Below, in pieces: positions 1-64,000 of a stretch of 64,000 nt of DNA (position 1 is the first letter of the stretch; each line of letters starts with the position of its first letter). A model generated the notes under the pieces. The model ran no database searches. It saw nothing but the letters and a program-made list of their open reading frames with translations, and was not told the origin of the DNA. The DNA is from Parvularcula sp. BBD 1991-13 (GTDB lineage: Bacteria > Pseudomonadota > Alphaproteobacteria > Caulobacterales > Parvularculaceae). Where the stretch lies: positions 310,001 to 374,000 of the forward strand of contig LYSZ01000001.1 in the NCBI GenBank assembly GCA_001657385.1, given 5' to 3'. Made by a program: the position numbers and the translations under genes.

Positions 1-1716
1 GAACCGGTCGAAGGTGTCGACGGTCTGTTCCGCATCTTCATAACGGACGCCGGCGGTGAAGCGAACCGTCGGGATCAATTCCGCATCCATTTGCGCATAT
101 GCGGCGTGAACCGTCAGTTCGCCGTTGTAGGAGCTGACGCCCTGGGTCGCGGTGTCCGTCAGACGGAACCGGTTGGGGTCGATGTTATCCGGCGAGAACA
201 GGAAGTCGATCCGGGCCTGAGCCGTCTCCAGCGGAAGGCTGGTGTTCGTAATGAACTGGAACGGGTTGTTGATGAACGTCCGGTCGTTATCGACGTATTC
301 ATAACCGGCGGAAAGCGTGACTTCGCGCGCGCCGGAGATCGGAACGTACCAGAACGCGTCCGCGCCGCCGCTCCACGTATCGTCTTCCAGCTCGGAGAAG
401 TTGATCCGGTGGAACGACGTGAACGGAACGAATGTCGGCACGTCGTTGGCGTCGAGAAGCAGGTCCGCGAACGAACGCTCATACGGAGAGTCGCGTTCGG
501 CGCGGGCGAACGAGCCCCGCCAGTTGATCTCGAACTGGTCGCCAAGCTCGTGCTCGCCGGCGGCCTGTCCCATATAGAGGGAGCGCTCCAGGAAAATGCT
601 TTCCTGAGTCTGGAAGTCGCCGATGTTGAAGTTGGCCTGTTCCGGGAAGTTCGGATCGTCGTTCGGCGACTGGATCTGCGATTGTTTGGTCGTCGAATGG
701 ATGTAGAGACCGGTCAGTTGGAGAACCTGGCGCTCCCATTCCAGGGACGTCGACAGGAGGCCGTTCACCGTCGTATCGAGGCTGGTCTCGGTCTGCCGCG
801 TGTTGATGCCGACAACCTGGTTGTTCGCAAGCTGACGAACGGCTTCTTCCGTGGTCCAGTCCGACTTGTATCCGACGACGCCGGTAACGCCGAGCGTCAT
901 GCCGTTGTCGAAATCGAAAACGGCGCCGCCGTCGACGGAGGCTTCGTAATTCGGACCCAGCGTGCCTTCCTGGATGACGGAGAGCGGGGAGTTGACGAGG
1001 CTTTCGCCGACCAGTTCCTGTTCCGCGTCGGTCAGGTCTTCCAGCGCGGTGCCGGAGTTGATCACCGCTTGCAGCGGGCCGGGCACGTCGCGAATGCCGT
1101 CGTCAAAACCAAGCCAGTCAAGATCGCCGCCGTTGACGAAAAGACCGTCCTGACCGGTCGTGACGGTGTTGAGACCGACGCCGAGTTTGACGTTCAGGAA
1201 GTTTTCGGCCGGCGCGCGGAGCGTTTCCAGATCGATGATGCCGCCGCCAAATTCGCCGGGATAGTTCGGCGAAAAGGTTTTCTGAACCGCCGCGCCCTGA
1301 AGGATGTTGGACGGAAACAGATCAAGCGGAACCGTTCTCTTCAGCGGTTCCGGGCTCGGCAGCGGAGACCCGTTGAGGCGCGCCGCGGAGTAACGGTCGC
1401 CAAGGCCGCGGACATAGGCGAACTTGCCGCCGACAATGCTGAGACCGCTGAGGCGGGTCAGGGCCAGGGCGGCGTTGTCGTCGCCGGTGCGGGCGAGATC
1501 GTCAGCGCTCAGAAAGGTTGCAACCTGCGAGGTTGCGCGCTGCGGGTCGGGAATGTTCACGCCGCGAACGATGATTTCGTCGGCGATGACGGCGTTGGGA
1601 CCGGTGGTCGTGTTCAGACCGCTTTCAGCCGCCTGGTCCTGGGCGAGCGCGGCGCTCGCGGGGGCGAGCATCGTGGTCGCCAGGAGCAGGCCGCATAATT
1701 TACGATGGAATGTCAT
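1..1716 (-). CDS. TonB-dependent outer membrane receptor (C-terminal part beyond window)
   Basis: The frame is open from an ATG at 1716 to base 1, giving 572 codons with no stop, so the gene is cut by the window edge. Residues 1-26 form a signal peptide ending ALA-Q. A likely TonB box (ADEIIVRG) lies near residue 45. The plug domain follows, with the motif YVRGLGDRYSAARLNG at about 101-116 and PGEFGGGIIDLETLR further on, typical of large substrate receptors of Caulobacter-like bacteria. The rest looks like beta-barrel strands with alternating aromatic residues. Role: energised import across the outer membrane, substrate unknown. It lies 80 bases downstream of the duplicated lipoprotein in the same direction, so the two probably act together. 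An AAGG precedes the start. Confidence 0.9.
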   Translation of the reverse strand, partial: MTFHRKLCGLLLATTMLAPASAALAQDQAAESGLNTTTGPNAVIADEIIVRGVNIPDPQRATSQVATFLSADDLARTGDDNAALALTRLSGLSIVGGKFAYVRGLGDRYSAARLNGSPLPSPEPLKRTVPLDLFPSNILQGAAVQKTFSPNYPGEFGGGIIDLETLRAPAENFLNVKLGVGLNTVTTGQDGLFVNGGDLDWLGFDDGIRDVPGPLQAVINSGTALEDLTDAEQELVGESLVNSPLSVIQEGTLGPNYEASVDGGAVFDFDNGMTLGVTGVVGYKSDWTTEEAVRQLANNQVVGINTRQTETSLDTTVNGLLSTSLEWERQVLQLTGLYIHSTTKQSQIQSPNDDPNFPEQANFNIGDFQTQESIFLERSLYMGQAAGEHELGDQFEINWRGSFARAERDSPYERSFADLLLDANDVPTFVPFTSFHRINFSELEDDTWSGGADAFWYVPISGAREVTLSAGYEYVDNDRTFINNPFQFITNTSLPLETAQARIDFLFSPDNIDPNRFRLTDTATQGVSSYNGELTVHAAYAQMDAELIPTVRFTAGVRYEDAEQTVDTFDRF

Positions 1717-1754
1717 GATTTCATCAACCTTAAAATTTGTTTCGAAAGGAACTG

Positions 1755-1785
1755 GGGCGGCGCGTTCCCCTCGAACGCGCCGCCC
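1755..1785 (-). terminator. Perfect hairpin between the lipoprotein and TonB receptor genes
   Basis: A 13-base stem (1755-1767 with 1773-1785) is perfectly complementary, with a 5-base loop. It sits just after the lipoprotein stop codon and before the receptor start. No strong T-run follows on the minus strand, so it may be a partial terminator or an mRNA-stabilising hairpin that sets the ratio of the two proteins rather than a full stop. Confidence 0.55.
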
Positions 1786-1796
1786 GCACGACCTGA

Positions 1797-4640
1797 TTAG
1801 CAGTCGTCCGCTTCCAGACCGCAGCTCCATTCGGCCCACCAGCGATCGTTGCTGTCTTCAACGGCGCCGATGTATCCGACGTTTTCGAAGAAGGTGTCGA
1901 TCGTTCCGGACGGATCGGTGAAGGCCGTCCGGCCCGCCGCCGCGGAGTCGTTGATGAAGCCGCTGATCAGGTTCACCGAGACAGCCTGGGTGTTGTCCGT
2001 GCCGGCGCCAACCGAGGCGACCGCAGCCGGGTTGTCCGGGTCCGCACGATCGAGACCGCCGACGCAATCGAACAGGGTGTTGTCGAAGCTCGGGTCGGTG
2101 CCGACGCCGTCGAAGGTGGCGTTGCCGTCGCCGGCGTCCTGCCAGCGGAAGCAGGCTTCCGTGGTGTCGGTCACGATGCCGTTGAAGAAGCGGCCGATGT
2201 GACCGGTGTTGATGCGGATGCCGTTGCCCGGTTCGGACGCGCGGGTGGTCGACAGGATCGTGAAGTTGCCGATATTCGGGTTCGTCGCCGGCGTGACGCC
2301 CGCACCCGTGCTCGACATTTCGAAGCCGTTGTCGCCGCGGCCGTCGCGCTGCTTCACGATGATGAACTGGGCGGAACCGTCCCAGCCCTGGTCGGTGTCG
2401 AGCGAGTCGTCGTCATTGCCCGTCAGGACGATGTGACGAAGGTTCGCCGTGCCGCCGAACATCTCGATGCCGTCGTCGGAGTTGTTGTGGACCTGAACGA
2501 AGTCGACGGTGGTGCCGTTGCCGACGCCGCCCATGGAGATGCCGTTCAGCTCATTGCCGGCGGCCAGCGGGAAGCCGGCGAACTTGACGAGCGTGTAGGT
2601 CAGCGAGCCGCTGTTGTCGTTGTCGACGCCTCCGCCGTAGGACGCTTCCGGCGCGGTGACGCCTTCGATGACGTTGGAGCAGGACGGATCGCCGAGAACG
2701 CCGGTGGCGCAGTCATTGATCGGCGCGCGGCCGAGGATGACCAGGCCGCCCCACTCGCCCGTCGTGTCGAGGCGCAGGTTCGGCGCGACCGAGTCCTGAA
2801 GGTCGGCTTCAGAAGTCATGACGACCGGGTTCTGACGCGTGCCGTTCGAGAAGATCTGCGAACCGCGGTTGACGATCAGGAAGTCGGCGCCGGAGTTGCC
2901 GAAGACCGACACGCCCGGTTCGATGGTCAGGACCGCCGGGTCGCCGCCGGAAGCGTCGAAGCCCACGTCCTCGCCGATGTCGACACGGCCGTCGAGTTCG
3001 TAGAAGTTGCCGCGGGTCAGAGTGATGTCGTCCGTCTGAACGCCGGTCAGCTGGCAGACATTGGTGCCGTTCAGCGTGCCCGTCAGAGACGTGCCGGTCG
3101 GGCAGGTCGGATCCGGGAACAGCGCGAAGGTCCAGCCCGTCGCCCAGTTGTTCGTCGCGGATTCATTCGGACCGAACGCGCCGAGATAGTCCGCGTCGAC
3201 GAAGAACGGATCGATGGTTTCGATGTCGACCGGGGTCGCCGCGCCGCCGTCGGCCACGGCGATTTCGTTCATGCCGGCCTGGAAGTCGCTGGTGATGGTG
3301 GACCCGCCGATCGTATTGTTGGTGTCCGCAGCAACCGCGGCAACCGCCGCCGGCGCATCCGGATCGGCGCGATCAAGGCCGCCGACGCAGTCGAAGGTGA
3401 CGGAGTTGAAGGTCGGGTCGACGTTCAGGCCGTCATAGGTGTCGTTGCCGTCGCCGGCGTCCTGGTAGCGGAAGCAGGCTTCCGTGTTGTCGGTGACGAC
3501 GCCGTTCAGGAACCGTCCGATGTGGCCGGTATTGATGCGGATGCCGTTGCCCGGCTCAGACGCGCGCGTGGTCGACAGGATCGTGAAGTTGGCCACCTGC
3601 GGGTTCGTCGCCGGCGTGACGCCCGCGCCCGTGCTGGACATTTCGAAACCGTTGTCGCCGCGGTCGTCGTTCTGAACAACGAGAACGAATTGAGCGCGAC
3701 CGTCCCAGCCCTGGTCTGTGTCGAGCGAGTCGTCGTCGTTGCCGGTCAGCACGAGGTAGCGGATGTTGGCGGTGCCGCCGAAGAACTCGACGCCGTCGTC
3801 GGAGTTGTTGTGCACCTGGATGTATTCAAGCGTGGTGCCGTTGCCGACGCCGCCGAACGAGATGCCGTTCAACTCGTTGCCCGCGGCCAGCGGGAAGCCG
3901 GCGAAACGGACCTGAACGTAGCGCAGGGTGCCGCTGTTGTCGTTGTCGACGCCGCCGCCATAGGACGCTTCCGGCGCGGTGACGCCTTCGATGACGTTGG
4001 AGCAGGACGGATCGCCGAGGACGCCGGTGGCGCAGTCGTTGATCGGCGCGCGGCCGAGGATGACCAGGCCGCCCCATTCGCCGGTGTTGTCGCTGCGGTC
4101 GGTCGCGGGATCGGCTTCCAGGTCGGCGCGGCTGGTGAAGATGATCGGGGCGTCGGCTTCGCCGTCAGCCTCCATGCGCGAACCGCGGTTGACGACAATG
4201 AAGTCGGCGCCGGATTCGCCGAACACCGTCACGCCCGGATCGATGGTCAGAACCGCCGGGTCGCCGCCGGAACCGTCGAAGCCGACGTCTGCGCCGACGT
4301 CGATGCGGCCGCTGATGCGATAAGCGACGCCGATGCCGTCGCCGTTGTCGTCTTTGAACTCAAGGGTGACGTCGGAAAGGAACGTGCCGGCGATGTCGCA
4401 AACCGTCTGATCGGTCGTCGAGCCGGGGATGTCGATCGGGGTCGCATTTTCGGTAAAGCCGGTCGGGCATGCGTCAGCGGTGACACCGCCGCCGCCGCCG
4501 CCGCCACCGCCGCCGCCCGGAGGGGTGCCCGGGCTGCTCGGACCAGGTGAAGCGATTTCTTCGCCTTGCGTACAGGCGGCAAGCGCGAGCGCGCCGCTGC
4601 AAGCGAGAAGGATCGAACGGAAATTCGAGGGAAGGCGCAT
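1797..4640 (-). CDS. Large surface lipoprotein with internal duplication, candidate ElpS-like phosphate-starvation protein
   Basis: 947 aa from the ATG at 4640. An upstream in-frame start is possible, but this ATG places a signal peptide with lipobox LAAC (lipidated Cys23) right at the N-terminus. Then comes a Ser/Pro/Gly linker with 11 consecutive glycines (residues 42-52). The rest is two copies of a roughly 440-residue unit, offset by 441 residues, rich in Asn/Asp/Gly with short hydrophobic strands (for example NNSDDGVEFFGGT, GLVILGRAPINDC), suggesting right-handed parallel beta-helices. Paired cysteines recur in each unit. No catalytic motif was recognised. In Caulobacter an extracellular lipoprotein, ElpS, made on phosphate starvation, is encoded beside a 12-gene T2SS; the same context here makes this an ElpS-like candidate, by context rather than alignment. 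Confidence 0.8.
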   Translation of the reverse strand: MRLPSNFRSILLACSGALALAACTQGEEIASPGPSSPGTPPGGGGGGGGGGGVTADACPTGFTENATPIDIPGSTTDQTVCDIAGTFLSDVTLEFKDDNGDGIGVAYRISGRIDVGADVGFDGSGGDPAVLTIDPGVTVFGESGADFIVVNRGSRMEADGEADAPIIFTSRADLEADPATDRSDNTGEWGGLVILGRAPINDCATGVLGDPSCSNVIEGVTAPEASYGGGVDNDNSGTLRYVQVRFAGFPLAAGNELNGISFGGVGNGTTLEYIQVHNNSDDGVEFFGGTANIRYLVLTGNDDDSLDTDQGWDGRAQFVLVVQNDDRGDNGFEMSSTGAGVTPATNPQVANFTILSTTRASEPGNGIRINTGHIGRFLNGVVTDNTEACFRYQDAGDGNDTYDGLNVDPTFNSVTFDCVGGLDRADPDAPAAVAAVAADTNNTIGGSTITSDFQAGMNEIAVADGGAATPVDIETIDPFFVDADYLGAFGPNESATNNWATGWTFALFPDPTCPTGTSLTGTLNGTNVCQLTGVQTDDITLTRGNFYELDGRVDIGEDVGFDASGGDPAVLTIEPGVSVFGNSGADFLIVNRGSQIFSNGTRQNPVVMTSEADLQDSVAPNLRLDTTGEWGGLVILGRAPINDCATGVLGDPSCSNVIEGVTAPEASYGGGVDNDNSGSLTYTLVKFAGFPLAAGNELNGISMGGVGNGTTVDFVQVHNNSDDGIEMFGGTANLRHIVLTGNDDDSLDTDQGWDGSAQFIIVKQRDGRGDNGFEMSSTGAGVTPATNPNIGNFTILSTTRASEPGNGIRINTGHIGRFFNGIVTDTTEACFRWQDAGDGNATFDGVGTDPSFDNTLFDCVGGLDRADPDNPAAVASVGAGTDNTQAVSVNLISGFINDSAAAGRTAFTDPSGTIDTFFENVGYIGAVEDSNDRWWAEWSCGLEADDC
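4485..4517 (-). repeat. Trinucleotide tract encoding Gly11
   Basis: Eleven consecutive GGC/GGT codons (read on the minus strand) form the linker between the lipid anchor and the folded part of the lipoprotein. Nine are identical GGC, so slippage could change linker length in steps of one residue without breaking the frame. Confidence 0.9.
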
Positions 4641-5419
4641 AGGATAAACCCCGCAAGAGATGATTGCTATAATTGTGTAAGGCCGCGACGCCCCACGCCT
4701 CACAGCCCATGCGGGATACGCCTATAGTCATAGAAAGACAGTTCAGTGTAAGTTATATGTCAGTTTTGTTACCGGGTCTTCCGGTTGCCGGCTGAATATG
4801 GAAAAATATCATTAGATTCAGGATGCTAGATTGGAATTAGAAATAATTGCGACCGGTTGAAGATGCAGCGGCCGAGACGAAATAGGGGTTGTTGTGTCTT
4901 TTCAGCACCATCCGGCGGCGCGCGGCGCCAAGAATATGTTTACAAATAGCCCTGTAATGATTTTGCTTTTATTACTGAGAAAGTAATAAAATTTCTTCAG
5001 CTCTGCAGCTTATATGGTTAAGCTCACGCCTTGCGCGGCGCCTGCACTTTTTCTTCGGCAGTTTTCTGTTTGCGTTCGCCTGGGTTTAATCGTTAACCTT
5101 TCATGAGACGCCGATCTTGCGCCTCGATGAAATGTCCACGACGAATCGCGTCGCTGCGCCGGCGCGGTCCTGCTTCTGGACCTGTTTTCAGAATTGGGCC
5201 TTAAGGAAATGAGCCTTTAAGAAATAGGCAGTGTTTTCAGTCTTAAGTTGAATTAAGATTTTTAGGGCGCGCGCCGAATGGGCTGGGCGCGCGGCTCGGG
5301 TTTTGCTATGGCTGCGCGAATTCGGCGTTCGGAAGTTGCCTTGTCGGCGGCGCGATACGGTGGTTGGCCATGCGCTTGGCTATGCGGCTGGCAATAACGC
5401 ATTAATAAGGTGTCTCGTT
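4641..5419. other. Divergent intergenic region between the lipoprotein and gspC
   Basis: No gene is supported here. Besides the Pho-box candidate it holds a 9-base inverted repeat with a 7-base spacer (4967-4975 with 4983-4991), a 6-base inverted repeat with a 6-base spacer (TCTTAA/TTAAGA, 5241-5258), and an imperfect 15-base tandem duplication (5198-5227, 11 of 15 matching). The stretch 4740-5010 is richer in AT than its neighbours. These could be operators for the two divergent units. Confidence 0.5.
4735..4763 (-). promoter_or_regulatory. Candidate triple-heptamer Pho box upstream of the lipoprotein
   Basis: Read on the minus strand from 4763: CTGACAT, 4 bases, CTTACAC, 4 bases, CTGTCTT. 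The heptamers repeat every 11 bases, the spacing of PhoB sites (consensus CTGTCAT-N4-CTGTCAT). A -10-like TATAGG follows 8 bases later (about 4726-4721), in the position a PhoB-activated promoter without a -35 would use. The predicted transcript would start about 75 bases before the lipoprotein ATG. Confidence 0.6.
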
Positions 5420-6349
5420 TTGGCCGTTCTCGGGCGTTCTGGAAAACCGCATCGGACAGGAGCCGCCATCAGCCTGTCCGACATCCTCGCGCGGGCGGAA
5501 GGGCTCGGGGCGGCGCTGAAATCCCGCTCCGCGCCCAGGGCGGTCGAGATCGCGCTCGTCCTGGCGATCGCGGTGATTCTCGCCAGGCTCGTCATAACGC
5601 TTTTCGCGCCGCTCCCTCTGCCGCAAGGGGAGGTGGTGGCGAGCGCGCCTGCGGCTGCGGGCGCCGGACAGGCCGCCGTCAAAAGCCCGTTTCCCGTCGC
5701 CGCCGCGCCGGAGATCGCCGCCGCCGCGCCCCCGGCGAGTGAAGAGGTCGCGGAGACGACCCTCGACCTGACCCTGACCGGCGTGACCATCTGGCCCTCT
5801 CCGGAAAGCGCCTCGGCCGCGATCCGCACGCCGGACGGGCGCCAGAAACGTTTCAGCATCGGCGACGAGATCGTACCCGGCGTCACTCTTGAGGCGGTTT
5901 ACGCCGACCAGGCGATCATCGACACCAACGGCGTTCGCGAATCGCTGCGGTTTGAGTCTAAACTGAATCCGGATCAATTGAGCGACCTGCCGCAGGAGCC
6001 GATCCGGCCCCATGGACGGCGCGACCCCGATGCGCCGCCCGCCGCCGTGACCGGGGAGAGCATCGGCCAGTTGGCCTCGGTCTTGCGTGTCGCGCCGGGG
6101 ATGAACGCCGAGGGCGATCTGGTGGTGGAACTTTATGCGGCGCGCGACCGGTCGGCCTTCTCCGCGCTCGGGCTGGAGGACGGCGACCGCCTGGTGTCGA
6201 TCGACGGCTCGCCGGCGCCGTCCAATCCCGCGGCCCTGATCGAGGCGCTGAACCGGATGCAGCGCGCTGAGCGGGCCTCGATCGTTGTGGAGCGAAACGG
6301 CGAGACCGTGCCGCTTCAAGTGTCGCTGCCTGATTTGTTTGGGGACTAA
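5420..6349 (+). CDS. gspC: Type II secretion inner membrane protein GspC
   Basis: About 309 aa from a TTG at 5420, chosen because AAGG (5407-5410) sits 9 bases before it; the same frame is open back to a TTG at 5303, so the start is uncertain. A short cytoplasmic segment is followed by one membrane helix (VEIALVLAIAVILARLVITL), a proline/alanine linker, a homology-region domain (LTGVTIWPSPESASAAI through FSIGDEI) and a C-terminal PDZ domain (GLEDGDRLVSIDG). GspC links the inner membrane platform to the secretin GspD. First gene of the gsp operon, ending 5 bases before gspD. Confidence 0.85.
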   Translation: MAVLGRSGKPHRTGAAISLSDILARAEGLGAALKSRSAPRAVEIALVLAIAVILARLVITLFAPLPLPQGEVVASAPAAAGAGQAAVKSPFPVAAAPEIAAAAPPASEEVAETTLDLTLTGVTIWPSPESASAAIRTPDGRQKRFSIGDEIVPGVTLEAVYADQAIIDTNGVRESLRFESKLNPDQLSDLPQEPIRPHGRRDPDAPPAAVTGESIGQLASVLRVAPGMNAEGDLVVELYAARDRSAFSALGLEDGDRLVSIDGSPAPSNPAALIEALNRMQRAERASIVVERNGETVPLQVSLPDLFGD

Positions 6350-6354
6350 AGGGA

Positions 6355-8397
6355 ATGTCGGTGAAGGTCATCGTGAGATCCGTCATTGCGCTGGCGGCGA
6401 GCCTCGGAGCGCTCGCCGCGCCGGCGGCGGCGCAGCAAGCGGCCTGCCGCATCGAACTCAATTACGAAGACGCCGACATCCGCACGGTGGTCGACGAAAT
6501 CGCCATCCGTACGGGGCGCTATTTTGTGCTGGACCCGGCGGTGCAGGGGCGGGTGACGATCAAGTCGCCCCCCAATGGCGGCATTTGCGCCGACGAGGCG
6601 TGGGAGCTGTTCCAGGCGATGCTGCGCGCCAACGACTTCGTGGCGGTGCCGATCGGCGACCAGAAGTTCCGCATCGTGCCGATCCAGGAATCGGCGCGGT
6701 CCGCCGGGCGCGTCGGCGGCGACGGCGGCGGCCTCGACCTCGTCACGGAAATCGTCCGCCTGCGCTACGTGGACTCCCGCGAAGCGTCGGCCAATCTCGC
6801 GCAGATCATCGGCGCCAGCGGCGTCGTCAGCCCGGTGCGCAGCGGCAATTCCATCATCCTCGTCGACACCGCGAGCAACGTTCAAAGGCTGCGCAAGGTC
6901 CTCGCCGAGCTTGACCGCGACCCGACCGTGTTCCGGCGCATCGCCCTCAAGAACGCGTCGGCCGGCGACGTGGCGCGGGTGGTGAGCGACCTCGCCTCGG
7001 AGATCGTCAGCGACCAGGAAGGCGTCAATGGCGGCTTCAGCATCGCGCCGGTGGAGGCGAGCAACTCCCTGTTCGTGCGCGCCGACCCCGCCCTGATGAC
7101 CCGCATCGAGGGCGTCATCGCCGAACTTGACGCCTTCGGCGGCAACACCTCCAACCTCTCCGTTATCTATCTCAACCATGCGGACGCGGAGGAACTGGCG
7201 CCGCTCCTGACCGAGGTCGCCAACAACGCCCCCAATTCGGCCGGCGGGGAGAACGCGGCGCCGCGCGTCAACCGCGCCACGATTTCCTTTCACAAGCCGA
7301 CCAATTCGCTGATCATCAACGGCGACGCGGAGATCCAGCGCCGGCTCCAGAACATCATCGCCAAGCTGGACATCCGCCGTTCGCAGGTCCTTGTGGAAGC
7401 GATCATCGTCGACATATCCGAACGTTTGAACCGCGATTTCGGCTTCCAGTACTTCCTGACCGGAAACGGCGAAAACGGCGTGCCGTTCACGGCCACGAAT
7501 TTCCCGGCCGGCCCCAATCTCCTGCCCGCCGCCGGCGCGGCGCTTTTGCGCGGCGACGCCCTGTCCGGCGTCTTCGACAGCGACGGCGACGGGGAGGCGG
7601 ACGGGGACCTGGCGACGCCGCTGCTGGAATCCGCGCTCAACTCCCTGCTCAATCTTCAGGGCGGCACGATCGGCGGCGGCCTGGAGTTCGGCGACGGCAA
7701 CATCTTCGGCGCGATTCTCAACGCGATCGAGACGGACCGGAACTCCAACATCCTGTCGACGCCGTCGGTCCTGACCCTCGACAACCAGACCGCGCGGCTC
7801 CAGGTCGGCCAGGAAATCCCGATCACCACCGGCGAACAACTGGGCGTGGGCTTTGACAACGCTTTCCGGACCGTCCAGCGCGAGGAGGTCGGCGTTATCC
7901 TGGAGGTGACGCCGCAGATCAACGAAGGCGACGTCGTCACGCTGGAAATCACCCAGGAGATTTCCAGCATCGACGGCACCGCGACGGCGGCGGCCACGGA
8001 CATCGTCACCGACCAGCGCATCATCACGACGACGGCGCTGGTCGATAACGGTCAGGTGCTGGTGATCGGCGGCCTGATCAGCGAACAGTACGACGACATC
8101 GACAGCAAGGTGCCGTATCTCGGCGACATTCCGGGGCTGGGGGCCCTGTTCCGGACGACGTCGCGCCAGGACGAGCGGACCAACCTGATGGTGTTCATCA
8201 GGCCCACGATCATTCGCGACCCGGAGACCGCGACGCTCGCCACGCGCAAGAAGCTTGACTATATCCGCGCGCGGGAACTGTTGCGTCATGGCGGCCCGCA
8301 GGCGCCGGTGGACCGCCTGATCGACCAGGTCACCGGCGTCGACCGGCCCGAGCCGCCCCGGGAGGGGCCGAATCCGAGCATTGCGGAGGTCGAATGA
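6355..8397 (+). CDS. gspD: Type II secretion secretin GspD
   Basis: 680 aa outer membrane channel of the T2SS. A signal peptide (about 1-26, ending AAAQ) precedes the N0 domain (IELNYEDADIRTVVDEI, VQGRVTIKSP), then N1-N3 repeats and the secretin core, with the hallmark VLIVIGGL-like stretch GQVLVIGGLISE and VPYLGDIPGLGALFR near residues 565-600. An Asp/Gly-rich insertion (SDGDGEADGD) sits at about residue 410. There is no obvious C-terminal S-domain for pilotin binding. The stop overlaps the gspE start by 4 bases (ATGA). Confidence 0.97.
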   Translation: MSVKVIVRSVIALAASLGALAAPAAAQQAACRIELNYEDADIRTVVDEIAIRTGRYFVLDPAVQGRVTIKSPPNGGICADEAWELFQAMLRANDFVAVPIGDQKFRIVPIQESARSAGRVGGDGGGLDLVTEIVRLRYVDSREASANLAQIIGASGVVSPVRSGNSIILVDTASNVQRLRKVLAELDRDPTVFRRIALKNASAGDVARVVSDLASEIVSDQEGVNGGFSIAPVEASNSLFVRADPALMTRIEGVIAELDAFGGNTSNLSVIYLNHADAEELAPLLTEVANNAPNSAGGENAAPRVNRATISFHKPTNSLIINGDAEIQRRLQNIIAKLDIRRSQVLVEAIIVDISERLNRDFGFQYFLTGNGENGVPFTATNFPAGPNLLPAAGAALLRGDALSGVFDSDGDGEADGDLATPLLESALNSLLNLQGGTIGGGLEFGDGNIFGAILNAIETDRNSNILSTPSVLTLDNQTARLQVGQEIPITTGEQLGVGFDNAFRTVQREEVGVILEVTPQINEGDVVTLEITQEISSIDGTATAAATDIVTDQRIITTTALVDNGQVLVIGGLISEQYDDIDSKVPYLGDIPGLGALFRTTSRQDERTNLMVFIRPTIIRDPETATLATRKKLDYIRARELLRHGGPQAPVDRLIDQVTGVDRPEPPREGPNPSIAEVE

Positions 8398-9965
8398 ACA
8401 TGGACGGCGCACGGCAAACGCCGCCGGCGGCGCATGACGTTCCGCAGGACGCGGCGGCCGAAGCGGAGGCGGCGCCCCTGCCGGCGGCGCGGCTCGCTTA
8501 CGCTTTCGCCAAGGAACGCGGCATGCTGGTGCTCGACGGCGCGGCCCGCCCGGTCGTCATCGGCGTGCGCGGCGATCCCGATCCCTGGGCGCTGATCGAG
8601 GCGCGCCGGGCCGTGGGCGCGCCGATCCGGATCGACAAGCTGCCCGAGGACGCGTTCGAGCGCCGCCTTTCCGAAATTTACTCCGTGGAGGGCATTCCCA
8701 CCGACGATTTCGACCTCGCCAGCGACGACGCCGATCTCGCCTCCCTCGCCGAGGGCCTGCCCAAGACCGCCGACCTCCTCGACAGCGAGAACGACGCGCC
8801 GGTGATCCGGCTCATCAACGCGCTGATCGCCGAGGCGGTGAAGGTCAAGGCGTCCGACATTCACGTGGAGCCCTATGAAAAGGCGCTGTCCGTCCGCCTG
8901 CGGATCGACGGCGTCCTGCGCGAAGTATTGTCCCTGCCGGCGCGCATGACGCCGGTGCTGACCTCGCGGGTGAAGGTGATGGCGCGTCTCGACATCGCCG
9001 AAAAGCGCGTGCCCCAGGACGGGCGCATCTCCATCGCGCTCGGGGGCAAGACCGTGGACGTGCGCGTCTCCACCCTGCCGGCGCGGTTCGGCGAGCGGGT
9101 GGTGATGCGTCTCCTCGACAAGGACGAGGCGCGCCTCGATCTCGATGGGCTCGGCATGCCGGAGACGACGCTGAAGCGCTTCAAGCAGACCCTGCAACGG
9201 CCGAACGGCATCATTCTCGTCACCGGTCCGACGGGATCGGGCAAGACGACGACGCTCTACGGCGCCCTGTCGCTGCTCAACGACCCGAGCCGCAACATCC
9301 TCACCGTCGAGGACCCGGTGGAATACGCCCTGGAAGGCGTTGGCCAGACCCAGATCAATCCCAAGGTCGGCATGACCTTCGCCACCGGACTGCGCGCGAT
9401 CCTCCGTCAGGACCCGGACGTCGTCATGCTGGGCGAGATCCGCGATGTGGAAACCGCCGAGATCGCGGTGCAGGCCTCGCTCACCGGCCACCTCGTGCTG
9501 TCCACGGTGCACACCAATTCCGCGGCCGGCGCGATCACGCGCCTGCGCGACATGGGGGTGGAGCCGTTTCTCCTCTCCTCCACCGTCGCCGCGGTGTTGG
9601 CGCAGCGGCTCGTGCGCCGTCTTTGCCCGTCCTGCAAGGAACCCTACGAGGCGGACGACGCCGCGCGCCGCGTCATGGGCCTGCCCCTCGGCGCGCCGCT
9701 GACGCTGCACCGTCCGGTCGGCTGCGGGCGGTGCAACCATACCGGCTATGAAGGCCGGGTCGGCGTTTACGAACTCATCACCGTCGACGAAAAAATGAAA
9801 CGGCTGATCCACGACAACGCCAGCGAGCACGATCTCGCCGACCATGCTTTCCAGAAAGCCGACACGCTGGCGCAGTCCGGATTCCGCCATGCGCGCGCGG
9901 GCGTGACCTCGATCGAGGAAGTCATGCGCGTCGTCCGCCAGGAGGAAGAGGATGCCGGCGTTTGA
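8394..9965 (+). CDS. gspE: Type II secretion ATPase GspE
   Basis: 523 aa cytoplasmic hexameric ATPase that drives pseudopilus assembly. Walker A GPTGSGKTTT lies at about residues 277-286, an Asp box and Walker B region DPDVVMLGEIRD at about 340-352, and the His box LVLSTVHTNSAAG after it. A zinc-binding module is present with cysteine pairs CPSC (about 410) and CGRC (about 443), normal for GspE. The N-terminal N1 domain is short. Overlaps gspD by 4 and gspF by 14 bases, implying translational coupling. Confidence 0.97.
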   Translation: MNMDGARQTPPAAHDVPQDAAAEAEAAPLPAARLAYAFAKERGMLVLDGAARPVVIGVRGDPDPWALIEARRAVGAPIRIDKLPEDAFERRLSEIYSVEGIPTDDFDLASDDADLASLAEGLPKTADLLDSENDAPVIRLINALIAEAVKVKASDIHVEPYEKALSVRLRIDGVLREVLSLPARMTPVLTSRVKVMARLDIAEKRVPQDGRISIALGGKTVDVRVSTLPARFGERVVMRLLDKDEARLDLDGLGMPETTLKRFKQTLQRPNGIILVTGPTGSGKTTTLYGALSLLNDPSRNILTVEDPVEYALEGVGQTQINPKVGMTFATGLRAILRQDPDVVMLGEIRDVETAEIAVQASLTGHLVLSTVHTNSAAGAITRLRDMGVEPFLLSSTVAAVLAQRLVRRLCPSCKEPYEADDAARRVMGLPLGAPLTLHRPVGCGRCNHTGYEGRVGVYELITVDEKMKRLIHDNASEHDLADHAFQKADTLAQSGFRHARAGVTSIEEVMRVVRQEEEDAGV

Positions 9966-11175
9966 GTACGAGGCGCTTGACGTCAGCGGCAAGACCCGGC
10001 GCGGCGTTCTGTCCGCGGACAGTCAGCGCGCGGCCCGGCGGGAGCTGCGCGCGCTCAACCTGACCCCGGTCGACATTTCCGAGCCCCGTTCGGGCGGCGC
10101 GCGCAAGGCCGGCTCGAAGGGCGCGGCGAAAACGCCGCGGGTGAAACCGGGCGACCTGGTGGTGATGACGCGCCAGCTCGCCGCGCTGCTCGGCGCCTCG
10201 ACGCCGCTGGAAGAAGCGCTCAACGCCGTCTCCATGCAGACCGACAACCCGGCCGCGCGCTCGCGCATCCTCGCCGTGCGCGAACGGGTGATGGAGGGCT
10301 GGCGGTTCGCGGACGCGCTGGGCGAGGACCCGAAATCCTTCCCGGCGCTCTATCGCGCGGTGATCGCCGCGGGGGAGACCTCGGGCGATCTCGGCGGCGT
10401 CATGGGGCGGCTCGCGGAGATGCTGGAGAAGAACCGCGCCATCAGGAACAAGGCGGTCGCCTCGCTGATCTACCCCGCGGCCCTGGCGCTGGTGGCGGCG
10501 GGCGTCGTCACCGCGCTGATGGTGTTCGTCGTGCCCAAGATCATCGAGCAGTTCACCGCCTTCGACGCCGAACTGCCGTTTCTGACGCGGCTGGTCGTCG
10601 GCGTTTCGAACGGCATCGTCGATTACGGTCTTTACGCGCTTATCGCCGCCGCCGTCATCGGCGCGGGGCTCTGGCGCGCCATGAAGGAAGCGCCGGTCAG
10701 GCTGTTCGCGGACCGCCAGACGCTGCGCCTGCCCATCCTCGGGCGCCTCGGCCGGGCCGTCGACGGCGCACGCTTCGCGCGCACGCTGGCGACGCTGTTC
10801 GCCGGGGGCGCGCCCCTGCTCGACAGCCTTGTCGGCGCCCAGCGCACGGTGTCCAACAGCTATATCCGCAGCCGCCTCGACGGGACGGTCACCATGGTCG
10901 GCGAGGGGGCCTCGCTCGCCGCCTCTCTGAAGCGGGCGGGCGAGCTGCCGCCGATGCTGATCCACATGGTCGCGGCGGGCGAGCGCGCCGGCGCCCTGCC
11001 GGAACTGCTCGACAAGGCCGCGTTGCAGCTTGAGGAGGAATTCGACACCGCCTCGACCGTGGCGTTGCGTTTGCTCGAACCCATGATCATTATCGCCATG
11101 GGCGGCGCCGTGGTGGTGATCGTCCTGTCGATCATGCTGCCGATTCTGCAACTGAACGCGCTCGCCGCCGGTTGA
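9952..11175 (+). CDS. gspF: Type II secretion inner membrane platform protein GspF
   Basis: 407 aa polytopic platform protein. The start MPAFEYEALDVSGKTRRG is the classic GspF/PilC N-terminus. Two T2SSF domains are visible (about 70-190 and 270-395), each followed by hydrophobic helices (LIYPAALALVAAGVVTALM; IIIAMGGAVVVIVLSIML). Motifs AGETSGDLGGVMGRLAE and AAGERAGALPELLD are family typical. It couples GspE ATP hydrolysis to pseudopilin extraction. Confidence 0.96.
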   Translation: MPAFEYEALDVSGKTRRGVLSADSQRAARRELRALNLTPVDISEPRSGGARKAGSKGAAKTPRVKPGDLVVMTRQLAALLGASTPLEEALNAVSMQTDNPAARSRILAVRERVMEGWRFADALGEDPKSFPALYRAVIAAGETSGDLGGVMGRLAEMLEKNRAIRNKAVASLIYPAALALVAAGVVTALMVFVVPKIIEQFTAFDAELPFLTRLVVGVSNGIVDYGLYALIAAAVIGAGLWRAMKEAPVRLFADRQTLRLPILGRLGRAVDGARFARTLATLFAGGAPLLDSLVGAQRTVSNSYIRSRLDGTVTMVGEGASLAASLKRAGELPPMLIHMVAAGERAGALPELLDKAALQLEEEFDTASTVALRLLEPMIIIAMGGAVVVIVLSIMLPILQLNALAAG

Positions 11176-11241
11176 CGGGCGAGGCGGTTGATTATCGCGC
11201 GCCCCGATGATGAAATCGCGACATTGACAACGGAGATCCCC

Positions 11242-11724
11242 ATGACGGCCCCATTCATCCTTGAGCGGAAGACCCGGCAGCGGCAAGGCGCGCGCCGCCG
11301 GCAACGCGGCATCACCCTGGTCGAGCTTCTGGTCGTGCTCGCCATCCTCGCGCTGATTTCCGCGATCGTGGTTGTAAACGTCCTGCCCGAGCGCGACCGC
11401 GCCGCGGTTCGCAAGGCCAGGATCGACATCGGCGTGATCGAGACCGCGCTCGACCAGTACCGGCTGGACATGCTTCGCTACCCGACGACGGAGCAGGGCC
11501 TGGAGGCGCTGCTGAACGTGCCGTCCGACGCGCGCCAGCCTGAAAATTACCGCCCCGGCGGCTATCTGCGCGGCGCGGTGCCGCTCGATCCCTGGGGCAA
11601 TGTCTACCAGTATCGCATTCCGGGCGATCGCGGCGGCGCGTTCGATCTGTTCTCCCTCGGCGCGGACGGCGAGCCCGGCGGCGAGGGGCTGGACGCGGAT
11701 ATCGGCAATTGGTCGGAAAGCTGA
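11242..11724 (+). CDS. gspG: Major pseudopilin GspG
   Basis: 160 aa from the ATG at 11242, preceded by GGAG 6 bases upstream; an earlier in-frame TTG at 11188 lacks such a site. A positively charged leader ends RQRG, the prepilin peptidase site, followed by ITLVELLVVLAILALIS with Glu at position +5. The C-terminal part carries the GspG signatures YPTTEQGLEALL, LDPWGNVYQY and FSLGADGEPGGEGLDADI (calcium site). Main building block of the pseudopilus. Confidence 0.96.
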   Translation: MTAPFILERKTRQRQGARRRQRGITLVELLVVLAILALISAIVVVNVLPERDRAAVRKARIDIGVIETALDQYRLDMLRYPTTEQGLEALLNVPSDARQPENYRPGGYLRGAVPLDPWGNVYQYRIPGDRGGAFDLFSLGADGEPGGEGLDADIGNWSES

Positions 11725-12278
11725 CGGATAAGCGCGGCGCGCGGCCGGGAGAGCGCGGCCTGACGCTGATCGAGCTTCTGGTGGTGATGCTCGTCGTCGC
11801 CATGTCCGCGGGCCTCGTCGCGATCAACATGCCGCCCGCGCCGAGCGAGGCGCGGCGGGAGGCGGAAAGGTTCGCCGCGCGCCTCGCCGTCGCCGGCGAG
11901 CAGGCGATCATGAGCGGCGCGGTCATCGGCATGGAGCTGGAGCCGGGCGGCTACCGCTTTTACCGCTACGACCGCGGGGAATGGCGCGACACGCAGCTGG
12001 GGCCGCTGGGCGCGGCCCGCTTTCCGTCCGACGTGGCGGTGGACTTCACGGTACTGGAGCCCGCGCAGCGCAACGAGGACGAGGCGCGGCGGCGCATCGA
12101 ACGGGAACAGCGCGAACTGGCCGAGGCCGACGCCGCGTTCGCCGCGCCGAACGTCTTTTTCTCGCCCACCGGGGAGACCACGGCGCTCGACGTCGTGTTC
12201 AAGAGCCGTCGCGGGGCGTTGCGCCTCAGCCTCGACAACGCCGGCGCGCTGGAGGGACCTGTTGAAGACCGTTTGTAG
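11709..12278 (+). CDS. gspH: Minor pseudopilin GspH
   Basis: 189 aa from a TTG at 11709 that overlaps gspG by 16 bases, with no clear Shine-Dalgarno site, so coupling is assumed. Prepilin peptidase site ERG followed by LTLIELLVVMLVVAMSAGL with Glu at +5. The C-terminal half is a GspH-type globular domain (MELEPGGYRFYRYDRGEW). Position between gspG and gspI supports the assignment. Confidence 0.88.
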   Translation: MVGKLTDKRGARPGERGLTLIELLVVMLVVAMSAGLVAINMPPAPSEARREAERFAARLAVAGEQAIMSGAVIGMELEPGGYRFYRYDRGEWRDTQLGPLGAARFPSDVAVDFTVLEPAQRNEDEARRRIEREQRELAEADAAFAAPNVFFSPTGETTALDVVFKSRRGALRLSLDNAGALEGPVEDRL

Positions 12279-12654
12279 GCAGATGAAATCGCCGCTGATT
12301 GCGCGCCAGGAGGGCGTGACCCTGGTCGAAACGCTCGTTGCGCTGGCGATCATGGGGCTGGTGGCGGGCGCCGTGCTGACGCTGGTCGCGCAGAACACCC
12401 GCTTCGCGGCGGCGGCGCGCGACCGGACCTACGCCGCCATCGCCGCCGACAACGTCATGGTGCGCGAGCTTGTCCGCGAAGGAACCGTCGAGGTCGGCGA
12501 ACAGTTCGGATCGACGCAACTCGCCGGCCGGGACTGGCCCTATCGCGTCACGATCGTCGAAAGCGGCGTCGAGAATGTCTATCGCATCGACGTCGATGTT
12601 TTCAGCGGCGAACAGGCAGTCGCCAGCGCGGTCACGCTGAGGCGCGCGCCGTGA
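12262..12654 (+). CDS. gspI: Minor pseudopilin GspI
   Basis: 130 aa. The TTG at 12262 is preferred over the ATG at 12283 because GGAGGG lies 5 bases before it, inside the end of gspH. Prepilin site QEG followed by VTLVETLVALAIMGLVAGA with Glu at +5, then the GspI pattern of Asn/Thr residues and RDWPYRVTI. Part of the GspI-J-K tip complex. Overlaps gspH by 17 and gspJ by 4 bases. Confidence 0.92.
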   Translation: MKTVCRQMKSPLIARQEGVTLVETLVALAIMGLVAGAVLTLVAQNTRFAAAARDRTYAAIAADNVMVRELVREGTVEVGEQFGSTQLAGRDWPYRVTIVESGVENVYRIDVDVFSGEQAVASAVTLRRAP

Positions 12655-13391
12655 CGCGCCGGGCGGTGCGATACGCGGCGCGCCGTCCGGGCGGCCGGGG
12701 GCAACGGGGCCTGACCCTCGCCGAAGTGCTGGTCGCCCTGCTTGTGTTTTCCCTGATTGCGGCGTCGAGCGTTTACGCCCTGCGCCTCGGCGTCGACGCG
12801 CGGGATCAGCTGGAGGCCGCCGACGCGGAGCTGAAAAGGCTGCAACTGGCGCGTATGCTGATCAAGGAAGATCTGGCGCAAATCGTTCGCCGGCCCGCCC
12901 GCGACGAGTTCGGCATCGCGGCGCCCAGCGTCTTTTTCGGCGGCGATGTGGTGTTCAGCGGGCGCGAGGAAGACGACGAGCGCATCCTGTTCTCCTTCGT
13001 GCGCGGCGGCTGGATCAATCCCGGCGCGGTCGCGCCGCGCAGCGCGCTGCAACATGTGGAGTATGTTTTCACGAGGCGCGCGCTGGTCCGCCGGGCGCGG
13101 GCCTTTGTCGACGAGACGCAGGCGAGCGAGGGTGTCGAGCGCGTGCTGTTCGACGATCTTGACGATGCGCATACGGAATTTCTGATCGGGGAGGCGCGCG
13201 GCGACCTCGACTGGGCGGAAATCTGGCCCGTGGCCGGCGCGGGCGCTGGGGGCGCCGCGGGCGGGAGCGGCGGCGGCGTCAATCTCGCCGCGCCGCGTGC
13301 GGCGGCCCTGGTGATCGAGGAGAACGGCGCGCCGCCGCTGCGCATGCATTTCTGGATCGGCGATCTCGGCCAGGGGAGCGGCGGATCATGA
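12651..13391 (+). CDS. gspJ: Minor pseudopilin GspJ
   Basis: 246 aa from a GTG overlapping the gspI stop (GTGA). Prepilin site GQRG followed by LTLAEVLVALLVFSLIAAS with Glu at +5. The globular domain has the GspJ pattern around RILFSFVRGGWINPG and the long loops that pack against GspI/K. A glycine/alanine-rich loop (about 195-215) is longer than usual, giving a protein slightly above the usual family length. Confidence 0.93.
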   Translation: MTRRAVRYAARRPGGRGQRGLTLAEVLVALLVFSLIAASSVYALRLGVDARDQLEAADAELKRLQLARMLIKEDLAQIVRRPARDEFGIAAPSVFFGGDVVFSGREEDDERILFSFVRGGWINPGAVAPRSALQHVEYVFTRRALVRRARAFVDETQASEGVERVLFDDLDDAHTEFLIGEARGDLDWAEIWPVAGAGAGGAAGGSGGGVNLAAPRAAALVIEENGAPPLRMHFWIGDLGQGSGGS

Positions 13392-14503
13392 CCGGGCGCG
13401 CGAGGCAGGCGGCTGAAACGCGGCGCTTCAGCGCGAAGCGGCGGGATGTTCGGGAACAACGCGCTCGGGAGCGGGGCGCGGCGCTGCTGATCGTGCTTCT
13501 CCTGGTGGCGACCCTGTCCTTCATCGCCCTCGCGGCGACGGAGCGCACGACCCTTGCCGCGGCGCGCTCGCTCAACGAGCGCGTGCGCGCCGAAAGCGTG
13601 TGGTACGCCTTCGGCGCGGAAACCCTTGCGCTGGCGGCGCTGGAAGCGGCCTATGACGCCCGCGACGGGCGCATGTCGATCGACGACGAATGGGCGAACC
13701 AGCCCCTCGACGTACCGGTCGATCAGGGGCTCGCCCGGCTGCGCTTCATCGACGACACCGCCTGTTTCAACGTCAACAGCCTGGCCCTGGAAGTCGCCGC
13801 CGGCGCCGGCGGGGAGGACGGCCGCGGCTCTTCGTTCGGCCGCTTCGGCGCCGGCGGTCCGCAAGCGCCGTCGCCGCGGACCGAATTCGCCGCCCTCGCG
13901 CGCAATCTCGGCCTCAGCGAATTCGACGGCCTCGCCATCGCAGAAGTGATCGCCGACTGGATCGACGCGGACGCGGACCGGCGCCCGCAAGGCGCGGAGG
14001 ACGCCCATTACGGCGGCTTGCCGTCGCCCTACCGGACCGGCAACGCGCCGGTCGCCGCCCTGTCGGAGCTGCGGGCCATGAAAGGCGTCACCCGGGAGAT
14101 TTACGCCGTGCTGAAGCCGCATCTCTGCGCGCATCCGGGCGACGCCCCGTCGGCCATCAACGTCAACATGCTTGTCGAAAGCGACGCGCCGGTGCTGGCC
14201 GCGGCGCTGGAGCGCCACGCCGGGGGAGCGCCGGTGCCGGTGCAGACCGCGAGCGACATCATTGCGGCGCGGCCCCCCGGCGGATATGAGAACGCCGCCG
14301 CGTTTCTGGCCGAACCGGGGGTGCAGGCGCTCGGCGTCAACGCCGCCGCCGTGGGAGATCGCTTCGCCGTGACCTCGGCCTATATGCGCGCGCGTGTAGA
14401 GATTATTTATGATACTGCCCTATTCAACATGACGGCGCAGATTGCGCTCAGCAGCGCCGGACAGGCATCCGTGCTGGCGCGACGGTTCGGAGCCGAAGAG
14501 TGA
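13388..14503 (+). CDS. gspK: Minor pseudopilin GspK
   Basis: 371 aa, the largest pseudopilin and tip of the pseudopilus. Prepilin site ERG followed by AALLIVLLLVATLSFIA; the +5 residue is not Glu, which is normal for GspK. Helix-hairpin-helix-like GspK domain with FIDDTACFNVNSLA, VIADWIDAD and AINVNMLVESDAPVLAA. Overlaps gspJ and gspL by 4 bases each. Confidence 0.95.
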   Translation: MTGRARQAAETRRFSAKRRDVREQRARERGAALLIVLLLVATLSFIALAATERTTLAAARSLNERVRAESVWYAFGAETLALAALEAAYDARDGRMSIDDEWANQPLDVPVDQGLARLRFIDDTACFNVNSLALEVAAGAGGEDGRGSSFGRFGAGGPQAPSPRTEFAALARNLGLSEFDGLAIAEVIADWIDADADRRPQGAEDAHYGGLPSPYRTGNAPVAALSELRAMKGVTREIYAVLKPHLCAHPGDAPSAINVNMLVESDAPVLAAALERHAGGAPVPVQTASDIIAARPPGGYENAAAFLAEPGVQALGVNAAAVGDRFAVTSAYMRARVEIIYDTALFNMTAQIALSSAGQASVLARRFGAEE

Positions 14504-15711
14504 AGGAAACATTAATTCTTTTGTTGGGACAGTCGCCCGAGGCGCCGGTTCGCTGGGCGTTCCTCGGCGAGGGCGGGATCCTGCAGGCCGACGTCGCCCC
14601 GTCGCTGGCCGATCTTGAGCCGCTCAGGGCCCGCGCGGGCGACGCGAAGGTGGTTGCGGTGCTGCCGGGCGAACTGGCGGCGATGCGCGTGATGGCCGCG
14701 CCACCGCGCGCCGCCTCGAAGTTCCGCGCCGCCGCGGCGTTCCTCCTGGAGGACGAACTGGCGGAAAATCTCGAAACCCTGCACGTGGCGGTGATGCGCC
14801 ACCCGGACGGCGCCGGCCTCGCCCTCGCCGTCAAGAAAACCGTGATGGACGCCTGGCGCGACGCCTTCGCCGCCATCGGGATCGCGCCCGACCACATGGC
14901 GCCCGATTTCGCCCTGTTGCCGCTTGAGCCGTCCCGCGCCGCGCTGGTCTGCGAAAGCGACCGGCTGTTCGGCGTCTTCGCCCTCCAGGGCTTTGCGATC
15001 GAACGGCCGCTCGCCGACGCCCTGGCGGTGATGATCGCCGACGCGGAGGGCGTCGACAGCGTCATCGCCTTCGGCGACGCCGACACCGAGCGGGTGGAGT
15101 ATCTCGACAAGCCGATCGAATGGCGCGGCGGCGCTGACGACGCCTCCATGTTCCGGCTCTACGCCGGCGCCGCGAAGACGGCGGGACAGGCGGCCTTCGC
15201 GCCCAATCTTCTTCAGGGGGCGTATCGCAAGCGCCGCGACTGGCGCGCCGATTTCGCGCCGTGGCGGCGGGCCGCGGCGCTGGCCGCGGCCTGCCTCGCG
15301 GCGATGGTCGCCGGCGTGGTCGCCGACGGCGTGCGCTCGGCGCGTCTCGCCGACCGTCTCGACGCGGAAGCGCTGGCGCTGCACCAGACCGCGTTTCCCG
15401 ACGAGGCCGGCGCCGCGCCCCGCGCCCATGCGCGGCGCGTCCTTGCGGCGGGCCGTCAGAGCGCGCAGTTCCTGCCCCTGTCCACCCATTTCGCCGAGAG
15501 CCTTGAAGAACACGACGCCATCCAGGTCGACCGTATACGGTATAACGCCTCGCGCGGCGAGTTCTCCATCAATCTGCGTTTTGCGGACATCAACGATCTT
15601 GAGGGGCTGAAACGCTCGCTGGCCGAGCGCGGCGTGGAAACGTCCGAGCCCGGCGGGGTGCGCCGCACCGGCAATGTCTTTATCGGCGAGTTGAGGGTGC
15701 GGGCGTCATGA
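14500..15711 (+). CDS. gspL: Type II secretion assembly protein GspL
   Basis: 403 aa from a GTG overlapping the gspK stop. The cytoplasmic actin-like N-terminal domain occupies about 1-240, then one membrane helix (AAALAAACLAAMVAGVVADG) and a periplasmic ferredoxin-like domain ending in EFSINLRFADIND. It recruits GspE to the inner membrane and pairs with GspM. Sequence conservation in this family is low; gene order makes the call firm. Confidence 0.9.
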   Translation: MKETLILLLGQSPEAPVRWAFLGEGGILQADVAPSLADLEPLRARAGDAKVVAVLPGELAAMRVMAAPPRAASKFRAAAAFLLEDELAENLETLHVAVMRHPDGAGLALAVKKTVMDAWRDAFAAIGIAPDHMAPDFALLPLEPSRAALVCESDRLFGVFALQGFAIERPLADALAVMIADAEGVDSVIAFGDADTERVEYLDKPIEWRGGADDASMFRLYAGAAKTAGQAAFAPNLLQGAYRKRRDWRADFAPWRRAAALAAACLAAMVAGVVADGVRSARLADRLDAEALALHQTAFPDEAGAAPRAHARRVLAAGRQSAQFLPLSTHFAESLEEHDAIQVDRIRYNASRGEFSINLRFADINDLEGLKRSLAERGVETSEPGGVRRTGNVFIGELRVRAS

Positions 15712-16172
15712 CGTGGTGGACCGATCTTTCCAGGCGCGAACAGATCCTGATCGGCGTCGCCGCCGCGCTGTTCGCGGCTTTTGTGCTGTCGCTCATGGTG
15801 GCGCGCCCGCTGATGCAGTGGCGCGAGGACGCGGCCGCGCGCGCGGCCGCGGCGCGGGACGGCTACGAACTGGTCGCGTCGGCCGCCGCGATCGGGGCCG
15901 CGCGCCCGGCGCCGGGCGAGACGAGCGGCGCGCCCTTGCGCCAGGCGGTGCTGTCCTCCGCGTCGGCGGGCGGCGTCGATCTCGTGCGCATCACCAATGC
16001 GGGCGAGACCCAGATCGAGGTGCAGACCCAGCCAGTCGACGGCGACGTTCTATACCAGTGGCTTGCGACGCTGGAGCGCCGTCACGGCGTCAGCGTCGTC
16101 TTTGCCGACATCGCCCGCGGCGAAGGGGGCGCGGTGAACGCGCAGGTTCTGGTGCTGGAGCAGCGCCGATGA
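15708..16172 (+). CDS. gspM: Type II secretion assembly protein GspM
   Basis: 154 aa, single-pass inner membrane protein. An N-terminal cytoplasmic stub (WWTDLSRREQ, typical of GspM) is followed by a membrane helix (LIGVAAALFAAFVLSLMV) and a small periplasmic domain. Partner of GspL in the inner membrane platform. Overlaps gspL and gspN by 4 bases. Confidence 0.92.
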   Translation: MTWWTDLSRREQILIGVAAALFAAFVLSLMVARPLMQWREDAAARAAAARDGYELVASAAAIGAARPAPGETSGAPLRQAVLSSASAGGVDLVRITNAGETQIEVQTQPVDGDVLYQWLATLERRHGVSVVFADIARGEGGAVNAQVLVLEQRR

Positions 16173-16945
16173 CGGCGGCGCTGAACGTCATCAAAGCCAA
16201 CGCCGCGCTGATCGCCCTGGGCGCGGCGGTGTTCGCGGCGACGCTGATCGCCCAGGCGCCGGCCTCGATCATCCCGGCCCTGATCAATCTCGACGGGCGC
16301 GGCGTCGGTTTCGTCGCCGTAGAGGGCACGATATGGCGTGGCCGGATCGACGGTCTGACCTACAACAACGCGCTGATCGGCGACGTCAGCTACCGCGTGT
16401 CGCCGCTTTCGCTCGCGCTCCTGTCGCCGCGGGTGGAGGCGTCGTCGACCGGCGGCGCCGTTCGCGGCAAGGCGCGGGTGCGGGTCGGGCTCGGGCGCCG
16501 CCTCGAGATCGCCGACACCGCGCTCGACGTCGATGTCGGCGCGTTCGCCGATCGGGGCATCATGGGCCGGCCCGTGGAGGGGGTGGCGCAGATCACCGTC
16601 GCCCGGATCGCGCTCAGCGCTGCCGGCTGCCGCGCCGCCGACGCGCGGTTGTGGACCGACGTGCTCGACGAGCCGGTGCAGCGGTTTCGCGGCGAGGATT
16701 TTCCCATGACCGGCAATGTGCGCTGCGACGGCGACGATCTTGTCGCCTCGATGGCCGGACAGAGTTCGGACGGTCTGGCGCAGATGGCGTTGCGGGTGAG
16801 GCCGAATTTCAGCTACGAGATAACCGCGCGGGCCGAAGTCGACCAGGAAGAGCTCGCCTCCGCCCTGCGGTTCTTCGGTTTTGAACAGGACGGCGATGCG
16901 CTGGTCTACGGGTCGGCGGGCATGCTGCGAGGCGTTGGAACATGA
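16169..16945 (+). CDS. gspN: Type II secretion protein GspN
   Basis: 258 aa from the ATG overlapping the gspM stop (ATGA). One N-terminal membrane helix (ANAALIALGAAVFAATLIAQ) is followed by a periplasmic GspN domain (GTIWRGRIDGL, YRVSPLSLALLSPRVEA), which resembles AsmA/lipoprotein-insertion folds. GspN is an accessory component present in some T2SS loci. One Cys pair in the domain (GCRAADARL and VRCDGDDL) may form a disulfide. Confidence 0.9.
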   Translation: MTAALNVIKANAALIALGAAVFAATLIAQAPASIIPALINLDGRGVGFVAVEGTIWRGRIDGLTYNNALIGDVSYRVSPLSLALLSPRVEASSTGGAVRGKARVRVGLGRRLEIADTALDVDVGAFADRGIMGRPVEGVAQITVARIALSAAGCRAADARLWTDVLDEPVQRFRGEDFPMTGNVRCDGDDLVASMAGQSSDGLAQMALRVRPNFSYEITARAEVDQEELASALRFFGFEQDGDALVYGSAGMLRGVGT

Positions 16946-17433
16946 AAGCGATGAAAAGGCTGATGATGGCGGCGCTGGCCCTGGCCGGCGCGGCGGGATG
17001 CGCGGCGACGCCGGGCGGCGCGCCGTCCGCGGCGGCCCCCGCTGCGGGGCCGGCCACGCTCGCTGACGGCCTCGCCCTCGGGCCGCTGCCGCAGGCCGCC
17101 ATCCCGGCGGAGTCCTGCGGGCTCCTGTTGTGGACGGTCAGTTCGCAACGGCCGATCCCGGTGTTCCGGTTTCTTTCAGGCAAGTCGGCGGAGATCCAGC
17201 TCGGCGGGCGGATCGTGTCCCTGACGCTGGTCGACGCCGCCGGCGAGAGCGCCTACGGCGTCTTCGAACAGCAGGTTTTTCAGGGGCCGGACGGGCTCGC
17301 CGTCGAGGTGACGGGCGCCTTCGGCGTCGGGTTCAACGGCGGCGTTTATCTTGAAGACGGGGTGATCCGCTTGCGCGACGCCGAGGGTTGGAGCGCGGTC
17401 ACGCCTGCGGCCGGCGTCGCCGGTTGCCGCTAG
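16942..17433 (+). CDS. Putative lipoprotein of unknown function at the end of the gsp operon
   Basis: 163 aa, overlapping the gspN stop by 4 bases (ATGA), so surely co-translated with the T2SS genes. The signal peptide ends in a lipobox (AGAAGC, Cys at about 20), then an Ala/Pro-rich linker and a compact beta-rich domain with SCGLLLWTVSSQRPIPVF and GGRIVSLTLVD. The family is not recognised. An outer membrane lipoprotein here could serve as pilotin or accessory factor for GspD, but it shows none of the GspS motifs I know. Confidence 0.75.
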   Translation: MKAMKRLMMAALALAGAAGCAATPGGAPSAAAPAAGPATLADGLALGPLPQAAIPAESCGLLLWTVSSQRPIPVFRFLSGKSAEIQLGGRIVSLTLVDAAGESAYGVFEQQVFQGPDGLAVEVTGAFGVGFNGGVYLEDGVIRLRDAEGWSAVTPAAGVAGCR

Positions 17434-17524
17434 GCCGCGCCCGCAAGGGGCCGGCGCCGCCGGTTGCGCTCCCTGACGCGCTCCCCAGTTGCGCTTCCGA
17501 CCTTTGCGTTGCCGCATCGGCGCT

Positions 17525-18283
17525 TCAGTGGGCGTGCCCGCCGCCCAGATGATCGAACAGGATCGCCGCCGTGCCGACGACGACGCCGAGCATGGCGAGT
17601 TCGTATCCCCGCTTGTTGGGCGTCTTCGCCGCATGCGGACCGAGATGAACGATCACCACGTAAATCAGCGCGCCGGCGGCCGCGCCGAGCATCGCCGAGA
17701 CCGGCAATTCGCTGTAGAGATTGAGGAGCACGTTGGCGGCGACCGCGCCGGCGACGGTCGTGAGGCCGGCCGCGGCGAGCGCCAGAGCGGCGGCGTTGAC
17801 CCGGCTCAGTCCCGCGCCCGCCAGCAGGCTGAAAGCGATCACTCCTTCCGGGAACTCGTGGAAGATCAGCCCGCCCGTCGCGATCCAGCCGGTGAAGGCG
17901 TCGTCGTGAAACGATGCGGCGTAGATCGCGCCGTCGAAAAACGAGTGAGAGGCGAGACCGATGATCGACGCGTAGCCGAAGGCGAGCGCCGCGCCTTCCG
18001 GCTCGCCGCCGACCGCGGTCTGGACGCCGATGCCCGCCAGCACCATGAAAGCGAAGCCCGCCGCGATCCAGCCAAGGGCGAGGGGCGAGGCCTCCAGCGC
18101 CTCGGGCGTCAAGTGAAACAGGACCGCCACCGTCAACAGTCCAACCGCGAAGGCCGAAAAGTAAACGCTGTTGCGTCCCGCCCAATCCTTGAAAAACGCC
18201 ATGGCGGCGATGCCCCCGGCGCTGACGGCGGCGGCGGTCAGGCTGGCGTTCAGGCCGTACAGGATTTCCGGTTCACCAGACAT
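17525..18283 (-). CDS. ZIP family divalent metal transporter
   Basis: 252 aa polytopic inner membrane protein, probable zinc importer. Eight hydrophobic segments are visible. The metal-binding motifs of ZIP helices 4 and 5 are present: HSFFDG (with preceding ASIIGLAS) and HEFPEG. A histidine-ending C-terminus (GGGHAH) is present. It converges on the gsp operon and diverges from the CDF exporter gene at 18690, an importer/exporter pairing that suggests metal homeostasis. Confidence 0.9.
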   Translation of the reverse strand: MSGEPEILYGLNASLTAAAVSAGGIAAMAFFKDWAGRNSVYFSAFAVGLLTVAVLFHLTPEALEASPLALGWIAAGFAFMVLAGIGVQTAVGGEPEGAALAFGYASIIGLASHSFFDGAIYAASFHDDAFTGWIATGGLIFHEFPEGVIAFSLLAGAGLSRVNAAALALAAAGLTTVAGAVAANVLLNLYSELPVSAMLGAAAGALIYVVIVHLGPHAAKTPNKRGYELAMLGVVVGTAAILFDHLGGGHAH

Positions 18284-18689
18284 TGCGATGCGGTCTTACC
18301 CCCGAGATCATCGTCGCCGCCGAATGCGCGCCCGAACCGGCGCCCCAACCAAGTTTACAGGCAGGCTCGCAAACGGCCCCACACAAGAAGCCCCCTGGCG
18401 CTCTCCGATCGAGACGTGGCGAACGGGTCGCGCGCCGCCCAGCCGCCACGCCGTCGGTCGGCCGATTATCGATGACATACTTGGCGACCATAGAGAATAG
18501 CGCGACGCGGCTGGATATGTTATCACATTACTTTGTCGCGACCTTATCCCGGCCGGGAATCGCTGCAAAGGTGAAATTCACGTGACGGGCCTGCGACATG
18601 CTTGCCCTTGGACGGAAATACAGATTTAATTCATAATAGTAACGTGGTTTCCTTACGCATTCTGAAATCAAATCACAATTGGCGGGCGT
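18284..18689. other. Divergent region between ZIP and CDF genes
   Basis: No gene is supported. It contains the Zur-like palindrome at 18517-18531 and an AT-rich segment (about 18610-18680) directly before the CDF gene that includes a second weak palindromic element around 18633-18645. Confidence 0.5.
18517..18531. promoter_or_regulatory. Candidate Zur operator
   Basis: The 13-base core GTTATCACATTAC is a near palindrome (half sites GTTAT and GTAAT), close to the GTTATA/TATAAC-type zinc uptake regulator sites known in alphaproteobacteria. Its placement between a ZIP importer and a zinc-type CDF exporter supports the reading, but one mismatch and the chance rate of such sites keep confidence moderate. 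Confidence 0.4.
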
Positions 18690-19673
18690 ATGGTTGATTG
18701 CGGCCATCATCACGCACACACATCGAACACCCGCCGGCTGACCTTCGCTTTCGCCGTCATTTTCTTTTTCATGGTCGTCGAGGTGGCGGGCGGCGTCATC
18801 TCCGGATCGCTGGCCCTGCTCGCCGATGCGGCCCACATGATGACCGACGCCTTCGCCCTTGGCCTTGCGATCAGCGCCCAGTATTTCGCCGCCAAGCCCG
18901 CCGACCGGCGGCTGCATTTCGGATACCGGCGGGCTCAGGTGCTGGCGGCGTTCGTCAACGGCATTCTTCTGGCCGTCCTCCTGTGCTGGATCTTGATCGA
19001 GGCGGTCAGCCGCTTCGCCAATCCCGTGCCCATCGACGCGCCCCTGATGCTGGGGGTGGCGGTGCTCGGCCTGGCGGCGAACGCCGTCGCCTTCGCGATC
19101 CTGCACCGCAAGCATGAGCGCGATCTCAACATGCGCGGAGCGGTGTTGCATGTGCTGGGCGATCTGCTCGGTTCCGTCGCCGCCATCGTCGCCGCCCTGG
19201 TGGTGATGTTCGGCGGCTGGACCCGGATCGATCCGCTCCTGTCCATCCTCGTCGCCGTGCTGATCGGCGTGTCGGCGGCGCGTCTCATCCGCGACGCCGG
19301 TTTCATCCTGCTCGAAGGCGCGCCGGAGAGTATCGACGTCGCCGCGCTCAGCGAGGAGATGCTTCAGGAATCCGACGTCATCAGGAACGTGCACGATGTC
19401 CGGATTTCCCAGATCACGCCGGAACAGTTGCGGTTGACCATGCATGTCTGCGTCGACAAGGACAGCGACGTTCCGTCGGCCCTTTCAGCGGCGAAAACCT
19501 TTCTTGAGCGGCGTTACGGCATTCGCCAGTCGACCGTCCAGGTGGAGGTCGGCTCCTGCCTCGATCGCGGGTCGGAACAGACCTCGGCGGAGCGCCCGCC
19601 GGCGCGCGACGACGCCGTCTCCCCGCGCCGCCTTTCCGCCGCCCGGCCCGCGCCCGTCGGCGCATCGGACTGA
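18690..19673 (+). CDS. Cation diffusion facilitator (CDF) family zinc/cadmium/cobalt exporter
   Basis: 327 aa. His-rich N-terminus (DCGHHHAH), six membrane helices, and the CDF metal sites in helix 2 (ADAAHMMTDA) and helix 5 (LHVLGDLLGS). The cytoplasmic C-terminal domain is present (VRNVHDVRIS-like segment and LTMHVCVDKDSDVP). A low-complexity tail of about 40 residues rich in Ala/Arg/Pro extends past the usual end. ZitB/CzcD-like proton antiporter for zinc or related metals. Confidence 0.93.
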   Translation: MVDCGHHHAHTSNTRRLTFAFAVIFFFMVVEVAGGVISGSLALLADAAHMMTDAFALGLAISAQYFAAKPADRRLHFGYRRAQVLAAFVNGILLAVLLCWILIEAVSRFANPVPIDAPLMLGVAVLGLAANAVAFAILHRKHERDLNMRGAVLHVLGDLLGSVAAIVAALVVMFGGWTRIDPLLSILVAVLIGVSAARLIRDAGFILLEGAPESIDVAALSEEMLQESDVIRNVHDVRISQITPEQLRLTMHVCVDKDSDVPSALSAAKTFLERRYGIRQSTVQVEVGSCLDRGSEQTSAERPPARDDAVSPRRLSAARPAPVGASD

Positions 19674-19712
19674 GCGCCGCGCCACCGCCTGTCGGCGAGC
19701 TTCGATCGACGT

Positions 19713-20702
19713 CTACTTTCCCGCTTCGTGAACCGCGCGGGCGATGGCGCGCGCCAGACAGTCGCCGGCGGCGGCGCCGATGGCGGCGACCGCAGCGGCG
19801 CGGGCGAAGCCGTCTTCCGTCAGCGGATGAACCGCGCTCGCCGTCGCGAACACGATGTCGCCGTCGAGCGGCGTGTGCGCGGGGCGCACCGCGCGGGCGA
19901 TCCCGTCCTGCGCCATGACGGCGACGCGCTTGACCTCGACCTGGGTGAGGGCCGCGCTGACGGCGACGGCGGCGAGCGTCGTGTTCGCGCCCGGTTGAAC
20001 GCCGGCCCCGAGGCGCGAGAGCGGCGGGATCGGGTCCGCCCCGTCGCGCAAGACCGGGGGCGGCTTGCCGCCGAACTCCGCGCCGATCTCCCACGGCCAG
20101 GCGTAGAAAGTCTCGCCGTCGCCCATATAGACCGAGCCCACCGGATTCGCCGCCACTAGCGCGCCGACGACGATCCCGCCGTCCAGCGCGACCGACGCCG
20201 AGCCGACGCCGCCCTTCACGCGCCCGGCCATGGCGCCGCGCCCCGCGCCCACCGCGCCCAGGGCGAAATCGCGAGCGGCGGCGCTGACCGCCGCCGCGCC
20301 GAGAGCGCGGTAGGGGGGCGTCGCGCCCCAGTCCTTGTCTCCCTCATTGGCGAGGTCGTGCAGCACCGCCGCCGGCACGATGGGGATCGCCGGGCCTTTC
20401 CCGGACAGGGTGAGGCCGACGCCCGCCTGCGAGAGAGCGGATGCGGCGCCGTCCGCGGCGGCGAGACCGAACACCGATCCGCCGCTAAGGACGAAGGCGT
20501 CCGCGCGCCCGACAAGGTTTTCCGGGGACAGAACATCCGTTTCCCGCGCGCCGGGAGCGCCGCCGCGCACATCCGCCGCGCTGACGAAGGCGCGTTCGCA
20601 CCGCAGGACGGTGACGCCGGTCGCCGCGGCCTCGTCCGTCGCATGACCCACCGTGATCCCCGGTACGTCGGTGATGAGATTTCGTTCGCCCGGCTGCGGC
20701 AT
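19713..20702 (-). CDS. P1 family (S58) peptidase, DmpA-like aminopeptidase
   Basis: 329 aa from the ATG at 20702, which has AAAGGAG six bases upstream; the open frame continues further but without such a site. Family motifs: ITDVPGITVGHAT at the start, GGSVFGLAAADG, and GGVGSAS, where the peptide is expected to be cut autocatalytically so that the Ser becomes the N-terminal nucleophile. Known members (DmpA, BapA) release N-terminal D- or beta-amino acids from peptides. It follows the ABC transporter ATPase by 43 bases and is probably the intracellular hydrolase for what that transporter imports. Confidence 0.88.
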   Translation of the reverse strand: MPQPGERNLITDVPGITVGHATDEAAATGVTVLRCERAFVSAADVRGGAPGARETDVLSPENLVGRADAFVLSGGSVFGLAAADGAASALSQAGVGLTLSGKGPAIPIVPAAVLHDLANEGDKDWGATPPYRALGAAAVSAAARDFALGAVGAGRGAMAGRVKGGVGSASVALDGGIVVGALVAANPVGSVYMGDGETFYAWPWEIGAEFGGKPPPVLRDGADPIPPLSRLGAGVQPGANTTLAAVAVSAALTQVEVKRVAVMAQDGIARAVRPAHTPLDGDIVFATASAVHPLTEDGFARAAAVAAIGAAAGDCLARAIARAVHEAGK

Positions 20703-20745
20703 AAAGGCTCCTTTGTCTAAGCGGTTTCGCGCCATTCGGGCCGCT

Positions 20746-22394
<1,649 letters not shown>

Positions 22395-22398
<4 letters not shown>

Positions 22399-23216
22399 GG
22401 CGCGCGCTCCCGCTGCGGATCGAGACAGCGCCGCAGGCCGTCGCCCAGCAGGTTGACGCCGAACACGAAAAGAAAGATCGCAAGACCGGGAAAGACCGCC
22501 AGCCACGGGGCGAAGCCCGCCATGGTCTGACTTTCCGCCAGCATTCGCCCCCAGCTCGGCGCGGGCGGCTGTGCGCCCAGCCCGACATAGGAAAGGCCCG
22601 CCTCCGCGAGCACCGCCATGGAGAATTGCACCGTTGCCTGAACGATCAGGAGATGTGCGATGTTCGGCAGGATGTGATCGATGGAGATAGCGACGGCGCC
22701 GCGTCCCGCCGTCCGGGCGCCGAGGGCGTAGCCGCTGGTCCACAGGGGCAGGGCGCCGGCGCGGGCGAGCCGGGCGAACACCGGGATATTGAATACGCCG
22801 ATGGCGATGACGGCGTTCATGGCGCCCGGTCCGTATACGGCGGAGATGAGAATGGCGAGGATCACCGCCGGGAACGCGAAAATGAGATCGCCGGCGCGCA
22901 TGATCGCCTCGCTGAGGAGGCCGCCCGACGCCGCGGCGGCGAGGCCGAGGGGGACGCCGACGACCGCGCCGAGGCCGACGGCGAGGAAAGCGACCGCGAT
23001 GGACACCTGCGCCCCCGCCATCACCATGGACAGAACGTCCCGGCCCAGATGATTGGCGCCCATCCAGTGATCGGCGGAGGGCGGCTGAAACCGCGCCGCC
23101 GCGTCGAGGGCCTCGACGTCGTAGGGCGTCCAGGCCAGCGAGACCAGCGCGGCGAGCACGAAGATCCCGGAAAGGCCGGCGCCCAGGGCGAGGTCCGGCG
23201 TGACGGCGCGGGTCAT
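22395..23216 (-). CDS. Oligopeptide ABC transporter permease (DppC type)
   Basis: 273 aa from the ATG at 23216, overlapping the upstream fusion gene's stop by 4 bases. An N-terminal helix, the OppC-like segment HWMGANHLGRDVLSMVMAG, five more helices and the EAA-type coupling loop (ALGARTAGRGAVAISIDHIL) are visible. Ends NLLGDGLRRCLDPQ, as DppC proteins do. Second half of the transmembrane channel with the fused DppB domain. Confidence 0.94.
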
Positions 23217-25819
23217 GAGCCGGCTCCCTTGCCGTTTCCGTGATGCGGGCGCCGCAGCCGCGGATCGACGACGGCGTAGGCGATGTCGATCACGAACGCG
23301 GTCAGGATGACCGTGAAGACGAGGATCATCACCACGCTCTTGACCACCATCAGATCCCGCTGAGCGATGCTCTGGAAGACGAGGCGGCCGAGCCCCGGCA
23401 GGTAAAAGACGTTTTCGATAATCACCGCCCCGGCGATGAGAAACGCGAATTGGAGCCCGAGAATGGTCAGCACCGGGACCAGCGCGTTGCGCAGGGCGTG
23501 GTTGCGCAGCGCCGCGCCCCGCGACGCTCCCTTGGCGCGCGCGGTGCGGATGTAGTCCTCGCGCAGGGTTTCGATCGTCGCCGAGCGCATGATCTGCGTC
23601 AGGATCGCCGCCTGGGGCAGGGCGAGGGCGACCGCCGGCAGGACCAGCGCTTTCAGCGCCGCGCCGGCGTCCGCGGACCATCCGGGAAATCCGCCCGCGG
23701 AAAACCAGCGCAGGGAGACCGCGAAGACCATGACGAGCAGGATCGCCAGCCAGAAATTCGGCATCGCGACGCCGGCCTGCGCGATCGTCATCGCCGCGCG
23801 TCCGCCGGCGCTGCGCCGTCTCGCCGCCGCGTAAAGGCCCGCCGGCACGCCGATCAGGGTGGACAGGGCGAAGGCCGCCAGCGCCAGCGGCAGCGAGACC
23901 CACAAACGTTCGGCGACCAGGTCGCCCACCGGCTCGCGATAGGTGTAGCTGACGCCGAAATCTCCCCGCGCCATGCCCGCGAGCCAGTCGAGATAGCGAA
24001 CCGGCGCCGGCGCATCGAGACCAAGCTCGGCGCGCAACGCCGCCACCGAGGCCGGATCGGCGTTGACGCCCATCATGAACGCCGCCGGATCGCCCGGCGC
24101 GACATCGATCAGGATAAAGACGACCAGCGAGGCGGCGAGCAGCGACAGCGCCATCGCCGCCGCCCGCGAAGCGATGTAGGCCGGTCCGAGGCGCAGGGCG
24201 TAAGCCAGGCCGGCGAGCCCCGCTGCGCCGGCAAGCAGAAAGACCGCAAGGCCCGGTCCGGCGGCGGCGGGCGCGCCTGACGGCGCCGTTTTCGGCGCGG
24301 CGGCGGCGCGGCCGATCACATCGGCGTCGGCGAACACATTGGCCTGTAGGGGCGCGTCGGTCCAAACGCCGACGACGCTCCGGTTCCAGACGCCGATCTT
24401 CGGCCCCTGGGCGAGGAAGACGTTGACCGCGTCGTCCGCCAGAATCGTCTGTGCGCGTTTATAGAGCGCGTCGCGACGGTCCGGATCGCGCTCCCGGCGC
24501 AGATCGTCGATCACGGCGTCGAAGATTTCATTCCTGTACTGAAAATAATAGTCGTCGCGCGCGTAAATGTCGATGTCCAGCGGTTCGGTGTGAGCGACGA
24601 TGGTCAAATCAAAAGTATTGTTGGCGAAAACCCGGTTAAGCCATTGCGCCCATTCCATGTTGCGGATCTTGACATCGATCCCCACGGCTTCGAGCTGCGC
24701 CGCGACGACCTCGCCGCTGCGCCGCGCATAGCTCGGCGGGGGCAGGGCGAGGGTCGTCGAAAATCCGTCGGGGTAGCCGGCTTGCGCCAGCAGCGCGCGG
24801 GCGCGGGTCGGGTCGTAGGGGTAACGCGCCGAGAGATCCGTATAGGAAGGGTGGTGCGGCGGGAAATGGCTGCCGATGGGCGCGCCATAGCCGAACAGGG
24901 CCGCGTCGATCACCGCCCGTTTGTCGACGGCGTGATTGAGGGCGCGCCGCACGCGGATGTCGTCGAAAGGCGGCGCTGCGTTGTTCACGGCGAGGATGAT
25001 TTCCCCTTCTCCGGTGCCGTAGCGAACCCGGAAGCGCTCGTCCCGCTCCAGCGCGAGCACGTTTTCCGGCGCCGGATAGTTGGGAAATCCATCGACGTCG
25101 CCGGCCATCAGGGCGGCGAATGCCGCCGTTGGGTCGGGAATGAACACGAAGTCGATCCGGTCGAGGGCGCTGCGCGCGCCCCAATAGGCCTCGTTGCGTA
25201 TGAGCGTGAGCGAGGCGCCCTTGCGCCAGCGCTGAAAACGGAACGGCCCCGTGCCGACCGGATTGACGGCGTTCGTCGCGGCGCTTTCCGGGGCGACGAT
25301 GACGAAATCGCCCCAGCCGAGATAGAGCGGCAAGTCCGCCAGCGGTTCTTTCAGGGTAATCCGTACGCGATGGGGACCGAGCGCGCGGACATCGGCGATG
25401 CGTTCGGCGAGGGGGCGCTGGGCGTTGGATGATCGGGAGCCGCGGGCGCGCTCGAGGGTGAAGACGACGTCGTCGGCGTCGAACCCGGCGCCGTCATGGA
25501 ACCGGACGTTCCGGCGCAGCGCGAACTCGTAGACGAGCCCGTCCGCCGATACCGACCAGCGTTCGGCGAGCGCCGGACCCGGCGTTCCGTCCTCGCGAAT
25601 CCGCGTCAGCCCTTCGAAGACATTGGCGTAGACAATCTCGTCGATCGCCGCCGCGGCGCCGCTGGTGGGATCGAGGTTGGGCGGCTCCAGTTGAACCCCG
25701 ACGCGCAAGGCGCCCGCGGCCAGGGCCGTCCCCGTCAGCACAAAGAGAACGAGGAAAAAGGCGAGCGCCGCGACGGCGCTCGCCGAAAGAGGCGCATTGG
25801 CGAAGAGCCGCGCCGCCAT
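23213..25819 (-). CDS. Fused peptide-binding protein (SBP family 5) and DppB-type permease
   Basis: 868 aa in one uninterrupted frame. Residues about 1-35 are a signal/anchor helix; 36-525 form a DppA/OppA-type binding protein (GVQLEPPNLDPTSGA, VYANVFEGLTR, NPVGTGPFRF, RRALNHAVDKRAVID). An extra membrane helix follows (about 545-567), then a complete DppB-like permease: VFILIDVAPGDPAAF, the coupling loop TARAKGASRG, and ENVFYLPGLGRL. The added helix would return the chain to the cytoplasm so that the permease keeps its normal topology. Tethering the binding protein is unusual for this transporter family. It begins 6 bases after the TonB receptor stop. Confidence 0.93.
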   Translation of the reverse strand: MAARLFANAPLSASAVAALAFFLVLFVLTGTALAAGALRVGVQLEPPNLDPTSGAAAAIDEIVYANVFEGLTRIREDGTPGPALAERWSVSADGLVYEFALRRNVRFHDGAGFDADDVVFTLERARGSRSSNAQRPLAERIADVRALGPHRVRITLKEPLADLPLYLGWGDFVIVAPESAATNAVNPVGTGPFRFQRWRKGASLTLIRNEAYWGARSALDRIDFVFIPDPTAAFAALMAGDVDGFPNYPAPENVLALERDERFRVRYGTGEGEIILAVNNAAPPFDDIRVRRALNHAVDKRAVIDAALFGYGAPIGSHFPPHHPSYTDLSARYPYDPTRARALLAQAGYPDGFSTTLALPPPSYARRSGEVVAAQLEAVGIDVKIRNMEWAQWLNRVFANNTFDLTIVAHTEPLDIDIYARDDYYFQYRNEIFDAVIDDLRRERDPDRRDALYKRAQTILADDAVNVFLAQGPKIGVWNRSVVGVWTDAPLQANVFADADVIGRAAAAPKTAPSGAPAAAGPGLAVFLLAGAAGLAGLAYALRLGPAYIASRAAAMALSLLAASLVVFILIDVAPGDPAAFMMGVNADPASVAALRAELGLDAPAPVRYLDWLAGMARGDFGVSYTYREPVGDLVAERLWVSLPLALAAFALSTLIGVPAGLYAAARRRSAGGRAAMTIAQAGVAMPNFWLAILLVMVFAVSLRWFSAGGFPGWSADAGAALKALVLPAVALALPQAAILTQIMRSATIETLREDYIRTARAKGASRGAALRNHALRNALVPVLTILGLQFAFLIAGAVIIENVFYLPGLGRLVFQSIAQRDLMVVKSVVMILVFTVILTAFVIDIAYAVVDPRLRRPHHGNGKGAGS

Positions 25820-25825
25820 GCCGCG

Positions 25826-28093
25826 TCAGTACCTGAGACTGACGCGCGCGCCATAAGTCGCCGGCAGGCCGGGCGCGGCGACGTCGGCGGCGGGGCTGGC
25901 GATGAAGAAGTTGCGGGTCTCGTCATAATCGGCGTTGAGGATGTTCCGCCCCCAGAGCGCCAGCGACCAGCGGCCGTCATCAGGGCCCACCGCGATTTCC
26001 GCATTGGCGAGCCAGTAGGAATCGACGGTGAAGGCCGGGCCGAGCAGCGGCAGGGCGAGATCGTCGCGGTAGGAATAGTCGAACCGGGCGCTGGCGCGCC
26101 AGCCCCCGGCAAGGGCGCGTTCGGCGGCGATAAAGCCCTGATAGCTGATATTGGGAAAGCCGAGATCCTGTCCCGCCCGGTCGATGGTCTCCGCCGCGCC
26201 GGCCGCGATGCTGGCGGCGATGTCGAGATCGGTGAACGCGGTGAACTCGCCCGCCTGGTAGCCGAAGGTCTGCCCCAGCGTGAGCCAGTCCGCGGCCCGC
26301 CACACAAGCTCAAGCTCGCCGCCATAGATCTCGCTTTCCGGCGCGTTGACGATGCGGCCGACGACGGCGTTCGTGCCGGCATCGAAAATCGCCGACTGCA
26401 CCTGTTGATCCGTATAGTCATAATAAAACGCCGCGCCATTGAGGGTGACCGCCCCCTGCGCCAGCGTCGACTTGAACCCCGCCTCGAAGGCGTTGAGGGT
26501 TTCCGGCCGGAACGGATCGATGGCGGTCGGGTTCAGCGTGTTGTAGGCGGTGAAGCCCCCAGACTTGAAGCCGCGGCTGTAGGAAACGTATATCAGGATA
26601 TCTTCCGCCGGGGTGATCTCGATCGCGGCCTTGCCCGTGACGGGATCGCTGTCGAGGTCGCGGTCTTCAAGCGAACCGTCGACGGTTCCGTTGGCGAAAT
26701 TCAAAGGCCCCGTGCCGACCGAAAAGGTCCCGAGATCCCGCAACTCGCGCGCCTCGTCCTCATAGCGCACCCCGCCGACAAAGGTGACGGCGTCGGTCAG
26801 ATCGAAATCCGCATGCAGATAGACCGCCGCGGTGCGCACCTCCTGGCGATAAGGGGTGGAGACGGCGAAGCCGGGGCCGAAGCTCGCTACGAAATCGGAC
26901 TGGTAGACTTCGTTCAGGTCCTCCTGCGAATAGAACACACCGCCGACCCAGCGCAGGCGGCCCGCCGCGGCCTCGCCCTGCGCGCGCGCCTCGTGGGACA
27001 TAACGTCCACGGAGCTTTCGAAATAGACGCCCGCCGCGCCGATCGCAAGGGCGTCGAAGTCGTTGAATTCCTTCCGGTTGAGATCGTCATAGGCGCCGAT
27101 GTAAGTCAGTTCGACCGCGCCGAGATCGGCGGCGAGCGTCAGCGATCCGCCCCAGCCCTCATTGTCGCGGAACGGCGCCGCGCCGGGGTCGATCCCCGCC
27201 AGGTCGGCGAAGGCTTGCGACGAGCCGAAGCTCGTCTCGCGCCGTCCGGCATGGGCCGTGGGGCCGAAGGCGGAATCGTTAAAGAGTTGCAGGCCGAGGC
27301 CGTCGGACTTGTCGATGAAGCCGTGCAGGTTGACGAGCGCCTCCACATTCGAAGCAAGGTCGATTTCCGCCAGCCCGCGCAGGGCGTATTGCTCCGCGTC
27401 GCCGATTTCCTCGCCGGTCTCGCGGTTCACCTGCCACGCGCCGCCATGGGCCGTGGCGCCGGAAATCCGCAGGCGGACGGCGTCTGCGAGCGGTCCGGAG
27501 ACGAAGCCTTCCGCCTCCACGCGGCCGAACCGTCCGCCCTCGACGTCGAGGCCCGCGGCGAGGTCGTCCGTCGGCCGGTTACTGACCACCTTGATGGCGC
27601 CGCCCGTGGTGTTGCGTCCGTAGAGAACCCCTTGCGGTCCGCGCAACACCTCAACTCGTTCCACGTCGAACAGGACGCCCTGGGTCATCACCGGAACCGG
27701 GTAGGCGACGTCGTCGACATAGACGCCGACGGTCGGCGCGTTGTTGGTCGCGTAATCGCGAAAGCCGACGCCGCGGATGGAAAAGCTCGGCTGGCCGGAC
27801 CCGAACTGGCTTTCGATCTCGAGATTCGGCGCCAGGTTCTCCAGGCCGTTCACGGTGTCGACCCCTTGCGCGATCAATTCCGCCCCGGAAAAGACGTTAA
27901 GCGCGACGCCCACGTCCTGCGGCGACTGGGCGCGCCGGCGCGCGGTGACGGTGATCGCATCGGCCGAGGCCGTGCGGACGGTTTCGGAACGCGCCCCGTC
28001 CTGGGCGCGGGCTGCGTTGAACACCTCGCCGGGCGCGCCGCCATGGATGAGGACGCCGCTCGACAGGGCGGTGAAGATCGCCAGTTTTTTCAT
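25826..28093 (-). CDS. TonB-dependent receptor of the peptide uptake operon
   Basis: 755 aa from the ATG at 28093 (MKKLAIFTALSSG); an upstream in-frame start at 28138 is possible and neither has a strong ribosome site. Signal peptide to about residue 30, TonB box ADAITVTA, plug domain with VEVLRGPQGVLYGRNTTGG, then a 22-strand-type barrel ending in a C-terminal aromatic residue (VSLRY). Similar to FecA/FyuA-like receptors of Sphingomonads and Caulobacters. Followed within 6 bases by the binding-protein/permease fusion, so it most likely brings the same substrate across the outer membrane. Confidence 0.93.
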   Translation of the reverse strand: MKKLAIFTALSSGVLIHGGAPGEVFNAARAQDGARSETVRTASADAITVTARRRAQSPQDVGVALNVFSGAELIAQGVDTVNGLENLAPNLEIESQFGSGQPSFSIRGVGFRDYATNNAPTVGVYVDDVAYPVPVMTQGVLFDVERVEVLRGPQGVLYGRNTTGGAIKVVSNRPTDDLAAGLDVEGGRFGRVEAEGFVSGPLADAVRLRISGATAHGGAWQVNRETGEEIGDAEQYALRGLAEIDLASNVEALVNLHGFIDKSDGLGLQLFNDSAFGPTAHAGRRETSFGSSQAFADLAGIDPGAAPFRDNEGWGGSLTLAADLGAVELTYIGAYDDLNRKEFNDFDALAIGAAGVYFESSVDVMSHEARAQGEAAAGRLRWVGGVFYSQEDLNEVYQSDFVASFGPGFAVSTPYRQEVRTAAVYLHADFDLTDAVTFVGGVRYEDEARELRDLGTFSVGTGPLNFANGTVDGSLEDRDLDSDPVTGKAAIEITPAEDILIYVSYSRGFKSGGFTAYNTLNPTAIDPFRPETLNAFEAGFKSTLAQGAVTLNGAAFYYDYTDQQVQSAIFDAGTNAVVGRIVNAPESEIYGGELELVWRAADWLTLGQTFGYQAGEFTAFTDLDIAASIAAGAAETIDRAGQDLGFPNISYQGFIAAERALAGGWRASARFDYSYRDDLALPLLGPAFTVDSYWLANAEIAVGPDDGRWSLALWGRNILNADYDETRNFFIASPAADVAAPGLPATYGARVSLRY

Positions 28094-28365
28094 TATGATT
28101 CGCTCTGCACTCGCTAAAGGCCGGGCCCCGGCGATCATCGTTGTTCTCGATCATCATCGGCGGCCCCCATGGAATGCGTCAGCGCTCCCCCGGTGCGGCC
28201 ATTTTTCTCGGCCGCGAGGCGCGCTCCGGGTCTGCGCCGCGTCCCTTGTCGGGGCGGCTGTTTTACTCAGCTTAGGCGTTCGCCGGTTCGCAAGGAGGTT
28301 TGATAGCCGAAAGCGGCGGCGATTTCAACGGTTTGAACCGGCCGGCGCGAAACGCGAGGGGCGCG

Positions 28366-29160
28366 TCAGGGCCCGGCGAGGAAGTCGCCGGCCGCCTTGG
28401 CGAACGCCTCCGGCGCGTCCCAGTGAAGGGAATGCCCGGCGCCGGCAAGAACGGTCATGCGGGCTTCGGGCAGCAGTTCGAGCGTGGTCCGCACCGCCGC
28501 CGGCGGCAGGAGAATGTCCTCCTCCCCGGCGATCAGCAGCGCCGGAACGTCCAGCGGCTGCGACATGGCGGGGCTGAACCCGAGAACGGCCTCCGCCTGC
28601 CGGCGCATGTCGGCGGGGCTTTGCGCGTATGGATAGGCGCGGGACATGGCCACCGCCGCCTCCACCGCAGCCGGGCTTTCGAAAAAGCCGGGTGCGAAGA
28701 GCCAGTGGAAAAACAGCCGGTGCCACGTATTTTGATCGATCCCCGCCTCGCGCAGGGAAACCAGGGAAGTGATGACGCTGGCCGCCCGGGCGGGCAGTTT
28801 CGCGGCCCCCGCGGCGAGCGCGAGCCGCCCGACGCGGTCCGGGCGGCTCGCCGTCAGCGACAACGCGACGGCGACCCCCATGGAGTGGCCGAGAACATGT
28901 GCGCGGGCGATCCCGAGATGGTCGATCAGCGCGAGCGCATCCGCCGCGAGCCCCGCGACGGCGAGGGGCGCGCCGTCGTCGCGCGTGCGCCCGCAGCCGC
29001 GGTTGTCCGGCATGACCAGCGAGAAACGCCGCTCCAGATGCGGGCGCGCCGGGCCCCAGCTCTGGCTGTCGCTGGCGAGCCCGGCAAGGAGCAGGAGCGG
29101 CGGGCCCTCCCCGGCCAGTTCGTAATAGATCTCGGCGTCTTTGACGGTCAGGGTCGGCAT
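28366..29160 (-). CDS. Alpha/beta hydrolase
   Basis: 264 aa from the ATG at 29160, with GAGG upstream. The alpha/beta hydrolase fold shows the oxyanion segment LLLLAGLASDSQSW, the nucleophile elbow GHSMG (Ser about 95), the acid in AGEEDILLPP and the His in GAGHSLHW. The 3-oxoadipate enol-lactonase/haloperoxidase-like subfamily is the closest general match; the substrate is unknown. It is separated from the TonB receptor by 272 bases and is transcribed the same way. Confidence 0.85.
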   Translation of the reverse strand: MPTLTVKDAEIYYELAGEGPPLLLLAGLASDSQSWGPARPHLERRFSLVMPDNRGCGRTRDDGAPLAVAGLAADALALIDHLGIARAHVLGHSMGVAVALSLTASRPDRVGRLALAAGAAKLPARAASVITSLVSLREAGIDQNTWHRLFFHWLFAPGFFESPAAVEAAVAMSRAYPYAQSPADMRRQAEAVLGFSPAMSQPLDVPALLIAGEEDILLPPAAVRTTLELLPEARMTVLAGAGHSLHWDAPEAFAKAAGDFLAGP

Positions 29161-29237
29161 GGCGGCCTCATTTTTGTTTCTGGCGGGCGGTCGCGAACAG
29201 GATCGGCGAAATCGGGGCGTTGCGACAGCCGGACGGA

Positions 29238-29279
29238 GCGAGACAGGTGTTCCGAGACAAGTATTCCGAGACAGGCGTT
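29238..29279. repeat. Three 14-base tandem units upstream of ccmF
   Basis: Units at 29238, 29252 and 29266 share the pattern sCGAGACArGysrTT with only a few differences. They are non-coding and lie between the hydrolase and ccmF genes. Confidence 0.85.
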
Positions 29280-29429
29280 GGCCGGGCGGCGGCGGCGGGC
29301 CCATGCGGCCTTGCGCTAAAGCGTTGAGCGCCCATTACAAAAACAACAATGTTTACGCGACGTCGTGACGCCGCGGGCGCCGGGGCGCGCCTCTTTGCCT
29401 CGGCGGCGGCGTAGGGCATATATCGTTTC

Positions 29430-31460
29430 ATGGTAGCTGAACTTGGCCTTTTTGTCCTGATCCTCGCTTTCGCCGCGACCTGCCTCCAGGCGGGCCTGCC
29501 GTTGCTCGGCGCCGCGCGCGGCGACCGCGTCCTCGCCGGCCTCGCCCGGCCGCTCGCCTTCGCCCAGTTCGCCCTGGTCGCCGCGGCCTATGTCGCGCTG
29601 ACATGGGTTTACGCCCGGTCCGATTTCTCCGTCCTCAACGTGGTGCAGAACTCCCACACGGCGAAACCGTTCGTCTACAAACTGACCGGCGTGTGGGGCA
29701 ACCACGAAGGCTCGATGCTGTTATGGGTCCTGATCCTCGCCGGGTACGGGGCGCTTCTGGCGCGCGTGCGGTCTTCGGACGCGGCAAGCGGGCTCGACGA
29801 GACGCTGCGCGCGCGCACGCTCGCGATCCAGGGCGCGGTGGCGGCGGCGTTCCTCGCCTTCCTGATTTTCAGCTCCAATCCCTTCGAGCGGGTGTTTCCC
29901 GCGCGGGCGGACGGGCAGGACCTGAACCCGCTCCTTCAGGACCCGGGTCTCGTCATCCATCCGCCGTTTCTCTATCTCGGCTATGTCGGGTTTTCGATCA
30001 CCTTCGCTTTCGCCATCGCCGGGCTGATCGCCGGCGATGTCGACCGCGCCTGGGCGCGGGCGGTGCGGCCATGGGCGCTGGCGGCCTGGGTGTTTCTCAC
30101 CATCGGCATCGCGCTGGGCAGCTGGTGGGCCTATTACGAACTGGGCTGGGGCGGTTTCTGGGCGTGGGACCCGGTGGAGAACGCCTCCTTCATGCCCTGG
30201 CTCGCGGGCACGGCCTTCATTCACTCCGTGCGCGTCCTTGAAAAGCGCGGCGCCCTGAAGGTCTGGACCGTGCTTCTGGCGATTTCTGCCTTTTCGCTCA
30301 GCCTGATCGGCACGTTCCTCGTGCGCTCCGGGCTGCTGACCTCGGTGCACGCCTTCGCCGTCGATCCGGAGCGGGGCGTGTTCATCCTCGCGATCCTCGC
30401 CGCGGCGGTGGGCGGTTCGCTGTTTCTTTTCGCCCTGCGCGCGCCCCTGTTGCGGTCGAGCGCCGGCTTCGCCCCGGTGAGCCGGGAAGGGGCGATCCTC
30501 GCCAACAACATCTTCATGACCGTTTCCTGCGTCACGGTCTTTGTCGGCACGTTCTATCCGCTGGTGTTCGAGATCGCGACCGGGTCCATGCTCTCGGTGG
30601 GGGCGCCGTATTTCAACGCCACGTTCCTGCCCATCATGGCGCTTGCCCTGTTGCTCATCGCGCCGGCGTCGATGCTGGCCTGGAAGCGCGGCGACGGCGG
30701 CAAAGCGCTCGCCAAGCTCTGGCCGGCGGGGCTGGCGGGGCTGTGCCTCGCCGCGCTCGCGCTTTATCTCACCTGGCCGAAACCGGTCGCCGCCGCCGCC
30801 GGGGCCGGGCTCGCCGCCTGGGCCGGGGCGGGCGCGCTGACGGATCTTTGGCGGCGGGCCTCGGTGCGCGCGTCGGGCGCCGGCGAGACGCTCCGTAACA
30901 TGACGACCCTGCCGCGGCCCTATCTCGGCATGATCGGCGCCCATCTCGGCCTCGTCGTCGTCGCGCTCGGCGTGCTCGGCGCAGGCGCGTGGCGCGCCGA
31001 GGAAATCGTGTTCATGAAGCCGGGAGAGCGCATCGAGCTTGCCGGCTACGCGGTGACTCTCGACAGCGTGTCCGAGGTCGAGGTCGCGAACTACGTCTCC
31101 GAAACGGCGGTGTTTTCCCTCAGCCGCGGCGGGCGCGCCCTGCCGGACATCAAGGCCGAGCGCCGGTTTTACCCGGTGCGCGGCATGCAGACGACGGAAG
31201 CGGGCATCCGCACCGGCGTCTTCGGCGATCTTTACCTCACCGTCGGCGCCTACAATCCGGAGGCCGGGCATGCGGTGCGCGCCTGGTATTATCCGCTCGC
31301 GGCGTGGATGTGGGCCGGCGGCGGGCTGATGGCCCTCGGCGGGATCCTCGCCGCCATGCCGCGCCGGCGCGCCGCCGAAAGCGGAAACGCCGCGCCGCAT
31401 GGAAAGGCGGCCGAGGGCGGTCCTGACCGAACGCGCGGCGCCGTTGCGGGGGCGGCCTGA
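29430..31460 (+). CDS. ccmF: Cytochrome c maturation heme lyase subunit CcmF
   Basis: 676 aa polytopic inner membrane protein. Multiple membrane helices and the tryptophan-rich heme-handling WWD motif GWGGFWAWDPVENASF at about residue 235. HNHTAKPF-like segment (NSHTAKPFVYKLTGVWGNHE) supports the CcmF/NrfE family. It transfers heme from CcmE to apocytochrome c with CcmH and CcmI. ccmE and ccmABCD are not in this window. Ends 2 bases before ccmG. Confidence 0.96.
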   Translation: MVAELGLFVLILAFAATCLQAGLPLLGAARGDRVLAGLARPLAFAQFALVAAAYVALTWVYARSDFSVLNVVQNSHTAKPFVYKLTGVWGNHEGSMLLWVLILAGYGALLARVRSSDAASGLDETLRARTLAIQGAVAAAFLAFLIFSSNPFERVFPARADGQDLNPLLQDPGLVIHPPFLYLGYVGFSITFAFAIAGLIAGDVDRAWARAVRPWALAAWVFLTIGIALGSWWAYYELGWGGFWAWDPVENASFMPWLAGTAFIHSVRVLEKRGALKVWTVLLAISAFSLSLIGTFLVRSGLLTSVHAFAVDPERGVFILAILAAAVGGSLFLFALRAPLLRSSAGFAPVSREGAILANNIFMTVSCVTVFVGTFYPLVFEIATGSMLSVGAPYFNATFLPIMALALLLIAPASMLAWKRGDGGKALAKLWPAGLAGLCLAALALYLTWPKPVAAAAGAGLAAWAGAGALTDLWRRASVRASGAGETLRNMTTLPRPYLGMIGAHLGLVVVALGVLGAGAWRAEEIVFMKPGERIELAGYAVTLDSVSEVEVANYVSETAVFSLSRGGRALPDIKAERRFYPVRGMQTTEAGIRTGVFGDLYLTVGAYNPEAGHAVRAWYYPLAAWMWAGGGLMALGGILAAMPRRRAAESGNAAPHGKAAEGGPDRTRGAVAGAA

Positions 31461-31462
31461 CG

Positions 31463-32002
31463 ATGACGGCGCGGCTGTTGTTCCTCGTCCCGCTCGCGGC
31501 CTTCGTCGCGATGCTGGTCTACTTTTCCATGGGGCTGCAACGCGACCCCTCGGTGATCCCCACGGTGCTGATCGACAAGCCGGTCCCCGACTTCGCGCTG
31601 GACCCGATCGACGGCTATGCTGAAGGTCTGTCCTCTGAGGACCTGAAAGGCGAGGTGACGCTGGTCAACATCTTCGGCTCGTGGTGCGTCGCCTGCCTGA
31701 TCGAGCACCCCCTGCTGATGGAGATCGCCGCGGCGGGGGAGGTTCCGATCATGGGGCTCAACTGGAAGGACCCGCCGGGCAAGGGGACGGCGTGGCTGCA
31801 ACGCCATGGCGATCCCTACACGCGGATCGGGAACGATTTCGAAGGCCGCGTCGCCATCGATTTCGGCGTCACCGGCGCCCCGGAAACCTTCATCATCGAT
31901 CGCGAAGGGCGCATCCGCTACAAACAGATCGGTCCCATCACGGAACAAATCTGGGAAGAGGACATGGCGCCGGTGGTCAGGAGGCTTCGCGATGAGGGCT
32001 AG
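31463..32002 (+). CDS. ccmG: Thiol:disulfide interchange protein CcmG/DsbE
   Basis: 179 aa, N-terminal membrane anchor (LLFLVPLAAFVAMLVYF) and a periplasmic thioredoxin fold. The active site is WCVAC within NIFGSWCVACLIEHP, and the cis-Pro region VTGAPETFIID is present. It keeps the CXXCH cysteines of apocytochrome c reduced. Overlaps ccmH by 11 bases. Confidence 0.96.
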   Translation: MTARLLFLVPLAAFVAMLVYFSMGLQRDPSVIPTVLIDKPVPDFALDPIDGYAEGLSSEDLKGEVTLVNIFGSWCVACLIEHPLLMEIAAAGEVPIMGLNWKDPPGKGTAWLQRHGDPYTRIGNDFEGRVAIDFGVTGAPETFIIDREGRIRYKQIGPITEQIWEEDMAPVVRRLRDEG

Positions 32003-32507
32003 AGACGTCTTCCTCGCGCTTGTCCTGACGTTTTTCTCCGCGCCCGCGCTCGCGGTCGAGCCGGACGAGATCCTCGACGATCCTGCGCTGGAGGCCCGCG
32101 CGCGGGAGATCGGACGCGAGTTGCGCTGCATCACCTGCCAGAGTCAGAGCATCGACGATTCCGCCGCGCCGCTCGCCCGCGATCTTCGCCTTATCGTGCG
32201 CGAACGGCTCGTCGCCGGCGACAGCGACGAGGAGGTCATGGCCTATGTAAGCGAACGCTATGGCGACTATGTGCGCCTCCGGCCCGAAATGCGCGGCGAC
32301 ACCGCGATCCTGTGGCTGACGCCGGCGCTGGCGCTCGCAACCGCGCTGGGGGCGGCGTTTTTCTATTTCCGCGCCATTCCGAAGCCCGATGCTGGCGGCG
32401 CGCCTGACGCGCAAGACGACGGCGACGGTCTTGCCGCTGACGACGATCTGGCCGCTGACGACGATCTGGCCGCTGACGATTTCGACGATGAAAGGCCCGG
32501 CGCCTGA
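31992..32507 (+). CDS. ccmH: Cytochrome c maturation protein CcmH (CcmL)
   Basis: 171 aa from the ATG at 31992, within the end of ccmG. Signal peptide (to about 23), then the redox motif LRCITCQSQSIDDS, followed by VRERLVAGDSDEEVMAYVSERYGDYV, and one membrane helix (ILWLTPALALATALGAAFFYF). The C-terminus carries an acidic tail of about 40 residues with a near-perfect repeat (ADDDLA). Role: oxidoreductase for apocytochrome c thiols, acting with CcmF/CcmI. Confidence 0.95.
   Translation: MRARDVFLALVLTFFSAPALAVEPDEILDDPALEARAREIGRELRCITCQSQSIDDSAAPLARDLRLIVRERLVAGDSDEEVMAYVSERYGDYVRLRPEMRGDTAILWLTPALALATALGAAFFYFRAIPKPDAGGAPDAQDDGDGLAADDDLAADDDLAADDFDDERPGA
32435..32474 (+). repeat. 18-base tandem repeat in the ccmH tail
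   Basis: The unit GCTGACGACGATCTGGCC occurs twice in full and starts a third time (about 32435-32474), encoding the repeated residues ADDDLA of the acidic tail. A small slippage-type expansion. Confidence 0.8.
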
Positions 32508-33245
32508 ATGCTGTTCTGGATTATCGCGATTGCCCTGTCGCTCATCCTCGTGGTCTGTCTCGCGGCGCCGTTGGCGGCGACGCTGAAAGCGGACACGGGC
32601 GCGCGCGGGCGCGTCCCCCGCCTCGCCGCGCTCGCCGCCCTCGCACTGGCGCCCGTCGGCGCTTTCGCGCTCTACCTGATGGTGGGATCGCCGGAAAGCC
32701 TCGACCCGGCGTTTCATGAAGCGCTCCGCGCCCGGCAGGAAGATCCGGCGGCGGCGATCGCCGCGCTCCCCCCGGAGGAGCGCGCCGCGGCCATCGAAGG
32801 CATGGTGGCGGGGCTCGCCGCGCGCCTGGAAGCCGCGCCCGACGACCCCGACGGCTGGCGCATGCTCGCCCAGTCCTACGCCGCCATGGGGCGCGCCGCC
32901 GACAGCGCCGCGGCCTGGGCCCGGGCGATCGATGTCAGCCAAGAGGACGTCCCGGGCGACTGGCGCGGTTACGCCAACGCCCTGATTGCGGCGAGCCCGC
33001 CCGACGAAGCCTTCCGCGCGGAGGTCATGACGGCCCTCGACAAGCTGATCAGTTTCAATCCGGACGATCCGCTGGCGCTGTTCTACCTCGGGCTCGCGGC
33101 GCGGGAGCGCGGAGACCTTGACGAAGCCTTGCGATACCTTGAGCGCCTGAAGGGCGTTCTGCCCGACGGCGCGCCGATCGCGCCGCAACTCGACGGGCTG
33201 ATTGCGCAAACGGCGGCCGAAGCCGCCGCGTCGCAAGAGCCGTAG
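32508..33245 (+). CDS. ccmI: Cytochrome c maturation protein CcmI (CycH)
   Basis: 245 aa, starting directly after the ccmH stop. Two N-terminal membrane helices (MLFWIIAIALSLILVVCLAA and LAALAALALAPVGAFALYLM) are followed by TPR repeats (DGWRMLAQSYAAMGRAADSA; ALFYLGLAARERGDLDEALR), which bind the C-terminus of apocytochrome c. Function: chaperone delivering apocytochrome to CcmF/H. Last gene of the plus-strand unit, converging on gltA. Confidence 0.93.
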   Translation: MLFWIIAIALSLILVVCLAAPLAATLKADTGARGRVPRLAALAALALAPVGAFALYLMVGSPESLDPAFHEALRARQEDPAAAIAALPPEERAAAIEGMVAGLAARLEAAPDDPDGWRMLAQSYAAMGRAADSAAAWARAIDVSQEDVPGDWRGYANALIAASPPDEAFRAEVMTALDKLISFNPDDPLALFYLGLAARERGDLDEALRYLERLKGVLPDGAPIAPQLDGLIAQTAAEAAASQEP

Positions 33246-33300
33246 CCGGGAAAGTCGCGCGGGCGCAGGGCCTGACGCCCCCGTCCCTTTGCCGACCGCG

Positions 33301-33330
33301 TTCTTATCGACCGCCTTCTTATCGACCGTC
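33301..33330. repeat. 15-base tandem duplication at the 3' end of gltA
   Basis: Two 15-base copies (33301-33315 and 33316-33330) differ by one base. The second copy covers the gltA stop codon, so the first is a duplication just outside the gene. Confidence 0.9.
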
Positions 33331-34623
33331 TATGGCGATGTAGTCGCGCTTCGGCGCGCCGGTGTAGATCTGGCGCGGCCGGCCGATCTTCTGGTTCGGG
33401 TCTTCGAGCATTTCCGACCACTGAGCGATCCAGCCGACGGTGCGCGCCAGCGCGAACAGCACGGTGAACATGTCCGTCGGGAAGCCGAGGGCGCGAAGCG
33501 TGATGCCGGAATAGAAGTCGATGTTCGGATACAGCTTCTTCTCGACGAAATAGTCGTCCTCAAGGGCGATCCGCTCCAGTTCCATCGCCACCTGCAACAG
33601 CGGTTCGTCGCGCACGCCGAGGGCGTCCAGCACTTCGTGGCAGGCGGTGCGCATCACCTTCGCGCGCGGGTCGTAGTTCTTGTAAACCCGGTGGCCGAAG
33701 CCCATCAGGCGGAAGGGATCGTTCTTGTCCTTGGCGCGCTCGATGAATTCCGGGATGCGCTCGACTGAGCCGATCTCCTCCAGCATGTTGAGCGCGGCTT
33801 CGTTGGCGCCGCCATGGGCCGGGCCCCAGAGCGAGGCGATGCCCGCCGCGATGCAGGCGAAGGGGTTCGCGCCCGACGAGCCCGCCAGCCGCACCGTCGA
33901 GGTGGAGGCGTTCTGCTCATGATCCATGTGGAGGATGAAGATCTTGTCGAGGGCGTCGCACAGGACCTTGTTGCAGTCGTAGTCTTCCGCCGGCACGGCG
34001 AAACACATGCGCATGAAATTGGAGGTGTAGTCGAGGTCGTTTTTCGGGAACACGAAAGGCTGGCCGATGGAGTACTTGTAGGCCATGGCCGCAATGGTCG
34101 GCATTTTGGCGATCATGCGGTGCGTGGCGATCAGGCGCTGTTTCGGATCGGCGATGTCCGTGGAGTCGTGATAAAACGCCGACAGGGCGCCGACGACCCC
34201 GACCATGATCGCCATCGGGTGCGCGTCGCGGCGGAAGCCGCTGTAGAAATTCTTCAGTTGCTCATGCACCATCGTGTGCATGGTGATGGAATGTTCGAAC
34301 TCTTTCAGTTCGTTTTCTTTCGGCAGTTCGCCATTGAGGAGCAGGTAGGCGACCTCGATAAAGTCGGAATTTTCCGCAAGCTGATCGATCGGGTAGCCGC
34401 GATAGAGCAGAACGCCCTCGTCGCCGTCGATAAAGGTGATTTTCGATTCGCAGCTCGCCGTGGAGGTGAAACCCGGGTCGAAAGTGAACGCGCCGGTCTG
34501 TTTGTAGAGCGTGCGGATGTCATAGACATCCGGCCCGTGGGTTGCTTTGAAGATGGGAAACTCGGCCGTTTTCCCGGCGTTGGAAAGGGAGATCACCCCG
34601 GACTCTTTCAGTTCGCTTTTCAT
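33319..34623 (-). CDS. gltA: Type II citrate synthase
   Basis: 434 aa, the usual length of the hexameric bacterial enzyme. It condenses acetyl-CoA with oxaloacetate in the TCA cycle. Catalytic His in [14 protein letters not shown], the segment [14 protein letters not shown], and catalytic Asp in YPNIDFYSG are present; N-terminal domain with [11 protein letters not shown]. It lies beside gltX, comEC and lexA. Confidence 0.98.
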
Positions 34624-34760
34624 TCGGCCAGCCCTTTTCTTTCTCTTAAATCATCGTCTTAATCGCGGTGCAGCATTATTGTGCAGCGCACATATAAGGG
34701 TTTTGCGACACCCGCGCCAGACCTTTCGCCGCCTCTCCGCAAGCCCGCGCCCCGGGTCGG

Positions 34761-36269
34761 TCAATTCGCCGCGTCGGCGATGGCGCGGATTTGATCGTCG
34801 AGGCGCGCCAGCGATTCCGCCGCGCCGAGGCCGTATAGCACCTCGCCGAGGGAGGGCGAAGGACGGCCCGCAGTCAGCGCCGCGCGCACCGGCTGGCCCA
34901 CCGCGCCGAAGCCGACGTCCCGCTCGGCCGCCAGCGCCTGAAGCCGGTCGTCCAGGGCGCCGGGCGTCCGCCACAGGGCGTCGCCGCCATGGGACAGGGC
35001 CTCGATAACCGCGGCGAGCATCTGCGCCGCGCCGTCCTTTCTGAGCGGCTTGGCCGCCTTGCCTTCGGGCCTGAGCGGGCGGTCGAGAAACAGATAGGCG
35101 CCCGCCTCGACCACGTCCTGCAACAGGGCGCAGCGGGTTTTCAGAAACGGCGCGGAGCGCTCGAGGCGTTCAAGCCGTTCCGGCGTCAGGTCTAGGCCGG
35201 CGGCCTCGACGAACGGCCGCGCTGCGCGGGCGAACGCCTGATCGTCCATCGCCGCCACGTAATGAGCGTTGGTGTGGCGCAGCTTTTCCAGATCGAGCCG
35301 GGCCGGCGCCTTGTTGACGCCGGCGAGATCGAACCATTCCAGGGCCTTGTCGGTCGGGATGATCTCCTCGTCGCCATGGGACCAGCCGAGCCGCAGGAGA
35401 TAATTCGCGAGCCCCTGCGGCAGGCAGCCCATGTCGCGATAGGCTTCGACCCCGAGCGCGCCATGGCGTTTGGAGAGCTTCGCTCCGTCCGGCCCGTGGA
35501 TCAGCGGCACATGGGCGAAGACCGGCGCCGGCCAGCCGAGGGCGTCGTAGATCTGCTGCTGGCGGGCGGCGTTGTTCAGGTGGTCGTCGCCGCGGATCAC
35601 ATGGGTCACGCCCATGTCGTGATCGTCCACCACGACGGCGAGGTTATAGGTCGGCGCCCCTGATCGGGTATCCGGCTGCGCATCGGACTGCTTGTCAGAT
35701 TGGGTTTGCGATCCAGGCTCGACGCTTCGCAGGATGATCAGATCGTCGAGGGCCGCGTTGGGGAAGGCGACCTCGCCCTGGACCGCGTCCCTGATCACGG
35801 TTTCGCCGTCCCGCGGCGCCTTGAATCGCACCGCGAAGGGCGCGTCCGACGGCGCGGTCGCCGGATCGGCGTCCCGCCATGGACTTTCGAACCGCGTGCC
35901 GGCGGCCTTGGCCGCGTCGCGCGCCGCGTTCAGTTCCTCCGCGCCGAGATAACAGCGATAAGCCTTGCCCTCGCCGAGAAGCGCGTTCGCGATCTCCTGA
36001 TGGCGCGAGACCCTCGAATACTGCGAGACCGGCTCGCCGTCCCAGTCGAGGCCGAGCCATCTGAGGCCGTCGAGGATCGCCGCCACCGCCGCCTCGTTAT
36101 GGCGCGCCCGGTCGGTGTCCTCGATGCGCAGGAGGAACCTGCCGCCGCGCCCGCGCGCGTAAAGCCAGTTAAACAGCGCCGTGCGCGCCCCGCCGATATG
36201 CAGATAGCCGGTCGGCGAGGGGGCGAAGCGGGTGACGATCTCTTGCTGGGCGCGGGCGTTGGAGGACAT
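34761..36269 (-). CDS. gltX: Glutamyl-tRNA synthetase
   Basis: 502 aa class I synthetase charging tRNA-Glu. HIGH motif as TGYLHIGGARTAL, KMSKS-type motif as GAKLSKRHG, and the GTP-like DDHDMGVTHVIRGDDHLNNA segment. Between ILRSVEPGS and GAPTYN an unusual insertion of about 15 residues reads QTQSDKQSDAQPDTRS, a 4-residue repeat (x-Q-S/P-D) not found in typical GltX. Diverges from comEC; precedes gltA by 137 bases in the same direction. Confidence 0.97.
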   Translation of the reverse strand: MSSNARAQQEIVTRFAPSPTGYLHIGGARTALFNWLYARGRGGRFLLRIEDTDRARHNEAAVAAILDGLRWLGLDWDGEPVSQYSRVSRHQEIANALLGEGKAYRCYLGAEELNAARDAAKAAGTRFESPWRDADPATAPSDAPFAVRFKAPRDGETVIRDAVQGEVAFPNAALDDLIILRSVEPGSQTQSDKQSDAQPDTRSGAPTYNLAVVVDDHDMGVTHVIRGDDHLNNAARQQQIYDALGWPAPVFAHVPLIHGPDGAKLSKRHGALGVEAYRDMGCLPQGLANYLLRLGWSHGDEEIIPTDKALEWFDLAGVNKAPARLDLEKLRHTNAHYVAAMDDQAFARAARPFVEAAGLDLTPERLERLERSAPFLKTRCALLQDVVEAGAYLFLDRPLRPEGKAAKPLRKDGAAQMLAAVIEALSHGGDALWRTPGALDDRLQALAAERDVGFGAVGQPVRAALTAGRPSPSLGEVLYGLGAAESLARLDDQIRAIADAAN

Positions 36270-36462
36270 GGCGCTGTTCGAATTTCCTGACTAGACTATG
36301 CTTTAATGATGATATGACTGACGCGCGTCGGCGTTCTTCTGTACTTGCCCCCGACTTTTCCCGGTCCGCACAGGACCGGATCTTGACTTTAACGCTATCG
36401 ATTTCAACGGCCTTGGGCGCAAGGGGCTTGTAGCGGCGTCGCGTGGGTTCAGTTGCTCGACC

Positions 36463-38742
36463 TTGTCGTTCGATCGGAAAGGGCCTGTTACCACGAACAA
36501 ACGCGCGCATCCACGCTCCCTTGCCGGCGATCCCGCCCCGGATTTCGCCACAGGTGAATTCTCCGCAGGGAGGGGCTCCGGCGGCGCGCGCGGGCCGCTC
36601 AGCGGGCGCCGTCTTGCGTTCCTGATGGGCGCGGCGGCGGCGCGGTGGGCGGCGGCGGAACGGGGCCGGCTTTATCTGTGGGCGCCGGTCGCCATTGGCG
36701 TGGGGGTCGGCGTTTATTTCGGGCTCAGGGCGGAGCCCCATTGGTCCGTGAGCGCCTGGTGGATGGGCCTTGCGGTCGCCCTCGCCGTCGCGGCGCCGCT
36801 CGCGCGCAAGCCGGCGATCGCCGTCGCCCTGGCCGGGCTCGGCTTCGCCGCGGCGGACTGGCGGACCGAGACGGTATCCGCGCCGCAACTGAGCCGGGAG
36901 ACGGGCATCATCGAGATTGCCGGGCGCCTCCTTGCCGTGGAGGAGAGCGCCGCCCAGCGTCGCATGGTCATCGCGCTGGCGCGGGCGGAGGGGCTCGACC
37001 CCGCGCGCATGCCGGCGCGGGTGCGGGTCGTGTGGCGCGGGGCGGTTTTCGACGCGGCGCCGGGCGATTTCATCACCCTGCGCGCCGGATTGCGCCCGCC
37101 GCCGCCGCCGGCCCTGCCGGGCGGTTTTGACTTTGCGCGCCAGCTTTACTTTCGCGGGATCGGCGCGGTGGGCTTCGCGGTCAGCCCCCCCGCCGTCGAC
37201 CGAGCGGCGCCGAAAACGCGCCGCCAGCGCATCGCCGCGCATGTGGAAATGATGCGGGTCTCCCTGGCCCGGCGCATTCTCGACGCGGCGCCGGGAGACG
37301 GGGGCGCGATCGTCGCCGCCGTCGTCACCGGCAAGCGCGAGGCGATCAGCTACCGGGCGGAGGCGGCCTTGCGCGATTCCGGCCTGGCGCATCTCCTGGC
37401 GATATCGGGTCTGCATATGGGGCTTGCGGCGGGGCTGATCTTCTTCTGCGTTCGCCTCGGGCTGGCGCTGATCGAGCCGCTCGCCTTGCGTTTTCCGATC
37501 AAGAAATGGGCCGCGGCGGCGGCGCTCGCCTCCGGCGTTTTCTATCTCGTCCTGTCCGGGGGCGGCTGGTCGGCCCGGCGCGCGTTCATCATGACGGCGA
37601 TCATGCTGGTCGCGATTCTGATCGACCGGCGGGCCCTGTCCTTGCGCAATGTGGCGGCGGCGGCGATCGTGATCCTGCTGACCACGCCGGAGGCCCTGTT
37701 CCAGCCCGGCTTCCAGATGTCCTTCGCCGCGGTCGCCGCGCTGATCGCCGCCTATGAGGCCTGGCGCGACCGGGACCGCGGCGCGCCCGAGCAGGAGCGC
37801 CGTTTCACCATGGCCGGGCGGGCGAAGCGCTATGCCGCCGGCCTCGCCGCCACGGACCTCATCGCCGCGCTCGCGACGGCGCCCTATGCGCTTTACCATT
37901 TCAATCGCGCCGCGGTGTATTCCCTGCCGGCCAATATCGCCGCCATGCCGCTGATGGGGTTCTGGATCATGCCGGCGGCCGTGGCCGGATTGTGCCTTGC
38001 GCCCTTTGGCGCGGACGTTCCCGCCTGGCGCGCCGCCGCGGCGGGGATGGAGGTCGTGCTGGCGATCGCGACGGAGGTGTCGGGCTGGCGCGGCGCCGTG
38101 TCGGTCACGCCGCAATGGCCGCTCGGCGCGCTTTTGGTCCTCACCCTTGGCGGGCTGTGGCTTTGCCTCGCGCGGGCGCCGTGGCGGCTCGGCGGGCTCG
38201 CCGCCGTTCCGCTCGCCGCGACGCTGACGGCGGGCGCGCCGCCGGCCGATATCTATGTCGCCGCATCCGGCGACAACGCCGGCGTGGTGACGCGCGGCGT
38301 CATGGGGGCGGCGCTGGCCGAAGCGCCGCGGCTGGACGGGCCCGGCGCGGCGGTCGCCGTCTACAGCACCCGCCGAAACGCTTTCGCCGCCGCCATGTGG
38401 ACCGAGGCGGCGGGGCTCGATCCCATGCGCGCGCCGCCCGAGGCCATGGCGGACCGCTTTTCCTGCGACGGGTCCGGCTGCGCCGGCGCGTTGCCGCGGG
38501 GCGTCGTCTTTTCCGTCATCGAGGCGCGCGCCGCGCTCGCGGAGGACTGCGCCCGCGCCGATCTCGTCATCGCATTCTTTCCGGTCGACGAAGCGGCGCG
38601 GCGCGCCTGCAAGGCGGATCTCATTGATCGCCGGGCGGTCTGGAGGCGCGGCGCGCATGCGGTGAGCATAGATGAAGAAGGCGCTCTAACTATAAGAAAT
38701 GCAATGGAATTCCGTGGCCAGCGTCCATGGACCAGGAACTGA
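36463..38742 (+). CDS. comEC: ComEC/Rec2 family DNA uptake channel protein
   Basis: About 759 aa from a TTG at 36463; the true start may be further in (an internal MGAAAARWAA lies near residue 54). The N-terminal DUF4131 soluble part contains IIEIAGRLLAVEE; the competence domain has the signature DSGLAHLLAISGLHMGLAAG and about ten membrane helices. The C-terminal metallo-beta-lactamase-like portion is truncated and lacks a clear HXHXDH. It forms the inner membrane channel for single-stranded DNA in transformable bacteria; in many alphaproteobacteria competence is unproven. Diverges from gltX, converges on lexA. Confidence 0.9.
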   Translation: MSFDRKGPVTTNKRAHPRSLAGDPAPDFATGEFSAGRGSGGARGPLSGRRLAFLMGAAAARWAAAERGRLYLWAPVAIGVGVGVYFGLRAEPHWSVSAWWMGLAVALAVAAPLARKPAIAVALAGLGFAAADWRTETVSAPQLSRETGIIEIAGRLLAVEESAAQRRMVIALARAEGLDPARMPARVRVVWRGAVFDAAPGDFITLRAGLRPPPPPALPGGFDFARQLYFRGIGAVGFAVSPPAVDRAAPKTRRQRIAAHVEMMRVSLARRILDAAPGDGGAIVAAVVTGKREAISYRAEAALRDSGLAHLLAISGLHMGLAAGLIFFCVRLGLALIEPLALRFPIKKWAAAAALASGVFYLVLSGGGWSARRAFIMTAIMLVAILIDRRALSLRNVAAAAIVILLTTPEALFQPGFQMSFAAVAALIAAYEAWRDRDRGAPEQERRFTMAGRAKRYAAGLAATDLIAALATAPYALYHFNRAAVYSLPANIAAMPLMGFWIMPAAVAGLCLAPFGADVPAWRAAAAGMEVVLAIATEVSGWRGAVSVTPQWPLGALLVLTLGGLWLCLARAPWRLGGLAAVPLAATLTAGAPPADIYVAASGDNAGVVTRGVMGAALAEAPRLDGPGAAVAVYSTRRNAFAAAMWTEAAGLDPMRAPPEAMADRFSCDGSGCAGALPRGVVFSVIEARAALAEDCARADLVIAFFPVDEAARRACKADLIDRRAVWRRGAHAVSIDEEGALTIRNAMEFRGQRPWTRN

Positions 38743-38884
38743 TAAGGCGCGCGCCCTTTTCGGCAGCACGGCGCCCTCGCATGATTCCCGACGTTCGGCG
38801 GTTGTTCCACCGGCCCGCCCTTTTTCCTCACCCCGGACTCTCTGGACGCCTGTTCTCTCCTCGCCGAGGCCTTGTGAGAACCCG

Positions 38885-38910
38885 CAAAGAAAACCGTCCA
38901 GACAGGACGG
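38885..38910 (-). terminator. Rho-independent terminator after lexA
   Basis: On the minus strand a 6-base stem (CCGTCC/GGACGG, 38910-38894) with a 5-base loop is followed by TTTTCTTT. It lies about 50 bases downstream of the lexA stop and in the convergent gap with comEC. Confidence 0.6.
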
Positions 38911-38956
38911 GAACGACGCGCCCGTTCTATTGAAAGCACCCGGCAGGGGCGGGGGG

Positions 38957-39766
38957 TCAGACGTAGCGGCGAATGAGCCCGACCAGCTTTCCCTGGACGC
39001 TGACCCGGTCCGGGCCGTAAATCCTGGTTTCGAATGCGGGATTCGCGGCCTCCAGCGCGATGGAGGCGCCTTTCTTGCGAAGCTTTTTCAGGGTTGCTTC
39101 CTCGTTGTCCACCAGCGCGACGACAATGTCGCCGGCGTCCGCGTTGTCGCAACGCTTGATGATGGCGTAATCGCCGTCATGGATGCCGGCGTTGATCATC
39201 GATTCCCCCTGCACTTCGAGGATGTAATGTTCGCCGCCGCCGATAAGCGCCTCAGGAGTCGGGAAGCGGTCGACTTCGTGCTGGATCGCCTCGATCGGCG
39301 TGCCGGCGGCGATGCGGCCGAGAACCGGCAGGTCCACGGCGCCGCCGGGCAGGCTCTCTCCCGGCAGGCTCTTCGGCGCAGGGCGGCGCGAATCGTTCCG
39401 GGGATCGCCGTTCCGCCGGCCGGCGGTCGCATCCGCGTTCCTTGCATCGCCCTGGCGGGGCTCCTCGTCCGGCCTGAAACTGGCATCCACCAGGGACGGG
39501 CGAAACCCGCGCGGCGGGCGCTGCGCCCGGGCGGCGGGATCGGCGGCGGCGCTGTCCGGCATGCGCAGGATTTCGAGCGCCCGCGCGCGGTGCGGCAGCC
39601 GCCTGATGAACCCTCTCTCCTCCAGCGCCGTAATCAGGCGGTGGATGCCGGACTTCGACCGCAGGTCGAGCGCGTCCTTCATTTCGTCAAAAGACGGTGA
39701 AACGCCCGTTTCCTTGATTCTCGCGTCAATGAAAACCAGAAGCTCGCGCTGTTTCTTGGTCAGCAT
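38957..39766 (-). CDS. lexA: SOS repressor LexA
   Basis: 269 aa with GGAG nine bases before the ATG. The N-terminal winged helix starts [14 protein letters not shown] and includes [17 protein letters not shown]. Cleavage site Ala-Gly in [12 protein letters not shown], nucleophile Ser in [10 protein letters not shown] and catalytic Lys in EEATLKKL are all present, so autocleavage should work. The linker between domains (about residues 75-135) is unusually long and Arg/Pro/Asp-rich, including a short duplication ([11 protein letters not shown]), making the protein about 35 residues longer than usual. Confidence 0.96.
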
Positions 39767-39783
39767 GTGGTCGGCTCCATTTT

Positions 39784-39888
39784 CGGCCCTATCTCAACTG
39801 GCCCCGTCCTAATCGGTCTCATCTTAATCAGCCCGGTCCTGATCAGTCCGATCTTGATCTTCCCGGCTTTGATCGGCGTCGTGTTCAA
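39784..39888. repeat. About seven 15-base tandem units in the lexA leader
   Basis: Units start at 39784, 39799, 39814, 39829, 39844, 39859 and 39874 (the last is degenerate). Five end in ATC and share sGyCysrTCyTrATC. The repeat lies directly upstream of the lexA ribosome site. Confidence 0.85.
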
Positions 39889-40010
39889 TTGTCGGCCCCG
39901 TCATTGGTTCTATCCCGAGCGCGTCCCGGGTCTTGATCCTAAGCGCGGTCCCGGCATGCGCGCCGAACCGGTTTCGTCGATTTGGCCAATTGCCTGGCCG
40001 ATGGCTTAGC

Positions 40011-40059
40011 CTTTGGTCCACTGGCTTCTTTGGTACACTGCGTCTTTGGCTCATTGCTT
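40011..40059. repeat. Three 16-17-base tandem units in the lexA leader
   Basis: Units at 40011-40027, 40028-40043 and 40044-40059 all begin CTTTGG and share the pattern CTTTGGyhCAyTGbsTT. A second repeat block between the SOS box and lexA. Confidence 0.75.
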
Positions 40060-40124
40060 GGCCTGCTGGGCGGGTTGCGGCCTGTTTGCAGCCCGAAACG
40101 ACAAAAGAACAAAACAACAACGGT

Positions 40125-40153
40125 GTTCTATGCTTGTTCCGGTCCGCGGTCAA
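40125..40153 (-). promoter_or_regulatory. lexA promoter with overlapping SOS box
   Basis: A perfect alphaproteobacterial SOS operator GTTC-N7-GTTC lies at 40125-40139 (GAAC-N7-GAAC on the lexA strand). On the minus strand a -35 TTGACC (40153-40148) is followed 17 bases later by TAGAAC, so the operator covers the spacer and -10 and LexA binding would block transcription. The transcript would run through the repeats for about 350 bases before lexA. Confidence 0.75.
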
Positions 40154-40226
40154 CACTCGCGTTCAAATCGCTGATTCGTTTTTGCGAAGCATCATTTGCG
40201 ACGGCGCGTGCGCCGCTAAGGCGGAA

Positions 40227-41024
40227 TCAGGCGAAGCTATCGGCGTTCAACAGCGCCCGTGTCGCCGCCGCAACATCTTCGTTGCGCATGAGGCTCTCGC
40301 CGACGAGAAACGCCGAGGCGCCATACCCCTTGAGCGCGACGAGGTCGCCGTGATCGCCGATCCCGCTTTCGCTGACCAGCAAGGCCGTATCCGGGGCGAG
40401 CGCGGCAAGTTCTGACGTGATTTTAAGATCTGTTTGAAATGTCTTTAAATTTCTGTTGTTTATTCCGATAAGGTCAGTGTTTAGTTTAGTAGCTCTCGCC
40501 ATCTCCTCGGCGTCATGCACCTCGACCAGTCGGTCCATTCCGTATTCGCGCGCCGCGGCGTCAAGTTCCCTCGCCTGAGCGTCGCCGAGACACGCCATGA
40601 TCAGCAGGATGCAGTCCGCGCCCCAAGCCCGGGCTTCCACGACCTGATAGGGATCGATCATGAAGTCCTTGCGCAGCACTGGCAGGCTCGACGCCGCCCG
40701 CGCCGCCCTGAGGTCGTCCGGCGCGCCCTGAAAGCTCGGCCCGTCCGTCAGCACCGAAAGGCACGCGGCGCCCCCTTCTTCATAGGCGCGGGCGTGACGC
40801 GCCGGCTCGAACTCGGCCCGAATCAATCCCTTGGACGGGCTTGCTTTCTTGATCTCCGCGATCAGGGCGTAGCCGTCCGCCGCCTTGTGCTCAAGGGCCG
40901 CGCGAAAGCCCCGCGGCGGGGCCGCATCGCGGGCGATGGCGTCGAGGGCGGCGATGGGCGCATTGGCCCTGGCCGCGGCGACCTCGGTCTTCTTGTAAGA
41001 GACAATGTCGTCGAGAATCGTCAT
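40227..41024 (-). CDS. trpC: Indole-3-glycerol phosphate synthase
   Basis: 265 aa TIM barrel enzyme of tryptophan synthesis. Segments [28 protein letters not shown] (catalytic Lys and Glu), [45 protein letters not shown] and [12 protein letters not shown] are all family hallmarks. Stand-alone, not fused to TrpF. Overlaps trpD by 4 bases at its start. Confidence 0.97.
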
Positions 41025-42052
41025 CGGCTGTCGCCCGGTGTTGCGTTTGAAATCGTGACGAGACGTTCCAGCGCGCGAAGCGCGGCGCCGTCGTCGATGG
41101 CGGCCTCGGCGCGCCGGGCCGCCGGCTCCAGAGCATCGGCGCGTCCGGCGACGATCAGCCCGGCGGCGGCGTTCAATACGGCGATGTCCCGATAGGGACC
41201 GCGCTCGCCGTCGAGAAGGCGTTTCAGGGCCGCCGCGTTATGCTGCGGGTCGCCGCCGACCAGATCCTCTGGAGAACAACGCTTTAAGCCGGCGTCTTCA
41301 GGCGTTGTCTCGAATTCGCTGACGCCGCCGTCCCTGAGCGACGCCACATGGGTCGGGCCGGTGAGGGTCAACTCGTCAAGGCCGTCGGCGCCGTGCACCA
41401 CCCAGGCCGAGATCACGCCGAGGCGGGGCATCACTTCGGCGATGGGGCGCAGGAGATCGCGCGCGAACACTCCCATCACCTGCCGGCGCGCGCCCGCCGG
41501 GTTGGAAAGGGGCCCGAGCAGATTGAACATGGTGCGCACCCCCAGCGCTTTGCGCGCCGCGGCGGCGTGGCCGACCGCCTGGTGGTGGAGGGCGGCGTGC
41601 ATGTAGCCGACGCCCGCCTCTTCTATGCACAGCGCGATCCGGTTCGGCGTCATGTCGAGATTGACGCCGAGCGCGGCGAGCACCTCCGACGATCCTGACC
41701 TCGAACTCGCCGCCTTGTTGCCGTGCTTGGCAACGGGCACGCCGCAGCCGGCGAGGATCAGCGCCGCGGCGGTCGAGACGTTGTAGGTGCCGGCGCCGTC
41801 GCCACCGGTGCCGCAGGTGTCGACCGCATCCGGCGGCGCGCTGACCCGCAGCGCCTTGTCGCGCATGGCGATGGCGGCGGCGGCGATTTCCTCAGGGGTC
41901 TCTCCCCGCGCGCGCAGGGCCGTCAGGAAGCCCGCGATCTCGATGTCGCTCGCCTCGCCGGAAAGAATCGCGCCCATGGCCGCGCCCATGTCGTCCCCGG
42001 TGAGGGGCGCGCCCGAGACGGCCCTGGCGAGATAAGGGGTGAAGGCGCTCAC
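41021..42052 (-). CDS. trpD: Anthranilate phosphoribosyltransferase
   Basis: 343 aa from a GTG overlapping the trpG stop. PRPP/anthranilate binding motifs are present: [41 protein letters not shown] and [12 protein letters not shown]. It transfers phosphoribose to anthranilate, the second step of tryptophan synthesis. Part of trpG-trpD-trpC on one transcript. Confidence 0.97.
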
Positions 42053-42630
42053 CGCCGCGCCGCCTTGAGAAAGTTGGCGACGATCTCCGCCCCGTGTTCC
42101 GAGGCGATGCTTTCCGGGTGAAACTGAACCCCGGCGATGGGCAGGGTCGCATGGGCGACGGCCATGATCTCGCCGTCGTCGCCGGCGCGGGCCGTGACGT
42201 TCAGCTCGGCCGGCAGGCGGTCCGGATCGGCCACCAGCGAATGATAGCGCGTCGCGGTGAAAGGCGAGGGCAGGCCGGCGAAAACGCCGGTTCCCTCATG
42301 GACCACGTCGCAGGTCTTGCCGTGCATCAGCCGCTCGGCCCGGTGGATCCCGCCTCCGAAACTCTGGGCGATGGACTGCATCCCGAGACAGACGCCGAAG
42401 ACGGGGGTTCGCGTGCGCGCGGCGGCGGCGATCATGTCGAGGCAGACGCCGGCGCTCTCCGGCGCGCCCGGCCCCGGCGAAATCACGATCGCTTCGGCGC
42501 GGCCGTCCACGGCCGCTTCGGCGCTGAGTGCGTCGTTGCGTACGACCTCGACCGTTTCCCCCAGCCCCCCGATCAAATGAACGAGGTTGTGGGTGAAGCT
42601 GTCATAATTATCGATCAGCAAAATCATCAA
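42049..42630 (-). CDS. trpG: Anthranilate synthase glutamine amidotransferase subunit
   Basis: 193 aa class I glutamine amidotransferase. Start MMILLIDNYDSFTHNLVHLI, oxyanion/nucleophile segment GVCLGMQSIAQSFGG (Cys), and catalytic His/Glu in GVQFHPESIASEHG. It supplies ammonia to TrpE, whose gene lies about 1.7 kb away. First gene of the trpGDC unit; diverges from the deacetylase gene. Confidence 0.97.
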   Translation of the reverse strand: MMILLIDNYDSFTHNLVHLIGGLGETVEVVRNDALSAEAAVDGRAEAIVISPGPGAPESAGVCLDMIAAAARTRTPVFGVCLGMQSIAQSFGGGIHRAERLMHGKTCDVVHEGTGVFAGLPSPFTATRYHSLVADPDRLPAELNVTARAGDDGEIMAVAHATLPIAGVQFHPESIASEHGAEIVANFLKAARR

Positions 42631-42710
42631 GCGGGCCGCGAATCAGCGATACTGAAGACAACAGGGTGTAGCGCCGTGATCATAAGGCGCAAGCGGCGGA
42701 TTTGAAGCAA

Positions 42711-43739
42711 ATGATGGGAAAGCGGCGGTCCAGACGCGCAAGGCCGCGGCTGCTGAAGCCGGGACGAGCCGGCAATGCGGGGATTATCGCGTCCTTCGCC
42801 ATCGCCTTCGCAGGCGTGATGGCGGGCGCGATGTCCGCTTATCTCGGCCAGCACGGGGCGAGCGCCCGGGCCGCGCTGGAAGAGACCCGCCCGGCCGGCC
42901 GCGGCGCGGACAATCCGGCGTTGCGGGTTTCCGCCCGCGACCGCATCGTCCAGGCGGTGCTGGCCGATGACAGTCTCGTGCGGCTGTCGGCCTCGGAAGG
43001 GCGCCCGTCCGCGACCCGCGCGCGCCCGAAAATCGTCGTCGTCATCGACGATCTCGGTCTCGATTCGGCGATGACCGAACGGTTCATCGCCCTGCCGGGG
43101 CCGCTCACCCTGTCTTTCCTGCCCTATGGCGGGAGCGTCGGCGCCCTCGCCGCCCGGGCGCGCAACGCCGGCGCGGACGTCATGCTGCATCTGCCCATGG
43201 AGCCACTCGGCGAAGCCGATCCCGGCCCCAACGCCCTGCGCCTCGGGATGACGGGGGCCGATTTTCTGAAAAATCTGGAATGGAACCTGGCCCAGTTCGA
43301 CGGCTATATCGGCGTCAACAATCACATGGGCTCGCGGCTGACCGCCGATCGCGCGGCGATGAAAACGGTGCTGGCCTATCTGAAGGCGAGGGACCTTTTC
43401 TTTCTCGATTCCGTGACCACGGCCCAGACCGCGGCGCGCAGCGCGGCGGCGTCCGTCGGCGCCCGGATCGTCGAACGCGATGTTTTTCTCGACGCCGGAA
43501 CGCGGGACGTCGATTACGTCAAGGGACAACTGAAGCTGGCGGAGCGCATCGCGCTGGAAACCGGCTACGCCGTGGCGATCGGCCATCCCTACGAGACGAC
43601 GCTCGAAGCGATCGGCCCGTGGCTGACCACCGCGCCGGCGAGGGGGTTCGAGATCGTGGCGATTTCATCGCTTGTGGATGCGGAGCGGCGCAGCATGGAG
43701 CGTCCGGTTCTCGCTGAGACGCCAGCCCTGCGGCTGTGA
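42711..43739 (+). CDS. Divergent polysaccharide deacetylase family protein (YibQ-like)
   Basis: 342 aa from the ATG at 42711 (a TTG at 42702 and ATG at 42714 are alternatives; GGCGGA is about 10 bases before 42711). One N-terminal membrane helix (GIIASFAIAFAGVMAGAM), then the PF04748-type domain with VVVIDDLGLDSAMTERF, LHLPMEPLG, GVNNHMGSRLT and AIGHPYETTLEA. Acidic and His residues typical of NodB-like metal sites are kept. Likely periplasmic; in other bacteria this family is linked to cell envelope or division factor processing, but no substrate is established here. Confidence 0.88.
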   Translation: MMGKRRSRRARPRLLKPGRAGNAGIIASFAIAFAGVMAGAMSAYLGQHGASARAALEETRPAGRGADNPALRVSARDRIVQAVLADDSLVRLSASEGRPSATRARPKIVVVIDDLGLDSAMTERFIALPGPLTLSFLPYGGSVGALAARARNAGADVMLHLPMEPLGEADPGPNALRLGMTGADFLKNLEWNLAQFDGYIGVNNHMGSRLTADRAAMKTVLAYLKARDLFFLDSVTTAQTAARSAAASVGARIVERDVFLDAGTRDVDYVKGQLKLAERIALETGYAVAIGHPYETTLEAIGPWLTTAPARGFEIVAISSLVDAERRSMERPVLAETPALRL

Positions 43740-43859
43740 GGTTGCGCGCGCCCTTCGCGTAACGCAGCAGCGGACCCGGTTTTCGCACCGAGAGGCGCCG
43801 GGCAAAAGGATCGAGGAAAGAACGACGGACGCCGAGCGGCCGGGTCGCCGGCCGAAAGC

Positions 43860-44081
43860 TTATTCCGCCGCGACCGCGCCCGCCCGGAATTCGCCGTCGC
43901 GGGCCTCCCGTTCGAGCGGCTCCATGGCGGTCGCCGAGCCGGCCTTCCGGTACTGGCCGCACCAGTCCGTCTCCTTGACCCTGGGCCACTGGGCGAACTG
44001 TCGGTGGCCGACGGGGATCGGCGCGTTGCGACGGCATTCGTTGAGACTGTCATTGAAGAAAAGGCAAGTCGAACAGGTCAT
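43860..44081 (-). CDS. Small four-cysteine protein, likely metal-binding
   Basis: 73 aa. Starts TCSTCLFF, with further cysteines in NECRRNAP and TDWCGQY; the C-x2-C...C...C pattern with a W-C-G end is a recurring small-protein type seen in proteobacteria and phages that probably binds zinc or an Fe-S cluster. The last 25 residues are charged. It sits 205 bases downstream of trpE and converges on the deacetylase gene. Function unknown. Confidence 0.7.
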   Translation of the reverse strand: MTCSTCLFFNDSLNECRRNAPIPVGHRQFAQWPRVKETDWCGQYRKAGSATAMEPLEREARDGEFRAGAVAAE

Positions 44082-44286
44082 TGGCGGTCCAGTCGTTTCT
44101 TGTTGCAGTTGCTGGTACGGGCGCCGTCATGCGACGGATCAAGGCGTTGATGGGGCGTGGTGGGCTGGCGCCGTTTGCGGTTCATGCGCGTCTTCGGAAC
44201 CACTGCGCGCTTTCGTTCGCGCGCATTGCCGACGCGGTCGATGGGCGCGCGCCATCAACCGCGAACGGCTGTTGCCGCGACACGCT

Positions 44287-45858
44287 TTAGTTGCCGGTGC
44301 GGGCCAGCGCGGCGCGGGCGGCGGCGAACAGCGCCGCCGCCTTGTTTTCGCATTCGCGCTGTTCGCTGGCGGGGTCGGAATCGGCGACGATCCCGGCGCC
44401 CGCCTGAACATGCACGACGCCGTCCTTGACCACCGCCGTGCGCAGGGCGATGCAGGTGTCGACATTGCCGTCGGCGGAGAAATAGCCGATGGCGCCGCCG
44501 TAAACGCCGCGCGCTGACGTTTCCAGGTCGTCGATGATCTCCATGGCGCGAATTTTCGGCGCGCCGGAAACCGTGCCCGCCGGGAAGCCCGCCGCCACCG
44601 CGTCCACCGGATGAACGTCCGCGCGCAAGCGGCCGGTAACGTGGGAGACGATGTGCATCACGTGGCTGTAGCGTTCGACGGCGAAGCTTTCGGTGACCCG
44701 GACGCTGCCGATCTCCGCCGAGCGGCCGACATCGTTGCGGCCGAGATCGACGAGCATCAGATGCTCGGCGCGTTCCTTCGGATCGCCGAGCAGGTCCCGT
44801 TCCAGCGCCAGGTCCTCGTCAGCGCTCGCCCCGCGCGGCCGCGTGCCGGCGATCGGGCGGATCGCCACTTCGCCTTCGCGGACCCGAACCAGGATCTCCG
44901 GGCTCGATCCGACAAGGGCGAAATCCTCGAACTGCAGAAAGAACAGGAAAGGCGACGGGTTGGAGCGTCGCAGCGCACGGTAAAGCTCGAAGGGCGGCGC
45001 GTCGAACGGGCTCGAAAAGCGCTGGCTCAGCACCGCCTGGAAGATGTCGCCGGCGGCGATGTGCTCCTTGGCGCGTTCGACGATGGCGCGATACTCAGCC
45101 TCCGTCATGTTGGACGTCGCCTCGATCGCCCCCGCGCCGGCGGACGGATGCGCCGGCGGCGCCGCCAGCGGCGCGCAAAGATCGCCGACCGCGTCGCTCA
45201 GCCGCTCGCCGGCGCGCGAATAGGCGGCCCGCGCCGAGACCCCGTCGGCCGGGCGGACCGGCGCGCAGAGCATGATTTCCTGACGCACATTGTCGAATAC
45301 CGCGACCACCGTCGGGCGGATGAAGATCGCGTCGGGCGTGTCGAGACCGCCCTCGGGACGCGGTCCCAGCCGCTCCATCTGCCGCGCCATGTCATAGCCG
45401 AGATAGCCGAACACCCCCGCCGCCATGGGCGGCAGCGCCCGCCGCGCCGTATCGTCCGTGGAAAGATCGATCGCCGAGGCGGCGAGCAGGCGCTTGAGGT
45501 TGTCGAGGGGCGGGCCGGGCTCGGCGACAAAGGCGTGCGGATCGGCGGCGGCGTCGCGGTTGATTTCCGAGCGCCCGTCGACGCAGCGCCAGACGAGGTC
45601 GGGTTTGAAGCCGATGATCGAAAACCGGCCGAGCTGTTCGCCCCCTTCGACCGATTCCAGGAGGAAGGCGTTCCGGCGCCGTCCGGCGAGCTTCAGATAG
45701 GCCGAGACCGGCGTTTCCAGGTCGCTGACCAGGCGGCGCGTGACGATCTGCGCGCGTCCGTCGCGATAGCCGGCCTCGAAAGCCGGAAAATCCGGCTGCG
45801 CGTCCGAGCCGCCGCCGCCGGCGTCCGCGAGAAGGGAAGAGGGTCTGGCGCGGTCCAA
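44287..45858 (-). CDS. trpE: Anthranilate synthase component I
   Basis: 523 aa from a TTG at 45858, 5 bases after the ppiD stop; no better start was seen. It makes anthranilate from chorismate. The tryptophan feedback site is FLLESVEGGEQLGRFSIIGF; the catalytic part has IRPIAGTRPRG, AEHLMLVDLGRNDVGR and FPAGTVSGAPKIRAME. The N-terminal 20 residues are low in similarity. Probably cotranscribed with ppiD, not with trpGDC. Confidence 0.96.
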   Translation of the reverse strand: MDRARPSSLLADAGGGGSDAQPDFPAFEAGYRDGRAQIVTRRLVSDLETPVSAYLKLAGRRRNAFLLESVEGGEQLGRFSIIGFKPDLVWRCVDGRSEINRDAAADPHAFVAEPGPPLDNLKRLLAASAIDLSTDDTARRALPPMAAGVFGYLGYDMARQMERLGPRPEGGLDTPDAIFIRPTVVAVFDNVRQEIMLCAPVRPADGVSARAAYSRAGERLSDAVGDLCAPLAAPPAHPSAGAGAIEATSNMTEAEYRAIVERAKEHIAAGDIFQAVLSQRFSSPFDAPPFELYRALRRSNPSPFLFFLQFEDFALVGSSPEILVRVREGEVAIRPIAGTRPRGASADEDLALERDLLGDPKERAEHLMLVDLGRNDVGRSAEIGSVRVTESFAVERYSHVMHIVSHVTGRLRADVHPVDAVAAGFPAGTVSGAPKIRAMEIIDDLETSARGVYGGAIGYFSADGNVDTCIALRTAVVKDGVVHVQAGAGIVADSDPASEQRECENKAAALFAAARAALARTGN

Positions 45859-45863
45859 GACAG

Positions 45864-47780
45864 TCAGCCGTCGGCGGAATAGAGCGCTTCGAGCCGCGCG
45901 CGGTCGATCTCGACGCCGTAGTCCTCGCGCACCGCGAGTACGAACGCCTCCAGCAGTTCCTGGTCGAGCTGATAGCCGAGATACTGGCGCATCATCATTT
46001 CCTCGGTCGGCGGGACGGCGTTGCGCGCGAAGCTGACGTCGCGCACCTCGACCACCGCCTGCGCGTCGCCGAGGGCGGTCGGGCCGGAGACGAGATCGCC
46101 CAGTTCGGTCAGGAAAATCTGTTCGTTGAGCGCGCGGGAGACGACGTCGTTTTCGAACGTGCGGTCGATCACGGTTTCGATCGGCGCGCGGTCGTACTCG
46201 TCCGCCGCCTCGGCCAGGCTGCGCCCCCCCTCGACCGCGTCGCGGATCGCGCGCACCGCCGCGGAGACGCGCCGGCGGCGTTCATCGGCGCGCCAGGCCT
46301 CATCGACGCGCGCGCGCACTTCCTCGAAGGGGATCGGCGCCGGCGCAATGATTTCGCGCAGGCCGACAAAGACGTAATTCTGCGTCGCGTTCTGGGGATC
46401 GCCGCCGGCGCTGAAGGAAAGCGCTTCGCTTTCCTCGCCTTCCTCAAGCAGAAAGGCTTCGGTCAGGGCTTCGCCTGGAACCTCGTCGACGATCGCGCCC
46501 CCCCGCTCGAAGCTGAAGCGGTCGACCGGGCCGATGCGCTTGACCTCGACGCCGGCGGCTTCGGCCGCCGCGGCGAGGGTGGCGCCGGTGTCGCGCTCCT
46601 CTTCGATGGCGTCGATGGCGGCCAGCATCGCCCGGCGCGCGTCGTTGTCGAGGAACTGCGCCTCGATCTCGCTTCGCACCTCCTCGAAGCTGCGCGAGAC
46701 CGGCGCGACGATCTCCGCCACCTGCACCACCGTCCAGCCGAAAAGGCTCTGGACAGGCTCCAGGATCGCGCCGTCTTCAAGCCCTTCGGCGAACGCCGCC
46801 TCCGAAACCGCCGGGTCGAGAATGTCCGCCGCCTGCGCATCGGCGAAGGTCACCGCCGCCATGTCGAGACCGCGCGCCTCGGCCAGGGCGGCGAAATCGT
46901 CCCCCTGGCGCAACGCCGCCGCGGCGGCCCGGGCTTCCGCCTCGGTGTCGTAAGTGATCTGGTAGAGGGTGCGCTTTTCCGGTTCCTCGTAGAGCCGCTC
47001 GCGGCTGGCCTCGTAGGTTTCCCGCAGGGTTTCCTCCGACACCGCGAGGTCTTCGGAAAACGCCGCGCGGGTCAGGACGGCCATGTCGAAGACGCGGTAT
47101 TCCGGCGCGGTGAACGTCGCGATGTTGGCCTCGTAATAGGCGAGGAGATCCTCCTCGGTCGGCGTCGCCGCGGCGCCGGCCATCTCGTCGGTGACGGTCA
47201 GATAGGCGACGCGCCGGCGCTCGCTCTGGCGCAGCAGCGCGGCGTCGACCAGCGGCCCCGGCGCGGGGCCGACGCCCGTCATGGCGCTGACGAGCTGGTT
47301 GCGCATCAGGTCTTCGCTGATGCGGCGCTCGAATTCCTGCACCGTCAGGTTGTTGCGCTGAAGGATGCTTTCCAGAACGAACTGGTCGAACTCGCCGGTC
47401 GCGGCGTTGCGAAAGTTCTCGTTTTCCCGGAGGAAGTCGCGCACCAGCTCGCGCGGCACGGCGAGGCCGAGGCGTTCTGCATACTGCGAGAGGGCGGATG
47501 ATGTGGCGATCGACTCGAGAACCTGATCGGCGAACCCGGAGACGAGCGCGTCCTGGTGCGTGAAGGCACCGCCGGTTTCCTGGCGGCGGATTTGCACCGC
47601 GCGGTTGAACTCGGACTGCACATAGGGCGCGGAGAAGCGCTCGTCGCCCACCTTCACCGCGGCGCTGGAGCCGAGCTGGGTAAGGCTCGGCACGTCCGTG
47701 AACGCGAACGCGGCGAAGGCGAACAGGATGATGACGAAGACGCCAAGGCCCTTCAGGCCGCCGCGGATTTGCTTCAGCAT
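45864..47780 (-). CDS. ppiD: Peptidyl-prolyl isomerase/periplasmic chaperone PpiD (SurA_N family)
   Basis: 638 aa from the ATG at 47780. The nearby upstream ATG at 47786 is 1 base after AAGGGG, whereas 47780 is 7 bases after it, so 47780 is preferred. An N-terminal membrane anchor (GVFVIILFAFAAFAFTDV) is followed by SurA_N-like helices (VKVGDERFSAPYVQSEFNRA), a parvulin domain (KRTLYQITYDTEAEARA, VQSLFGWTVVQVAEI) and a C-terminal helical part. It helps outer membrane protein folding. In alphaproteobacteria it is commonly linked to trpE. Confidence 0.9.
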   Translation of the reverse strand: MLKQIRGGLKGLGVFVIILFAFAAFAFTDVPSLTQLGSSAAVKVGDERFSAPYVQSEFNRAVQIRRQETGGAFTHQDALVSGFADQVLESIATSSALSQYAERLGLAVPRELVRDFLRENENFRNAATGEFDQFVLESILQRNNLTVQEFERRISEDLMRNQLVSAMTGVGPAPGPLVDAALLRQSERRRVAYLTVTDEMAGAAATPTEEDLLAYYEANIATFTAPEYRVFDMAVLTRAAFSEDLAVSEETLRETYEASRERLYEEPEKRTLYQITYDTEAEARAAAAALRQGDDFAALAEARGLDMAAVTFADAQAADILDPAVSEAAFAEGLEDGAILEPVQSLFGWTVVQVAEIVAPVSRSFEEVRSEIEAQFLDNDARRAMLAAIDAIEEERDTGATLAAAAEAAGVEVKRIGPVDRFSFERGGAIVDEVPGEALTEAFLLEEGEESEALSFSAGGDPQNATQNYVFVGLREIIAPAPIPFEEVRARVDEAWRADERRRRVSAAVRAIRDAVEGGRSLAEAADEYDRAPIETVIDRTFENDVVSRALNEQIFLTELGDLVSGPTALGDAQAVVEVRDVSFARNAVPPTEEMMMRQYLGYQLDQELLEAFVLAVREDYGVEIDRARLEALYSADG

Positions 47781-48203
47781 GCGCATGCCCCTTGAAAACG
47801 CCGGCCCTGCGAAACGTCCGTCTCCGCCCTGCATCGCGCGCCATGTTGCGCCGGCCATGGGGCGCCGGCCAAGCCGCGCATCGGGACCCGGATCAGGACG
47901 CGAACCGGTCAAAACAGCTCAATGAGCGGCTATCTATAGCGTTTTCGCCGGCGGTTGAAACCGGTTTTCCGACCCGCGGGATACGAAAAGCCCGGCGCAT
48001 GTCTTCCTTGCCCGGTTTTTCTTCGCCGGCGGGCGGTGCGGTTTGGGGGGCGGCGATGCGCCCCGGCGCCCGGCGCGCCCGGCGGGCTTCCGTTTCGCGG
48101 CCAATCGGGTATGTGTCTGTCCGCGATTCTCGCTGCGGGCGCCGGTGCGGCGCTTCGCGCAACAGGACGAAGCGCCCCGCCGGGCGCCTGAAGGAGACTT
48201 GTG
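47781..48203. other. Divergent gap between ppiD and nuoE
   Basis: No gene is supported. It should contain the promoters for both genes; the ppiD-side candidate is listed separately. The nuoE side has an unremarkable GC-rich sequence ending in AAGGAG before the start. Confidence 0.5.
47933..47960 (-). promoter_or_regulatory. Candidate ppiD promoter
   Basis: On the minus strand a -35-like TTTCAA (47960-47955) is followed 16 bases later by TATAGA (47938-47933). It lies about 150 bases upstream of the ppiD start. Sequence match is fair, not strong. Confidence 0.3.
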
Positions 48204-48875
48204 ATGGCCGTTCGCCGCCCCGCCAAAAACCAGCCCGAGCGTTTCGAATGGACGCCGGAAAACAAGAGCTGGTGCGATGCGCAGATCCGCAAGTACCCGG
48301 AAGGCCGCCAGGCGTCCTGCGTCATCCCGTTTCTCTGGCGCGGCCAGAAGCAGGAAGGATGGGTCTCGATCCCGATGATGGAAGCGATCGCGCGTCAGCT
48401 CGATATGCCGTATATCCGCGTTTACGAGGTCGCCACGTTTTACACCATGTTCAACCTCGAACCGGTGGGCGAGTTTTTCGTGCAGCTTTGCGGCACCACG
48501 CCGTGCATGCTGCGCGGCGCGCGGGAGCTGCGCGAGGTCTGCAAGACGGCGATCGGGCCGGAGAACAGGGTCAGCGACGACGGCAAGCTGTCCTGGCTTG
48601 AGGTGGAATGCCTCGGCGCCTGCGCCAACGCGCCGATGGTGCAGATCTCAACCAAGGACAGCGACCACTATTACGAAGATCTGACCCCGGAAATTTTCGA
48701 GGACCTTATCGCCAGGCTGCGCCGCGGCGAAGAGGTCAAGATCGGCACGCAACACCCGCAGCGCCACACCTCCGATCCCGAGGGCGAGAATACGACGCTC
48801 ACTGACCCGTCGCTTTATGACGGCAGCCGCGCGCAGCCGTTGAAGGAGATCCCGAACGCCGCGCCGGCGGAGTAG
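48204..48875 (+). CDS. nuoE: NADH-quinone oxidoreductase subunit E (complex I)
   Basis: 223 aa from the ATG at 48204, 7 bases after AAGGAG (a GTG three bases earlier is closer than ideal). Thioredoxin-like fold carrying the N1a [2Fe-2S] cluster: cysteines in CGTTPCMLRG and LGACANAPM. PFLWRGQKQEGWVSIPMM matches NuoE. C-terminal tail of about 40 residues is charged and low in similarity. nuoA-D are not upstream; the adjacent gene is the divergent ppiD. Confidence 0.96.
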   Translation: MAVRRPAKNQPERFEWTPENKSWCDAQIRKYPEGRQASCVIPFLWRGQKQEGWVSIPMMEAIARQLDMPYIRVYEVATFYTMFNLEPVGEFFVQLCGTTPCMLRGARELREVCKTAIGPENRVSDDGKLSWLEVECLGACANAPMVQISTKDSDHYYEDLTPEIFEDLIARLRRGEEVKIGTQHPQRHTSDPEGENTTLTDPSLYDGSRAQPLKEIPNAAPAE

Positions 48876-48990
48876 GCGGGCGTTTCGCATTCTTCCGCCC
48901 ACTGCATCGCGGCGAGGCGTGTTTCTCCCGCCCGTCAAGGCGTCGTTAACGTTAACCGTGCATGCTCCGCGCCTGAAACGGACGGGCGTG

Positions 48991-49629
48991 ATGCGGGAAC
49001 AACGAACGATCATCCTGATGGCGAGCGAGGCGATGGCGCCGATGCTGCGCGACTTCCTGCTGGCGCGCAACGCCGCCCTTTGCATCGAAACGCCGCGCAC
49101 GGTCGACGCCCTGCGCGGCGCGGTCGCCCGCAGCGGGGGACGCGCCCGGATCCTTTCCTTTCTCAATGGACTGATCATTCCCGCCGACGTGCTGGCGGCG
49201 CTGACGCCCGTTCCCTACAACATTCATCCCGGTCCGCCGGAATACCGCGGCGTCCATGCGGAAAGCTTCGCGCTCTGGGAAGGGGCCGCGCGTTACGGCG
49301 TCACCGCGCACGAAATCACCGCGCGCGTGGACGAGGGGCGCATCGTGGCGCTGTCGCGTTTCGATATTCCGCCCGGCGCCGATCGCCGGATCCTTTCCGC
49401 CGTCATCATGCACGAAGCGGTGAAGGTCTTCGCCGTCGTCGCCGCCCACTGCATCGCCACCGACGCCGCGATGCCGCCGATGCGCCAGCGCTGGTCCGGC
49501 GCCAAGCGCACCCGGCGCGAGTTTCGCGCCCTGTGCCGGTCCTATCACGCCGCGCCGGCCGCGGACCGCGAGCGCTTGCGCCGGGCGTGCGCGGAGGATC
49601 TGGAAGAGGCCGCGGCGGCGTTCGGTTAA
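48991..49629 (+). CDS. Formyltransferase-like protein
   Basis: 212 aa from the ATG at 48991. A single formyltransferase domain: LNGLIIPADVLAAL, then NIHPGPPEYRG with the Asn-x-His pair, and VTAHEITARVDEGRIV with the Asp, so the Asn/His/Asp catalytic set of methionyl-tRNA formyltransferase-type enzymes is present. It lacks the C-terminal OB domain of Fmt, and the HPGPPEYRG motif is closer to sugar or other small-molecule formyltransferases. Substrate unknown. It sits inside the complex I cluster; a link to complex I is not known. Confidence 0.8.
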   Translation: MREQRTIILMASEAMAPMLRDFLLARNAALCIETPRTVDALRGAVARSGGRARILSFLNGLIIPADVLAALTPVPYNIHPGPPEYRGVHAESFALWEGAARYGVTAHEITARVDEGRIVALSRFDIPPGADRRILSAVIMHEAVKVFAVVAAHCIATDAAMPPMRQRWSGAKRTRREFRALCRSYHAAPAADRERLRRACAEDLEEAAAAFG

Positions 49630-49930
49630 CGCCGGGCGGCTGCGGGCGAAGAGGGGCGGCCTGACAATCGCGTCCCAGCAGGCGCTTGCGCCGCCATCTG
49701 CGCCGGCGCCGCCGGCCAGAGGAGCCGGCCCGGCTTTCCGCGATCCACTTAGCCGCGACCCGTTAGTTTGTGCCCGCCGGAATTTTTTTCCGGAAAGGCT
49801 TGTTGTGATTGAGCTTTATTTTCGGCGGCAAAAATACAGAATAAAATAATTAATAAAATAAACTTTAATATTGTTTGATTTTAATCAGTTAAAATGATTT
49901 TTTGAAATCTATTCTGCTGTGGAGATTTCA
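49630..49930. other. Intergenic region with AT-rich tract
   Basis: From about 49780 the sequence becomes strongly AT-rich for about 130 bases, unlike anything else in the window. A CCGGAA/TTCCGG inverted repeat (49777-49793) with a T5 loop marks its left edge. Probably the promoter region of the gene at 49931. Confidence 0.6.
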
Positions 49931-50335
49931 ATGATTATACATGCCCGTCTTTTTGTTGTCGCGCTCGCGTTTTGCGCTATCGGCGCATTTTCCGGCAAGG
50001 CCCATGCACAGCCGCCGTCGGATACTTTCGTGCAGATCCTGATACCAAATTCGAGTTCCGCGACCCGGGGGTTCGTTTCGTTCAAGGCCGGTCCCCAGGT
50101 CACCGACACGGTGGGGCCTGGAGGCAACCCCATTCCGCCGGGAGGGGGGGGATCGTTTTACGTTTACGGTTTAGGCGGCGCTTCTGGAACGCTGACCTAT
50201 GACGATTGCGTTCTACAGTTCGGCGTGCGGCCTTTCTCCTTGCCCAGCGCCAGCGCCGGCTCGAAATGCACGCTGACGACGTTCTCGCCGTTTCCAAACA
50301 CGTTCACCATATTCACGCTGGAACTGACGAACTGA
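49931..50335 (+). CDS. Small secreted protein of unknown function
   Basis: 134 aa from the ATG at 49931, with GGAG six bases upstream. A clear signal peptide (MIIHARLFVVALAFCAIGAF, ending AHA-Q) precedes a short beta-rich, Gly/Pro/Ser-rich domain with one cysteine pair (DDCVLQF and GSKCTL). No family recognised. Codon use is less GC-biased than its neighbours and it follows an AT-rich tract, so recent acquisition is possible. It separates the formyltransferase from nuoF. Confidence 0.7.
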   Translation: MIIHARLFVVALAFCAIGAFSGKAHAQPPSDTFVQILIPNSSSATRGFVSFKAGPQVTDTVGPGGNPIPPGGGGSFYVYGLGGASGTLTYDDCVLQFGVRPFSLPSASAGSKCTLTTFSPFPNTFTIFTLELTN

Positions 50336-50811
50336 ATTGGCGGAGCCGAATGAGGCGACCTGGACCGCCAGCGACATATCGGGAGCGAAACGGCGACCCT
50401 TCGAGCTGCGTTGTTTCGAGGTCTGGATACGAATGGTTGCTTTTTTCGCTCCCCTCGGGCCATTTTCCGGGCCCGGCTTTCAAGGCCTATTCCGTCTTAA
50501 ACAACGATTCCCTCTCCATGACCGATCCCGTCTCAAAGACCGATCAGGAACGCGCGCTTTGTTGCACGCGGCGCTTTTGTCAGGCGGCGTTGCGCCCAGC
50601 GTGACGCATGGCGTTCGTCGGGCGTTCGGGGTAAGGGCTGCGGGAAGGCTTGAATTCCCGATAGAAACGCTGTGGAAACGGGTTTCGACAAAGCTGGCGA
50701 TAATCGCTAAGACGAGCGTCGCGAGAGAGCGGGACGCCGCTTGTCGAGCCAGGTTCAAACCGGGCGCGCAGAGCCACGGCGCGCCCCGCGGATAGAGACA
50801 GAAGCTGACCG
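50336..50811. other. Intergenic gap before nuoF
   Basis: 476 bases without a supported gene. Weak direct repeats around GACCGATC occur near 50520-50550. The open frames seen have no ribosome site and no recognisable domain. Confidence 0.5.
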
Positions 50812-52131
50812 ATGCTTGAAGACAAAGACCGGATATTCACCAATCTGTACGGCCTCCATGACTGGCGGCTGGAGGAAGCCAGGAAACGCGGCGCGTGGAA
50901 CGGCACGGCCGATCTGATGCGCATGGGGCGCGACTGGATCATCCAGCAGGTCAAGGATTCCGGCCTTCGGGGCAGGGGCGGGGCCGGCTTTCCGACGGGG
51001 CTGAAATGGTCGTTCATGCCGAAAGAGATCGGCGAGCGCCCCCATTACCTTGTCGTCAACGCCGACGAATCGGAGCCCGGCACCTGCAAGGACCGGGAAA
51101 TGATGCGCCACGATCCGCATCTTTTCATCGAGGGCTGTCTTGTCGCCTCCTTCGCCATGCAGGCGCATGCCTGTTACATCTATATCCGCGGCGAGTATGT
51201 GGACGAGCGCGAGCATCTCCAGGCCGCGATCGACGAGGCGTACGCGGCCGGCCTTCTTGGCAAGAACGCCGCCGGGTCGGGCTGGGATTTCGACCTTTAC
51301 GTCCATCACGGCGCCGGCGCCTATATCTGCGGCGAGGAGACCGCGCTCTTGGAAAGTCTCGAAGGCAAGAAGGGCCAGCCGCGCCTGAAGCCGCCCTTTC
51401 CCGCGGGCGCGGGGCTCTATGGCTGTCCGACCACGGTCAACAATGTCGAATCGATCGCGGTGGTTCCGACCATTCTGCGCCGGGGCGCGGACTGGTTCCG
51501 CCGGTTCGGACGCGACAACAATGCGGGTACGAAGGTTTTCTGCATTTCCGGCCACGTTAATCGTCCGTGCAATGTCGAAGAGGAGATGTCGATCCCGCTG
51601 AAGCAGTTGATCGAGACCCATTGCGGCGGCGTGCGCGGCGGCTGGGACAACCTCAAAGCCGTGATTCCGGGCGGGTCGTCCGTACCCCTCATTCCGCGTG
51701 ACGTCTGCGACGACGTGCTGATGGATTTCGACGCCCTGAAGGAGGTGAAGTCGGGGCTCGGCACCGCGGCGGTGATCGTCATGGACAAGTCCACCGACAT
51801 CGTGCGCGCGATTTCGCGCATCAGCTATTTCTACAAGCATGAAAGCTGCGGTCAGTGCACCCCCTGTCGCGAAGGCACCGGCTGGATGTGGCGCGTGCTC
51901 GAACGCATGGCCGAGGGTAATTCGACGACGGAAGAAATCGACAAGCTGCTCGACGTCGCCGGCCAGATCGAGGGACACACGATCTGCGCGCTGGGCGACG
52001 CCGCCGCCTGGCCGGTGCAGGGGCTGATCCGCCACTTCCGCGGCGAAATCGAGGAGCGCATCAACGCCTATCGCAGCGATCGCGGACCGGTGTCGATGGC
52101 GCCCGCCGCCGCGGGCGTCGCCGCCGAATAG
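50812..52131 (+). CDS. nuoF: NADH-quinone oxidoreductase subunit F (complex I)
   Basis: 439 aa. It binds FMN and NADH and carries the N3 [4Fe-4S] cluster. [18 protein letters not shown] is the NADH/FMN glycine-rich site; [18 protein letters not shown] is a family signature; iron-sulfur cysteines lie in [12 protein letters not shown] and HTICALGD. Full length for NuoF. Followed by the HU gene, not nuoG. Confidence 0.98.
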
Positions 52132-52199
52132 GCTTTTTCAAGCGTCCCGACTGTTCCCTGCATGCGCTGAAAACGCGCAAAAACCCTTGTGTTGCGGCG

Positions 52200-52211
52200 A
52201 ATCACGTGATT
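52200..52211. promoter_or_regulatory. Perfect palindrome AATCACGTGATT upstream of the HU gene
   Basis: A 12-base perfect palindrome lies 43 bases before the HU start. It overlaps a GAATC site (52199-52203), and a second GANTC site is at 52235-52239. GANTC is the CcrM methylation site in alphaproteobacteria, so cell-cycle control of the HU gene is possible. The factor binding the palindrome is unknown. Confidence 0.4.
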
Positions 52212-52254
52212 TTTGTGTGTATTCGGCGTTTATTGATTCGCAAAGGAACAACCC

Positions 52255-52716
52255 ATGGCCGTTAAACGGAAGACCACAACGAAAAAAGCTACGGCTAAAA
52301 AGGCCGCAGCGAAAAAGACCACGGTGAAACGCAAGACCGCCGCCAAGAAGACGACGGCGCGCAAGGCGCCGGTGCGCAAGACGGCGACGCGCAAGACCGC
52401 CGCCACGAAAAAAACCGCCACGAAAAAAGCGCTGCCCGATGTGCTGACCATGAAGCATCTGGCCGCGGAAATGTCCGAAGCTCACGAAATGCCGAAGAAA
52501 CAGGCTGAAGAGCTTCTCGCCGACTTCATCGACCGGATGGGCGGCTACCTCAAGAAAGGCAAGAAGCTCCGGGTGGCCGGTCTCGGCATTCTCCAGGTCC
52601 GCCAGCGCGCCGCGCGCTGGGGCCGCAACCCGGCGACGGGCGAGCGCATCCGGATCAAGGCCAGCAAGAAAGTCGCGTTCCGCCCGGCCAAGGATCTCAA
52701 GGAGCGCGTTCTTTAA
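52255..52716 (+). CDS. HU family DNA-binding protein with histone H1-like N-terminal tail
   Basis: 153 aa. Residues 1-62 are almost entirely Lys, Ala, Thr and Arg (for example KKATAKKAAAKK), like histone H1 tails. Residues about 63-153 form an HU domain: HLAAEMSEAHEMPKKQAEELL, GKKLRVAGLGILQVRQRAAR and the DNA-clamping arm GRNPATGERIRI followed by KKVAFRPAKDLKERV. GGAAC is upstream and it has its own promoter gap (123 bases after nuoF). It likely compacts DNA, with the tail adding nonspecific binding. Confidence 0.92.
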   Translation: MAVKRKTTTKKATAKKAAAKKTTVKRKTAAKKTTARKAPVRKTATRKTAATKKTATKKALPDVLTMKHLAAEMSEAHEMPKKQAEELLADFIDRMGGYLKKGKKLRVAGLGILQVRQRAARWGRNPATGERIRIKASKKVAFRPAKDLKERVL

Positions 52717-52750
52717 AAAGACGCGCGAAAACGCCTTATTGCGATGAGTC

Positions 52751-52793
52751 AAAACGCCTGCCGCCGGCTTTCCGGGGCGGGCGTTTTGTTGTT
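52751..52793 (+). terminator. Strong Rho-independent terminator after the HU gene
   Basis: A 12-base stem (52751-52762 with 52776-52787, one G-T pair) is followed by GTTGTT, with the T-run partly inside the stem. It ends the transcript from nuoF/HU, so nuoG must be read from another promoter. Confidence 0.75.
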
Positions 52794-52996
52794 AGAACCA
52801 GACATTGCGGCCATTCCCCTCCCATCGCGTGAAAGCGGCGCGACCATGAAACGGACGCGGATTTAGACATCGGGCGCGACCGGGAGGGTATGCAAACGCG
52901 CACGGGCGTTGCGCGGCCGGCGCGCAACTCTCGCGCAGGGCGCCGCAACACTCGCGGCGCCGGGCGCGGCGCAAACGCGGAGAGCAGGTCGGAAAA

Positions 52997-53554
52997 GTGA
53001 GCGAGGAGATCAACAAAGCGCCGAGCGAGACATCGCTGTCGATAGAAGTCTGCACGAACCCGGACGCGGCCGACGCCCTGGCCGCGCTCGGCGCGGCGAG
53101 TTTCACCGAAGCGTTCGGCCATCTCTATAAACGGGACGACCTGGAGGCGTTCCTGCGCGATAACCATGCGCCCGAAAGGTATCGCCGGCTCATCGCCGAT
53201 CCGCAATGCCGCATCTGGACCGCGTTCGCCGGGGACGGCGCCCTCGCAGCGTACGCCGTGGCGAGGCCCTGCGCGCTGCCCGTCAAGGACATGCCGCCGC
53301 GCGCGGGCGAGTTAAGCCGGCTTTATGCGCTCAGGGCGTTCCAGGGCGCGGGGCTCGGCCGGCGCCTGCTCGAAGCGGCGCTCGCCTGGCTCGACCGGAC
53401 GTTCGACCATGTTTATCTCAGCGTCTACGCCGAGAACCACGGCGCGATGCGGCTCTATCGACGATACGGCTTTGAAACGATCGCCTCCTATTCCTTCATG
53501 GTCGGCGACCATGCGGACCCGGAATACCTGATGAAGCGCATCCGGCGCGGGTGA
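52997..53554 (+). CDS. GNAT family N-acetyltransferase
   Basis: 185 aa from a GTG. Acetyl-CoA binding motif A is GELSRLYALRAFQGAGLGRR, followed by LLEAALAWLD and motif B VYAENHGAMRLYRRYGFE. Substrate unknown. It begins after the HU terminator and starts a new unit towards nuoG. Confidence 0.88.
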   Translation: MSEEINKAPSETSLSIEVCTNPDAADALAALGAASFTEAFGHLYKRDDLEAFLRDNHAPERYRRLIADPQCRIWTAFAGDGALAAYAVARPCALPVKDMPPRAGELSRLYALRAFQGAGLGRRLLEAALAWLDRTFDHVYLSVYAENHGAMRLYRRYGFETIASYSFMVGDHADPEYLMKRIRRG

Positions 53555-53736
53555 TATGGCCGCAATCGCCGGGAAATATAGAATTCTAATCGTTTCATTA
53601 AGGATTTTATCAAGCGATGCATAGATAGTATGCCATTGTCGCGCACGCGGTTGTTGCGCAACGTCTTCATCGTATTGATAAGCTCTCGCTCGGTAGCGTT
53701 AATCGGCCCGCCATCTTTTTCCTGAAAGGTAATCCA

Positions 53737-53991
53737 GTGTCGGATATCACTCTCCTGGAAAAGCGTTTGGAAGAACTCGAAGCCGCTGTGACCGCCACAG
53801 TCGACCGGGCGCTGGCCATCGAAGACCGACTGGACGCCATGCGCGACGAACTCCAGCGCGCGGCCACCTTTGTTTATCGCATCAAGCTTTGCCAGGACGC
53901 GGACAAGGAACGCTGGCAGACGCAGACCGAAACGCTCCAGGCGATCCGTCACGACCTCGACAGCATCCACCGGGTGATCGGCAAGGACTGA
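53737..53991 (+). CDS. Small coiled-coil protein
   Basis: 84 aa from a GTG with AAAGG seven bases upstream. Nearly all helical with heptad-like leucines (LLEKRLEELEAAV, RALAIEDRLDAMRDELQ), predicted coiled coil, no membrane segment. Family not recognised. Orientation and spacing place it with the GNAT gene before nuoG. Confidence 0.65.
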   Translation: MSDITLLEKRLEELEAAVTATVDRALAIEDRLDAMRDELQRAATFVYRIKLCQDADKERWQTQTETLQAIRHDLDSIHRVIGKD

Positions 53992-54332
53992 TATCGTCCC
54001 GCTCTCGCTATTGCGCTCTGGTTTTCCCGCGCCGGTCGCGCCGGATCCGCGCGCCGCGCGTTCATCGCTCTTCGCCGCCAGACGATATTGTACTCGATTG
54101 TCTACGGGATTTCATTCTTACGAAGGGGACGCGTCCCCCGGCGCCGCGCTTCCCCCAGCGCCGCACGTTCCGGCCCGTCTGCTTTTCGCCTTCGTCAGCC
54201 CATGGCGAACTGCCGCGTATGCAAACGCTGGAAAGCGCGGGAAAATATGGCTAAACAACCGCCGACGACCCGGATGCGCCGCAACGGCCCGTTCCGGCGA
54301 GGGCCGCAACAAGGAAAGAAAGACGGATCGGG
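53992..54332. other. Intergenic gap before nuoG
   Basis: 341 bases with no gene I can support. A short frame (54202-54336) overlapping the nuoG start by ATGA has a CxxC and many Arg/Lys, but no ribosome site. Confidence 0.5.
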
Positions 54333-56450
54333 ATGAGTGATACGCGCGTCATCAAGGTAAACGGCGAAGAAATCGAGGTTCCTTCGAACCTGACCCTGTT
54401 GCAGGCCTGCGAGGCGGCCGGCGAGGAGATCCCCCGCTTTTGTTATCACGAGCGCCTGTCGGTCGCCGGCAATTGCCGCATGTGCCTCATCGAAGTGAAG
54501 GGCGGTCCGCCCAAGCCCGTCGCCTCCTGCGCCCAGAACGTGCGCGATCTCAGGCCGGGGCCGGACGGCGCGCCGCCGGAGTTGTTCACCAACACGCCCA
54601 TGGTGAAAAAAGCCCGCGAGGGCGTGATGGAGTTCCTGCTGATCAACCACCCGCTCGACTGCCCGATCTGCGACCAGGGCGGGGAGTGCGATCTTCAGGA
54701 TCAGGCCATGGCCTATGGCCGCGACGGCTCGCGCTACGAGGAAAACAAGCGCGCCGTCGAGGAAAAGCACATGGGGCCGCTGATCAAGACGATCATGACC
54801 CGCTGCATTCAATGCACGCGCTGCGTGCGCTTCGCGACGGAAATCGCCGGCGTTGACGATCTCGGTCTCGTCAATCGCGGCGAGAACGCGGAGATCACCA
54901 CCTATCTTGAAAAGGCCGTGGAAAGCGAACTGACCGGCAATCTGATCGATGTCTGCCCGGTCGGCGCGCTGACCTCCAAGCCTTACGCCTTCAACGCGCG
55001 GCCGTGGGAGTTGCGCAAGACCGAAACCATCGACGCGATGGACGCGGTCGGCTCCAATATCCGCGTCGACGCGCGCGGGCGGGAAGTGCTCCGCATCCTG
55101 CCGGTTCTGCATGAGGACGTGAACGAGGAATGGATCGCCGACAAGAGCCGCTTCGTGTGGGACGGCCTGCGGCGCCAGCGCCTCGACCGGCCCTATGTGC
55201 GCCGCGACGGCAGGCTGGAGCCGGCGAGCTGGGACGAAGCGCTTGGCGCGGCGGCGGAGAAGCTGAAGGCCGCGCCTGCGGAGAGGATCGCGGGCCTTGT
55301 CGGCGATCTTGTTCCGACCGAAGCGGTGAAGGCGCTGAAGGACCTGCTCGACGGCGTCGGGACGCCGCACATGGATTGCCGTCAGGACGGCGCGCTGAAG
55401 GGCGTCGCCGCCGGCGCCGACCGCCGGTCCTATCTCTTCAACACGACCATCGCCGGGCTTGAGGAGGCGGACGCCATCCTCCTTGTCGGGACCAATCCGC
55501 GCAAGGAAGCGGCCATGGTCAACGCCCGCCTGCGCAAGACGTGGCTTGGCGATCTCGGCGTCAGGATTGGCCTGATCGGCGAGCGGGCCGATCTTTCCTA
55601 CGACTACGATTATCTTGGCGCGGGGCCGGACGCGCTGGCCGCGCTCGCCCGCGGCGAGGGCGCGTTCTTCGACGTCCTCAAGGGCGCTCGGCGCCCGGCG
55701 ATCATCCTCGGCATGGGCGCGCTCGCCCGCGCCGACGGCGAGGCGGCGCTGGCGGCGGCGGCGGCGCTGGCGGGCCAGGTCGGCGCGGTGCGCGACGGCT
55801 GGAACGGCTTCAACGTCCTGCACACGGCGGCGGCGCGGGTCGGCGCGCTCGATCTCGGTTTCCTGCCGGGCGAGGGCGGGCGCGATTTCGACGCCATCCT
55901 GGACGGATGCTCGGCGCGCGAGATCGACGTCGTCTATAATCTTGGTGCGGACGAATTCGATACGCGCAGGCTCAACGGCGCTTTCGTCATCTATCAGGGG
56001 CATCACGGCGACGCCGGCGCCCGTCATGCGGACGTCATCCTGCCGGGCGCGGCCTACACGGAGCAAAACGCCATTTACGTCAACACCGAGGGTCGACCGC
56101 AACTGGCGAGCCGTGCGATCTTCCCGCCGGGCGAGGCGCGCGAGGACTGGGCGATCCTGCGGGCGCTGTCGGACCGCGTCGGCAAGACGCTCGCCTATGA
56201 CGATCTCTTCGCCCTGCGCCAGGCGATGATCGAGGCCGCGCCGGCGCTTGGCCGGATCGATCAGACGGGCGAGGCGGACGCGGCGCCCTTCGCGCTTTCC
56301 GCGCTCGGGACGGAAGGCCCGCTCGACGCCGCGCCTTTCGTCTCGCCGGTCGCGGACTATTACCTGACCAACCCGGTCGCGCGCGCGTCCAAGACCATGG
56401 CGGAATGCTCCGCCGCGGCGGGCGGCGCGCAGGCGATGGCCGCGGAATAG
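54333..56450 (+). CDS. nuoG: NADH-quinone oxidoreductase subunit G (complex I)
   Basis: 705 aa with the N-terminal iron-sulfur array: [2Fe-2S] cysteines in [15 protein letters not shown] and SCAQN, the His/Cys site [18 protein letters not shown], and [4Fe-4S] sites [10 protein letters not shown] and [10 protein letters not shown]. The C-terminal molybdopterin-like domain (about 220-690) is enzymatically inactive in the family. It passes electrons from NuoF/E to NuoI. Usual length. Confidence 0.97.
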
Positions 56451-56523
56451 GGCGCGCGTTTCGACGTTTCTCGACCTTCCCGGCCTTTCCGGGCGGTCGC
56501 GGCGTCCTCGGCGGCGCGCCGTC

Positions 56524-56579
56524 GATGCTGCGCAGTTAGTGTTGCGCGGTCAGTGTTGCGCGGTCAATGCCGCACCGTC
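56524..56579. repeat. Four 14-base tandem units between nuoG and the head-GIN gene
   Basis: Units at 56524, 56538, 56552 and 56566. Units 2 and 3 are identical; the outer ones differ by a few bases. Confidence 0.88.
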
Positions 56580-56666
56580 GACGACGCGGCGGGTTCGTGC
56601 GACGAGCCGTATTTCCGGGCGCCGGCAAGGCTGGTAGGTTTCTCCCGCAAGAGGGAGACGCGAGCT

Positions 56667-57362
56667 ATGACCATCATGTTACGCAAGGGACCGGGCGCTG
56701 CGGCCCTGAAGGCGGCGTTTTTGAGCGCGGCGCTTCTGGGCGCCTCGGCGCTGACCGCCGTCGCGCAGGCGGACGACGACAAGGACGACGTCGTTCAGAC
56801 CTATGACCTGAACGGCTTCGATGAAATCGACATCGCCGGCGTGTTCGACCTGTCGGTGGAGGTCGGGCCGGACTATTCGATCCGGCTTTCCGGCCCCAGG
56901 CGGGAGATGGACCGCATCAAGGCGGAGGTGAAGGGCGGCGCGCTTCGCCTTGGCCCCAAGGAGCGCCGCAAGCGCCCGAGCTGGGGCAATCGCGATTCCA
57001 TCGACGCGCAGATCACCCTGCCGTCGCTGACGGCGTTTTCCGCCTCCGGCGTCGTCGACGGAACCATTCTCGGGGTCGACGCCCAGGATTTCGTCGTCGA
57101 CGTTTCGGGCGTCGGCGACATCACCCTTGAAGGCGAGTGCGGGGCCCTGTCGGCGCAGGTCTCGGGCGTCGGCGATCTCGACGCGAAGAAGCTTGAATGC
57201 CGCGCCGTCGAGATCGACGTGTCCGGCGTTGGCGACGCGACGGTTTACGCGAGCGAATCGGCGGACGCCAGCGTTTCCGGCGTCGGCGACATCAACATTT
57301 ACGGCGGCCCCGCGGAGGTCAGGAAAGACGGCGGCATGTTCGCCGAAATCACCGTGCATTGA
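56667..57362 (+). CDS. Head GIN domain (DUF2807) secreted or surface protein
   Basis: 231 aa from the ATG at 56667, nine bases after GAGGGAG. Signal peptide to about residue 30 (ending AVAQA), then a beta-rich head-GIN/DUF2807 domain with YDLNGFDEIDIAGVFDLSV and repeated VSGVGDI/VSGVGDA units, as in autotransporter-adhesin-like beta-helices. Function unknown. It interrupts nuoG and nuoH and is 108 bases from nuoH. Confidence 0.8.
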   Translation: MTIMLRKGPGAAALKAAFLSAALLGASALTAVAQADDDKDDVVQTYDLNGFDEIDIAGVFDLSVEVGPDYSIRLSGPRREMDRIKAEVKGGALRLGPKERRKRPSWGNRDSIDAQITLPSLTAFSASGVVDGTILGVDAQDFVVDVSGVGDITLEGECGALSAQVSGVGDLDAKKLECRAVEIDVSGVGDATVYASESADASVSGVGDINIYGGPAEVRKDGGMFAEITVH

Positions 57363-57470
57363 GAATGCCGCGCCCGCGGGCGCGGCGCGCGACCCCGCGA
57401 CGATTTTCCCGAATTTCCAATCGAAAAGCCGCGTGACTAGCGCCGCGATCCCCGTTATGACGCGGTCGTT

Positions 57471-58541
57471 ATGATTGAATTCTGGGAATTGTTGACATCG
57501 CGCCCTGTGGATCAGGGATGGTGGAGCTGGCTTTGGCCGACGGCGCTGCAGACGCTGGCGCTGATGGTCGTCTTGCTGATCTCGCTGGCGTTTCTGCTCC
57601 TGTTCGACCGCAAGGTCTGGGCGGCGGTGCAGATGCGAAAGGGGCCGAACGTGGTCGGCCCGTTCGGTCTGTTGCAGTCCTTCGCGGACTTTTTCAAATT
57701 CGTCCTGAAGGAAATCGTCATCCCCGCCGGCGCCGACCGATCGGTGTTCATCCTGGCGCCGTTGATCACCTTCGTCCTCGCCTTCATCAGCTGGGCGGTG
57801 GTGCCCGTCGGACCCGGTCTCGTCGTCGCCGACATCAATATCGGCATTCTCTACATTTTCGCCGTTTCCTCCCTCGGCGTTTACGGCATCATCATGGGCG
57901 GCTGGGCCTCGAACTCGAAATATCCGTTCCTTGGCGCCCTGCGCTCGGCGGCGCAGATGGTGTCTTACGAGGTGTCCCTGGGCTTCGTGATTATCTGCGT
58001 GCTGCTGCTCGTGGGCTCGCTCAATCTCACCGACATCGTCAACAGCCAGGCGCGCGGCGCCGGTATCCTGAACTGGCACTTCATTCCGCTGTTCCCGATG
58101 TTCGTTCTGTTTTTCATCTCCGCCCTGGCGGAGACCAACCGGCCGCCCTTCGACCTGCCGGAGGCGGAATCGGAACTCGTCGCCGGCTATCAGGTGGAGT
58201 ATTCCTCGACCCCCTATCTTCTGTTCATGATCGGCGAGTATCTCAACATCGTGCTGATGTGCGCCATGCTGACGATCCTGTTCATGGGCGGCTGGCACGC
58301 GCCGATCGACATCCCGATCCTGAACGCGATCCCGCTGTTCTGGTTCGGCGTCAAAGTGGTGTTCTTCTTTTTCATGTTCGCCATGGTGAAGGCGATCGTG
58401 CCGCGCTACCGCTACGATCAGCTGATGCGGATCGGCTGGAAGATCTTCCTGCCGCTGTCGGTCTTCTGGGTCGTTCTCACGGCGGGCGTGCTGGTCGCGT
58501 TCCCGGACCTCGCCGCGTCTTTCCAAAGCTGGAGGAGCTAG
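57471..58541 (+). CDS. nuoH: NADH-quinone oxidoreductase subunit H (complex I)
   Basis: 356 aa membrane subunit forming the quinone site with NuoB/D. Eight helices and the signatures [21 protein letters not shown] and [20 protein letters not shown], family hallmarks. Links the peripheral arm to the proton-pumping membrane arm. nuoI starts 5 bases after its stop. Confidence 0.98.
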
Positions 58542-58546
58542 GCCCC

Positions 58547-59035
58547 ATGTCCCGCATCGCCCAGGCCGTCAAGGGATTTGCCCTCGCCGACTTCGCCGGC
58601 GCTTTCTGGCTCGCCCTGAAGTACTATTTCCGCCCCAAGGCGACTGTGAACTATCCTTTCGAAAAAGGTCCGCTTTCCCCGCGTTTCCGCGGCGAGCACG
58701 CCTTGCGCCGCTATCCCAACGGGGAGGAGCGCTGCATCGCCTGCAAGTTGTGCGAGGCGATCTGCCCGGCGCAGGCGATCACCATCGAGGCCGAGCCCCG
58801 CGACGACGGCTCGCGGCGCACGACCCGCTATGACATCGATATGGTAAAGTGCATTTATTGCGGTTTCTGCCAGGAAGCCTGCCCCGTGGACGCGATCGTC
58901 GAGGGGCCGAATTTCGAATTCGCGACCGAGACCCGCGAGGAGCTTTACTACGACAAGGAGCGTCTGCTCGCCAACGGCGACCGCTGGGAGCGGGAAATCG
59001 CCCGCAATCTCGAACTCGACGCCCCCTATCGCTAG
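58547..59035 (+). CDS. nuoI: NADH-quinone oxidoreductase subunit I (complex I)
   Basis: 162 aa from the ATG at 58547, with GGAGGAG upstream. Two [4Fe-4S] motifs: [16 protein letters not shown] and [16 protein letters not shown], binding clusters N6a and N6b, and the typical ending [13 protein letters not shown]. Electron transfer from NuoG to NuoB. Confidence 0.98.
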
Positions 59036-59458
59036 GGGCGGCGGCGAAGGCCCCGGCTTCCTGCGCAAAGCCGTCCCGCATGAGGCGGCGTTGTCCGCCG
59101 GCGAATGCAACGCTCAGACGAGCCCGCGCGGCTCGGCGCGCGGATACCGCGCCGGCGCCGTCCCCGTCCGGCGCGTGGGCCTACGTCTTGGAAAAGGCGG
59201 TTTGATATGCCGCATCGAATGTGCGCCCGGCCCCTTTGCAAACGCCGCGAAGCCGGTCTAAAAGCGCGCGAAACCTCATCGCGCTTATGAGTCGCATTGC
59301 GATCACGGCGCGTCATCGCCAACCACGGACGCCTGATCCGACCGATCGCGGCGCCCGGCACCCCGCCGAAGGGTCCCGTCGAAGGGTCCTCCGGATCTTC
59401 AAAAGGGATCTCCGACAGGGATCTTCAACGCCAAGGGCCGCGAACCGCACTGACCGTT
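59036..59458. other. Gap between nuoI and nuoJ with 13-base tandem repeats
   Basis: 423 bases without a supported gene, long for a nuo cluster. Near its right end are 13-base tandem units (59369-59433). Confidence 0.6.
59369..59433. repeat. 13-base tandem units upstream of nuoJ
   Basis: Units at 59369, 59382, 59395, 59408 and 59421; the first two share AAGGGTC, the last three share ATCTyC. Imperfect repeat directly upstream of nuoJ. Confidence 0.7.
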
Positions 59459-60097
59459 ATGTCCATTGCCGAATTTGCCTTTTTCGTTTTCGCCGGCGTC
59501 GCCATCCTGTCGGCGGTGATGGTTGTCGCTTCCAAAAACCCGGTTCACTCGGTCCTGTTTCTGATCAGCGCGTTCATCGCCGTGGCCGGCCTGTTCGTCC
59601 TCATGGGCGCTGAATATCTCGCGATGCTGCTGATCGTCGTCTATGTCGGCGCGGTGGCGGTTCTTTTCCTATTCGTGGTGATGATGCTCGACGTCAATTT
59701 CGTCGAGATGAAACAGGGGTTCTTGCAATATCTGCCGATCGGCGGCGCGCTGGCGCTGGTGGTGGTGTTCGAGTTGATCCTGGTCGTTTCCGTATGGTCG
59801 TTTCCGTCCGACGACGAGCTTGCGAAAGCCCATCCCGCCCCGACCGCGGGCGAGACCGGGCTCAGCCCCGATGCGGCGAACAACATCGAATCCCTGGGGC
59901 TCATTCTCTACACGGACTATGTCCATTACTTCCAGATCGCCGGGATCGTCCTGCTGGTGGCGATGGTCGGCGCGATCATCCTCACCTTCCGCACGCGCGA
60001 GGGCGTCAGGAAACAGGACCCGGCGCGGCAGGTCGCGCGCCGCCGCGAGGAGGGGGTCGAGCTGGTCGACGTCAAGTCCGGGCAGGGCCTTTCTTAA
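59459..60097 (+). CDS. nuoJ: NADH-quinone oxidoreductase subunit J (complex I)
   Basis: 212 aa from the ATG at 59459 (MSIAEFAFFVFAGVAIL), chosen over longer in-frame starts that carry a non-hydrophobic lead. Five helices; NPVHSVLFLI and EYLAMLLIVVYVGAVAVLFLF are NuoJ signatures, the latter the pi-bulge helix important for coupling. Confidence 0.97.
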   Translation: MSIAEFAFFVFAGVAILSAVMVVASKNPVHSVLFLISAFIAVAGLFVLMGAEYLAMLLIVVYVGAVAVLFLFVVMMLDVNFVEMKQGFLQYLPIGGALALVVVFELILVVSVWSFPSDDELAKAHPAPTAGETGLSPDAANNIESLGLILYTDYVHYFQIAGIVLLVAMVGAIILTFRTREGVRKQDPARQVARRREEGVELVDVKSGQGLS

Positions 60098-60155
60098 ACC
60101 GGGACGCCGTCAATCAACAGGCACATGAAACGGATCAGGGAACGCGAGCGGTCAC

Positions 60156-60467
60156 ATGGCTGAAATTGGTCTTGGAAGTTATCTTTCGGTCGCCGCCATC
60201 GTATTTGCGATCGGCATGGCGGGAATTTTCCTCAACCGGAAAAACGTCATCGTCATTCTGATGTCGATCGAGCTGATGCTGCTCGCGGTCAACATCAACC
60301 TGGTCGCGTTCTCGCAGTTCCTCGGCGACCTGACCGGACAGGTTTTCGCCTTCATGGTTCTGACGGTGGCCGCGGCGGAAGCGGCGGTGGGGCTCGCCAT
60401 CCTGGTGGCCTATTTCCGCAACCGCGGGGACATCGCGGTCGAAGACGCCAACCTGATGAAGAACTAG
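60156..60467 (+). CDS. nuoK: NADH-quinone oxidoreductase subunit K (complex I)
   Basis: 103 aa, three helices, with the conserved glutamate in [18 protein letters not shown] and [16 protein letters not shown]. Proton-translocating antiporter-related subunit. Followed 24 bases later by nuoL. Confidence 0.98.
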
Positions 60468-60491
60468 GGGACCGCGAGGGGTAGTCCGATC

Positions 60492-62624
60492 ATGGAAGCA
60501 TTTGTCGTTCTCCTGCCGCTTTTCGGGGCCATGCTGTCGATGCCCGTGGGCCGCGCCTTCGGCGTGCGCGCCGCGCAGTATCTGACGACCGGCGTGATGG
60601 CGGTGACGGCGCTTTACGCCTGGGCGTTGTTCTTCGACGTCACCTCGGCGTTCGGCGGCGCTTCCAATCCGCGCACCATCGATCTTTTCACCTGGGTCGC
60701 GTCCGGCGATTTCGTCGCCACATGGTCCGTGCGCCTCGACGCCCTGTCGGCGGTGATGCTGATCGTCATCAACTCGGTCTCGTTCCTCGTCCATATGTAT
60801 TCCATCGGATATATGAAGGAGTATGGCGAGCAGCCGCGGTTTTTCGCCTATCTGTCGCTGTTCACCTTCGCCATGCTGACGCTGGTGACGGCGGACAACT
60901 TGCTGCAGCTGTTTTTTGGCTGGGAGGGCGTGGGCCTCGCCTCCTATCTGCTGATCGGGTTCTGGTTCAAGAAAAAGTCCGCCAACGACGCGGCGATCAA
61001 GGCGTTTGTGGTCAACCGGGTGGGCGATTTCGGGTTTGCGCTCGGCATCATGTGCATCTTCTACGTCTTCCGGACGATCGAGTTCGACGCGATCCTCGAC
61101 GCGGTGCGCGCGAACGCCGTGGTCGCGCCTTTCGGCTACGACGCCGGCGCTCCGGTCCGCGAGCTGACGATCACCTTCCTTGGCGGCGAGCACCACGCGC
61201 TGACGGTGATCGGCCTGTTGCTCTTTATCGGCGCCATGGGCAAGTCGGCGCAGTTCGTTCTGCACACCTGGCTGCCCGACGCCATGGAAGGGCCGACCCC
61301 GGTCTCCGCGCTGATCCACGCCGCGACCATGGTGACGGCGGGCGTGTTCCTCGTCTGCCGCATGTCGGCGATCTACGAATACGCGCCGGACGCGGCGCTC
61401 GTGGTGACGCTGATCGGCGGGATCACCGCGTTTTTCGCCGCGACGGTGGGTCTCCTGCAGGACGACATCAAGAAGATCATCGCCTATTCGACCTGTTCCC
61501 AGCTCGGCTATATGTTTTTCGCCGCCGGCGTGGGCGCCTATGACGCGGCGATGTTCCACCTGTTCACCCACGCCTTTTTCAAGGCGCTGTTGTTCCTTGG
61601 CGCGGGCGCGGTGATCATCGGCATGCATCACGAGCAGGACATCAAGAAGATGGGCGGGGTGCGCGACCTGATGCCGTTCACCCACATGCTGATGATCATC
61701 GGCACCATCGCCATCACCGGGGTCGGCGTGCCCGGCTTTTACCTCTTCGGCGCGCCCCTGGGCACGGCGGGTTTCGTCTCCAAGGATATCGTGATCGAGG
61801 GCGCCTTCGCCGCCGCCGAGGCCGGCCGCGCACTCGCCTTTTTCGCTTTCGTCATGGGCATTCTCGCCGCGGTGCTGACGTCTTTCTATTCATGGCGGCT
61901 GATTTTCCTGACCTTCTGGGGCCGCTCGCGCGCGCCGGAGGAGGTGCGCAAGCATCCCCATGCGGTGCCGGACGCGATGATGATCCCGCTGGCGCCGCTG
62001 GCGATCGGCGCCCTCGCCGCGGGGATGGCGTTCTACGGCGATTTCGTCGGCAAGAAGTCCGAGGCGTTCTGGGACGGCGCGCTTTACTTCAGCGCCGCCG
62101 GTCACGCGGCGGAAGAGGCCCATGGCGAGGCCGGATACGGCGCGGACGCTCACGGCGCGCCGGCGGCGGGGAGCGGCGAAAAACCGGCATATGCCGATGA
62201 CAAGGCCTCGAAGGAAGAACACCACGTTCCCGGCTGGGTCCTGTGGGCGCCGTTCTGGGCGATGCTGGCGGGGCTTGTGGGCGCGTCCTGGCACTATATG
62301 CGCGGCGATCCGCTGCGCCCGGGCCTGTTGCGCCCCGGCGGCATGATCTACGGCTTTCTGAAAAACGCCTGGTACTTCGACAGGATCTACGACGTCGTCA
62401 TCGTCAAGCCGGCGCTCGCTTTCGGCCGCTTCCTGTGGAAGACCGGCGACGGCAAGACCATCGACGGGGTCGGCCCGGACGGCGTCGCCGCGATCGTGGC
62501 CGCGGGCGCGCGCCGCATGGTCAAGCTGCAAAGCGGCTATGTCTATCACTACGCTTTCGCGATGCTGGTCGGCATCGCCATTTTCGTGACCTTTATCCTG
62601 TTACGCGCCGGGGGCGGACAATAA
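60492..62624 (+). CDS. nuoL: NADH-quinone oxidoreductase subunit L (complex I)
   Basis: 710 aa, 14-16 helices, Mrp-type antiporter subunit. [44 protein letters not shown] and the long C-terminal amphipathic helix region (from about residue 590) are present. A charged Ala/His-rich loop (about 535-575) precedes the final segment. Its TAA overlaps the nuoM ATG by one base. Confidence 0.98.
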
Positions 62625-64000
62625 TGACCCAGACCTTCGCGGACCAGCCATGGCTGACCATGCTGACCTTCGCGCCGCTGATCGGCGTGATCGCCATCGT
62701 CATCAGTCGGATGATTGCGCGCAAGGACGACGATGGCGCGATCGTCGCCGAGGAGCAGGCGCAGGTCGACAACGCTGCGCGCATCGCCGCGCTTGTCGTG
62801 ACCTCGATCGTCTTTCTGTTCTCCCTCGGCGTTTACGCCCTCTATGATTCGTCCGTGGGCGGTTATCAGCTTGTCGAGGAAGTCGCCTGGCTGGGAGAGG
62901 ACATCAAGTACAAGATGGGCGTTGACGGGATTTCCATCCTGTTCGTCCTGTTGACGACGTTTATCATGCCGATCTGCGTGCTGGCGTCGTGGCGCTCGAT
63001 CACGCATCGCGTCTCCGATTACATGATCGCGTTCCTGATCATGGAAACGCTGGTGATCGGCGTTTTCTGCGCGCTCGATCTTTTCCTGTTCTACTTCTTC
63101 TTCGAGGGCAGCCTCATTCCGATGTTCCTCATCATCGGCGTGTGGGGCTCGACGGGAACCAAGGAATTCGCCGGCGTCGTCATGCCGAGCCGGATCTACG
63201 CGGCGGTGAAGTTCTTTCTCTACACGCTGCTCGGCTCGCTCCTTTTGCTGATCGCGATGGCGTGGATGTACGCTGAAGCGGGCACCACGGACATTCCCGA
63301 GCTTCAGGCCTATCCCTTTGCGGCCGAGGCGCAGACATGGCTCTGGCTCGCCTTCTTCGCCTCCTTCGCCGTCAAGATGCCCATGTGGCCGGTGCACACC
63401 TGGCTTCCGGACGCGCATGTGCAGGCGCCGACGGCGGGCTCGGTCATTCTTGCGGCGATCCTGCTGAAAATGGGCGGCTACGGATTTTTACGCTTCTCCC
63501 TGCCCATGTTCCCGGCGGCGAGCCTCGATTTCGCGCCGCTCGTCTACGCCCTGTCGATCGTCGCGATTATCTACACCTCGCTGGTGGCGCTGGCGCAGGA
63601 GGACATGAAAAAGCTGATCGCCTATTCCTCGGTCGCCCATATGGGCTTCGTCACCATGGGGATCTTCACCGCGACGGAGCAGGGGATCGAGGGCGCGCTG
63701 TTCCAGATGGTTTCCCACGGGTTCATTTCCGGCGCGCTCTTTTTGTGCGTGGGCGTCGTTTACGACCGGATGCACACGCGCGAGATCGCCGCTTACGGCG
63801 GTCTGGTGCATCGCATGCCGCTTTACGCCTTTCTGTTTCTTTTCTTCACCATGGGCAATGTCGGCCTGCCGGGCACCAGCGGCTTCGTCGGCGAGATCCT
63901 GACGATGACCGGCGCGTTCAAGGTCAACTCGTGGATTGCGTTCTTCGCCGCTTTCGGCGTCATCCTGTCGGCGGCTTATGCGCTGAGGCTGTACCGTCAG
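62624..64000 (+). CDS. nuoM: NADH-quinone oxidoreductase subunit M (complex I), truncated by window edge
   Basis: 459 codons are visible from the ATG at 62624 with no stop before the edge. Antiporter-like subunit with [57 protein letters not shown] and [19 protein letters not shown], which are NuoM signatures. nuoN would be expected to follow outside the window. Confidence 0.97.

Follow-up and report, generated by a model that had tools for sequence, protein, structure and literature searches.

The window, a stretch of 64,000 nucleotides of Parvularcula DNA, carries on its minus strand a gene for a large lipoprotein and, 80 bp beyond it, one for a TonB-dependent receptor (whose in-window part matches Pfam Plug at 3e-06, over the cut-off, and TIGR01782 at 4.7e-24, under it). 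Across the intergenic region upstream of the lipoprotein gene, a type II secretion (T2SS) operon starts divergently. Coordinates of these genes, and of the features between them with which the following is mainly concerned, are collected in Table 1.

Table 1. Features of the lipoprotein locus and its surroundings (window positions)
Feature	Positions	Strand	Basis or remark
TonB-dependent receptor, CC0171-like, 882 aa	1..1716, on to C21:309068 beyond the window	-	full reading frame
GC-rich RNA hairpin in the gap from elpS to the TonB receptor gene	1755..1787	-	MFE -36.6 kcal/mol, z -3.4, 1/200 shuffles as good
elpS-like outer-membrane lipoprotein, 947 aa	1797..4640	-	signal peptide, lipobox LAAC, two beta-helix halves
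Probable -10 region, TATAGGCG	4719..4726	-	TAGGCG 4724-4719 in conserved +10 register; TATAGG 4726-4721 overlaps
Pho-box-type unit 4, CTGTCTT, promoter-proximal	4735..4741	-	letters, PWM and relatives
Pho-box-type unit 3, CTTACAC	4746..4752	-	letters and PWM
Pho-box-type unit 2, CTGACAT	4757..4763	-	letters and PWM
Pho-box-type unit 1, CGGTAAC	4768..4774	-	11-bp register; PWM heptamer scan
gspC, type II secretion operon, divergent from elpS, start uncertain	5462..6349	+	NF041515 1.7e-18, TIGR01713 6e-15, both under cut-off
gspD secretin	6355..8397	+	TIGR02517 6.7e-150, over cut-off
gspE ATPase	8394..9965	+	TIGR02533 3e-207, over cut-off
gspF	9952..11175	+	TIGR02120 1.4e-131, over cut-off

The lipoprotein is duplicated, as an earlier note on this DNA had it, its two halves sharing 64% identity, and a lipobox signal peptide can be read by eye from MRLPSNFRSILLACSGALALAACTQG. 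No Pfam or NCBIfam profile matches it over its cut-off, and a family-profile sequence search of solved structures gave no matches. The AlphaFold2 model, of good confidence (mean pLDDT 84.8), has beta-helix-like domains. A fold search with the whole two-domain model gave weak matches, with query-normalised TM-scores of 0.07-0.17 among the 50 matches listed, and the claim is therefore limited to the fold class, which for the best PDB matches we take to be of beta-helix type. Homologues are present in 74 of 100 genomes, Parvularcula included, the best 80 loci of 334 relatives in named public genomes extending from Marinicaulis, Henriciella, Hyphomonas and Maricaulis to SAR86, Rheinheimera, Aliidiomarina and Idiomarina. 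Single-unit homologues, with frames of 507-541 aa, are found in seven genomes of family f3.

A pertinent comparison is with Caulobacter crescentus, where the order elpS (CC0170/CCNA_00169)-CC0171-gspC-N is alike in that a lipoprotein gene is followed by one for a TonB receptor and lies by a type II secretion operon. PMC2996285 describes this cc0170-cc0171-gspC-N arrangement, a similar one in Hyphomonas neptunium, and ElpS (CC0170) as a surface lipoprotein made specifically under phosphate starvation; its text nowhere uses the term Pho box. Two further papers report that induction of P169(elpS)-lacZ needs PhoB (PMC5172544), and that the PhoB regulon includes T2SS and several TonB receptors (PMC11208175). 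Unlike its Caulobacter counterpart, of about 50 kDa, the Parvularcula lipoprotein is a tandem duplicate of 947 aa, and its neighbouring T2SS operon is divergent rather than collinear. Among 20 relatives' regions the TonB receptor gene follows the lipoprotein gene in all, and gspD is present in 14; the operon is collinear with the lipoprotein gene in 13 of these, and in the other one (L229) it is divergent, as in Parvularcula. With the receptor gene adjacent and gspC-F on the other side, the Parvularcula gene looks like one of elpS type, being likened to CC0170 by family, synteny and the paper's description.

Upstream of the lipoprotein gene the earlier note had described three heptamers with exact 11-base periodicity, CTGACAT-N4-CTTACAC-N4-CTGTCTT, and letters and spacing at 4763-4735 on the minus strand match that description exactly. 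A fourth unit that it had missed, CGGTAAC, extends the array in register, giving four 7-bp direct repeats with 4-bp spacers and an 11-bp period, and scores are high at spacing 11 only. If either T or C is accepted as the final base, CTGTCAT is matched at 6 of 7 positions by units 2 and 4 and at 5 of 7 by units 1 and 3. Scores were derived from a heptamer position weight matrix (PWM) built from the CTGTCAT consensus and applied to the 300-bp upstream region. Facing the T2SS operon, the intergenic region has no Pho-type array, its best plus-strand four-unit score being 1.5. The E. coli PhoB promoters of pstS and phoA are alike in having 7-bp direct repeats every 11 bp (PMC3465305 and PMC4415409); unlike them, the Parvularcula array has four units rather than two, the units are more degenerate and the -10 is of TAnnnn type.

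Retention of the array in front of homologues was judged by comparing the best four-unit score in the 300 bp ahead of the start codon with the 99% level set by 5,512 random windows taken at those loci. For 97 of the 98 homologue upstreams the start chosen, by pattern, was of lipobox type. The 99% level was exceeded by 25 of 31 alphaproteobacterial, 29 of 47 gammaproteobacterial and 10 of 20 further relatives' upstreams, these being related rows rather than independent ones, with the further regions partly repeating species of the alphaproteobacterial group. Below it were 6 alphaproteobacterial (L035, L038, L039, L047, L054 and L058), 18 gammaproteobacterial and 10 further upstreams; of the seven f3 regions (L218-L224), whose single-unit homologues come closest to Caulobacter ElpS in size, 2 passed. 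The mean best four-unit scores at spacing 11 are 14.8, 11.2 and 10.3 for the three groups respectively; for spacings 8-10 and 12-14 the means range from -2.3 to 2.1. The opposite strand of 38 upstreams gives 3.4 versus 15.2.

In close relatives the pattern approximates TGTCAC-N4-CTGAAAN-N4-NNGTCAC-N4-NNNTCAN and in most cases sits some 105-145 bp ahead of the start codon, with TGTCAC/T in the place of unit 1, mostly CTGAAAN or a variant in that of unit 2 and NNGTCAC/T in that of unit 3. Units 1 and 3 in Parvularcula depart from this, CGGTAAC and CTTACAC being poorer than the units of most close relatives, as would be expected were the site ancestral and decayed, with an elpS promoter that may be only weakly PhoB-responsive. 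Other features pointing the same way are that a search with the canonical two-unit box misses the site, that a palindrome common upstream in relatives is absent from the Parvularcula elpS, and that the Parvularcula genome (G000) alone among the 16 of the genus that bear elpS has PstC over the cut-off. However, its four-unit score of 21.4 is within the 10.3-27.5 range of the 12 closest rows, and both the register and the -10 are kept, so that decay is considered unlikely.

The register extends to the -10 region. Of the 63 promoters whose array is distinct and scores above the 99% background level, 40, elpS here included, have TA at an offset of exactly 10 nt from the end of the last unit, and 23 lack it there; the 19 other offsets examined average about 2.4 each. 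The TATAGG that the earlier note had taken as the -10 is present, but the conserved register gives TAGGCG, and the latter is probably the -10 here, with TATAGG starting 2 nt earlier. The spacing from the last unit is that of E. coli phoA. In E. coli the Pho box takes over the role of the -35, and the claim that no -35 accompanies the Parvularcula array agrees with inspection by eye, in which every hexamer at 15-18 bp spacing differs from TTGACA at 3 or more of its 6 positions; the array stands in its place, with the -10 about 10 bp downstream.

As to which protein reads the array, pstS promoters are informative. Among 30 pstS-type loci (29 of relatives plus the Parvularcula one) 9 score at least 18 at spacing 11 and none does at 9, 10, 12 or 13; all 6 relatives in the genus with PstC over the cut-off, the Parvularcula genome aside, have an array at pstS, with scores of 18.8-27.9. 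Parvularcula's own pstS and phoU-phoB upstreams have weak two-unit matches alone (8.9 and 10.0), and none of 30 phoB loci has an array scoring at least 18. The pstS promoters of the genus relatives (L141-L144, L146, L148) are alike in their four-unit array of three strong units plus one of CTGAAA/CTGCAA type, but differ in that the CTGAAA-type unit is unit 3, that at elpS of relatives being unit 2. TA at +10 is not seen at those six, and is seen in L152, L153, L159 and L160. A second matrix, trained on 11 pstS promoters of relatives, picks out the elpS array in an unchanged register with a score of 20.7, which ranks second in 444 kb and is reached by 4 of 5,484 random windows, and places 22 of 30 alphaproteobacterial homologues over the 99% level, although the two matrices are not fully independent because the pstS training loci were picked with the CTGTCAT consensus. 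The Parvularcula genome encodes PhoB (TIGR02154, 354.7 bits, over the cut-off), PhoU, also over its cut-off, and a PhoR-type kinase (TIGR02966, 2.4e-86, under it).

PhoB control of the lipoprotein, as the earlier note had proposed, is well supported by the conserved register, the pstS arrays in relatives, the cross-prediction by the pstS-trained matrix and the presence of PhoU, PhoB and a PhoR-type kinase; in addition, published work has the Caulobacter gene at the equivalent locus as phosphate-specific and PhoB-dependent. The array is very probably a PhoB docking site, one that many water bacteria keep ahead of this surface-lipoprotein gene, and it is highly likely that the elpS-type promoter is activated by PhoB under phosphate shortage. 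For Parvularcula itself, we infer PhoB binding and induction. The array, its register and conservation, the relatives' pstS arrays and the synteny were computed here; the dependence of elpS on phosphate and PhoB comes from Caulobacter work by others.

A reader other than PhoB but of the same OmpR/PhoB family of response regulators, whether ChvI, CenR or an uncharacterised one, might be entertained given that many are encoded (39 PhoB-profile matches among 39 scored of 46 candidates) and that regulators of this family often have direct repeats spaced by 10-11 bp as sites. That a like array, CTGAAA-type unit included, is present at relatives' pstS, and that the Caulobacter elpS promoter is PhoB-dependent, make it quite improbable. 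Specific candidates were set aside on their published motifs: TTGC-N3-GCAA for ChvI in Caulobacter and TGA-N8-TGA for CenR, both of which differ from the array.

Simple patterns are insufficient as proof. While the exact three-unit string has a single occurrence in the 4.24-Mb genome, the loosened pattern, with up to 2 mismatches, has 6 places, that at elpS alone having 0 mismatches, versus 11 for the reversed control; the two-mismatch places are therefore noise. The canonical CTGTCAT-N4-CTGTCAT, again with up to 2 mismatches, has 20 places (control 4), and the elpS array is absent from them; it is thus a poor box by the E. coli two-unit consensus and distinctive only as a longer array. With the consensus-derived matrix its three-unit score of 18.4 was reached in 2 of 20,000 first-order Markov simulations of the 300-bp upstream, and its four-unit score in none of 20,000. 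A PWM ranking, which the earlier note had suggested, has the array second for three and four units, and seventh for two, in 444,004 bases (the window plus 20 stretches, about a tenth of the genome). That it is a chance repeat within an AT-rich intergenic stretch, for which units 1-3 bases off CTGTCAT and the yield of control places by loosened patterns could be invoked, is hardly credible with no four-unit equal in the simulations, a register kept in two bacterial classes, and the spacing and strand controls.

The best-ranked Pho-like array in those bases is elsewhere (L202 9464-9425, minus strand, C32:475463), reading CTGTCAT GGAT CTTTCAT CCAA ATGTCAC ATTA ACTTCAT, then CTCTCAG. It overlaps the start of a short frame, and palindromes of GCGCA-N5-TGCGC type follow. 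The two frames flanking it, this short one and a longer one, have no Pfam match at 0.01, and neither is a known pho gene. Within the window, the next-best separate three-unit Pho-like string after that at elpS, ATGTCGC-N4-CCGTCAC-N4-ATTTCAC at 18599-18571 on the minus strand, scores 15.1.

With PhoB as the reader, low phosphate would lead PhoR to phosphorylate PhoB, of which two head-to-tail dimers, a number suggested by the four 7-bp units, would occupy one helix face (the period being 11 bp) in place of a -35. PhoB would then hold RNA polymerase on the TAGGCG -10, which begins 10 bp beyond the array, and the transcript would comprise a leader of perhaps roughly 70 nt and the lipoprotein message. 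Its product would go to the outer membrane and there, as proposed for Caulobacter, would assist in phosphate mobilisation alongside the adjacent TonB receptor and the T2SS. What was known before is Caulobacter ElpS; what is added here is a further gene of elpS type, one whose lipoprotein is duplicated and whose PhoB-type promoter is conserved, and among the open-licence matches listed neither an ElpS Pho box nor Pst-less Parvularculaceae was seen in print. A promoter-level account of ElpS-type lipoproteins under phosphate starvation is thereby offered, from Parvularculaceae-type alphaproteobacteria to Arsukibacterium and Aliidiomarina, and a phosphate-linked function is supported for a widespread protein, the Parvularcula member of which matches no Pfam or NCBIfam profile over its cut-off.

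The tie to phosphate that the earlier note had drawn for both genes is a different matter downstream of the lipoprotein, where sharing of the control by the TonB receptor is plausible. It is in doubt due to the strong hairpin between the two genes and to CC0171 being constitutive in Caulobacter (reported as data not shown in PMC2996285). A strong stem, of differing sequence, is present in the equivalent gap of all 12 relatives folded, the shuffle control being for Parvularcula. Given that the U-run after the Parvularcula hairpin is poor, partial termination or message stabilisation is likelier than full termination, and the hairpin probably lowers or uncouples expression of the receptor.

The phosphate circuit of the family has peculiarities of its own. 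For the two transporter profiles compared, the 28 genomes in the genus include 7 with PstC over the cut-off and the 36 in the family (G000-G035, several of them incomplete) include 8, versus 23 of 24 from other families of the order; the PitA-type PHO4 profile is over it in none of the 36 and in 7 of the 24. PhoU, by comparison, is over the cut-off in 59 of the 60 and PhoB in 58, Parvularcula included. Most of these family genomes have PhoU and PhoB but neither PstC over the cut-off nor PitA. Within the genus, elpS and PstC are nearly mutually exclusive: 15 genomes have elpS without PstC (the gene being split by contig ends in G007 and G013, and G018 having a PBP_like_2 match), one, Parvularcula, has both, 6 have PstC only, 5 neither, and one has an elpS fragment (Fisher p 0.009, falling to 0.007 when the fragment is counted, uncorrected for kinship). 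A Pst-poor family with intact PhoU-PhoB would be a natural test of PhoR sensing without Pst. It may be, though we hold it doubtful, that the family circuit has been rebuilt without its usual sensor transporter, with PhoR reading phosphate by some other route, the elpS-TonB receptor locus as a main output, and a second regulator acting on GCGCA-N5-TGCGC at both phoU-phoB and elpS.

This palindrome, whose geometry resembles that of NtrC sites, lies upstream of phoU in 15 of 16 genomes of the genus, Parvularcula included (13 exact, 2 with one mismatch), at -849 to -975 from the phoB match; in Parvularcula it is at L198 9262-9276, 184 bp before phoU. Elsewhere it is so placed in 1 of 3 other rows of the family and, with one mismatch, in 1 of 11 rows from other families. 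With at most one mismatch it is also upstream of the elpS Pho array in 11 of 30 alphaproteobacterial homologues (L027-L031, L033, L034, L041-L043 and L061), versus 137 of 2,782 random windows, and is not before Parvularcula's own elpS. A Pho-specific role for it was rejected, as it also precedes a ribonucleotide reductase gene in the Parvularcula genome. In six genomes its counts are two- to fourfold those of the reversed control (57 versus 26 in Parvularcula).
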